Below, piece after piece: positions 1 to 33,343 of a DNA stretch of 33,343 bases (the stretch's first letter is position 1; each line of letters starts with the position of its first letter). The position numbers were made by a program, and so were the translations under genes. The notes under the pieces were generated by a model. That model had not been told where the DNA came from. It did no database searches and saw nothing but the letters and a program-made list of their open reading frames with translations. The stretch comes from a virus. The DNA lies in the IMG/VR virus record IMGVR_UViG_3300006802_000060, positions 1 through 33,343 of that record; one strand, written 5' to 3'.

Positions 1-123
1 AACGCTCACATCTTGCAACAGTACATGAATCGTAGGGCGTATGAGACGCGCAGCGATTACCAGCGCAAGATGCAAGAAGTCGAGCAGCTTAAGCAGCAGA
101 CTTCTGGCGTTTATGATGTGCTA
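1..123. repeat. Left copy of the 123-bp terminal overlap
   Basis: Bases 1-123 are identical to 33221-33343. The overlap lies inside the scaffold-like gene and keeps its reading frame, so the simplest reading is a circular assembly opened at an arbitrary point, leaving 33,220 unique bases. A true short direct terminal repeat inside a coding gene is possible but less likely. Confidence 0.95.
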
Positions 124-762
124 AAGCAGTACGAAAATGACTACGCCAAGCATGGCATTAGCGTGGCTGACATAGCTAAGCGGTCGATTGCTTGGGACAA
201 GGCAATGCAAGCTAATCCGGTTCAAACAGCGTTAGAATGGCTCGATTCCTACGGGGTCAATCTGCAAGACCTCTACAACGGATACTCACAGCAGCCACAG
301 CAACCGGCAAATTACTTGACCCGCGAAGAGGCGGAACGGATTGCGGAAGAGAAGTTTCAGTCGATACAGGCACAAGAGAAGCAAAACGCAGTTGCTTACT
401 ACAATGAGCGACTTGTAGAATCATTCATGAAAAACAAGCCGTTGTTTCGAGATGCTGAAACTGCCTCACAACTAGAGGCAGAAATGGCACCGATAGTACA
501 AGGCTTGTCGGCAACAGGTAGGTATAGCTCTCCCGAAGAGATCCTAGAAACCGCCTACAATTACGTTGTTGCCGGGAACCCGACTTTTTCCAGCCTCAAT
601 TCTGCGATGGCTGCAAAGTCGGTTGTTGAACAAAAACAGGCTGCTGTCGCTCAGGCGAAAACAGCTTCGCGCTCAATATCTGGCTCCGCTGGTTCAGGGA
701 CTCCCAAGATCAAAGCAAAAGATTTACGGGACAACCTGCGGCGTCGCTTCGTCGGCGAGTAA
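1..762 (+). CDS. Putative head scaffolding protein, C-terminal part (continues from 32951)
   Basis: This is the 3' part of a gene starting at 32951. Joined across the 123-bp overlap it gives 343 residues with no frame break. The whole protein is hydrophilic, rich in Gln, Glu and Ala and largely predicted helix/coiled coil. It has an acidic, Pro/Ala-rich N-terminus and a strongly basic C-terminal tip (DNLRRRFVGE). An acidic helical protein with a basic C-terminal end, lying between portal and major capsid protein, matches the usual layout of internal scaffolds, whose basic end binds coat protein. No family motif identifies it, so the call rests on composition and position. A TTG at 13 is not the real start; it is an internal Leu codon. 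Confidence 0.7.
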   Translation, partial: NAHILQQYMNRRAYETRSDYQRKMQEVEQLKQQTSGVYDVLKQYENDYAKHGISVADIAKRSIAWDKAMQANPVQTALEWLDSYGVNLQDLYNGYSQQPQQPANYLTREEAERIAEEKFQSIQAQEKQNAVAYYNERLVESFMKNKPLFRDAETASQLEAEMAPIVQGLSATGRYSSPEEILETAYNYVVAGNPTFSSLNSAMAAKSVVEQKQAAVAQAKTASRSISGSAGSGTPKIKAKDLRDNLRRRFVGE

Positions 763-768
763 GTTTGT

Positions 769-796
769 GGTTGTCCCAATAACCTTTAGGACAACC
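769..796 (+). promoter_or_regulatory. Hairpin at the capsid gene ribosome binding site
   Basis: GGTTGTCC (769-776) and GGACAACC (789-796) form a perfect 8-bp stem with a 12-base loop, ending four bases before the capsid start codon. The only SD-like bases (AGGA, 788-791) lie in the downstream arm. No T-run follows, so it is not a terminator. A second GGACAACC at 729-736, in the end of the scaffold gene, could pair with 769-776 instead and free the ribosome site. Confidence 0.55.
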
Positions 797-800
797 AAAA

Positions 801-1757
801 ATGGCAAACTTAGAAGAGGCAATCGTAGCAACCTTGTTCGATCAGAGCGAGGAAATTGCTGACGAGATCATGCACCACAATCCGCTGCTCATGGCGCTAG
901 ACGACCAGGGGCTTATCCGTAGGTTTTCGGGGGGATACGAACTCCGCAAGCCGGTAATGTACAACGATTCAGCAGTAGGCGGCTTCTACAGCGGCTTTAG
1001 CTCGTTTGACCTTGACGCAATCGACGATATGACTGCGTTTCGGTTTGCGATCAAGCAGTGCTATGAGCCGGTAGCGATTGACGGTCGTAGCCGTCGTGCT
1101 AACCGCGATCAGGCACAGCTTCTTGATCTCGCTGAGACCAAGATGAAGGCAGCTATCGCACGCCTTAAGAACACAGTATCCACTTCGCTCCGTGGCGATG
1201 GCACTGGTTCTGGTGGTTTGGAGTTTGACGGCATTAAGAAGGCTGTCAGCACTTCGCCATCGTCAGGCACTTACGGACAGATTGATCGTTCGACCAATAC
1301 GTTCGCTCGCAACTTGGCTGTAAACGTCACGTTGTCGGCTTCAAACGTACAGGAGACGATCACAGATACGCTTTCCCAGGTTACTCGCGGCAGTGAAATG
1401 CCGGATCTTGGAATGATGGATCGTACAGCCTGGAAGTTTCTGCACAGCTCACTAACGGCTATTCAGCGTATTGCGCTTCCGACAAAGAAGGCAGTCGCTG
1501 GCTTCCGTGTAATGGAGTACGACGGTTGCAGCTTTGTGTTTGACGGCGGTTATGGCTCAAGCGTTCTTGAGACAAACTCATGCCGACTTCTCAACACGAA
1601 GTATTGGTCGTTTGACATGGTTCGAGGGGCAGACTTTAAGCCGCTCGCACCAGAGATGAACCGTCCAGTAGATCAGGATGCTTTCTTCACAGTAATTCTT
1701 GTTGAAGGCAACCTGTGCTGTGCTGCACCTGCACTTCAGGCTGTTATTTACGCTTAG
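801..1757 (+). CDS. Major capsid protein (HK97-fold type)
   Basis: 318 residues, the likely coat subunit. Visible features fit HK97-like coat proteins of podoviruses. The N-terminal region is helical (about 1-40). A Gly/Phe-rich E-loop-like stretch (GGFYSGFSSF, near 72-81) follows. A long helix rich in Lys/Ala lies around 100-130. The second half is beta-rich and ends in a core domain with the hydrophobic C-terminal strand CCAAPALQAVIYA. It follows the scaffold gene by 38 bases and is followed by a decoration-like protein, the standard head-gene order. The ATG is kept because the N-terminus MANLEEAIVATLF reads as the start of a folded helix. The SD is buried in the upstream hairpin. Confidence 0.85.
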   Translation: MANLEEAIVATLFDQSEEIADEIMHHNPLLMALDDQGLIRRFSGGYELRKPVMYNDSAVGGFYSGFSSFDLDAIDDMTAFRFAIKQCYEPVAIDGRSRRANRDQAQLLDLAETKMKAAIARLKNTVSTSLRGDGTGSGGLEFDGIKKAVSTSPSSGTYGQIDRSTNTFARNLAVNVTLSASNVQETITDTLSQVTRGSEMPDLGMMDRTAWKFLHSSLTAIQRIALPTKKAVAGFRVMEYDGCSFVFDGGYGSSVLETNSCRLLNTKYWSFDMVRGADFKPLAPEMNRPVDQDAFFTVILVEGNLCCAAPALQAVIYA

Positions 1758-1773
1758 GTAGGAGGGACAGAAC

Positions 1774-2259
1774 ATGTCACGTTCAGGATCATTCGGAGTA
1801 AATTACAAGAAGGTTTGGGATGGGATTACTATTCCCCTACCAGCACAGGTTGGCGATCTCGGAAGCTGTCCGGAAGGGGAGTTTCTTTTCGTACAAGCTG
1901 GCGCTGCTGTTGCTCAGTATGCCTTCGTTAAGCTGTCTGATGATGGTCAGGCAGTAGAGCTAACGACAACCAATGCTGGTTCTAACAACCTGCAAGTTGG
2001 CGTTGCTCAGGTTGCTGCTGCTGACAATGAATACTTTTGGGTATGGGTTGGCGGCGTAGGTGGCGGTGGAGTTGGAACAGGCATTAAGGGCAAGTGTGCG
2101 GCTTCGTACGCTGCTGATGCTAATCTTAACACTACTGCTACAGCAGGTGTGGCTGATGATGCTTCTACAACCAGAATTGCAAACGTCGTAGGGCTCACAA
2201 CCCTTACGGGCGCTGGTACGGTAGAGCTGAAGTCAACGGGTTACTTGCTTGTAAATTAA
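1774..2259 (+). CDS. Capsid decoration / head fibre-like protein
   Basis: 161 residues, small and nearly all beta, rich in Gly, Ala, Thr and Val. It includes a glycine run near residues 93-103. It starts 16 bases after the capsid gene, with a perfect AGGAGG at 1760-1765 spaced 8 bases from the ATG, which predicts high expression. A small beta-rich protein translated strongly right after the coat gene and followed by a terminator is typical of capsid cement or decoration proteins. I do not recognise a specific family, so the function is inferred from position, size and composition. Confidence 0.55.
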   Translation: MSRSGSFGVNYKKVWDGITIPLPAQVGDLGSCPEGEFLFVQAGAAVAQYAFVKLSDDGQAVELTTTNAGSNNLQVGVAQVAAADNEYFWVWVGGVGGGGVGTGIKGKCAASYAADANLNTTATAGVADDASTTRIANVVGLTTLTGAGTVELKSTGYLLVN

Positions 2260-2266
2260 GCAACAC

Positions 2267-2296
2267 GGGGGTGCCAGTACGGACCCCCACTTTTTT
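2267..2296 (+). terminator. Intrinsic terminator after the head genes
   Basis: GGGGGT (2267-2272) pairs with ACCCCC (2283-2288), with an inner CC/GG pair and the short loop AGTAC. T6 follows at 2291-2296. It falls between the decoration-like gene and the small gene at 2305. It probably lowers transcription of the fibre genes relative to capsid genes. Confidence 0.8.
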
Positions 2297-2304
2297 GTGT
2301 AGGT

Positions 2305-2499
2305 ATGTCACTCACACAAGATTTAATGGGTTTAGGCTTGGCTGCTGAAGTTGCAGTCGAGTTGTCTCAGGAAATACAAGGCACAATAGCGGGAAAGCCA
2401 GTTGTCGAGGATGGTCTGATAAGTGGAGACACTCTTCAGTACAATGTAGCTTTGGACGCTTGGATAACAACTAACGTCACTGACGGGGGAAATTTCTAA
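2305..2499 (+). CDS. Small protein preceding tail fibre, unknown function
   Basis: 64 residues, acidic, with an N-terminal amphipathic helix and the C-terminal sequence DAWITTNVTDGGNF. Its TAA shares one base with the ATG of the next gene (TAATG), so the two are translationally coupled. It begins just after the terminator at 2267-2296. Its short length and position in front of a fibre suggest a fibre-associated or head-to-fibre linker peptide, but no homology is recognised. The stop overlap and coherent composition make it a likely real gene. Confidence 0.55.
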   Translation: MSLTQDLMGLGLAAEVAVELSQEIQGTIAGKPVVEDGLISGDTLQYNVALDAWITTNVTDGGNF

Positions 2500-4316
2500 T
2501 GGCTAATACAATTCGCATTAAGAGGCGCTTAACGGGATCGGCTGGCGCACCTGCAAGTCTGGTAAACGCAGAATTGGCATTTAACGAAGTAGACGGAAAA
2601 CTCTACTACGGACAGGGTGGCAATTCGACAGCAGCTAGCACCATTATCGCTATCGGCGGTTCTGGTGCTTTTGTTGATCTCACCAGCAACCAGACCATTG
2701 ACGGTGACAAGTCTTTTGTTGCTACCGTAAACATTAACTCGCTTCAGTTGAATGGCGCTTCTGTCACAGCCAACGCTGCTGAACTTAATCAACTCGACGA
2801 TGTAACCCCTGGCACCGCTTCTGCAAGCAAGGCGCTTGTGGTTGATGCTAACAAGGATCTAAATCTTTCAGGTGGTGATCTTACTGTTCAGGATCTCGTT
2901 GTAAACGGCGATCTGACCGTCAATGGCACCGAAACCATACTCAATACTCAGACTCTTGAGGTCGAGGACAAGAACATTGAGATGGGTGTAGTTGCTACGC
3001 CTAGCGATGCTTCTGCTGATGGCGGTGGTATTGTTCTTAAGGGAACAACCGACAAGAGCATCCTTTGGTATGACGCTTCAGATGCTTGGGAAAGCTCTGA
3101 GCACTTCAATCTTGCTGCTGGCAAAAAGTTCCAGATTGCTGGCACTGATGTTCTTACTGGCAGCGCACTCGGTTCTGGCGTTACGTCATCTTCGCTCACA
3201 AGCGTTGGGACGATTAGCTCGGGAACTTGGCAGGGAACTGCTGTAGGTATCGCTTACGGCGGCACCGGACAGACAACTGCTCAGGCTGCGATTAACGCGC
3301 TAACTCAGGCAAGCGGCGGAAGCAACGGACAAGTGCTTACTCGCAACAGCAGCGGTAATGCTGTGTGGGAAGATCCAGCAGACAGCGGAATTTCGTCACT
3401 CAATGGGTTGACGGTTGATACGCAGACTTTTGCCATTGGAACAGATGCCTCACAAGAGGTTCCATACTGGTCATCGTCAGGAAGTGTTCACACGCTGAAC
3501 ATTCCGTATGCGACCAACGCTGTTCGCGGTCTTGTTAGCAACCAAAACCAGTTGTTCGGTGGTCGTAAGGCTTTCCTTGATGGCGCAACCGTTGGCGAAG
3601 GCTCAGGCATTGGCGGAACGTTCGACGTTTACAACACCGGCAGCGCACCAGCCGTTCTCATAAAGAAGGCGAATGGCGCGACTGGCGAGGCGATCAAGTT
3701 CATCGATCACACCAGTGCGGCTGTATTTGTAGTCGATGCTTCTGGCGCAGTCACAACCGGCAGCTGGTCTGGATCGACCATCGCAGTAGCAAACGGAGGT
3801 ACCGGAGCTACAACGGTTCTTGGCGCACAACAGGCTCTCGAAGTTGAGCCCGGTGTTGACGTTCAGGAATACAGCGCAAAGCTGCAAAGCATCGTTGATC
3901 TGTCTGGATCGTTCTCTTCAGGAGTGGTTCAGCTTGTCGGATACTCGGCTGCAAACACAGCAGAGTTTGTTTCGACCACGACCTTTTCGCGATCCTTGCT
4001 TGATGATGCTTCGTCAAGCGATGCGCGTACCACGATGGGTCTTGCAATCGGAAGCGACGTTCAGGCGTATTCGGCAAACCTGTCTGCGCTCGCTGGTCTT
4101 ACTAGCGCCGCTGACAAGCTGCCGTACTTCACGGGTTCGGGGACTGCCGCTGTTGCAGACTTCTCTAGCTTTGGACGCTCGCTTGTTGATGATGCTGATG
4201 CTGCTGCTGCACGTAGCACATTGGCGCTCGGTTCAATCGCTACTCAGGCTGCTGACAATGTAAGCATTACTGGCGGTAGCATCGACAACGTGGTTTTTGA
4301 CGGCGGATCGTTCTAG
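2499..4316 (+). CDS. Tail fibre with Mtd-like N-terminus and GGTG repeats
   Basis: 605 residues. The N-terminus (MANTIRIKRRLTG..., Glu-Leu-Ala-Phe-Asn near 25-30, then GKLYYGQG) matches the beta-prism type of N-terminal domain seen in phage receptor-binding proteins related to major tropism determinant. The rest is repetitive and beta-rich. It contains YGGTGQTTAQAA and NGGTGATTVLGAQ modules common in trimeric fibres, and a duplicated block in which SRSLLDDA and GRSLVDDA recur. It ends abruptly in DGGSF with no S74 chaperone domain, unlike the two other fibres. Probably a virion-attached receptor-binding or adhesin component. It is coupled to the preceding 64-residue gene. Confidence 0.75.
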   Translation: MANTIRIKRRLTGSAGAPASLVNAELAFNEVDGKLYYGQGGNSTAASTIIAIGGSGAFVDLTSNQTIDGDKSFVATVNINSLQLNGASVTANAAELNQLDDVTPGTASASKALVVDANKDLNLSGGDLTVQDLVVNGDLTVNGTETILNTQTLEVEDKNIEMGVVATPSDASADGGGIVLKGTTDKSILWYDASDAWESSEHFNLAAGKKFQIAGTDVLTGSALGSGVTSSSLTSVGTISSGTWQGTAVGIAYGGTGQTTAQAAINALTQASGGSNGQVLTRNSSGNAVWEDPADSGISSLNGLTVDTQTFAIGTDASQEVPYWSSSGSVHTLNIPYATNAVRGLVSNQNQLFGGRKAFLDGATVGEGSGIGGTFDVYNTGSAPAVLIKKANGATGEAIKFIDHTSAAVFVVDASGAVTTGSWSGSTIAVANGGTGATTVLGAQQALEVEPGVDVQEYSAKLQSIVDLSGSFSSGVVQLVGYSAANTAEFVSTTTFSRSLLDDASSSDARTTMGLAIGSDVQAYSANLSALAGLTSAADKLPYFTGSGTAAVADFSSFGRSLVDDADAAAARSTLALGSIATQAADNVSITGGSIDNVVFDGGSF

Positions 4317-4322
4317 TAGTAA

Positions 4323-4352
4323 GCGGGGAGGGGCTAGTACAGCTCTCCCCGC
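4323..4352 (+). terminator. Strong GC hairpin between two fibre genes
   Basis: GCGGGGAG (4323-4330) pairs with CTCCCCGC (4345-4352). The inner GGCT/AGCT pairs close an AGTAC loop. Only a weak T-rich run (TTTCTTCTT) follows, so it is a partial terminator or an mRNA-stabilising element. It lies immediately before the next fibre start and leaves that gene without a clear SD. Confidence 0.5.
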
Positions 4353-4364
4353 ATGTTTCTTCTT

Positions 4365-6206
4365 ATGGCAAACACCATAAAAATTCGCCGCAGCACTAGC
4401 GCAAGCAGCGTTCCAACTACTACGCAGCTTAGTGAGGGTGAGCTTGCCCTTAATGTTTACGACGGCAAGCTGTTCTTCAAAAAAGTGCAGAGCGGCACTG
4501 AAAGCATCGTTACGCTGCAAGAAGGTGGTGCTAGTGGCATCACAAGCCTAAATTCTCAAACAGGCGCGACGCAAACTTTTGCCGTTGGCACTAGCGGCAA
4601 CGATGTTGCGTTTTCCTCAAGCTCAAATACACACACGCTAAATGTTCCTGATGCTTCCACTACGGCACGAGGCTTAGTAACGACAGGCGCACAATCATTC
4701 ACTGGCGCTAAAACGCTAGTGCAGCCTGACGCGAATACCGTTGGCTTTACGTTAAAAGCTGCGGCTTCACCAGTTGCGGCTGTTATGAGCGTGGTCGATT
4801 CTACCGGCGCGACAACGTATTCGTACATGGATGGTTTTGGGCGATGGTTCGGTCGTCCAGCGCAGTTTAGCTCGTTTGCTGCAAATACGGCAGCAGTGTT
4901 GGGGATCGCTGGTGTTGCTACAGCTCCGTGTTTTATTGCTCGCGGTGCCAGCTCGCAGAGTGCGCACTTGATGCAGTTTCAAGACAGCACGCAAGCTGTT
5001 GTTGCCAACATGGATGTTCGCGGCAATTTAACACTCAACACCAACAAGCGTTGTGGCGGTCCTACCAGCGGAACCAACAGTGTTGCCCTTGGGCGAAACG
5101 CGCTCAATGCTTCGCTTTCCGGTGCTGACGCAAACACAGCCGTTGGAGACTATGCAGGGGCTGGTATTACGAGCGGCTATCGCTCTACCTGTATTGGTTA
5201 TGGTGCAAATGCTGGAACGTCTGGTTATGGCAACACCGCGATTGGGTACAATTCTGGCGGTTCGATTACAACCAGTTTTGAAAACACATATCTCGGACAA
5301 AACGCCGGAGATACCTCCACTGGATCCCGCAACGTTTTTGTCGGCTACTACGCTGGCATTTCTGGCGCTACAGTTGGTGCGGGTCGCGTTACAGTTGTTG
5401 GCTATGCCGCAAAAGCACAAGGCGACTATGCTTTAGCGATTGGGGAAAATGCCTCTGCCGCCGCAAATTCGTGCGTTGTGCGTTGGGGCAACGCGAACAG
5501 AATCAACGGGGACAGCAACGGTCAAGTTGGCGTAAATGAAGCCACTCCTGGCGGTCAGTTGCAAGTAACTTCGGGTGCCGCAGCTCGCAAAGCCTTGCTT
5601 ATAAAAGGCGCGGCATCTCAGAGCGCGAACCTTCTTGAGGTACAGGATAGTGCAGCAACTGCCAAGGCGTACACCCGCGCTGATGGCTCGCAAGTCGTTT
5701 CGCTTGCGGCAACCGACACCAATGCAGGAATTACAAGCATTGTTACTAATAACGGCTATACCTGTTTAGGCTTGTGGCAACAGGCAAGCACCGCTGGCGG
5801 CGTTTCACAGTATTTAGCTGCTTTTTATAACGCCTCAACCATTGTTGGCAGCATAACACACAACGGCAGCTCGACAGCGTTCAACACATCTTCCGACTAC
5901 AGGCTAAAAGAAAACCTAGTACCACTGTCAAACCCGGTATCGCGGCTTGGTGCTCTGCCGGTTTATAGGTTTAACTTTAAGTCAGACCCGACACGTACTG
6001 TAGACGGCTGCTTGGCGCATGAGGTTGCTCAGTGTGTGCCAGAGGCAGTGGTTGGACAAAAAGACGGCACTGCTCCTGATGGCAGCATTTTGCCGCAAGC
6101 GGTTGACTACTCCAAGCTGGTGCCTTTGCTTGTTGCTTCGGTACAGGAGCTTTCCGCAGAGGTAGCATCACTCAAAGCGCGTGTAGCCGTTTTGGAGGGT
6201 GCATGA
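4365..6206 (+). CDS. Tail fibre/spike with C-terminal S74 intramolecular chaperone
   Basis: 613 residues. The N-terminal domain (MANTIKIRRS...GELALNVYDGKLFF) is related to that of the upstream fibre, which argues for ATG 4365 over an upstream in-frame ATG at 4353. The middle (about 225-370) holds repeats resembling YadA-head or collagen-like beta motifs (SVALGRNAL, NTAVGDYAG, NTAIGYNSG, NVFVGYYAG). The C-terminal ~104 residues are an S74 peptidase chaperone: SDYRLKEN with Ser510 and Lys515 in the Ser-x4-Lys dyad, then the conserved AHEV near 545-550 and a terminal coiled coil. Such domains trimerise the fibre and cut themselves off just before the Ser. Likely a host receptor-binding fibre. 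Confidence 0.85.
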   Translation: MANTIKIRRSTSASSVPTTTQLSEGELALNVYDGKLFFKKVQSGTESIVTLQEGGASGITSLNSQTGATQTFAVGTSGNDVAFSSSSNTHTLNVPDASTTARGLVTTGAQSFTGAKTLVQPDANTVGFTLKAAASPVAAVMSVVDSTGATTYSYMDGFGRWFGRPAQFSSFAANTAAVLGIAGVATAPCFIARGASSQSAHLMQFQDSTQAVVANMDVRGNLTLNTNKRCGGPTSGTNSVALGRNALNASLSGADANTAVGDYAGAGITSGYRSTCIGYGANAGTSGYGNTAIGYNSGGSITTSFENTYLGQNAGDTSTGSRNVFVGYYAGISGATVGAGRVTVVGYAAKAQGDYALAIGENASAAANSCVVRWGNANRINGDSNGQVGVNEATPGGQLQVTSGAAARKALLIKGAASQSANLLEVQDSAATAKAYTRADGSQVVSLAATDTNAGITSIVTNNGYTCLGLWQQASTAGGVSQYLAAFYNASTIVGSITHNGSSTAFNTSSDYRLKENLVPLSNPVSRLGALPVYRFNFKSDPTRTVDGCLAHEVAQCVPEAVVGQKDGTAPDGSILPQAVDYSKLVPLLVASVQELSAEVASLKARVAVLEGA

Positions 6207-6286
6207 AGGTTCTAGTACAAACCAACAACTTGTGTAAGCATTGGGCGAACCTGTCTATATGGGAGACAAACAATGGCACAAATTGA
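6203..6286 (+). CDS. Possible 27-residue linker peptide
   Basis: An ATG overlapping the stop of the fibre gene (ATGA at 6203-6206) opens 27 codons ending at TGA 6284-6286, just inside the next gene. It contains two Trp and one Cys (NLCKHWANLSIW). The 66-base gap otherwise lacks a gene. Stop/start overlaps are usual in this genome, which supports it. No SD stands out and no homologue is recognised, so chance is quite possible. Confidence 0.25.
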   Translation: MKVLVQTNNLCKHWANLSIWETNNGTN

Positions 6287-6965
6287 TTGGAACAACTTAA
6301 TGAACGGTGGTGATACTCGAAAGAAGCGGTACCACGGGGCAAACGTAAAGTTTTTTAACGCCTACCAGGAAAACCGCGAAAAGAGTCTCGCTGCTGGTCG
6401 CGCTGTTTTTGACGAGATTCCAAGTGTTTCTATCCAGTACCCCGGCGGTGACGAGACAGTAAGGCGCATTGAGCCACACGACCTTGTGGAGTATCCAGAA
6501 CTTTATGCAGCTTTCCAGTCAGGCAATACGCTAATAGAAAGCGGCACGCCTCTACAAGAGTGGGCTCCGCTTAATGGCAGTGCGTTGCGCGAGTTGCAGC
6601 ACATGGGCTTTAAGACTGTAGAGCAGCTTGCGGAAACTTCAGACGACGTGAAGCGACGGCTTGGTACTCTGTCTAAGTTTGTGAAAATTGCGAAGGATTG
6701 GATTGATGCTGCCAACTCAACACAGTTCCAGGTGACTGCACTTAAGCAGCAGCTTGAGCGCGAGCAGCGCAGGACAGAGAAGTTGGAAAGTCAGGTAGAG
6801 CTGCTGATGCAGCGCATTGAGGCAAACGAGGGCACAGACATGCGTCCTCAAAGGAAGGAGGTGATCCGTTCTATTGCGCCAATGGAGGAAGAGTTTGTTG
6901 ATTACGGAGAAGCTCTGCCTGAAACAGAGCCAGGTAAGCGAAGGGGGCGACCTAGAAAAATATGA
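6273..6965 (+). CDS. Coiled-coil virion-associated protein with AT-hook-like tail
   Basis: 230 residues. The first 110 residues are globular, with the motif SVSIQYPGGDETVRRIEPHDLVEYPELYAAF. A helix-hairpin-like segment (LQHMGFKTVEQLAETSDDV) follows. Residues 145-190 form a long heptad coiled coil (LKQQLEREQRRTEKLE, then QVELLMQRIE). The C-terminus ends in KRRGRPRKI, an AT-hook-like DNA minor-groove motif. The start has a good SD (GGGAG at 6261-6265). The stop overlaps the next start (ATGA). Position between fibres and adaptor suggests a structural or assembly role. The AT-hook suggests contact with DNA, which is inference. Confidence 0.6.
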   Translation: MAQIDWNNLMNGGDTRKKRYHGANVKFFNAYQENREKSLAAGRAVFDEIPSVSIQYPGGDETVRRIEPHDLVEYPELYAAFQSGNTLIESGTPLQEWAPLNGSALRELQHMGFKTVEQLAETSDDVKRRLGTLSKFVKIAKDWIDAANSTQFQVTALKQQLEREQRRTEKLESQVELLMQRIEANEGTDMRPQRKEVIRSIAPMEEEFVDYGEALPETEPGKRRGRPRKI

Positions 6966-7825
6966 GCCTTTCCACCGTTGTTACTAACGTCGCAAATGAG
7001 GCTGGTTACACTGTAGAGTCGAACATTATTGCCTCTACAGAAACGACTACAAAACAGCTTCGCACGTTAGCGAATCGCATTAACCAGGAAATGTCCGACC
7101 AGTACCCTTGGACTTCCATGTATGCGAGCGGTGCAATCACCTTGGTGGCGGGTCAGTCTCAATACGAGCTACCCGCCGCTTTTTCTTATTACCTTTACGA
7201 AACGTTTTGGAACAGCTCGACCCGTTGGCGCGTTATTGGTCCCATGACGCCGCAGGAGTATGCAGAGACGCAAGGCTACGGGCTTAACACCTCCATTTAC
7301 ACGCGCTTCCAGCTTCGCGGGATAAGCAACAACCAGTTGCTTATTTATCCGACTCCCACCGCTGGAACAGCAGGACAAACAATCATTTTTGAGTACATTG
7401 CTGATCGCAGTGTGCGTCCTGCAACTTGGGCTGCTGGCACAGCGTACGACGCAGGTGCTTACACGTTTTACAACGGCAACTACTACAGCACTGTCGCTGG
7501 CGGGACGAGCGGCGCTACTGCACCTACGCACACTAGCGGATCTGCAAGCGATGGCGGCGTGACATGGGTTTATTACTCAGGACCGTACAAGGAGTTTTTG
7601 GCAAATTCTGACGTAAGCATTTTTAACGAACGGACGTTAGAGTTAGGAGTGCTGGAAAGGTTTGCAGAAATACATGGGCTGGACACAATTCAGCCACGTT
7701 ATCAAACGCAGCTAAACGAGGACTTTTCGCGGCAAAACCCCGGCAAGGTTATTTACGCAGGTGGTTACGGACGAGGCAACCAGTTTGCGCGTAACAACAT
7801 AGTAGTCTTTGGAACCTGGATCTGA
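6962..7825 (+). CDS. Head-tail adaptor protein with inserted sugar-binding-like module
   Basis: 287 residues. The N-terminal helices (residues 1-45, ANRINQEMSDQYPWTSM), the beta turn GQSQYELPAAF and the later NERTLELGVLERFAEIHGL helix match the adaptor/tail-accessory proteins that sit under the portal in podoviruses (gp4-like role in P22). Residues about 155-205 (WAAGTAYDAGAYTFYNGNYY then TSGATAPTHTSG) look like an inserted small beta module related to CBM5/12 carbohydrate-binding domains, often found in phage tail proteins. It is coupled to the upstream gene by ATGA overlap and followed after one base by the next gene. Confidence 0.7.
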   Translation: MSLSTVVTNVANEAGYTVESNIIASTETTTKQLRTLANRINQEMSDQYPWTSMYASGAITLVAGQSQYELPAAFSYYLYETFWNSSTRWRVIGPMTPQEYAETQGYGLNTSIYTRFQLRGISNNQLLIYPTPTAGTAGQTIIFEYIADRSVRPATWAAGTAYDAGAYTFYNGNYYSTVAGGTSGATAPTHTSGSASDGGVTWVYYSGPYKEFLANSDVSIFNERTLELGVLERFAEIHGLDTIQPRYQTQLNEDFSRQNPGKVIYAGGYGRGNQFARNNIVVFGTWI

Positions 7826-7826
7826 C

Positions 7827-9008
7827 ATGGCAAACATTCCACCGCCGCAAAGCGGCATGAAACCGATGGATTATTACCTGTTCTTGTATCGCTCAGGTGT
7901 CAGTCCTTATGAAGCGTATCAGGCAACAAGTGCTGCGTATGGACCGCCAAAAAGTAAAGAACAGTTGGCGCAGGAGCAGCAGAGCAATGCTGCTAAAAGC
8001 AACCTTGCCGCAGTAGCGGGACAAACAGCCGGTCTTGTTGGCGGAACATATCTTGCTGGTAAGGCAGCGGGATTGTTCAGTGCTGGTGGCTCTAGTGCTG
8101 GAGCGATTCAAGCTGCTTTAGCTGCCAAAGCTGCTGAAGCTGCTGCGGCTGGCGGTGTTGCCGCTGGTGGTACCGCTGCCGCTGGTGGTACTGCTGCTGC
8201 TGGTAGTGGTGCTGCCGGTGCTACAACACTTGGAACAATCGGTAGTTATGCCCTTCCGATTGCTGCCGTAGTTGGCACGTTAAGCACTGCCTGGGAAACT
8301 GGCATGAAGGACATACTTCGTGGTCGAGGGGATCGCGCTGATTGGATCAATCAGGGGGCAAACTTGGCTACAGCTTTTGTGCCTAATTTAGCACTGAAGT
8401 TATTGGGCAAGCGGTCCATTGGCAGCATGATGACGTCTGGAAAATCAAACGCGCAGCTAATCCGCGATGACTTCCGAGGAAAATTACGCGAAACAGGCGT
8501 AGCAGATGACAACTATGAGGTCACACTCGCCGACGGATCTAAGTTCAACATTGGATTGGACGGAAAGACTCGTTACAAAAATGTTGGTACCAACATTAAC
8601 GACAAAACAACGCGCCAAGCTTGGGATGTTGATTTTTCCAACCCTCTAGCGGTGTTTGCAACCGAACAAATTGACCCGATGATTCAACGCATTTACGAGG
8701 GAGTAGATCGCAGCAAGATCCCCACGGAGCAGTTTACGGGGATGCTAGTAAACGCTGTAACAAGCAACGCTAAAAGTAACGAGGATGTTTTAGCAAACAT
8801 TCGTACCGTTCTTGGACAGTCCATCTTTGCAAAAGAAGCGGGGTTTGATCCAACTCCAATACCAGGACCAACACAGGCAATAGTCAGACCAGAAGCCGGC
8901 AAAGTTCTGAGAGTGTCACCAGGCATGTACATGAACGATCAAGGAAAAATTAGCCCAGCACTGACAATGAAACAAGCACTAGAACTTAATTACGGTAAGG
9001 AGACTTAG
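7827..9008 (+). CDS. Putative internal virion (ejection) protein, Ala/Gly-rich
   Basis: 393 residues from ATG 7827; an in-frame TTG at 7809 lies inside the upstream gene and is disfavoured. Residues about 55-155 are very Ala/Gly-rich and hydrophobic (alternating AAAGG and GGTAAAG repeats, then SYALPIAAVVGTLST), resembling membrane-active segments of ejected podovirus proteins. The C-terminal part is soluble and ends with SPGMYMNDQGK, a motif that recurs in two later virion genes. Position between adaptor and nozzle supports a pilot or internal head protein. No family is recognised. Confidence 0.5.
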   Translation: MANIPPPQSGMKPMDYYLFLYRSGVSPYEAYQATSAAYGPPKSKEQLAQEQQSNAAKSNLAAVAGQTAGLVGGTYLAGKAAGLFSAGGSSAGAIQAALAAKAAEAAAAGGVAAGGTAAAGGTAAAGSGAAGATTLGTIGSYALPIAAVVGTLSTAWETGMKDILRGRGDRADWINQGANLATAFVPNLALKLLGKRSIGSMMTSGKSNAQLIRDDFRGKLRETGVADDNYEVTLADGSKFNIGLDGKTRYKNVGTNINDKTTRQAWDVDFSNPLAVFATEQIDPMIQRIYEGVDRSKIPTEQFTGMLVNAVTSNAKSNEDVLANIRTVLGQSIFAKEAGFDPTPIPGPTQAIVRPEAGKVLRVSPGMYMNDQGKISPALTMKQALELNYGKET

Positions 9009-9009
9009 T

Positions 9010-9642
9010 ATGCCAATGGATAACAGATCACGAAGGATAGAAAACCAAGCCAGTCGGCTCGCTTCTGCGTTAGGTAGGATGCCTGGACGAGGCATCCCTA
9101 ACATGGAGCGTATGCCGCGCATGATTGTGGATGATATGAAGGCACAGCCGATGCCGGGAGACGGCACAGCGCGTATCCAGCCGTTTCCGTATCCTGATCA
9201 GCCAGGACTTGTGCAGCCAATTAGGGATCTGCGCCGCGACATGCAGCAGATGCCACGCGAGCGCCTGAGCCCAGGCGTGTATCGCGGTGCTGATGGTTCG
9301 CTAGTCAACCAGCAGGGGCAAATGCTGCCTAACCAGCCACGCCGCGATCAGCAGCAGTGGCAAGTGCAAAACTTGCAGCCTTCGCCTTTTGCGCGTGATC
9401 AGTTTCAGTATTACCAGCCACCGCCTCAAGATGTTTACATTGGTCGCGGCATGAGTATGCCAATACCGCAGCGTCCAGTGCCGATGCCACCGGGCATGAT
9501 GCAGGGTTACGGCGATACACCAGCTTACGGCGCAGGAATGACGCCGCAACAGATGCAGCAAATGGAACAAAACTTACAAGGCGTAGCGCAAGGCTTTCAG
9601 CAGGGCGCACAGCAGTTTCCTTGGCGTTACCCTCTAAAATAA
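9010..9642 (+). CDS. Low-complexity Pro/Gln/Met-rich virion protein
   Basis: 210 residues of low-complexity sequence, strongly enriched in Met, Pro, Gln, Arg and Tyr (QQMPRERL, PIPQRPVPMPPGMMQGYG). It is likely disordered. An AAGGAG about 7-12 bases upstream of ATG 9010 supports the start. It contains LSPGVYRGADGSLV from Ser87, a motif shared with the genes at 7827 and 11192. Lying within the tail/internal-protein cluster, it may be packaged in the capsid or fill a tail channel. The function is unknown. Confidence 0.5.
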   Translation: MPMDNRSRRIENQASRLASALGRMPGRGIPNMERMPRMIVDDMKAQPMPGDGTARIQPFPYPDQPGLVQPIRDLRRDMQQMPRERLSPGVYRGADGSLVNQQGQMLPNQPRRDQQQWQVQNLQPSPFARDQFQYYQPPPQDVYIGRGMSMPIPQRPVPMPPGMMQGYGDTPAYGAGMTPQQMQQMEQNLQGVAQGFQQGAQQFPWRYPLK

Positions 9643-9648
9643 ATTTCG

Positions 9649-11190
9649 ATGTCGTACCAAGGTGTAACAATGCCGCCACCGTCTTTAGGGCTTGATCTGG
9701 TCAGCCCGATTGATGGCATGGAACCGGCAGCAGCACTTGAGTTAGTGAATATCTTTCCAGGCGCAGGGGCTCCCACCGTTCGCCTTGGATACCAGACGTT
9801 TGCTGACTTAGGTACGGCATCACCTATTTATTTCATGCACGAGTACCCGCTGAAAAATGGAACAGCGCAGCTCATTGCAGCTCAAGAAACAGCTTTGTTT
9901 TCTGTTGATGATACAGGAACAGTAACAAACATTAGCAAGGTTGGCGGGTACCTGTCCGGTTACTGGAACAAGGAGTTGTTTGCAGGAAACATTTACCTTG
10001 CAAACAATGGAGGCGATGCGCCGCAGGTGTACACGGGCACTGGTGTTGCGGCAAACATAAGTGTGGGCGGCGCTGGCTATACACTGACCGACTTAATAAA
10101 CGTAGCGTCCTACCGTGAGCGTTTGTACTTTGTTGAGCGCGACACGTGCAAGATGTGGTTCCACGCTACTGAAGGCGCAACATTAGTCAGCGGCGGCGCT
10201 GTTCTTAAGAGCTATGACTTCCAATACATATTCCGTCGCGGCGGCTATCTTCTTTTTACTGGTAGCTTTACGAATCAGAAAAATGTGACCAGCCAAGACT
10301 TGTTCATGGCGGTGTCTAGCGAGGGAGAAGTTGTTTTCTACAGCGGTTACTCGCCGGATGATCCAGATTGGTCGCTAGTCGCACACTTCATTATCGGCAA
10401 GCCGCTTGGTCCTCGCGCTTATGTGCGTGTAAATCAGGATGTTTTGATCATTACGCAACAAGGCATTGTGCCTGTGTCTGTGTTGTTTAGCCAAAGCCCA
10501 CAGGAGGCTTCTGACACTATAAGCAGACCGATCAATCCGCTTATTACGCAGTATGCAACGCAAGTGGCATTAAGCGAGCGGTGGAACGGGTTTTTTTGGG
10601 CTGCGGGTCGAAGAATATACGTGATGCTGCCTGACAGCGGGACGACTGCGACCTTGCTTGTATGGTCACTGGATACGAAGGCTTGGACTCAGTTTGCCTT
10701 ATTTACCGGCGCACACTGCTGCTCTAGCTGCAAGTTTTTAGACTTGCCGTTTTACGGTTCCGCTCAGGGTATCATTTACCAAGGTGAAACTGGTTACTCT
10801 GATGGCGCTACGGATGGACTTGGTGAGTCGATTGAGTTTTCTGCGCGTATGGCTTTCTCGTTTTATGGCAGCAGAGGGAACTACAAAGCGTTCAAAGACA
10901 TTCGACCCTTAATGCGCGGCAAGCGCGGCTTGTCTCTCAACCTTGGTTTGGACACGGATTTTAAGCGCAGCACAACGGTAACGACAGTTACTACTGCTGC
11001 TGGGGCTTTTACGCCGTGGGGATCGCCGTGGGGCAGCCCTTGGTCCACGGATGTTGAGTACGTGTTTGATCGTTTTGCGGTCAAAGGACAAGGACACTGC
11101 GCTGCTATTCGCTTTGGCGGCAGCATAAAAAATACACCGTTACAACTTTTCGGCTTTGAAATACGATACGACTTAGGCGGGCAGGTCTGA
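9649..11190 (+). CDS. Tail nozzle / tail tubular protein B-like (beta-propeller)
   Basis: 513 residues, beta-rich throughout. Repeated blade-like segments (QLIAAQETALFSVDDTGT, KELFAGNIYLANNGGDAP, SYRERLYFVERDTCKMWF, KAWTQFALF) resemble the propeller nozzle proteins of podoviruses (P22 gp10 or T7 gp12 role). The start PPPSLGLDLVSPIDGMEP is typical of this group, in which the N-terminus contacts the adaptor. A Trp-Gly-Ser-Pro repeat (PWGSPWGSPWS) lies near 457-467. With the adaptor at 6962 it would build the short tail. There is no strong SD; it follows the preceding stop by six bases. Confidence 0.75.
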   Translation: MSYQGVTMPPPSLGLDLVSPIDGMEPAAALELVNIFPGAGAPTVRLGYQTFADLGTASPIYFMHEYPLKNGTAQLIAAQETALFSVDDTGTVTNISKVGGYLSGYWNKELFAGNIYLANNGGDAPQVYTGTGVAANISVGGAGYTLTDLINVASYRERLYFVERDTCKMWFHATEGATLVSGGAVLKSYDFQYIFRRGGYLLFTGSFTNQKNVTSQDLFMAVSSEGEVVFYSGYSPDDPDWSLVAHFIIGKPLGPRAYVRVNQDVLIITQQGIVPVSVLFSQSPQEASDTISRPINPLITQYATQVALSERWNGFFWAAGRRIYVMLPDSGTTATLLVWSLDTKAWTQFALFTGAHCCSSCKFLDLPFYGSAQGIIYQGETGYSDGATDGLGESIEFSARMAFSFYGSRGNYKAFKDIRPLMRGKRGLSLNLGLDTDFKRSTTVTTVTTAAGAFTPWGSPWGSPWSTDVEYVFDRFAVKGQGHCAAIRFGGSIKNTPLQLFGFEIRYDLGGQV

Positions 11191-11191
11191 T

Positions 11192-12073
11192 ATGGCAAAA
11201 CAAGGCGCTTTAGCAAAAGATCCACAACAGTATACGCGAGTGTCACCGGGCATTTACCGCGATTCATCTGGAAGGCTAGTACAGCGTTTGCCTGGTCAGC
11301 GCGGTGCTACACAGCGCAGAAACCGTCGTCGTGACAAAACACCCGGCATACCAGGCGCTGTAGCTGGCAGCGACGAGGCAAAGTTCCGCAACTTGCCAAG
11401 TGAAAAGCAGGTCAATGAACTACGTTCAGACGTTGGAGCATTTACCAATCAGATGTTTGCCAATGCGATGGGATTTAATCCTAATCAGCCCTTTGTTGGT
11501 TACGAGCAGCCTTTCAGCCAAGAAATGCAACGGGCGCGTGAGTCAGTGATGGGCGAGTTTGAGCGCACGATGGCACCGGAATTTCAGCGCCAAGACATGC
11601 AGTTTAACCAGCGCATGATGGAACAGGGAATTGATCCCAACAGCGAAGCATACCAAGCGCAGTTCCGTGCATTGAAAGAAGCGCAGGGCGGCGCTCGACA
11701 AGCTGCTATGGCTAATGCGTTTCAGCTTGGCGCAGGGTATCAGCAGCAAGGCTTTGAGCAGGGACGCGCAGCAGCGATGTTGCCGTTCCAGCAGTACAGC
11801 GCAACAGAAAACCTATGGGCGCTCCCGTATCGTACTGAGGCGGAGGCAAGACAAGCGGAGCTTAATCGGCAAGCACAGATTACGGCAGCGCGTATGGGCG
11901 GCGGCTCTGCTGTTGCCGCAGCGCAAGTGCAAGCACAAGCGGCGCGTGATGTTGCCGCAATGGAACTAGCGCAAGGCTATAACCAGCCGCGACAACCTAA
12001 TCCTTGGAACGCTGCCATTGGCGGATTGGCTCAGGGTATAGGTGCCGGTGTGTCTAACTATTACCTGCGGTAA
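11192..12073 (+). CDS. Putative internal virion protein, Gln/Ala-rich helical
   Basis: 293 residues. The N-terminus is basic (RGATQRRNRRRDKTPG), with the shared motif VSPGIYRDSSGRLV from Ser18. Residues 75-260 are a long Gln/Ala/Met-rich helical region (FQRQDMQFNQRMMEQ, EARQAELNRQAQITAARM). The C-terminus has a glycine-rich helix (IGGLAQGIGAGVSNYYLR). The composition and place downstream of the nozzle gene fit podovirus ejection proteins. Its ATG is one base after the preceding stop, so translation is coupled. No specific family is identified. Confidence 0.5.
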   Translation: MAKQGALAKDPQQYTRVSPGIYRDSSGRLVQRLPGQRGATQRRNRRRDKTPGIPGAVAGSDEAKFRNLPSEKQVNELRSDVGAFTNQMFANAMGFNPNQPFVGYEQPFSQEMQRARESVMGEFERTMAPEFQRQDMQFNQRMMEQGIDPNSEAYQAQFRALKEAQGGARQAAMANAFQLGAGYQQQGFEQGRAAAMLPFQQYSATENLWALPYRTEAEARQAELNRQAQITAARMGGGSAVAAAQVQAQAARDVAAMELAQGYNQPRQPNPWNAAIGGLAQGIGAGVSNYYLR

Positions 12074-12075
12074 AT

Positions 12076-13500
12076 ATGGCTGACAGTCTTGCACAAGCAC
12101 TTCTAGCGTTGCCGATCCAGCCTGTAGAAACTCCCTACGGCATCACTGCGCTGAACATAAGCAAAAACATTCCGAACATGATTGATCCCTATGGCAATCC
12201 GTGGGGCAACCTGGCTATTGGCTTGGGATCGGTTCTAACTAGCGCACTGCTTGGGTATCAAGCTCGACAACAGGCGCTTGAGGAAAATGCTACTCTTGGA
12301 CCTTTGATAACTGCTGGCTTAAAAGCAAAAACAGCAGAGGAGCTTGATGCACTGATCGCGCAACCTGGTAATGAAAGGTTGGGTCGAGTTGGCACTGAGT
12401 TGAAGCTGCGTCTGCTTGAAAATGAAATGCTGCAAAAGCAAAACGAGGAAAAACTTAAGCAGCAGCTTCTGCTAGAGCGCGTGAGGTCTGGTTATATTCC
12501 ACCGGGCTACGAGGACATGCTTGGTGCAGGACAGACGCCAGAACAGCAGCTTAAACAGCAGATCCAAGGTGAATTGCTAAAAGAAGTTGTAAGGCAGGGC
12601 AGAATACCTCCAGGGTATGAGGATCTATTAGGTGAAATGCCACAATACTTTGCCGGTCCTCCTGGCGCAGAGCGCAAGCCGAGCATATTCCCTGGCATTG
12701 AAAAGACTTATGACGAGCGGCGGAATGAGTACATTCAGCAAGGCATTTCAATGGGTCTTACGCCTAACAAGGCTTCTGAAGAAGCTGACAAGCGTTTGAC
12801 TCAAGAGAGAGCGGCTAATGCTGCTGCATTTAAGAAGATTGAGCAGTCGCGTGAAACATCATCCACGTATGAGCGATTAAGTGCTACTGCTGCCGAAGCT
12901 ATGACTCAAGCCGGCGAAACTGGCGGCTTGATGCCAGGAGCGCGACAAGCTGGCAGTTACCTTGTCGCAGCGTTTGGCAGCAAGACACAAGCCGAGAAGA
13001 TGGCAGCCACTAAACTGTTGGACAGCATACGTCCTGACATTGTTAAGGCTGGTCGCTCACCTGGAAGCGTAAGCGAATACGAAAATAAGATGCTCATTGG
13101 CGCAGGACCATCCAGCCAAAATACGCCAGAAGAAAACGCACGACTAATAAAAGGCATGGCGTTACGTGCCGAGCTTGAGCGCGATTACGCTGACTTCCTT
13201 GAGCAGTATGTACAAGACAAGGGCGATGCGGTTGGCGCAGACAAGTTATGGAACGCTTACAAGCAAGCAGAAGTTTTTGTAGGCGGTACGTACAATCCTG
13301 ATCGCATTAACTGGAAGGATTATTTTGCTGGTACAAGAGAGCCGCGCACGAGCACAGAAACGGAAGCTCGTGCCACCGGACGCGTTGATGTGCTCGAAGG
13401 GCAAATTCAGCAGCTACAATCCTTGTTGAGTGATCCAGCAGTATCGGAAGCAACTAAACGCCAAGCGCAAGCCAAAATAGACGAGCTGTTGGGGCAATAG
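12076..13500 (+). CDS. Putative internal virion protein with internal IPPGYED repeat
   Basis: 474 residues. A hydrophobic stretch (LAIGLGSVLTSALLGY, about 46-61) is followed by a long coiled coil (RLLENEMLQKQNEEKLKQQL, about 113-132). Two copies of a repeat, VRSGYIPPGYEDMLG (from 136) and VRQGRIPPGYEDLLG (from 172), are exactly 36 residues apart. The C-terminus is a second coiled coil (LEGQIQQLQSLL). It lies directly before the transglycosylase protein. This arrangement resembles the T7 gp14-15-16 or P22 gp7-20-16 ejection clusters. Function by position only. Confidence 0.5.
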   Translation: MADSLAQALLALPIQPVETPYGITALNISKNIPNMIDPYGNPWGNLAIGLGSVLTSALLGYQARQQALEENATLGPLITAGLKAKTAEELDALIAQPGNERLGRVGTELKLRLLENEMLQKQNEEKLKQQLLLERVRSGYIPPGYEDMLGAGQTPEQQLKQQIQGELLKEVVRQGRIPPGYEDLLGEMPQYFAGPPGAERKPSIFPGIEKTYDERRNEYIQQGISMGLTPNKASEEADKRLTQERAANAAAFKKIEQSRETSSTYERLSATAAEAMTQAGETGGLMPGARQAGSYLVAAFGSKTQAEKMAATKLLDSIRPDIVKAGRSPGSVSEYENKMLIGAGPSSQNTPEENARLIKGMALRAELERDYADFLEQYVQDKGDAVGADKLWNAYKQAEVFVGGTYNPDRINWKDYFAGTREPRTSTETEARATGRVDVLEGQIQQLQSLLSDPAVSEATKRQAQAKIDELLGQ

Positions 13501-13501
13501 T

Positions 13502-15694
13502 ATGGCAACGGTTGAAGAAATTTTGGCAATGGCTGACGCTGATCGTTCGGCAGGTGCTGTAGCAACTCCGACTGCTGCTAACTTGACTTATGATCCTGCT
13601 ACTTTTTTTGCTCGGTCTACCCGCCAGCAGATTGGCGATCTGCTTACGCCGACAACCGAAACGCCAGCACCGTTAAGCCGTGGCGAGTTGCTGCTTAAAA
13701 CCTTGCAGGGCGGTTTGGGCGGCACTGCTGATGTTTTAACGTTAGGCGCATTTACTCCTGCAACAGCGCGAACTTATGCCGGACTTAGTTCGTTGTTGAC
13801 GGGCGCTCCATACGAGTCGCAACTTGGCAGAATAGAAGAAGAACTACAGGCGCGGAAAGAGTTGTACCGCGAAGCCGCAGGTGATGTTCTTGGTGGAAGT
13901 GTTTTAGGGATTCCAATAAGTGAAGTTGCTGCATCTTTTGCGAGCCCCATTGACCGTATTCGGCGTTTGCAACAAGCGCGGCAAGCTGCTGGTCCAGTAG
14001 GACGACTTGCGATTGACGCAGCGGTTGGTGCTGGAACAGGTGCTACCACTGCCGCCTTAAGCAGCGATGTTTCGCCAATGGAGCGAGCGCAAGCGATAGA
14101 AAGTAGCGCACAACTTGGCGGCATACTTGGTGGCGGCGGATCTGTTTTAGGTGCTGCGCTTAGTCGGTTAGGACCACGACTTATACAAGAGGGTATGCGT
14201 ATGCGCCGCAGCTCTCTCGGAGCACGACAAAGCGATTACCAGAAAGTTGCTACCAGAGCTGGCACTACCATTCCAGAGGAAAACGCAGCGATCAATGAGG
14301 CGTTTATTGATCTACCGCCAACAACAAAACCAGCAGAAGCGGAGACGATTGCAAAACGCAACTTGGATGAATTGTTGCTAAGTGGAGAGCTTGGATCGTC
14401 CCGGCAACCAAGCCAGATGGTTGCTACCGTACAGCAAAAGCTGAACACGTTAGCGACTGAAGTAGACAACGTTATTTCTCGCTTTGAACAAACCAACACA
14501 CAATCTTTGCCAAAAATTGACTTCGATGGCGCTACAAAGTTTCTTGAAAGCGGCAGGGCTGGCGATAAAGCTGACCAGCTTTTGAAGGACATTTTGGATT
14601 TTGAAGGGCGCATTTCTGTTGTGCCGCAAAGCCAGCGGTTGTCATTTTTGCAAGCAGAAAAGCGTGCTTTAGCGCGGAAGTATTCGGTTGGAGATCAGAC
14701 TGATGCAGAGTTTGGTCGCGCTTTCTACGATGACGTGAAGAGATACATCGAAGGCTTAGTGCCCGAAGTTGGCGCACTCAATCGGCAACAAAGCAAGTTG
14801 ATGACAGCGATACCTATTTTGCGTAGAGGTTTGGCGCAAGAGGAAGCCTTTAACTTGATGGGCTCATTGCAGCGTCTTGGTTACACCACTGGCGGAGTAA
14901 TGGCACCGGCTATTCTTGGCTCAGGCTTAACGGGCGATTTAACTGGTGCCGTAACTGGTGGTTTGCTTGGTCTTGCGTTACGAGGCGCGGTTACTGGCAG
15001 AGGCAAGGAGCTTGTAGGACGTGGGGCATACAACCTTGGTCAGCTCGCACAAGCTGTAATTCCTGAAAATGCTGACGTGCTGGCAATGCAAGCCGCCAGA
15101 CCGTTTGCTGTGACAAGTGAAACCGACAATAAGCAACAGCAGCGAGAGGCAGAAATTCAACAGTTGTTGAAACCCACACCGAAGGCTACGCCAGCACCTG
15201 CAAAAGCAAGTGCCTTAACTGATGATCAACGGCAAAGACTGCTCGACCTGCGGCAAAAAACCGTCACTAAAACAACAGCAAAAAATGATGTTGAAGCACT
15301 ACTCGTGGGTCGCAGCAAGTTAGTGCAAGCGGTGGTAGCGCAGGAAAGTGGCGGAGATCCGAAAGCTAAAAGCAAAGCCGGTGCTGTAGGATTGATGCAA
15401 CTTATGCCAGCAACAGCAAAAGCGTATGGCGTAACAGACCGCACAGACCCTCAACAAAGTTTGGATGCTGGCGAGCGATTTTTGAAGGATCTCTACAAGC
15501 AGTTTAATGACGTAGAGCTTACGCTTGCTGCGTATAATTGGGGACCAGGCAACGTTCGTAAGGCTCTTAAAAAGATCAAGGCAAAGGGTCAAGCAGAAAC
15601 GTGGGATAACGTGTTGCGATATGCGAGCGTTCCCGACGAGACAAGCAACTATGTTGCTAAGGTGTTAAACAAGTATCAAAAGTTAGAGGGCTAA
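13502..15694 (+). CDS. Internal virion protein with C-terminal lytic transglycosylase domain
   Basis: 730 residues. The last ~130 form an SLT (soluble lytic transglycosylase, lysozyme-fold) domain: catalytic Glu615 in AQESGGDP, then GLMQLMPATA, then AAYNWGPGN at 676-684. It cleaves peptidoglycan glycan strands to let DNA through the cell wall during entry. The first ~580 residues hold helical and Gly/Ala-rich hydrophobic segments (GGILGGGGSVLGAAL; AILGSGLTGDLTGAVTGGLLG) consistent with an ejected, membrane-interacting protein. In T7 gp16 the SLT domain is N-terminal; here it is C-terminal. ATG 13502 follows the previous stop by one base. Confidence 0.85.
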   Translation: MATVEEILAMADADRSAGAVATPTAANLTYDPATFFARSTRQQIGDLLTPTTETPAPLSRGELLLKTLQGGLGGTADVLTLGAFTPATARTYAGLSSLLTGAPYESQLGRIEEELQARKELYREAAGDVLGGSVLGIPISEVAASFASPIDRIRRLQQARQAAGPVGRLAIDAAVGAGTGATTAALSSDVSPMERAQAIESSAQLGGILGGGGSVLGAALSRLGPRLIQEGMRMRRSSLGARQSDYQKVATRAGTTIPEENAAINEAFIDLPPTTKPAEAETIAKRNLDELLLSGELGSSRQPSQMVATVQQKLNTLATEVDNVISRFEQTNTQSLPKIDFDGATKFLESGRAGDKADQLLKDILDFEGRISVVPQSQRLSFLQAEKRALARKYSVGDQTDAEFGRAFYDDVKRYIEGLVPEVGALNRQQSKLMTAIPILRRGLAQEEAFNLMGSLQRLGYTTGGVMAPAILGSGLTGDLTGAVTGGLLGLALRGAVTGRGKELVGRGAYNLGQLAQAVIPENADVLAMQAARPFAVTSETDNKQQQREAEIQQLLKPTPKATPAPAKASALTDDQRQRLLDLRQKTVTKTTAKNDVEALLVGRSKLVQAVVAQESGGDPKAKSKAGAVGLMQLMPATAKAYGVTDRTDPQQSLDAGERFLKDLYKQFNDVELTLAAYNWGPGNVRKALKKIKAKGQAETWDNVLRYASVPDETSNYVAKVLNKYQKLEG

Positions 15695-15695
15695 T

Positions 15696-17120
15696 ATGGG
15701 TTGGTCTGGCGGAACGTATAGAAAGGGAAACTACGCCTCAAACGGTTGGACTGGCGATGCGTCACTCGGCATAGGCATCGAGGCGTCACGTCATGACGAT
15801 CAGGACGATGACTTTGAGACTGGCATTAATAGCTGTTTAACGAAGGACGGTCAGAACACTGCCACGGCTAACCTGCCAATGGGAGGGTTTAAGCACCTAA
15901 ACATTGCGAACGCTACAGCTCGCAATCATTATGCTGCGGCTGGTCAGGTACAGGACAGTGCGTTTATCTGGTGCGGCACTTCTGCTGGCAGTGCTAACGC
16001 GCAGACGTTGAGCCCAACACCTGCGATTACTGCCTACGCTGCTGGTCAGGTGTTTCGTTTCATTGCTGGCTTTACGCCGACGGCAAGTCTGACTATTGCA
16101 GTTAGTGGTTTAACTGCGAAAAACGTGATTGATGAGCAAACTGGCGCGCAGGTTGGTGCGCTTGCGACCTACTCCGGTCAAATCTGTGAAATAATTTATG
16201 ACGGCACTGCTTTTCGTCTTCGCAACGCTCTTGGCAGCAACGTTAATTTAGCGAACTACGATAATGCCAACAATGGTCGCGCTCTGAGTTTTTACAAGAG
16301 TCGCGGCGCTGCGTACCCAACAAACGTCATTGTGCAAAGCGGCGACAACATTGGAGTAATAAACTTTCTTGGCGCAAACGGCACTGGTTATGATCGAGCT
16401 TCGTATATTGCGGGTTTGATTGACGGCACTCCGGGTGCGTCAAGCGACATGCCAGGTGGTATTGTTTTTGGCACTACCCCTGACGGCTCTGCAACCGCTG
16501 TCGAGCGGATGCGGTTGAAATCGACTGGTCAGTTGCTAGTTGGTCAGACTACCGCTGCGTCTGCTGAGGAAATTGTTGCTGCTGGCACAGGTACTGGACA
16601 GCAGATTCTTTCCATAAATGGCGGATCATCGGGCACTTCTGGAGGCGGAAACCTAACCATTCGCAACGGTGCTACCGCAATTATGGCGATAGGTGGGCGC
16701 AGTGCAATTCTCGGCGGTGCTTACGATGCCACACCGCAACTCTACTTCAACGCCACACCGAAAGTGCAGGGCATCACATCTGCTGTTGGTGATCGTTTTA
16801 TGAAGTGGTCTTTGAGCACTAATGCGTGGACATACGACGCATCATCGGCACGATATAAGGACAACATCACTGACTTGCATTACGGCTTGAATACTGTCCT
16901 TGCGCTTCGTAGCCGCGAGTTTGACTACAAGTTTGAGAACTACAAGCACGACATTGGCTTTATTGCTGAAGAAGTTGTGAAGGTAGTGCCGGAAGTGGTT
17001 GGATTAGACCTCGAAGGCAAGCCAGAGGCAGTAATGTACGACCGGCTTACGTCGCTGCTGTGTAAAGCGATTCAAGAGCTTGCTGCCAAAGTAGAGGCGC
17101 TTGAGGCGAAGTTGAAGTAA
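15696..17120 (+). CDS. Third tail fibre with C-terminal S74 chaperone domain
   Basis: 474 residues. The N-terminus (MGWSGGTYRKGNYASNGWTG, then ANLPMGGFKHLNIANATARNHYA at about 58-80) is the virion-anchoring type found on podovirus fibres. The middle is beta-rich. The C-terminal ~92 residues are an S74 autochaperone: SSARYKDN with Ser383 and Lys388 as the dyad, then IGFIAEEVVKVVPEVV and a terminal coiled coil (AKVEALEAKLK). It differs in N-terminus from the two fibres near the capsid genes, so it probably attaches elsewhere on the tail. Its TAA shares one base with the next ATG. Confidence 0.85.
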   Translation: MGWSGGTYRKGNYASNGWTGDASLGIGIEASRHDDQDDDFETGINSCLTKDGQNTATANLPMGGFKHLNIANATARNHYAAAGQVQDSAFIWCGTSAGSANAQTLSPTPAITAYAAGQVFRFIAGFTPTASLTIAVSGLTAKNVIDEQTGAQVGALATYSGQICEIIYDGTAFRLRNALGSNVNLANYDNANNGRALSFYKSRGAAYPTNVIVQSGDNIGVINFLGANGTGYDRASYIAGLIDGTPGASSDMPGGIVFGTTPDGSATAVERMRLKSTGQLLVGQTTAASAEEIVAAGTGTGQQILSINGGSSGTSGGGNLTIRNGATAIMAIGGRSAILGGAYDATPQLYFNATPKVQGITSAVGDRFMKWSLSTNAWTYDASSARYKDNITDLHYGLNTVLALRSREFDYKFENYKHDIGFIAEEVVKVVPEVVGLDLEGKPEAVMYDRLTSLLCKAIQELAAKVEALEAKLK

Positions 17121-17509
17121 TGCACTTGCGGCTTGTGCGAGTAGCGGAGCATAACGACGCCACTCTTGGGGTATTGTGCTTCAATGGGCGACCTATGTTT
17201 GTGACTCTTGAGGACAAGTGGCGCGAAAACGAGCGCAACGTATCGTGCATACCAAAGGGCAACTACGTTGTTGCGTTGCACAAGTCGCCAAAATTCGGCA
17301 AGTGCTACCAAGTCATGAACGTGCCAGACAGGTCGCATATTCTAATTCACTCAGGCAACACGCATGTGGACACTCAAGGCTGCATTTTGCTTGGGTTGAT
17401 GTATGGGTCCATGGGAACAGCGAACGCAATCCTGTCGAGCCGTACAGCGATTGCAGCGTTCATGCACGAGATGAATGGCGTAGAGGCAGCAACGCTAGAG
17501 GTTGTATGA
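17120..17509 (+). CDS. DUF5675 family protein, likely lysis-related
   Basis: 129 residues. The IPKGNYVV segment (44-51), the ILIHSGN segment (74-80) and DTQGCILLG (84-92) match the DUF5675 family. The His77...Cys88 arrangement recalls the His/Cys active site of YkuD L,D-transpeptidases, though the family's activity is not settled. Genes of this family are common next to phage holins. Here it is first in a four-gene lysis region. Both ends overlap neighbours (TAATG and ATGA), so it is translated as part of the cassette. A cell-wall-active enzyme is the best guess. Confidence 0.7.
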   Translation: MHLRLVRVAEHNDATLGVLCFNGRPMFVTLEDKWRENERNVSCIPKGNYVVALHKSPKFGKCYQVMNVPDRSHILIHSGNTHVDTQGCILLGLMYGSMGTANAILSSRTAIAAFMHEMNGVEAATLEVV

Positions 17510-17748
17510 CGGGCAGCGATGTTACAGAGCTTCGGTACTGGCTAGACCTTGGCATAAAGGGTGTCATTGGAATTGTGGTTAGTGTTGTGGGAATGGACTA
17601 CCGCCACGTAAAGAACACGCTGCAAGAGCTAGAGCAGAGCAAGTATCAGGTTGCCATGCAGGTGGAGGTTTTGCAGGTTGAGTTGTCAGGCATTAAGCAA
17701 AGGTTAGACAAGATTGACGAGAAGCTGGATCGGGCTTTGTCGAGATGA
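17506..17748 (+). CDS. One-TM coiled-coil protein of lysis region (holin or spanin-like)
   Basis: 80 residues from ATG 17506 (ATGA overlap with the preceding gene). A much longer open frame upstream overlaps the DUF5675 gene and is not used. One membrane segment (GIKGVIGIVVSVVG, about 16-29) is followed by a heptad coiled coil (LQELEQSKYQVAMQVEVLQVELSGIKQRL). One TM plus a periplasmic or cytoplasmic coiled coil fits an inner-membrane spanin subunit or an antiholin-type protein. There is no lipobox partner nested in it, so the role is uncertain. Confidence 0.6.
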   Translation: MTGSDVTELRYWLDLGIKGVIGIVVSVVGMDYRHVKNTLQELEQSKYQVAMQVEVLQVELSGIKQRLDKIDEKLDRALSR

Positions 17749-18551
17749 GAGCCTTTGTGTTGTGGCTACTGCTTGTAGGCACTGCACAGGCACAAGGCGT
17801 TAGTTACATTGGGTTGTGCAATCCAACTTGGGATTGCGATGCAACGCTTAAAACATTTCGGGATCGTCCAGCGGTAGTAGGATGGCTAGAAAACTCTTTT
17901 GGGAATAGGTGTGTTTGTGCAGACAGAATCTTGCGTGAGCCGAATCGTGAGAAAGTTATCCGGGTTCACTTGGCTAACTCGCCGTGTCTACGAAACAAGC
18001 GTTGCGATAGCCATGATCTCTTTTTCAATCATACGGTCAAAACTGCGAACCAGGAAATAAAGCGTCCTCGGTCGCGGTTACGAAAGAAGTTCAATCGAAT
18101 TGTCACTCGGTTTGCGGCGCGTCTTGCTGCTGCAAAGGGAGCGGTGACTTGCTACGTCTCGCCTTGTTTGGAGTGTGATCTCGATGACAAGTCTCGAAAG
18201 ATTTTGCTTAGTGTTGTACGTAAGCGTTTGCCTAGCTGCGTTCCTGTGGACAATCCTTTTGGAGCTAGATGCTTACCGGGCTTCGTGTGTGAAAAGCATG
18301 GACCGGATAGACCTGACCGTAAGCCGTGTGTCTATGATCTAGACGGCACCGAGGCAAACTCTGTGGTTGACTTGCGGCAGACGGCTCGTGAGACTAAGGG
18401 TTGCGACTTGCGGTTTTACTGGTCGCACTGGATGAATTGCAACACGGTAGGCGGAGCGTTTGTGCCGCCTATGGAGCGTGAGTGCAAAGCAACAGGGAAG
18501 ATGATGCAGAACGCAGGAGACAGAGCATGGGACCATTTATCGGTTCGTTAG
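17745..18551 (+). CDS. Secreted cysteine-rich protein of the lysis region
   Basis: 268 residues. Residues 1-17 are a signal peptide (MRAFVLWLLLVGTAQAQ, Ala-x-Ala site), so the product enters the periplasm. The mature part has 16 Cys, many in local pairs (GLCNPTWDC, CVC, CLRNKRC, CYVSPCLEC, CLPGFVC). This even number implies several disulfides. The centre is very basic (RPRSRLRKKFNRIV). The conserved-looking FYWSHWMNC near the C-terminus and an alternating strand/helix pattern could reflect a hydrolase fold. No known family is recognised. It is coupled by ATGA to the gene before, and its end overlaps the holin start. It could be a secreted endolysin or cell-wall enzyme, or a superinfection factor. 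Confidence 0.65.
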   Translation: MRAFVLWLLLVGTAQAQGVSYIGLCNPTWDCDATLKTFRDRPAVVGWLENSFGNRCVCADRILREPNREKVIRVHLANSPCLRNKRCDSHDLFFNHTVKTANQEIKRPRSRLRKKFNRIVTRFAARLAAAKGAVTCYVSPCLECDLDDKSRKILLSVVRKRLPSCVPVDNPFGARCLPGFVCEKHGPDRPDRKPCVYDLDGTEANSVVDLRQTARETKGCDLRFYWSHWMNCNTVGGAFVPPMERECKATGKMMQNAGDRAWDHLSVR

Positions 18552-18718
18552 TGCGGCACTTATTGTCGCTAGTAGCTGGTGGGTTATTGACCATTGGCGT
18601 TGGAGAAGCGGAAGTTGACAAGCTGGCTGAAGCAGTCACGCCTGTCGTGTCGGGCGCAATTCTTTATGGCGTTAGCCAGGTCTGGTCCATTAAGGACAAG
18701 AAGAAGAACTTGTTCTAA
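18527..18718 (+). CDS. Two-TM holin (Pam3-gp28-like)
   Basis: 63 residues. ATG 18527 is chosen because AGGAGA (18513-18518) sits 8 bases upstream; longer in-frame starts have no SD. Two hydrophobic segments (LLSLVAGGLLTIGV and VTPVVSGAILYGVSQVW) flank a short acidic loop, and the tail is basic (KDKKKNLF). This class II-type topology and sequence pattern match small phage holins of the Pam3-gp28 type. It would form the membrane lesion that starts lysis. It is the last gene of the rightward late unit. Its stop overlaps that of the convergent gene on the other strand by two bases. Confidence 0.75.
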   Translation: MGPFIGSLVRHLLSLVAGGLLTIGVGEAEVDKLAEAVTPVVSGAILYGVSQVWSIKDKKKNLF

Positions 18719-19206
18719 GGCACGTTGCGGTAGCGTTTGAATTTGAGCGAGCTAACGAACGTAGCGGGATGCACTTCTTCTACGTTGGTTGTCTCCTTAA
18801 TGAACGCTAGGATCGCGACGAATTGTTCTTTCTTTTCTTGCTCAAGAAAATGGAGCTTAAACTGCTGTGTTGCCTGTTTGCGTATGTAGTCGGTCATGCC
18901 CTGACTGTCGTCGTACAGATGATCGCAGAGGAATTGCAGGTTAAACGGGCACGCAACTTTCTCAAATAGAAACCAGCATAGGCGGTTGAATTCTGCGATT
19001 GCCTTAATGTTAAAAACTTTGCGCTGCGAGGATGCAAGTTCTTCCCAGCGGATGAGCTGACCGTTGCCGGTGTTGAGCAGCTTATCGAAAAAGAAGCAGT
19101 AATCCTTTAGTGCGCGTTCAATGACAGCAAGCCATAGTTCACGTTCTGGCGTGGTAGGAAACTCGCCTTCCTCGTCCATCATGAACTTGATTAAATGATC
19201 GGTCAC
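18715..19206 (-). CDS. Phage protein of unknown function
   Basis: 163 residues, mostly helical and amphipathic, rich in Phe, Leu, Glu and Lys, with three Cys. No signal peptide, membrane segment or known motif is evident. It starts at a GTG that overlaps the stop of the upstream nuclease gene (GTGA), so it is co-translated. It is the last gene of a leftward unit and converges on the holin with overlapping stops. Coupling to the nuclease suggests a role in DNA metabolism, which is inference only. Confidence 0.65.
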   Translation of the reverse strand: MTDHLIKFMMDEEGEFPTTPERELWLAVIERALKDYCFFFDKLLNTGNGQLIRWEELASSQRKVFNIKAIAEFNRLCWFLFEKVACPFNLQFLCDHLYDDSQGMTDYIRKQATQQFKLHFLEQEKKEQFVAILAFIKETTNVEEVHPATFVSSLKFKRYRNVP

Positions 19207-19610
19207 AATTTCCCTGCGATATAGCGTTCAAGCAGCACTAGAGCGTCCTCGGCGCTCCAGCAAACAGCGGCGTAGTTTCCAACACGATTAAGTGCCTCTA
19301 TAAGCTGGAGCTGTTCCGGGGACGGCTTATTCGGCTTTACTTTCATCTCGATGTAAAGACCGCCGTACTTCCCGTTTGGGAATGGCACTGAAATATCTGG
19401 GACGCCTTTCTTGAGTCCTGCGCGTTTAAGGCTGGCTCTGCGTTGGATGCTTGCTTTGCCTTCGTTTGGCACGTGCCATGCTAGGTCGTAAGCGGGATGT
19501 TGCCCGGAGCGTAAGCGGCAGTAATCGAAGAACACGAACATTTCGAGTTCTTCTTTGCCGTGCTTAAAGGGTCGTCTAACCCTGGAAGGGCTCCACCTCT
19601 GTCTTTTCAT
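19203..19610 (-). CDS. VRR-NUC domain nuclease
   Basis: 135 residues. The VRR-NUC fold (PD-(D/E)xK superfamily) is visible: helical N-terminus, AWHVPNEGKAS (44-54), KKGVPDISV with Asp72, and GLYIEMKV with Glu88 and Lys90 as the metal-binding catalytic set, then a final helix/strand (YAAVCWSAEDALVLL). This is the normal length for the stand-alone phage type. Such proteins cut structured or free DNA ends. Here it may process replication or recombination intermediates alongside the RecT/Bet protein. It overlaps its neighbours at both ends (35 bases with the gene before, 4 with the gene after). Confidence 0.85.
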   Translation of the reverse strand: MKRQRWSPSRVRRPFKHGKEELEMFVFFDYCRLRSGQHPAYDLAWHVPNEGKASIQRRASLKRAGLKKGVPDISVPFPNGKYGGLYIEMKVKPNKPSPEQLQLIEALNRVGNYAAVCWSAEDALVLLERYIAGKL

Positions 19611-19857
19611 GCCACGCCAACCATAAGCGGTCTGGCTGCACTGGCTGTATGGTGGTGCTTATAGCCGGGTTGTGCTCGTACCAGCCAGCTTCCCACTTTA
19701 GCCATGTGTCAGCGGGTTTGTGTCCGACGTCATACCACAGTTCTTTGACGTATCGGATCTCTTTACCGTTGAACTGTATGTGCTTGAGGGTTACCCAATA
19801 GGCTTGTGACTCGGTGGGTTCTTCCCAAAGTTCAAACGGCTTCCAGTCGAGTTTCAC
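19576..19857 (-). CDS. Small Trp-rich protein, unknown function
   Basis: 93 residues, acidic, with ten Trp, an unusually high content (e.g. WYDVGHKPADTWLKWEAGWY). It starts at GTG 19857, whose last bases form the TGA of the upstream 46-residue gene (GTGA). Its end overlaps the start of the VRR-NUC gene by 35 bases. No family is recognised. Conservation of the coupled arrangement argues it is a real gene. Function unknown. Confidence 0.6.
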   Translation of the reverse strand: MKLDWKPFELWEEPTESQAYWVTLKHIQFNGKEIRYVKELWYDVGHKPADTWLKWEAGWYEHNPAISTTIQPVQPDRLWLAWHEKTEVEPFQG

Positions 19858-19994
19858 TTCTTTTTCTTCTTTTTGGTGACGCCTCTAATTTTGCCAGCGT
19901 TTTCTGAGGCGTAGAAAACTTTGTCGCCTTCTTCCTTGCCGTAGTATTTCTCCATGGCTTCTCGGATTTTAAGACCTTTCTTGGTGAGTGGCAT
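19854..19994 (-). CDS. 46-residue basic phage protein (MPLTKKG... type)
   Basis: A short gene in a different frame from a longer Lys/Arg/Ser-rich shadow frame over the same bases. It starts at ATG 19994 with a strong SD (GGAGG, bases 20001-20005 on this strand) and ends in GTGA overlap with the next gene. The protein begins MPLTKKGLKIREAMEKYYGK, has a central KVFYASENAGKIRGV and ends in six Lys. This pattern (a start like LTKKG, a Tyr-Gly-Lys turn, FYAS, GKI-G) is a widespread small phage protein of unknown function. The basic tail suggests nucleic-acid contact. Confidence 0.8.
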   Translation of the reverse strand: MPLTKKGLKIREAMEKYYGKEEGDKVFYASENAGKIRGVTKKKKKK

Positions 19995-20040
19995 GAGCGT
20001 CCTCCGTTTGCGGTTAGGGTACGCGAAGGTGTTGCGCGAT

Positions 20041-20289
20041 TCACGCTAAATTTTCAGCGTAGACGCCTGTGCCGGAGAGTGTTTCCACGTGCACACGCTT
20101 GCAGTCAAGAAGCGTTGCGAGGATTAGGTTTGCAAGCTCGGTCGCTGAATCGTTGTAGTGAAGATTGATAAGGGCGCGGAGGTCTGGACGGTCTTGCGGC
20201 AGGGGCTCATAGCCTTCGTGCTGCTTAATCCAGACTGTCACGCGCCACTTGCCGTCATGGACGGTATGCGTTGTGAAGAATATTCTCAA
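20041..20289 (-). CDS. Small protein of unknown function
   Basis: 82 residues, mixed strand/helix, beginning MRIFFTTHTVHDGKWRVTVW. The start is TTG 20289, whose bases overlap the TGA of the upstream gene (TTGA). The same kind of coupling is seen through this operon. It is followed by a 46-base gap before the 46-residue gene. No motif is recognised. Confidence 0.6.
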   Translation of the reverse strand: MRIFFTTHTVHDGKWRVTVWIKQHEGYEPLPQDRPDLRALINLHYNDSATELANLILATLLDCKRVHVETLSGTGVYAENLA

Positions 20290-20543
20290 AACGGCACCTT
20301 GTCGTCGTCGCTTGGGGTGTATGGTGGGCGGCTGTCGTTTTCCTCACAGAACGCGATAGCGTTCCAGAGCAGCTCAATAAGCAGCTTGGCATCGGAGGGA
20401 AAGAGGGTCTTGGATTCCTTATACTCGCCTGTTTGCTTATCTTTGTAGGATTTTCGCCAGGTTATGCTGTAACCCCCATTACGGGTTTCCCATACTGCAA
20501 CGTCAATGCCCTTGTTTCTGTAGCTCTTAACTGGCGCTCCCAT
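20286..20543 (-). CDS. Small conserved phage protein (KSYKD type), unknown function
   Basis: 85 residues from ATG 20543. An upstream in-frame ATG at 20555 contains the GGAGG that serves as SD for 20543, so the shorter start is preferred. The core is beta-rich: VAVWETRNGGYSITWRKSYK, then a GEYKESKTLFPSD turn and a C-terminal helix (LLIELLWNAIAF). The -RKSYKDK...K-TLF-SD pattern is common in small phage proteins of unknown role. It is first gene of the leftward unit ending at 18715, immediately downstream of the GTACC-type repeats at 20554-20595. Confidence 0.65.
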   Translation of the reverse strand: MGAPVKSYRNKGIDVAVWETRNGGYSITWRKSYKDKQTGEYKESKTLFPSDAKLLIELLWNAIAFCEENDSRPPYTPSDDDKVPF

Positions 20544-20553
20544 TTGACCTCCC

Positions 20554-20595
20554 ATGTACCATCATGTTGTCCTATGTACCATGGTGTGCTACCAT
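20554..20595. promoter_or_regulatory. GGTACA operator-like repeats in divergent promoter region
   Basis: Between the leftward gene at 20543 and the rightward gene at 20623, ATGTACCAT occurs at 20554-20562 and 20574-20582, exactly 20 bp apart. A third partial copy (TACCAT) is at 20590-20595. On the minus strand these read ATGGTACAT, the same core as the 10-bp phased arrays at 24460, 26441 and 32588. The placement fits control of both divergent units. Confidence 0.6.
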
Positions 20596-20622
20596 GGACT
20601 CATGGCTTTTACAAGAGGGTTT

Positions 20623-20871
20623 ATGACACAGCAGCTTCCCGAAGGCTACCTTACTGCCAAGCAGCTTGCACAGTGCCTAAAAATATCAAAAGGTACACTA
20701 GAAAACCTCTGTCGCCGTGGCTTGCCTCGGATAAAAATTGGGAAGGCACGCCGGTTTTTGCTGTCTGAGGTTCAAGTGTGGCTAAGGCAGCTTGAGGCAG
20801 AGGCGTTAGAGCAGCGGCGGCTTGAAGATGAGCTTAACGAGGAGTTTGAGGACACTGACCATGTGGCGTAA
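20623..20871 (+). CDS. Excisionase/MerR-type helix-turn-helix protein
   Basis: 82 residues from ATG 20623 (AGAGGG just upstream; ATG 20602 is an alternative adding seven residues). Residues 9-58 form an HTH_17-type winged helix: YLTAKQLAQCLKISKGTLEN, then RRGLPRIKIGKARRFLLSEVQVWL. The rest is an acidic helix (LEAEALEQRRLEDELNEEFED). No integrase is present, so it is more likely a small transcription regulator or recombination-directionality relic than an excisionase. It is first gene of a three-gene rightward cluster, next to the phased repeats at 20554-20595, which it could bind. Confidence 0.8.
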   Translation: MTQQLPEGYLTAKQLAQCLKISKGTLENLCRRGLPRIKIGKARRFLLSEVQVWLRQLEAEALEQRRLEDELNEEFEDTDHVA

Positions 20872-21133
20872 CCAGAGTGTGAATTACCCTGAGCTGCACA
20901 AGCGTCTCTACGGCGTGTTTCCTGAGTATCGCCCTATAAGCAAGTACGATGGTCCTGGCGCGTACAAGGCTATTGACGCGAATGGCAACGTTTTCCGTGT
21001 CACCATATCCATAAATGAGGACGGCAGACAGCGCAGGACTACGGAGCGGCTGTTAGCTGCTGAGGACGTGCTCCGGCAGACAAACCCAAAACTGTTTCGC
21101 CCGAAGCCGGATGAGGGCTGGTCGGACGATTAG
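20861..21133 (+). CDS. Small protein of unknown function
   Basis: 90 residues from ATG 20861. The start is supported by GAGGA at 20848-20852 and by overlap with the end of the HTH gene. The first half contains YPELHKRLYGVFPEYRP. The middle has strands (AYKAIDANGNVFRVTISINE). The last third is a basic helix (RRTTERLLAAEDVLRQ). No family is recognised. Its location with the HTH gene suggests an early function. Confidence 0.65.
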   Translation: MWRNQSVNYPELHKRLYGVFPEYRPISKYDGPGAYKAIDANGNVFRVTISINEDGRQRRTTERLLAAEDVLRQTNPKLFRPKPDEGWSDD

Positions 21134-21177
21134 AAATGCTTTACGTTCCCCCAGGTCTAGACCTTTATGGAGGCACC

Positions 21178-21333
21178 ATGAACCTTGAACTGGCAGAGAA
21201 CGAGCAGAAGCTCCTTACTGAGATCCTGAGTAAACTGACTGTAAACCCTGCGGCACCAGAGGCTGCTGCGGTTGTGGCTACCGTGCAGAGCATCCTAGCC
21301 AAGCTGACTGTGCCAGCCGAAGCCACAGCGTAA
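21178..21333 (+). CDS. 51-residue helical protein of unknown function
   Basis: ATG 21178 has a strong SD (GGAGG, 21169-21173), so it is preferred to an in-frame ATG at 21136. The product is an amphipathic helical peptide of 51 residues, Ala/Leu/Thr-rich and acidic (MNLELAENEQKLLTEILSKL). It is the last gene of the rightward cluster. A structured three-stem element follows eight bases after its stop. Confidence 0.65.
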   Translation: MNLELAENEQKLLTEILSKLTVNPAAPEAAAVVATVQSILAKLTVPAEATA

Positions 21334-21340
21334 CCCTCAA

Positions 21341-21401
21341 ACTGCTTGTAGGGGCTGTATAAGCCCCGTAGCTACGAGAAACACCTAGTAGCGCAAGCAG
21401 T
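21341..21401 (+). ncRNA. Candidate three-way-junction RNA in the 3' UTR
   Basis: Three perfect stems nest as a three-way junction. P1 is ACTGCTTG (21341-21348) with CAAGCAGT (21394-21401). P2 is GGGGCT (21351-21356) with AGCCCC (21362-21367). P3 is GCTAC (21371-21375) with GTAGC (21388-21392). Junction linkers are 2, 3 and 1 bases. No T-run follows, so it is not a simple terminator. It may protect the 3' end of the mRNA or act as a separate RNA. Strand is assigned by the upstream genes. Confidence 0.45.
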
Positions 21402-21551
21402 CTCTAACCTCCCAATAAAACCAGCCACAAGCCTTACAGAGCCTTTCCGAAGCCATACAGCCTACGTGTACCAACTACTGACACACGTACAGCCACACTT
21501 GTTTACTGTATACAACCAAACCAATAATTAACTTGACAAGGTTTGGAAAAA

Positions 21552-21587
21552 CCCCCCTAATACCCCATACCCCGAAACAACCCCCCC
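21552..21587 (-). repeat. G-quadruplex motif on the minus strand
   Basis: Four C-tracts on the given strand, at 21552-21557 (6), 21563-21566 (4), 21570-21573 (4) and 21581-21587 (7), give G7-N7-G4-N3-G4-N5-G6 on the other strand. This satisfies the usual G3+/N1-7 quadruplex pattern with long tracts. It is the only such cluster I noticed in the window. Confidence 0.7.
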
Positions 21588-21797
21588 GCTTCGCGTCTTG
21601 TGTTTTGTTGCTTCTAAGGAAAGCAGCTTCTTTCACAGTTGCCCTTAGCTGTAAGACTGTTCTCTACTGCGCTTTACTTGTCGCGTAGACTGCTGTGTAC
21701 CGTGGCTGTTGGCTGTCATTTACCCCTAAATTAAATCTTAAAAAACTATACATAACTTACACGTTGCTATTGGTATTGCAGTTCGCGCTTAGATGAA

Positions 21798-21850
21798 GCT
21801 GCTTCTGTTTTGCTGCTTCGACTCTGCGCTGCTTGAGTTGCGTTGCTGCT
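21798..21850 (+). repeat. Iteron-like GCTGCTT direct repeats
   Basis: GCTGCTTC at 21798 and 21812, GCTGCTTG at 21828 and GCTGCTGT at 21845 form four direct copies spaced 14, 16 and 17 bp. Inverted AAGCAGC copies lie at 21621 and 21878. Spacing is irregular, so protein-bound iterons are only one reading. Confidence 0.35.
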
Positions 21851-21945
21851 GTCTTAGACCTCCAATGGTCTACGAGTAAGCAGCTTTCAAGTGCTAGTTA
21901 TGTTAGGCTTTTGAAAAAGTTTATTTTGGTAGGATGCTTGAGAGC

Positions 21946-21974
21946 TTGTTGCGGCAGACGAAGTCAGGTATACT
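21946..21974 (+). promoter_or_regulatory. Sigma70-type promoter of a small RNA
   Basis: TTGTTG (21946-21951) and TATACT (21969-21974) are separated by exactly 17 bases. The -10 matches consensus at 5 of 6 positions and the -35 at 4 of 6. Transcription would start near 21978-21981, leading into a structured region that ends in an intrinsic terminator with no open frame. Confidence 0.65.
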
Positions 21975-21980
21975 TTAGTT

Positions 21981-22083
21981 GCGGCACGTAAGTGCCCGAA
22001 ACCGTTGCTAGTCACACCGGGTTGGACCCACATTTGAAGGCTGCGCTGAGAGCGTGGAACAACCTTTGAGTGTGGGTTTTTTT
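21981..22083 (+). ncRNA. Candidate small RNA of about 100 nt
   Basis: The region lies between a good promoter and an intrinsic terminator and has no credible ORF. Near its 5' end GGCAC (21983-21987) and GTGCC (21992-21996) form a stem capped by the GNRA tetraloop GTAA. The 3' end is the terminator stem at 22026-22083. It lies back to back with the tRNA-Asn gene on the other strand. No known RNA family is recognised. A regulatory or antisense RNA is possible. Confidence 0.55.
22026..22083 (+). terminator. Intrinsic terminator of the small RNA
   Basis: ACCCACA (22026-22032) pairs with TGTGGGT (22071-22077). Inside, AAGG pairs with CCTT and CGCT with AGCG around a GAG loop. The stem runs straight into seven T (22077-22083). 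Confidence 0.75.
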
Positions 22084-22092
22084 ATGTAAGTT

Positions 22093-22167
22093 TGGCTCCG
22101 TCGGCAGGTCTTGCACCTGCATATCCCAACTTAACAGGTTGGTCCTTTGCTTTTAAGGTACGACGGA
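22093..22167 (-). tRNA. tRNA-Asn(GUU) with encoded CCA
   Basis: On the minus strand the 5' acceptor arm TCCGTCG (22167-22161) pairs perfectly with CGACGGA (22103-22097), followed by G and CCA (22095-22093). The anticodon arm is CCAAC-CTGTTAA-GTTGG, giving anticodon GTT (Asn). The T arm is GCAGG-TGCAAGA-CCTGC. The D arm is short (CCTT...AAGG) and its loop lacks the usual GG. The T loop has G in place of T at position 55. It is therefore somewhat degenerate, as phage tRNAs often are, but likely functional. Its 5' end overlaps the end of the HNH gene by 15 bases. Confidence 0.85.
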
Positions 22168-22563
22168 AGGTTTGCGTTTTAACACGCGATCTTTGTGCTG
22201 CTGTTTTACTACGTGGCTCTTACAACAAAAAAATCGTGCCTGATCTTGGCTTTTTTTTGACCTAATTATACGACATTGGCGAAAAAATTTTACACCGCAA
22301 TAATGGCATTGCACGCTTTCTACAGGCGCAAAGCGTTGCGCTCCGTGAAATTTGCCATGATTTATACGTGTCAATCGCTCTAAATTTATAAAACGGTTGT
22401 CTCGTTTCTTGCCATTTCGGTGATGCAATACTTCGCCAACACGTAAAATTTCACCCGTGTTTTTCCACCAAACGATGTGATGTTCGTATGCATATCGGTT
22501 TCGATACTTTTTGCCAGGATATTCCTTTGGAGCAATAACTAGACTGTAAGAGCCGTTTTTCAT
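22153..22563 (-). CDS. HNH homing endonuclease
   Basis: 136 residues. The HNH core is AYEHHIVWWKNTGEILRVGE, then VLHHRNGKKRDNRFINLE: His pair, central Asn and the Asp-Asn-Arg-x-x-Asn-Leu ending typical of phage homing nucleases. The C-terminal part has a zinc-ribbon pattern (QCHYCG and FFCCKSH). These enzymes nick or cut DNA and spread themselves between phages. The gene is visibly more AT-rich than its neighbours and has no clear SD. Its last codons and stop lie inside the tRNA-Asn gene. It looks like a later insertion between the tRNA and the recombination operon. Confidence 0.85.
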   Translation of the reverse strand: MKNGSYSLVIAPKEYPGKKYRNRYAYEHHIVWWKNTGEILRVGEVLHHRNGKKRDNRFINLERLTRINHGKFHGAQRFAPVESVQCHYCGVKFFRQCRIIRSKKSQDQARFFCCKSHVVKQQHKDRVLKRKPSVVP

Positions 22564-22827
22564 TTATGTTTTTTCGTGGTCAAACAATTCTTCAATCGAC
22601 TGCTCAAGCCACCGGATGCCGTCAAGCTGCCCTTTGGCAAACACTGACTTGTCCTCTGCCAGGAGCTTCGACAGCCGCTCCGACTCCTGCGTAATAAAAG
22701 AGCGCAGCGCGTAAGCTCCCTGCTTGAACGCTGCGCGACGAAGCTCTAAAACCTCTTTTTGAGTTAGCTTGCGGCTTCTTCCACGATGCAGCTTGTGAGC
22801 CGCTTTAGTCTTATCGGACTTTTCCAC
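22564..22827 (-). CDS. Small basic helical protein coupled to RecT, unknown function
   Basis: 87 residues, start GTG 22827 inside the end of the RecT/Bet gene (64-base overlap, different frame). The N-terminus is basic (KTKAAHKLHRGRSRKLTQKE). The remainder is a long amphipathic helix (QESERLSKLLAEDKSVFAKG) ending in an acidic tail. The tight overlap suggests coordinated expression with the annealing protein. No family is recognised. The downstream HNH gene begins one base after its stop. Confidence 0.65.
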   Translation of the reverse strand: MEKSDKTKAAHKLHRGRSRKLTQKEVLELRRAAFKQGAYALRSFITQESERLSKLLAEDKSVFAKGQLDGIRWLEQSIEELFDHEKT

Positions 22828-23594
22828 AGGTTTTCCCCGACTTCCTTAGCGCAGTTTTCGGCAAGGTACGCTTTGGCTTTGTCCTTGGCTTCGTTTTCAA
22901 GACTGCCGATGTTGTAGGTCGTTTCTTTTGCTTTGGATTCCCAGGGAAGTTCGTCGTCATCACTAGGACGCGACTCTTTAGCCACTCTCGCCTTAACCTC
23001 GCCCGTCTCAAGTTCATCAACCTGCGCTTCAACCGCAGCGCGATTGCTAGGAGCACCGTTAAAAGCACCGCGCTCAACCCGAGGACCATTCCGACCGACA
23101 GCAGCACTTGAGAACTCACTTGGCATCTCCTCTTGCGTATATAATCCGCCTAACTCATTAACAAATGCTTCGCGTAACGCTAGGCTCTTTGCACACTTTG
23201 ACAACATGATGGACGGCATTGTCTTCCAGATAGGAGTTCCCTTGCCGTACTCTGCCAGGTAAGCCGTGGCAACCGACGGAAAACGCCTGTCTTTGCGATA
23301 GACCTTCACCGTTGAACTCACTAGCTGCTTGCCATCCCATTCAAGGCTTACTTCCATGCCGTCAAACTGCGGGTGAGCGTTGGCGATCTTTAAGAAGCCG
23401 TTGATCCCCGTCATTAGCTGCAAGCGCCCACCCGCTTTTATAGCCCATATCTCTTTCAAAGCCGGATTGAGTCCCGTTGCCCGACACATCTCTGCAAAGA
23501 GCGCAAACTCTGCGTTTGTCAGCCCAGGCGCTACAGTCTCCCGCAACGCTGTCAGCATCTCCGTGTTGTCTACTTTTGCTACTTCGTTTGTCAT
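22764..23594 (-). CDS. bet: RecT/Bet-family single-strand DNA annealing protein
   Basis: 276 residues. The first ~160 match the Redbeta/RecT group: EFALFAEMCRATGLNPALKE, IWAIKAGGRLQLMTGINGF, AHPQFDGMEVSLEWDG, then VYRKDRRFPSVATAYLAEY and MLSKCAKSLALREAFVNELG. The enzyme anneals complementary strands during recombination or end joining. The tail is variable and includes DDDELPWES, similar to the acidic SSB C-terminal motif, perhaps a partner-binding site. ATG 23594 has GGGAG eight bases upstream. No lambda Exo or RecE-type exonuclease lies beside it; the VRR-NUC gene at 19203 could be the nuclease partner. The symbol is given for family membership. Confidence 0.85.
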   Translation of the reverse strand: MTNEVAKVDNTEMLTALRETVAPGLTNAEFALFAEMCRATGLNPALKEIWAIKAGGRLQLMTGINGFLKIANAHPQFDGMEVSLEWDGKQLVSSTVKVYRKDRRFPSVATAYLAEYGKGTPIWKTMPSIMLSKCAKSLALREAFVNELGGLYTQEEMPSEFSSAAVGRNGPRVERGAFNGAPSNRAAVEAQVDELETGEVKARVAKESRPSDDDELPWESKAKETTYNIGSLENEAKDKAKAYLAENCAKEVGENLWKSPIRLKRLTSCIVEEAAS

Positions 23595-23608
23595 TGGTTT
23601 ACTCCCAG

Positions 23609-24040
23609 CTAGTCATTTAAGATTAAGAACGCCTGGAGAGCCTCAAGCCCCAAGGCGTTCACCGTTACGTGCCGCTTTTCTGCCAGCTTGTGCAGCTTGC
23701 CAGCAACACTCTTTGGCACATCGTGAAACGTCATGCTCTGCACACGCAGTTCCTCGCGGCGCTGCGCCTGAGCTTCCAAATGCTTATTGCGCTGGTAGCA
23801 CTTCTTTTGCATCCGCGCTTGGCAATCGCGGCAATAGTATTGCAGCCCGTCCTGCGATCTTGAGAGCTTGTTAAACTCCTGTACTGGCTTGGTTTTGTCG
23901 CACTTTGGACAAAATTTTATTTTGCCGTCAGGCGATAAGGTCTTTGGCTTTCTGCCAGGTCGTCCCCGTGGCTTTAGCTGCGGTTTCGTAGCCTCCTTCG
24001 GCGTTTCCACCGGCTTCAGTAACCAACTAAACATTTTCAT
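23609..24040 (-). CDS. AT-hook, zinc-ribbon and ribbon-helix-helix DNA-binding protein
   Basis: 143 residues with three apparent nucleic-acid-binding parts. There is an AT-hook-like KPRGRPGRKPK (about 23-33). A zinc motif follows, FCPKCDKTKPVQEF then YYCRDCQARMQKK (two CxxC pairs, about 43-75). The C-terminal ribbon-helix-helix-like domain reads MTFHDVPKSVAGKLHKLAEK then VTVNALGLEALQAFL. AGGAG six bases before ATG 24040 supports the start. It ends 14 bases before the RecT start. RHH proteins often bind short tandem operators, so it is a candidate binder of the 10-bp phased RGTACA arrays. That link is inference. Confidence 0.65.
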   Translation of the reverse strand: MKMFSWLLKPVETPKEATKPQLKPRGRPGRKPKTLSPDGKIKFCPKCDKTKPVQEFNKLSRSQDGLQYYCRDCQARMQKKCYQRNKHLEAQAQRREELRVQSMTFHDVPKSVAGKLHKLAEKRHVTVNALGLEALQAFLILND

Positions 24041-24070
24041 GCGTTCTCCTAGTCACACACACGTTTGCAC

Positions 24071-24400
24071 TCACAAGCTGTTTCCGTCGTCATCGACTAT
24101 CTCAGTCAACCGCGCAAACCGCTTGTCCTCTAACTCAAAACTTAAAACATAGACGCCGCTATCATCAGCCATCACAACCTCAAACTCATCCTCGACAAAA
24201 GGGCTCTCCTCAACTACTGGTCCCCCTCCGTCGCTCCGACGCCTTAGCAGCTCCGCCAGCGCCACTATGCTGTCCAGTGAGCTGCGACCCGTTTGGCAGC
24301 TCAGGCGCTCCAGCAGATAATGGGTGTCCTCATCGTCAGAGCCAGACATCACGTTGACTACCCGATACTTGTAGCCCTTCGTCTTGTCAAAGTAGCCCAT
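24071..24400 (-). CDS. Acidic protein of unknown function
   Basis: 109 residues from ATG 24400 (GGAG six bases upstream). Longer in-frame starts at ATG 24436 (after GAGGGG) and GTG 24448 are possible. The N-terminus MGYFDKTKGYKYRVVNVMSG starts a compact domain. The middle is a helix with RSSLDSIVALAELLRRRS. The C-terminal half is strongly acidic (VVEESPFVEDEFEVVMADD). It is first gene downstream of the phased array at 24460-24495. Function unknown. Confidence 0.6.
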   Translation of the reverse strand: MGYFDKTKGYKYRVVNVMSGSDDEDTHYLLERLSCQTGRSSLDSIVALAELLRRRSDGGGPVVEESPFVEDEFEVVMADDSGVYVLSFELEDKRFARLTEIVDDDGNSL

Positions 24401-24459
24401 CCTGCTCTCCGTCCACCGCAAAGTTCGTGATCTCATCGGTCCCCTCACAAGGTCTCATC

Positions 24460-24495
24460 GGTACATGACGGTACACAGAAGTACATTGTGGTGCA
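24460..24495 (+). promoter_or_regulatory. Four-copy 10-bp phased RGTACA array
   Basis: GGTACA (24460), GGTACA (24470), AGTACA (24480) and GGTGCA (24490) recur at exactly 10-bp steps, one per helical turn on the same face. The array lies just upstream of the leftward operon that starts at 24400 and includes the RHH-type protein and RecT, so it could be that operon's operator. Confidence 0.75.
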
Positions 24496-24615
24496 AGTAG
24501 CAAAAGCCAAAAACCAAAACGAAAAAATTCGATTAAGTCGGTTTTAAACAAGTGAGGCACTCCAAAACAGTGACTTAGACGGATCCTTGGTCGAGTATAC
24601 CCCGACCATGGCGGC

Positions 24616-24691
24616 TACACGCCGACCAGCAGACCGACCAGCAGAGACCTACACGCCTACGAGCAGCGATTTACACGCCGACCTACACGCC
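24616..24691. repeat. Cluster of TACACGCC and CGACCAGCAGA repeats
   Basis: TACACGCC occurs at 24616, 24650, 24672 and 24684. CGACCAGCAGA occurs at 24623-24633 and 24635-24645, 12 bp apart. The last two TACACGCC copies are also 12 bp apart. A frame across it would give Thr/Pro/Ala-rich peptide but without an SD, so a DNA or RNA role is favoured. Confidence 0.55.
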
Positions 24692-24802
24692 AACGGCTAC
24701 GCTTATGGGTTCCCTGGCAAGCTCTCCGTCCCTCAAGTTACACTCATATCGTCACGGTCGCGCCATGCTGCTTTCCTCCTATGCTGTTTGTAGACCCCTA
24801 GC

Positions 24803-25150
24803 CTAATCCAGAGGGTTATCGATTATCATGGGCTGACCCAGAGCATTATTGGGCACGATGGTAGTCACTGTGCTTTCGTCGGTAACGTCTCGCCCGTAAA
24901 TTTGGCTCAGTAGCGGATTAGGTCGACGTTTCGTTTCAGTGACTACGCTGTAGCCCGTTTGCCAGCCAGCAGAGTTCACCTGACCATTCGGGATCGGTAA
25001 CGCTGGTCCAAACGGAGGGCTCACAGGCACAACCTGACCAAAGCCATACCGGCTGGGGCGGCTTGGCTGGTCAATAGGATTGTACTCTTCCCATATCTGC
25101 GCACTCGCTACGCTCGGAAGCATGATTAACGCTAGAATTGTTTTACGCAT
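24803..25150 (-). CDS. Exported protein of unknown function
   Basis: 115 residues with a clear signal peptide (MRKTILALIMLPSVASAQ, Ala-x-Ala cut near 17). The mature part is Pro/Asn/Gly-rich (VSPPFGPALPIPNGQ) and ends in IIDNPLD. It has no Cys or membrane segment. It is preceded by the GACTAG-AGAGGTGA leader shared with the next two upstream genes, giving a good SD. A periplasmic or secreted phage protein outside the lysis cassette could act in superinfection exclusion or host-envelope change, which is speculation. Confidence 0.65.
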   Translation of the reverse strand: MRKTILALIMLPSVASAQIWEEYNPIDQPSRPSRYGFGQVVPVSPPFGPALPIPNGQVNSAGWQTGYSVVTETKRRPNPLLSQIYGRDVTDESTVTTIVPNNALGQPMIIDNPLD

Positions 25151-25170
25151 AAGTCACCTCTGCTAGTCGG

Positions 25171-25803
25171 TTACGGTTGCTTGTATAGATCTCGGTTGGA
25201 TCGGTCTCTAAGGTAGCTGAAAATCCGATCTAGCCGATTGTCTTTAACTTCGGGGTTAAATTTCTCATAAACCCTTTCCATTAAGCACAGATCTAGTTCG
25301 TAATCCCTACGTTCCTCCGTAATCACCTCGGTAGTCACGTAGGCTTCCAACAGAGTCCAGATCATGATCTGGTCCCACTCTGCAATCGGAGTTTCCAACC
25401 ACCTTTCCAGACTGTTAGGGTAGAAACTAACAAAGCCACTCCTACTCGAATGACGTTGCTTAATTTCCTCTGCCAGAACCTCCGTATCTGTTGCAGCAAA
25501 AATCCTAGCAACTTCCTCTTTTGGAACGTCCACTAGGATCTGGTCAGTTTCATAATTGTAGAACCTTGGGCTGTGTAGGGCTCGAAACGTTAGATCAATC
25601 TTAAAACGCCGACCAAACTCAGCAGCGTATAGTTCAGCGTATTTTTGGCAACACTTCGACCAGTCTATTGCTTCAAATAAACGCTGCGCAGTAATTCTCG
25701 GAAGCTCTCCGCAATCATTTCCGTAACATGATTCCAGAGTGTTCATAATCGCGTCATCATGTATGGAATGATAGAAGCCACTAAAAGGGATGTAACTTTT
25801 CAT
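25171..25803 (-). CDS. Conserved-looking phage protein of unknown function
   Basis: 210 residues, mixed alpha/beta, acidic. The N-terminus (IPFSGFYHSIHDDAI, with a later CYGNDCGELP) and the middle FYNYETDQILVDVPKEEV look like conserved motifs of a protein family found in phages, but I cannot assign a function. Four Cys are present with no zinc pattern. ATG 25803 has AGAGGTGA upstream in the repeated GACTAG leader. Its position in the early unit beside other small unknown genes makes a host-takeover or anti-defence role possible. Confidence 0.65.
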   Translation of the reverse strand: MKSYIPFSGFYHSIHDDAIMNTLESCYGNDCGELPRITAQRLFEAIDWSKCCQKYAELYAAEFGRRFKIDLTFRALHSPRFYNYETDQILVDVPKEEVARIFAATDTEVLAEEIKQRHSSRSGFVSFYPNSLERWLETPIAEWDQIMIWTLLEAYVTTEVITEERRDYELDLCLMERVYEKFNPEVKDNRLDRIFSYLRDRSNRDLYKQP

Positions 25804-25815
25804 AGATCACCTCTA

Positions 25816-26094
25816 CTAGTCATTATCAAAAGTTTTGGTCAAAAATCGGTGCGCCTGTTCCTCACTAGGAAACACCGTCCATTCCGTACAATCCAAGTAG
25901 CCCGGCATCGAGAGTCGAGCCCCATAGCCGTCTACGATTGAACAGCTTAAAAACTCGCCGTCAATAAATGGGCTGATTTCTTCCGCTGTTGGATGCAATG
26001 TTTTGCCGATTAGATCGAGCTGTATGGCTACCGTGCCTTGGCTCGTTTCTACTATGCACCAACGATCGTAAATCACCTGTTTTTGCATTGTCAT
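25816..26094 (-). CDS. Small protein with GYGARLSMPGYLDCTEW motif, unknown function
   Basis: 92 residues (ATG 26094, with a second ATG two codons on). The second half, FLSCSIVDGYGARLSMPGYL then DCTEWTVFPSEEQAHRFL, resembles a motif seen in small phage proteins of unknown role. It ends FDND with a TAG that is part of the GACTAG leader of the next gene. It is probably co-expressed with the gene at 25171. No enzymatic motif. Confidence 0.65.
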   Translation of the reverse strand: MTMQKQVIYDRWCIVETSQGTVAIQLDLIGKTLHPTAEEISPFIDGEFLSCSIVDGYGARLSMPGYLDCTEWTVFPSEEQAHRFLTKTFDND

Positions 26095-26172
26095 GTATCA
26101 CCTCTGCTAGTCATTCGGGCTGAATTGCCCAGCGGGCACTCCGTAGAGTACCCTGGGGGCTATTCTGCTACT

Positions 26173-26346
26173 TTAGCGTGCAATCGCGGCGTGGGTGTAT
26201 TTGCATGGTTTGAATACGTCAGCAATGTAATCGCGTACAGCTGCGTTAAATTCAACTTCCCTGGTGCACGCAAACTCTAGAAGTTGATCGTTGCAAGCCC
26301 GCTCGTAGTGTCCGAGTGTGCTGTAAAGGTCTTGCTTAGTTGACAT
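26173..26346 (-). CDS. 57-residue protein, unknown function
   Basis: A short gene beginning MSTKQDLYSTLGHYERACND and ending KYTHAAIAR. ATG 26346 has CGGAG about eight bases upstream, in a leader carrying GACTAG like its neighbours. The product is helical and has three Cys. After its TAA the same frame stays open for 21 codons (ending GVPAGQFSPND-TAG at 26107), so the stop may have shortened a longer ancestral gene. First gene of the leftward early unit, facing the dyad array. Confidence 0.6.
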   Translation of the reverse strand: MSTKQDLYSTLGHYERACNDQLLEFACTREVEFNAAVRDYIADVFKPCKYTHAAIAR

Positions 26347-26440
26347 GGTTTTCTCCGTTGCTAGTGCTAGTCATTCTGTTCATTGTACAGCGGTCTGCAT
26401 TGTTGCGCTACTGAGTTTCGCGTCTAAATGCATACCACCA

Positions 26441-26512
26441 TGGTACACGATGGTACACTATGGTACAAGTAGGAAATGAACCAGGATGTACTGCCATGTA
26501 CTGTCATGTACT
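26441..26512. promoter_or_regulatory. Six-core dyad-symmetric array of 10-bp phased GTACA repeats
   Basis: TGGTACA at 26441, 26451 and 26461 is followed by the inverted form ATGTACT at 26486, 26496 and 26506. The GTAC cores are centred 12.5, 22.5 and 32.5 bp either side of 26477, an exact dyad. The array fills the gap between the divergent genes at 26346 (leftward) and 26568 (rightward). It is the most regular copy of the repeat family also seen at 20554, 24460 and 32588. Confidence 0.85.
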
Positions 26513-26567
26513 CCTGTGATCAGTAGGTTATGAAAAGTGTTGTCTTAACACAGGGTTATAGAATAAG

Positions 26568-26849
26568 ATGCCGAGTATGACGTTATGGGTGGGAACGAAC
26601 GGATTTCGCAGCGTAATCGCTAAACGTGAGCAAGGTTTACTGTATCACTTGCTACGCTCGAAAAAGGGATGGTCGCAGCGTCAGGTGGGAGAGCTGCTTG
26701 GCGTTAGCCAGCCTTCTATTGCGCATCGTGAGCGTAACAGAGCCACGTATAGCTGCTCAGAGCTGGTCATGCTCAAGACCATGTTTGGTCTAAGCGTCGA
26801 GGAGCTGTGGTCGGTGATCGAGACTATAGCTAACCATCCGAAATTATAG
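26568..26849 (+). CDS. XRE/Cro-type helix-turn-helix regulator
   Basis: 93 residues. Residues about 24-80 form an HTH_3 domain: LLYHLLRSKKGWSQRQVGEL, LGVSQPSIAHRERNR, then LVMLKTMFGLSVEELWSV. SQRQVGELLGVSQPSIAHRE is the canonical helix-turn-helix. It has no dimerisation or cleavage domain, so it is Cro-like rather than CI-like. No strong SD precedes ATG 26568; ATG 26577 is an alternative. It is transcribed away from the dyad array at 26441-26512. Its 3' side is followed by a second repeat family. A role in early/late switching is inferred. Confidence 0.8.
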   Translation: MPSMTLWVGTNGFRSVIAKREQGLLYHLLRSKKGWSQRQVGELLGVSQPSIAHRERNRATYSCSELVMLKTMFGLSVEELWSVIETIANHPKL

Positions 26850-26951
26850 GCATTACCTACCTAACATGCTGGTATCATTAGGCATTACTTACCTTACGAG
26901 AATTAGAAAACTAGTTAGGTAACATGCGTAATATATTCACCACGTTAGGTA
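26847..26951. promoter_or_regulatory. TACCTAAC/GTTAGGTA repeat cluster upstream of terminase
   Basis: TAGGCATTACCTACCT (26847-26862) repeats with one mismatch at 26879-26894, 32 bp on. The embedded TACCTAAC (26858) and TACCTTAC (26890) face inverted GTTAGGTA at 26914 and 26944. The cluster lies between the XRE gene and the small terminase and is unrelated to the RGTACA arrays. It could be a second operator or a terminase recognition (pac/cos) region. Confidence 0.6.
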
Positions 26952-27140
26952 GCCCTGTGGTCCAGGCGAAAAAAGAAAACGAGATCCGTTTTGACCTTCG
27001 ATTCCTAAACGATTCCACGGATTTACCAGCCGTGGCGCAGGTTTTCGAATTCGTTTTCAATTTGAAAGCGCCGGGCGGTGGAGCAGACCGCGCACCCCAC
27101 ATTCCACATAAAAATCCCAACCCTCCCCTAAAACACCGTT
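26952..27140. other. Leader region of the terminase operon, no clear gene
   Basis: A 74-codon frame (26924-27148) covers this gap but begins inside a repeat, has no SD and resembles no protein. The stretch contains GC-rich GCGCCGGGCGGTGGAGC near 27067 and a C-rich run before the terminase start. Small-terminase leaders often carry the packaging start site, which is a guess here. Confidence 0.4.
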
Positions 27141-27755
27141 ATGCCTGACGACAAGAAAGACCTAATCATAGAGAAGTTACCCAAGGGCGATCCGAGTGGT
27201 GGGTCGTTGCGTGTGCGTACTGCTGATGGGAAGACGTTTACGATGCCTGTTAGTATGCGACCGAGGAGCGCCACTGAAGCATTGAAGGGCAGAACGCCGC
27301 GGCGTAGGGAGCGCGACCTAGCGGCTCAGGTGAAGCGTCTAGCGGCGATAGGGTTGAGTAAGACTGCGGTTGCGAGTTGTGTACGAATATCGAGTGACGA
27401 GCTTAATCGGCTTTACCTGAAGGATTTTGAGTTAGGTCGTAAGGACATGGCGGAGACGGTAGCGAGTGCTGCGATGGAGCAGGTAAGGTCTGGCAATCCG
27501 CAGATGATCATGTTTATGGCGAAGACTCGGTTAGGCTGGACTGAGACGAACGTGTTGGAGCATACGGGCACGGTAAACGCTGTAGTGAGTGCGAAGCCGT
27601 TGAGTAAGGAGGAGTTTGAGGCGCGGTATTTAGCCGATAACCGCGACAGTAATGCGTGGGAGTCTACACAGGAACAGCGTGTTATTGAGGTAAACACTGA
27701 CGCTGAGACAAAAGCTGAGACTGACGCTGATTGGGAGTTAGACGGCGATGACTGA
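27141..27755 (+). CDS. terS: Terminase small subunit
   Basis: 204 residues. The basic middle (RPRSATEALKGRTPRRRERD) leads into a helix-turn-helix-like region (AAQVKRLAAIGLSKTAVASC then VRISSDELNRLYLKDFELGR). The following helix AMEQVRSGNPQMIMFMAKTR and GWTETNVLEHTG is a pattern typical of small terminases that carry the DNA recognition and oligomerisation parts. The C-terminus is acidic (DADWELDGDD), as usual for binding the large subunit. It begins the late rightward unit. It lacks a clear SD and overlaps the next gene by eight bases. Confidence 0.8.
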   Translation: MPDDKKDLIIEKLPKGDPSGGSLRVRTADGKTFTMPVSMRPRSATEALKGRTPRRRERDLAAQVKRLAAIGLSKTAVASCVRISSDELNRLYLKDFELGRKDMAETVASAAMEQVRSGNPQMIMFMAKTRLGWTETNVLEHTGTVNAVVSAKPLSKEEFEARYLADNRDSNAWESTQEQRVIEVNTDAETKAETDADWELDGDD

Positions 27756-28005
27756 TTACGACTACGGGCACTTGCGGTCTGAGTATTTAGGTTCTCTTGT
27801 TAAGCCGAGTACGGTTACTTGGGTGAGTGTCATTGAGACGAAGCCTGTAGCGTTTGAGCCTGTGTTATTGGCTGGACCTGTTTGGAAGCACGCTGTGGGT
27901 CATTATGACCCGACGCTTAGTGCGTGGGTAGTGAATGAGAAGTGCGTTGAGTTTGGCACATTTCCGCATTGGCAGCCGTTACCCAGACCTCCCTTTTATG
28001 GCTAA
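27748..28005 (+). CDS. DUF551-like small protein
   Basis: 85 residues. TWVSVIETKPVAFEPVLL then AWVVNEKCVEFGTFPHWQPLPRPPF matches the DUF551 pattern of an opening W-[IV]-S-V, a central beta core and the closing HW-x-PLP-x-PP. The function of this family is unknown. It overlaps the small terminase by eight bases and the next gene by eight. A second DUF551 protein lies at 28209, so the genome carries two. Confidence 0.7.
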   Translation: MTDYDYGHLRSEYLGSLVKPSTVTWVSVIETKPVAFEPVLLAGPVWKHAVGHYDPTLSAWVVNEKCVEFGTFPHWQPLPRPPFYG

Positions 28006-28189
28006 AGGGTCTAGGCGCAAGAAGGATGTTGAGGTTTACTACAAGTGTCCTGAGTGTAGTTGGATTGGCTACGTTGTGACTGACCGTTATTGGGTTAGTT
28101 GTGGTCAGTGTCGGGTACGTTTTGGCGTGAGTGGTAACGAGGTATCGAAGGCTGAGTATCGGCAGCGGTATCGGTTGGATGAGCAGTAA
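27998..28189 (+). CDS. Small zinc-ribbon protein
   Basis: 63 residues from ATG 27998, overlapping the previous stop. A longer upstream extension lies inside the previous gene and is not used. The N-terminus is basic (MAKGSRRKKDVE). CPECSWIGYVV and CGQCRVRFG give a CxxC...CxxC zinc ribbon. It ends in a charged helix. Such ribbons bind nucleic acid or partners; no further function can be given. Confidence 0.65.
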   Translation: MAKGSRRKKDVEVYYKCPECSWIGYVVTDRYWVSCGQCRVRFGVSGNEVSKAEYRQRYRLDEQ

Positions 28190-28208
28190 CTGTAAGAGGA
28201 GACTAGCG

Positions 28209-28601
28209 ATGAGTAAAACACCGGAAGAGATGGCTACAGAGTACGCAGACGATTGGCAGAAGGATTGTGATTACCCGGAGCCGTTGTTGTCCACCGTCAA
28301 GAAAGCTACCAGGATGATTTTCCTCGCTGGCTACCAAGCTGCAAAGGATCAGCTTGCTGATGCCGACAAGGTGATGTTTCAATGGATCAGCGTAGAGGAG
28401 CGGCTGCCGGAAATACCTGACAACCGTTTGATGAGCGACGATGTTTTGTGGCTTACACGATACGGAGAAATAGAAGTTTCTTGTTTAGAACGATTGCGTT
28501 CTGAATTTAGAGTGGATTGGGGTGACGCAGGACTTTTGAAATTGGACCAATTTACCCACTGGATGCCGCTGCCAGAGCCGCCGAAAGATGCTAAGGAGTA
28601 G
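28209..28601 (+). CDS. DUF551 domain protein
   Basis: 130 residues from ATG 28209, preceded by GAGGAG (28196-28201). The N-terminal half is a helical region (MSKTPEEMATEYADDWQKDC, then MIFLAGYQAAKDQ). The C-terminal half is DUF551: FQWISVEERLPEIPD, DVLWLTRYGEIEV, FTHWMPLPEPP. The Trp-Ile-Ser-Val and HWMPLPEPP signatures are clear. Function unknown. It is followed by a 105-base structured gap before the large terminase. Confidence 0.75.
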   Translation: MSKTPEEMATEYADDWQKDCDYPEPLLSTVKKATRMIFLAGYQAAKDQLADADKVMFQWISVEERLPEIPDNRLMSDDVLWLTRYGEIEVSCLERLRSEFRVDWGDAGLLKLDQFTHWMPLPEPPKDAKE

Positions 28602-28602
28602 T

Positions 28603-28704
28603 TGCGGCTGGTTGTCTAGTGGCGAGCGTTTTTGCTGTTTCCTGCTCCGGTAGGCATTTGTCGAGGACCCGAAGATTAACAGCGTCAGGGATTGAACAGC
28701 CGCA
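28603..28704 (+). ncRNA. Candidate structured leader of the large terminase gene
   Basis: TGCGGCTG (28603-28610) and CAGCCGCA (28697-28704) are a perfect 8-bp closing stem. Inside, GCTGTT (28634-28639) pairs with AACAGC (28678-28683). Within that, CCTGC and GTAGG close a TCCG loop of the UNCG type. The closing stem ends two bases before the ATG of the large terminase, which has no normally spaced SD. The element may control its translation. It resembles no known riboswitch and does not fold as a tRNA despite the terminal ACCA. Confidence 0.45.
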
Positions 28705-28706
28705 CC

Positions 28707-30116
28707 ATGAGTGACACTGAGGTTGAGCGCATAGTTTGGAGTCCTCAACCTGGACCGCAAGAGGTTCTAGTAAATTGTCCTATTACGCTAGTGGGCTACG
28801 GCGGTGCTCGCGGCGGCGGCAAGACTGATGGCGTTTTAGGCAAGATTGCCATTGATCAGGAGCGTTTTGGCGAGGACTTCAACGCAATTTTCTTCCGTAA
28901 AGAGCTGCCGCAAGCAGATGACTTGATTGAGCGAGCCAAGCAGATTTACTTGCCGCTTAGGGCGCACTGGCAAGACCAGAAGAAGCAGTTTACGTTTCCC
29001 AATGGTGGTCGATTAAGGTTCAGACCGCTCGCTGACGATTCCGATGCAGAGAAGTACATGGGGCAGAACTTAAGTTTGGCGTGCATTGAGGAGGCGGGTA
29101 ACTTTGCCGACCCGTCACCGATCTGGAAACTGTTTGGAGCATTGCGAGGTAAGGGCGGCTCACAGATTATTCTTACGTTCAACCCTGGTGGCGTGGGGCA
29201 TCATTGGCTGAAAGAGTTGTTTATAAAGCCCTCGCCGAAGGGTCTTAAGCTGCTGAAGAAGAAGCTGCCTAACGGCTCAAGTTTTGATTACATTTACATT
29301 CCCAGCCGTGTTTCCGACAACCAAATTTTGTTGGCAAAGGATCCAGAGTACATAAACCGGCTGCACATGGTTGGCTCTCCTGAGTTGGTTAGAGCATGGC
29401 TTGACGGTGATTGGGAGATCCATGAGGGCAGTTTCTTTCCTGAATTCAGCAGTCGTCACATTGTTCCGGCTTTTAACATTCCTAAGCATTGGCATAGGTA
29501 TCTTGGTTACGATTGGGGTTTTCGTAGCCCTTTTGCCGCTGTATGGGGTGCTGTATGCAGTGGCAGAGATGACGAAGGAAAGGAAGTTTCGTATCCCAAG
29601 GGAGCCATTGTCGTGTACAGAGAAATGTGGGGAAAAGGCATTGATAACGTTGAGCAAGCCAACAGAATCGCCGCAGCTTCGATTGGTGAGAACGTCCACG
29701 CAGCAGCAGACCCCAGCATCTTCAACAATCAGGGCGGTCCGTCTATCGCTGATCAATTCCACACAGTGTTTGCCAAGTACAAGCATCCAAACTTCAGACC
29801 AGCCGACAATGACAGACAATCGGGATGGTCACAGATAAGACAGCGGTTGGTTGCTAAACCTCCGTTGCTGTATATTACGACTGGTTGCCCGTACTTGCTG
29901 GAGACTTTGCCAGCTTTGGCGATTGATAAGCGTCGTCCAGAGGATGCAGACAGCAGTGGCAACGATCATGCTTGTGATGCGCTGCGGTATCTGTGCAAGG
30001 AACGCTTGATCGACTCCAAGTGGGAGAAGCCAAAAAAGGTTTTTAGTAACGGTATTGTGCAGTTGCAAGCATACGTAAACAGGATTCGTAAAGAACAGAG
30101 CAGACCACGAATATGA
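28707..30116 (+). CDS. terL: Terminase large subunit (ATPase and nuclease)
   Basis: 469 residues from ATG 28707; an in-frame TTG at 28692 lies in the leader and is not preferred. Walker A is GGARGGGKT (about 33-41). The Walker B with catalytic Glu is LSLACIEEAG. A coupling-like motif is ILTFNPGG. The RNase H-fold nuclease shows YLGYDWGF with its Asp, then HAAADPSIF and NDHACDALRYL with further Asp residues. It is the motor that pumps DNA through the portal and cuts it. The terminal ATGA overlaps the portal start. Confidence 0.95.
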   Translation: MSDTEVERIVWSPQPGPQEVLVNCPITLVGYGGARGGGKTDGVLGKIAIDQERFGEDFNAIFFRKELPQADDLIERAKQIYLPLRAHWQDQKKQFTFPNGGRLRFRPLADDSDAEKYMGQNLSLACIEEAGNFADPSPIWKLFGALRGKGGSQIILTFNPGGVGHHWLKELFIKPSPKGLKLLKKKLPNGSSFDYIYIPSRVSDNQILLAKDPEYINRLHMVGSPELVRAWLDGDWEIHEGSFFPEFSSRHIVPAFNIPKHWHRYLGYDWGFRSPFAAVWGAVCSGRDDEGKEVSYPKGAIVVYREMWGKGIDNVEQANRIAAASIGENVHAAADPSIFNNQGGPSIADQFHTVFAKYKHPNFRPADNDRQSGWSQIRQRLVAKPPLLYITTGCPYLLETLPALAIDKRRPEDADSSGNDHACDALRYLCKERLIDSKWEKPKKVFSNGIVQLQAYVNRIRKEQSRPRI

Positions 30117-32569
30117 AAGCAAAGCCGTTAGTTGAGCGTTTTAGTGGTTCGTATTGGAAGTCAGAGATTACTAGGGCAAAGGATCGCAGCAAGAAGTTTA
30201 TTGAGGCTGCTGAAGAGTCGATCCGAGTTTACAACGCACAGAAACAAATAGGGCTGCTAGACGATGCAGAGCGACGACTTAATTGTTGGTGGTATTGCGT
30301 CAATACTCTTTTACCTGCTTACTATTCCTCGACGCCGAAAGCGGAAGTCACGCTTAGGAAAAGAACGGGCGGGACGCTTGAAGAAGTAAGCGCGGTACTG
30401 CTTGAGCGGAACTTGCAGTACCAAATGGAGTGCGAGTTTCCGTTTGATCTAGTTGGGTACAATGCAGCGTTGCAGTTTTTGCTGACTGGTCGTGCCGTTT
30501 TGTGGGCTAGGTACGAGGTTGAGTTTGAGGAAGAGACTGTAGAGATAGCCCTGTTTCAAGGCGAGGACGGCACGTTTGTAGACGACAAGGGACAGCCGTT
30601 TGCGGGAGACGTCAGCAAGGCAAAGCCTGGTCCTGGTGGCGTCATTTTGGTTGAAGTTACAACCGAAGTTAAGGACGACGAGTCAGCGATTTTAGACGTA
30701 GTGCAGTACAATGATTACCTGTGCTCGGACGCCAGAAATGAGACTGAAGTTGAGTGGCGAGCGCGTAGAGCGTACTTGTCGCGTGAGAAAGCCAAGGACA
30801 TGTTCGGCGCAGAAGTGGCTGATGAGTTGAGCTACGATGCCTATCCTGACAAGGACAAGCGCAGTTACGAGAAAAACGAGGACAAGTACGAGGGCAAGGC
30901 AGAGCTTTGGGAAATCTGGTGTGAGGAGACTGAAAGCGTTTACTGGCTGCACCCTAACAGCGACAAGGGCATAGTATTCCAATCGGAAGCGCCTATCGAT
31001 TTTGAAGGCTTCTTCCCATGCACTGTGATTGCACAGAGCCAAGATCCCGACAGTGTGCTGCCTGTAAGCGATTACTCGCACGTTAGGGATCAGATCCTAG
31101 AGGTTGAGCGCCTTACGACTCGCATCCATGCCGTTACTCAGGCAATTCGTACCAATAGCGTTTATGACGCTACTCTTGGTAATGAAATTGAGGCGCTAAT
31201 GTCAGGCGACCTCAAGATGATTCCTGTAATGAATTGGCCTAGTTACAAGAGTCGCGGTGGTCTCGCTGCTGGTGTAGAAACGAAAGATATCGCGCCGTAT
31301 GTAAACGCGCTTCAGGTGCTACAGGCTGCAAGGCAGACAACACTAGAGCAGCTTTACGAAACACTCAAAGTTTCTGACCTGCTGCGTGGCACAAGCGACC
31401 AGTACAAGTCAGCTACTGCTAACCGGCTAGAAAACGCATGGTCCAGCCTTGGGCTCGTCGTGCGGCAAAATATGTTCACCAAGTTTGTTTCTGACGCGAT
31501 TGAAAAGCTAGGAAACATTATCGCATCGCAGTTTGATGCGGAGCGCATTTTTGAGGCTGGGGACATAGACCAGTTGCTGCTTCCGCTGTTGCCAGAGCCG
31601 CAGCCAGAACCAGCGCCAGAAGTCGGTCCAGACGGTCAGCCGTTGCCTGTGCCACCAATGCCGCAGCCGGACCCGGCTATGCTGCTTGACGGCATGAAGA
31701 TGCAGTTGATTGCGTTCTTGAAGGACGATGACAGGGTTGCTTACCGCATAAAGATTGCGTCTGACTCGATGATTGCCATCGACCAGGCGCAAGACCAGGC
31801 TGAGGGCTCGCAGCTTATGAGCACAGCCGGAGAGTTTTTCAATCAAATGCGGTCGCTCATTGAACAGTACCCACCGCTCCTTGGGTTCTCAATTGAGCTG
31901 TTCCAAAACGTAATCAAGAGGTTCAAGGGTGGCAAAGAGCTGGATGGCATCTTTACGAAAGCGTTGGGTCAAATTGGCGAGATCGCTAGGGCTAAGGAGG
32001 AAGCAGCAAAACAACCGCCGCCGCCGGATCCAGTTATGCAAGAAATGCAAGCCAGGATGCAAATTGCACAAGTTGAAGCACAAGCGCGCCTTTCCGCGAC
32101 TCAGATGCAAATGCAGGATGCTCACGAGAAGAATATGCTCGTGGCGCAAGAGTCACAGCTAAAGATGCAGCGCGATCAGCTAGACGCGCAACTTGCAATC
32201 AATAAGCAGCAGTTCGAGCAGTACATAAAGCAAGCGGAGCTTGGCATAGCGCAACAGGAAGCACAGATTAAGGCTAACGCTGTGCAGGTAGACTTGCTCA
32301 AAGTTCAGGCAAACACTGATGCCAGCAACGCCAAGTTGAACGTGCAGCAAGAAGCTAACCGCATGGCTGCAATTCTGGACATTCAGAAACAGCAGTTAGA
32401 GCAGACTCGCATACAGTTGTCGGAAACCGAAAAGCTGATGGAGGAGCGGCGTCTTGCCGCAGAGCAAGAGATCGAGCGTATGCGCGTTGGTCTGGAAGCT
32501 ATGAAGCCACTGGAGCAAGCCCAGCAACAGCCGGTGATTGTGGCAAATGTTGTGCCGCCCCGCTCATAA
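30113..32569 (+). CDS. Portal protein (P22-like, long form)
   Basis: 818 residues, near the size of P22-type portals. The N-terminal region (about 1-100) has SYWKSEITRAKDRSKKFIEA and LNCWWYCVNTLLPAYYSSTP, typical of this group. The central domain includes VEWRARRAYLSREKAKDMFG and ELWEIWCEETESVYWL. The clip/stem region is near 320-440 (VSDYSHVRDQILEVERLT). Residues 630-800 are a long Gln/Ala-rich helix (MQEMQARMQIAQVEAQARLS), like the helical barrel that extends inside P22 capsids. It is the DNA gate and the docking site for terminase and adaptor. It is coupled to the large terminase by ATGA. Confidence 0.9.
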   Translation: MKAKPLVERFSGSYWKSEITRAKDRSKKFIEAAEESIRVYNAQKQIGLLDDAERRLNCWWYCVNTLLPAYYSSTPKAEVTLRKRTGGTLEEVSAVLLERNLQYQMECEFPFDLVGYNAALQFLLTGRAVLWARYEVEFEEETVEIALFQGEDGTFVDDKGQPFAGDVSKAKPGPGGVILVEVTTEVKDDESAILDVVQYNDYLCSDARNETEVEWRARRAYLSREKAKDMFGAEVADELSYDAYPDKDKRSYEKNEDKYEGKAELWEIWCEETESVYWLHPNSDKGIVFQSEAPIDFEGFFPCTVIAQSQDPDSVLPVSDYSHVRDQILEVERLTTRIHAVTQAIRTNSVYDATLGNEIEALMSGDLKMIPVMNWPSYKSRGGLAAGVETKDIAPYVNALQVLQAARQTTLEQLYETLKVSDLLRGTSDQYKSATANRLENAWSSLGLVVRQNMFTKFVSDAIEKLGNIIASQFDAERIFEAGDIDQLLLPLLPEPQPEPAPEVGPDGQPLPVPPMPQPDPAMLLDGMKMQLIAFLKDDDRVAYRIKIASDSMIAIDQAQDQAEGSQLMSTAGEFFNQMRSLIEQYPPLLGFSIELFQNVIKRFKGGKELDGIFTKALGQIGEIARAKEEAAKQPPPPDPVMQEMQARMQIAQVEAQARLSATQMQMQDAHEKNMLVAQESQLKMQRDQLDAQLAINKQQFEQYIKQAELGIAQQEAQIKANAVQVDLLKVQANTDASNAKLNVQQEANRMAAILDIQKQQLEQTRIQLSETEKLMEERRLAAEQEIERMRVGLEAMKPLEQAQQQPVIVANVVPPRS

Positions 32570-32587
32570 AGGCTCTGTTGCAACTTA

Positions 32588-32613
32588 AGTGTATCATGGT
32601 ACAAGCAGGTGCA
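32588..32613 (+). promoter_or_regulatory. Phased RGTACA repeats inside the late operon
   Basis: AGTGTA (32588), GGTACA (32598) and GGTGCA (32608) step by exactly 10 bp in the short gap between the portal and the gene at 32641. The first copy is degenerate. TTGCAAC also occurs at 32578 and 32626, with GTGCAAC at 32609. It belongs with the arrays at 24460 and 26441 but sits between late genes, not at an obvious early promoter. Confidence 0.55.
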
Positions 32614-32640
32614 ACCTGACTCATTTTGCAACAATTCAGT

Positions 32641-32958
32641 ATGACAAAATACAAACTGTTCCAATGGTGTCCAGTTAAGCAACAGGTAGTGCCAATCGAA
32701 CAAGTTCAAAAACGAGTCCAGTCAAATGCTAGGGACTTGTTTATACAGGACGAGATGGAGCCGACGAAAAATCCTCTCAACCCAAAAGAAGTCTACACAA
32801 GCAAAGCAAAGCTAAGGGCAGCGTACAGATCAGCCGGGGCAGTTGAGGTCGGCGATGCGTACGAGCGCGGTTACGACCCCCAAAAAGAGCGCAGCAGCAA
32901 GACAGATCAGATTGTAAAGAATGTAATGCAACAAATTAGGGAGCGCATGAATGGATAG
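32641..32958 (+). CDS. Conserved small protein between portal and scaffold
   Basis: 105 residues from ATG 32641; a TTG at 32626 is a weaker alternative. The sequence YKLFQWCPVKQQVVPIEQVQ, LFIQDEMEPTKNPLNP and KEVYTSKAKLRAAYRSAG is compact and looks conserved. It begins like a short beta hairpin with one Cys and ends in a helix. Proteins of this kind occur next to portal and scaffold genes in podoviruses of this type, with no assigned function. Its end overlaps the scaffold start by eight bases. Confidence 0.7.
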   Translation: MTKYKLFQWCPVKQQVVPIEQVQKRVQSNARDLFIQDEMEPTKNPLNPKEVYTSKAKLRAAYRSAGAVEVGDAYERGYDPQKERSSKTDQIVKNVMQQIRERMNG

Positions 32959-33343
32959 CCAGGAGCCGGTTGTCGAAGCAGCAGAAACAGAAGTTGTAGC
33001 AGAGCGTGAGCAGGACACGCGCAGTATCCGTGATGTGCTTAGCCAGCACCTAGATCAAGAAAAGCAAGTTACCGAAAGCCCTGCTGTTCCCGCAGGTGAG
33101 GCAACTCCAGCAGCAACGCCAGCAGAGGCAACGCCGCCAGCAGTGGATCGTGTGCCGCTTGTGCCACCTGCTGACATGAACAAGCAGGAAAAGGACGCAT
33201 TTCTAAACCCTACGCCTGACAACGCTCACATCTTGCAACAGTACATGAATCGTAGGGCGTATGAGACGCGCAGCGATTACCAGCGCAAGATGCAAGAAGT
33301 CGAGCAGCTTAAGCAGCAGACTTCTGGCGTTTATGATGTGCTA
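32951..33343 (+). CDS. Putative head scaffolding protein, N-terminal part (continues at 1)
   Basis: ATG 32951 starts a 343-residue gene that passes through the 123-bp terminal overlap and ends at 762. The first 90 residues, found only here, are acidic and Pro/Ala/Thr-rich (EATPAATPAEATPPA), probably disordered. The next part begins the helical region described at 1-762. The start overlaps the stop of the previous gene. Confidence 0.7.
   Translation, partial: MDSQEPVVEAAETEVVAEREQDTRSIRDVLSQHLDQEKQVTESPAVPAGEATPAATPAEATPPAVDRVPLVPPADMNKQEKDAFLNPTPDNAHILQQYMNRRAYETRSDYQRKMQEVEQLKQQTSGVYDVL
33221..33343. repeat. Right copy of the 123-bp terminal overlap
   Basis: Identical to 1-123; see that entry for interpretation. 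The scaffold frame is continuous at both copies. Confidence 0.95.

Follow-up and report, generated by a model that had tools for sequence, protein, structure and literature searches.

The intergenic array at 26441-26512 of the phage genome analysed here (the window, 33,343 bases, which is the whole IMG/VR record) belongs to a set of at least four arrays of a directional 10-bp unit, consensus RGTRYA, lying upstream of three operon regions. In the reading we favour, and hold to be somewhat better than an even bet, the main array would be two back-to-back operators within this phage-wide set, to which the HTH_17 protein encoded at 20623-20871 binds head to tail, repressing the promoters. The main array would then act as an operator pair, one for each divergent gene; protomers would line up cooperatively on one side of each array, one to a 10-bp unit and all head to tail, and the resulting protein filament would cover the promoter region and so repress it. 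The targets would be the leftward genes at 26346 and 24448, the rightward XRE-led operon, and the HTH_17 gene itself. The identity of the binder, its head-to-tail mode, cooperativity, repression, and autoregulation are what we infer from sequence; taken together, the arrays most likely form a phage-wide, integrase-free, Apl-type repressor circuit.

Layout of the arrays

The window begins and ends with an exact 123-base direct repeat (1-123 and 33221-33343), so that it probably represents a complete and circularly closed phage genome of ~33.2 kb. Leftward genes span 26346 to ~18715 and include those for RecT (22764-23594), a VRR nuclease, and HNH; the first of them, immediately left of the array, is a 57-aa ORF with a good Shine-Dalgarno sequence (26173-26346, minus strand) that has no family match. 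The first gene to the right encodes a 93-aa XRE-family HTH protein (26568-26849, plus strand; Pfam HTH_3, 1.3e-6), a rival binder or a target of the arrays; after it come a 204-aa gene at the position of the small terminase, the terminase, and the portal. The initial annotation placed the array between divergent early genes; divergent they are, but "early" does not suit the right-hand gene, given the genes that come after it.

By direct reading, the intergenic array runs ATGGTACACG ATGGTACACT ATGGTACAAG TAGGAAATGAACCAGG ATGTACTGCC ATGTACTGTC ATGTACTCC, with GTAC starting at 26443, 26453, and 26463 on the left and at 26488, 26498, and 26508 on the right. The left array (26442-26471, plus strand; called by direct reading, PWM, and shuffles) consists of three 10-bp units, GGTACACGAT GGTACACTAT GGTACAAGTA, upstream of the leftward 57-aa gene, while the right array (26473-26512, minus strand; direct reading and PWM) consists of AGTACATGAC AGTACATGGC AGTACATCCT and a fourth, degenerate unit, GGTTCA (GGTTCATTTC), upstream of the rightward XRE gene. 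GTAC occurs 115 times in the window, and triples of it at period 10 occur three times, twice in the main array and once at 24461, compared with none in 400 dinucleotide-preserving shuffles of the window; no GTAC triple exists in the window at the remaining periods between 5 and 30. The main array is therefore not due to chance.

The midpoints of the six GTAC cores mirror about 26477 at offsets of 12.5, 22.5, and 32.5 bp, precisely as first described, although the exactness of this symmetry is automatic, because two equal 10-bp rows face each other. The accompanying claim that all sites lie on one helix face holds among the sites inside each half but fails across them: 25 bp separate the inner cores of the two halves, which at 10.5 bp per turn amounts to about 2.4 turns, and the halves therefore share no common face.

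A PWM built from the six main units, for which the maximum over 30 shuffles was 14.9, gives further matches of 29.3 at 24460-24489 and of 20.8 at 20571, a degenerate site. The former lies in a third array, GGTACATGAC GGTACACAGA AGTACATTGT GGTGCAAGTA (24460-24499, plus strand), upstream of the leftward operon that begins with a 125-aa ORF (24071-24448, minus strand, start possibly 24397). The latter lies in a fourth, degenerate array, AGCACACCAT GGTACATAGG ACAACATGAT GGTACATGGG (20551-20590, minus strand), perhaps with a fifth unit at 20591-20600, directly upstream of the HTH_17 gene. With a PWM from 32 units, the four top 4-unit matches were the arrays at 24460 and 20551 together with the right and left halves of the main array. 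A further site between the portal and the next gene (32588-32617, plus strand) scores 18.3, again compared with a shuffled maximum of 14.9, but is not conserved in relatives, which have only GTTACAAGC in common with it; because it stands above the shuffles yet lacks conservation, we keep it as a possible, weak candidate for a fifth array.

Two rules are shared by these arrays and their counterparts in related phages. Within each array, all units point in the same direction, away from the downstream gene (four arrays in the window, three in L160, and those of L120, L123, and L142), which is what would be expected of an asymmetric protein binding head to tail. In six arrays (26441 and 24459 of the window, both counterparts in L160, and those of L120 and L123), the promoter-distal unit reads CTTGYAC or GTTGCAC on the promoter strand; the unit terminates in GTRCAA[GC], placing TTGYAC, a -35-like hexamer, on that strand. 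This hexamer suggests that each array overlies a promoter; a simple sigma-70 scan called no promoter at the arrays.

Conservation in related phages

The terminase relatives (contigs L120-L199, 77-90% identity) mostly lack such arrays. The left triple is retained at the equivalent place in the closest of them, reading GGTGCACGAT GGTGTACGAT GGTGCAACTA in L160, AGTGCATGAT GGTGCACGAT AGTGCAACTA in L120, and GGTGTACGAT AGTGCATGAT AGTGCAACAA in L123, and a dedicated pattern scan of viral contigs found it in these three only. It has drifted to GTGCA or GTGTA by substitutions inside the units, with the 10-bp period constant; a one-turn repeat array is thus recognisable from sequence despite unit drift (GTACA to GTGCA). 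L160 also carries a 24459-type array (ACTACATGAC AGTACACATG ACTATATGGC AGTGCAAGAG) upstream of a gene 72% identical to 24071-24448, as well as a degenerate 20553-type array, and when its whole contig was ranked with the six-unit PWM, the sites orthologous to 26441 and 24459 came first.

The right inverted triple was not seen in L120, L123, or L160. Hence the search among related phages upheld only the left half of the array, and the "exact dyad", real as a geometric description, is not supported as a functional unit, since relatives retain the left triple alone; we take it instead to be two back-to-back operators, one per divergent gene. The right array, so far unique to this phage, has the least certain function. 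Near the equivalent locus, upstream of XRE homologues in several distant relatives (L165, L163, L176, and L167), there are TGTATACA-type palindromes (e.g., CACTGTATACAGT and ATGTATACATAG), which perhaps represent a different operator type.

Candidate binders of the arrays

Three phage products had been named as possible ligands (23609-24040, 20623-20871, and 26568-26849), and the second emerges as the best of them. It is an 82-aa HTH_17 protein, an excisionase/BldC-like winged HTH (20623-20871, plus strand), with PF12728 at 20647-20790 (1.4e-10, also 4.6e-12, the single copy in the genome) and a match to PHROG 66, "excisionase and transcriptional regulator" (2.3e-8). The fourth array stops ~33 bp ahead of its start and has counterparts in L160 and L142. 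L142 lacks an array at its XRE gene, yet the best PWM match in its 11.5-kb contig immediately precedes HTH_17, in the same orientation (AGTACATGTT ACTACACATC GTAACAAGTT ATAACAAGGA); its score of 17.0 is above the mean of 40 shuffled maxima (10.3, sd 3.3) but below the largest of them (22.3).

We also scored 10-bp self-similarity, among periods of 8-14, in the 150 bp upstream of homologues in the related phages, including those outside the GTAC clade. Period 10 was the best for 7 of the 11 distinct HTH_17 sequences, and five of the 11 (window, L160, L142, L162, and L134) gave p<=0.03 at that period, compared with 5/187 for four control genes together (Fisher 4e-5, or 3e-3 without the window and L160), a statistic that comprises 11 sequences, three of them significant outside the window and L160, and that was designed after HTH_17 had become the candidate. 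Changing the width, the number of units, or the length of upstream sequence left its direction intact, with 3 to 5 of 11 for HTH_17. Because 10-bp arrays precede HTH_17 homologues in relatives without other arrays, and because Apl, Xis, and BldC provide precedent, the 20623-20871 protein is most likely the ligand of the arrays.

A distinctly less probable alternative, though the most serious one, is that the arrays are operators of a ribbon-helix-helix (RHH) repressor, with one symmetric dimer per unit and neighbours one turn apart, as for CopG, MetJ, or omega. The repressor would be either the product of 23609-24040 (minus strand), a zinc ribbon (with endonuclease VII-like profile matches) fused to a putative CopG/Arc-like RHH C-terminus, or the RHH-like product of 24071-24448. 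The former sits in the operon behind the third array, and its C-terminus, modelled as helix-helix after an extended stretch, can be superposed on that of CopG with an rmsd of 0.8 A and a TM to target of 0.69-0.76, although the Foldseek matches to CopG and Arc had non-significant scores. For the latter, a homologue was found in L160 only, which bears arrays too, but its AlphaFold model is of such low confidence (pLDDT 44) that its fold search is meaningless. A symmetric dimer would fit the partial self-complementarity of the unit core, which reads GTAC in the window and GTRYAC in relatives; however, the units hold one direction and are asymmetric in their flanks, and a permutation test of two-fold unit symmetry gave p 0.18 over all 32 units (0.02 with relatives only). 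Nor does the 23609 gene of the window have an array-like signal immediately before it, and the upstream test gave 2/8 among homologues of the RHH gene, the window's gene not being one of the two. Our own initial preference for an RHH protein, prompted by the palindromic GTAC, was abandoned on the permutation test and the HTH_17 upstream test. The RHH alternative stays alive because omega (ParB) of pSM19035, an RHH protein, cooperatively binds short direct and inverted repeat arrays that overlap several promoters (PMC9499535), as the arrays here would do; omega sites differ, however, in being contiguous 7-bp heptads, in mixed orientations within one array, that serve also as a centromere. Across related phages, the C-terminal part of the 23609-24040 protein is highly variable.

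The XRE protein is unlikely to have the arrays as its operators and to act as an autoregulator beside the main one. Its gene begins 56 bp away from the right array and is retained across relatives, being present in 48/80 loci fetched with the terminase, and QP[ST] is common to the XRE recognition helices of the array-bearing clade; yet the majority of relatives carry the gene without an array, and from the window to L160 that helix has changed more than the sites have. The upstream test gave 6/46 for XRE homologues, three of the six being the GTAC clade. Single-domain XRE proteins, moreover, usually bind inverted repeats as dimers. Searches of viral contigs and phage BLAST with XRE homologues returned nothing useful.

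Binding by a host regulator, or by another phage protein outside those compared, is improbable. A terminase search of cellular genomes for a host found no relative, which leaves room for such a protein; against it, the arrays follow a single small clade of phages, diverging along with it, and the signal upstream of HTH_17 is specific to that gene.

The initial annotation had offered ParR-type partition alongside a tandem-operator regulator; a cooperative, phage-encoded regulator of the latter kind is the best fit we can propose, whereas partition is unsupported. ParR/parC of R1 and pSK41 does use repeats of the 10-bp class, in two groups in R1, with a cooperative RHH protein (PMC5016525), but the arrays here recur at three promoter regions with three or four units each, and Pfam and PHROGs scans, which covered some but not all of the structural ORFs, showed neither a ParM/ParA-like gene nor a replication initiator. 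Cumulative GC skew has a local minimum at ~26 kb (window ~25000-27000), at the divergence of transcription, and a replication origin may lie near the array. That the arrays themselves are iterons or architectural sites of an origin, or a packaging or partition site, is the least probable of the readings weighed here: iterons are tandem repeats, but the skew tracks gene strand and the arrays do not form one site.

Relation to known systems and to other viral contigs

RDFs such as phage 186 Apl, lambda Xis, and P2 Cox bind head to tail to repeats one turn apart. The arrays in the window differ from theirs in a spacing of exactly 10 bp, in a main site made of two inverted rows for divergent genes, and in the presence of four arrays at three regions in a genome with no integrase gene found. 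The initial annotation knew of no described phage operator of this form, which is true in part only: Apl operators, 6-bp direct repeats at a spacing of 10-11 bp between early promoters, are similar, and Apl represses both promoters and needs three adjacent operators (PMC7498355). The window likewise holds one-turn direct repeats in runs of at least three adjacent units, and it encodes a small excisionase-family HTH protein (PF12728, PHROG 66), their presumed cognate. An excisionase proper would serve an integrase and its attachment site; because neither the tyrosine nor the serine integrase domain (PF00589, PF00239) is found in the genome, we do not file this protein as an excisionase but only as part of a regulator and operator set of that architecture.

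At several promoters, BldC of Streptomyces binds direct repeats, which vary in number, cooperatively and head to tail (PMC5859096). It is an HTH_17-type winged HTH, as the candidate would be, although its repeats are of 9 bp rather than 10 bp and have an AT-rich consensus, and the sequence relation is weak (a profile of 11 HTH_17 homologues weakly reached the BldC structures, 6ama at E 0.057 and 6amk at E 0.69). RdfS, a group-17 HTH protein, forms filaments (PMC11963761). We accordingly file the arrays, by architecture, as a putative operator set of the RDF/Apl/BldC kind, to which the protein is assigned by Pfam domain only.

A bolder proposal, which we regard as speculative and rather doubtful, is that an integrase-less excisionase-type protein has come to control transcription globally in a lytic phage: two head-to-tail filaments starting from the inverted triples, on opposite strands, would extend toward one another, meet at 26477, and switch early leftward and late rightward transcription together at one concentration threshold. 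Phages without an integrase do carry HTH_17 "excisionase" genes for which no role is stated, and readable, evolving operators beside such a gene would permit a direct test of these proteins as global transcription regulators.

GTAC arrays are not confined to this clade. A scan of viral contigs for the RGTACA triple pattern gave at least 119 matches, and those listed are heterogeneous, comprising tandem repeats and sites behind tyrosine integrases, beside 650-730 aa genes, or beside a small-terminase gene; HTH_17 genes were found in only 11/50 unrelated contigs with GTAC arrays, a point against the HTH_17 reading. We dropped this collection as a pointer to the binder, as the neighbours differ from the regulators of the window. 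In five contigs, a 10-bp RGTACA triple lies 8-177 bp past the 3' end of a tyrosine integrase gene, identified by Pfam in L001, L024, L068, and L058 and by likeness of layout and size only in L098, so that arrays of this sort may represent attP arm or Xis sites. Families of GGTACA arrays adjoin genes of 650-730 aa (L008, L038, L053, L056, L010, and similar loci among the matches listed), and the L066 array is 10 bp away from a gene matching the Sf6 small terminase family.
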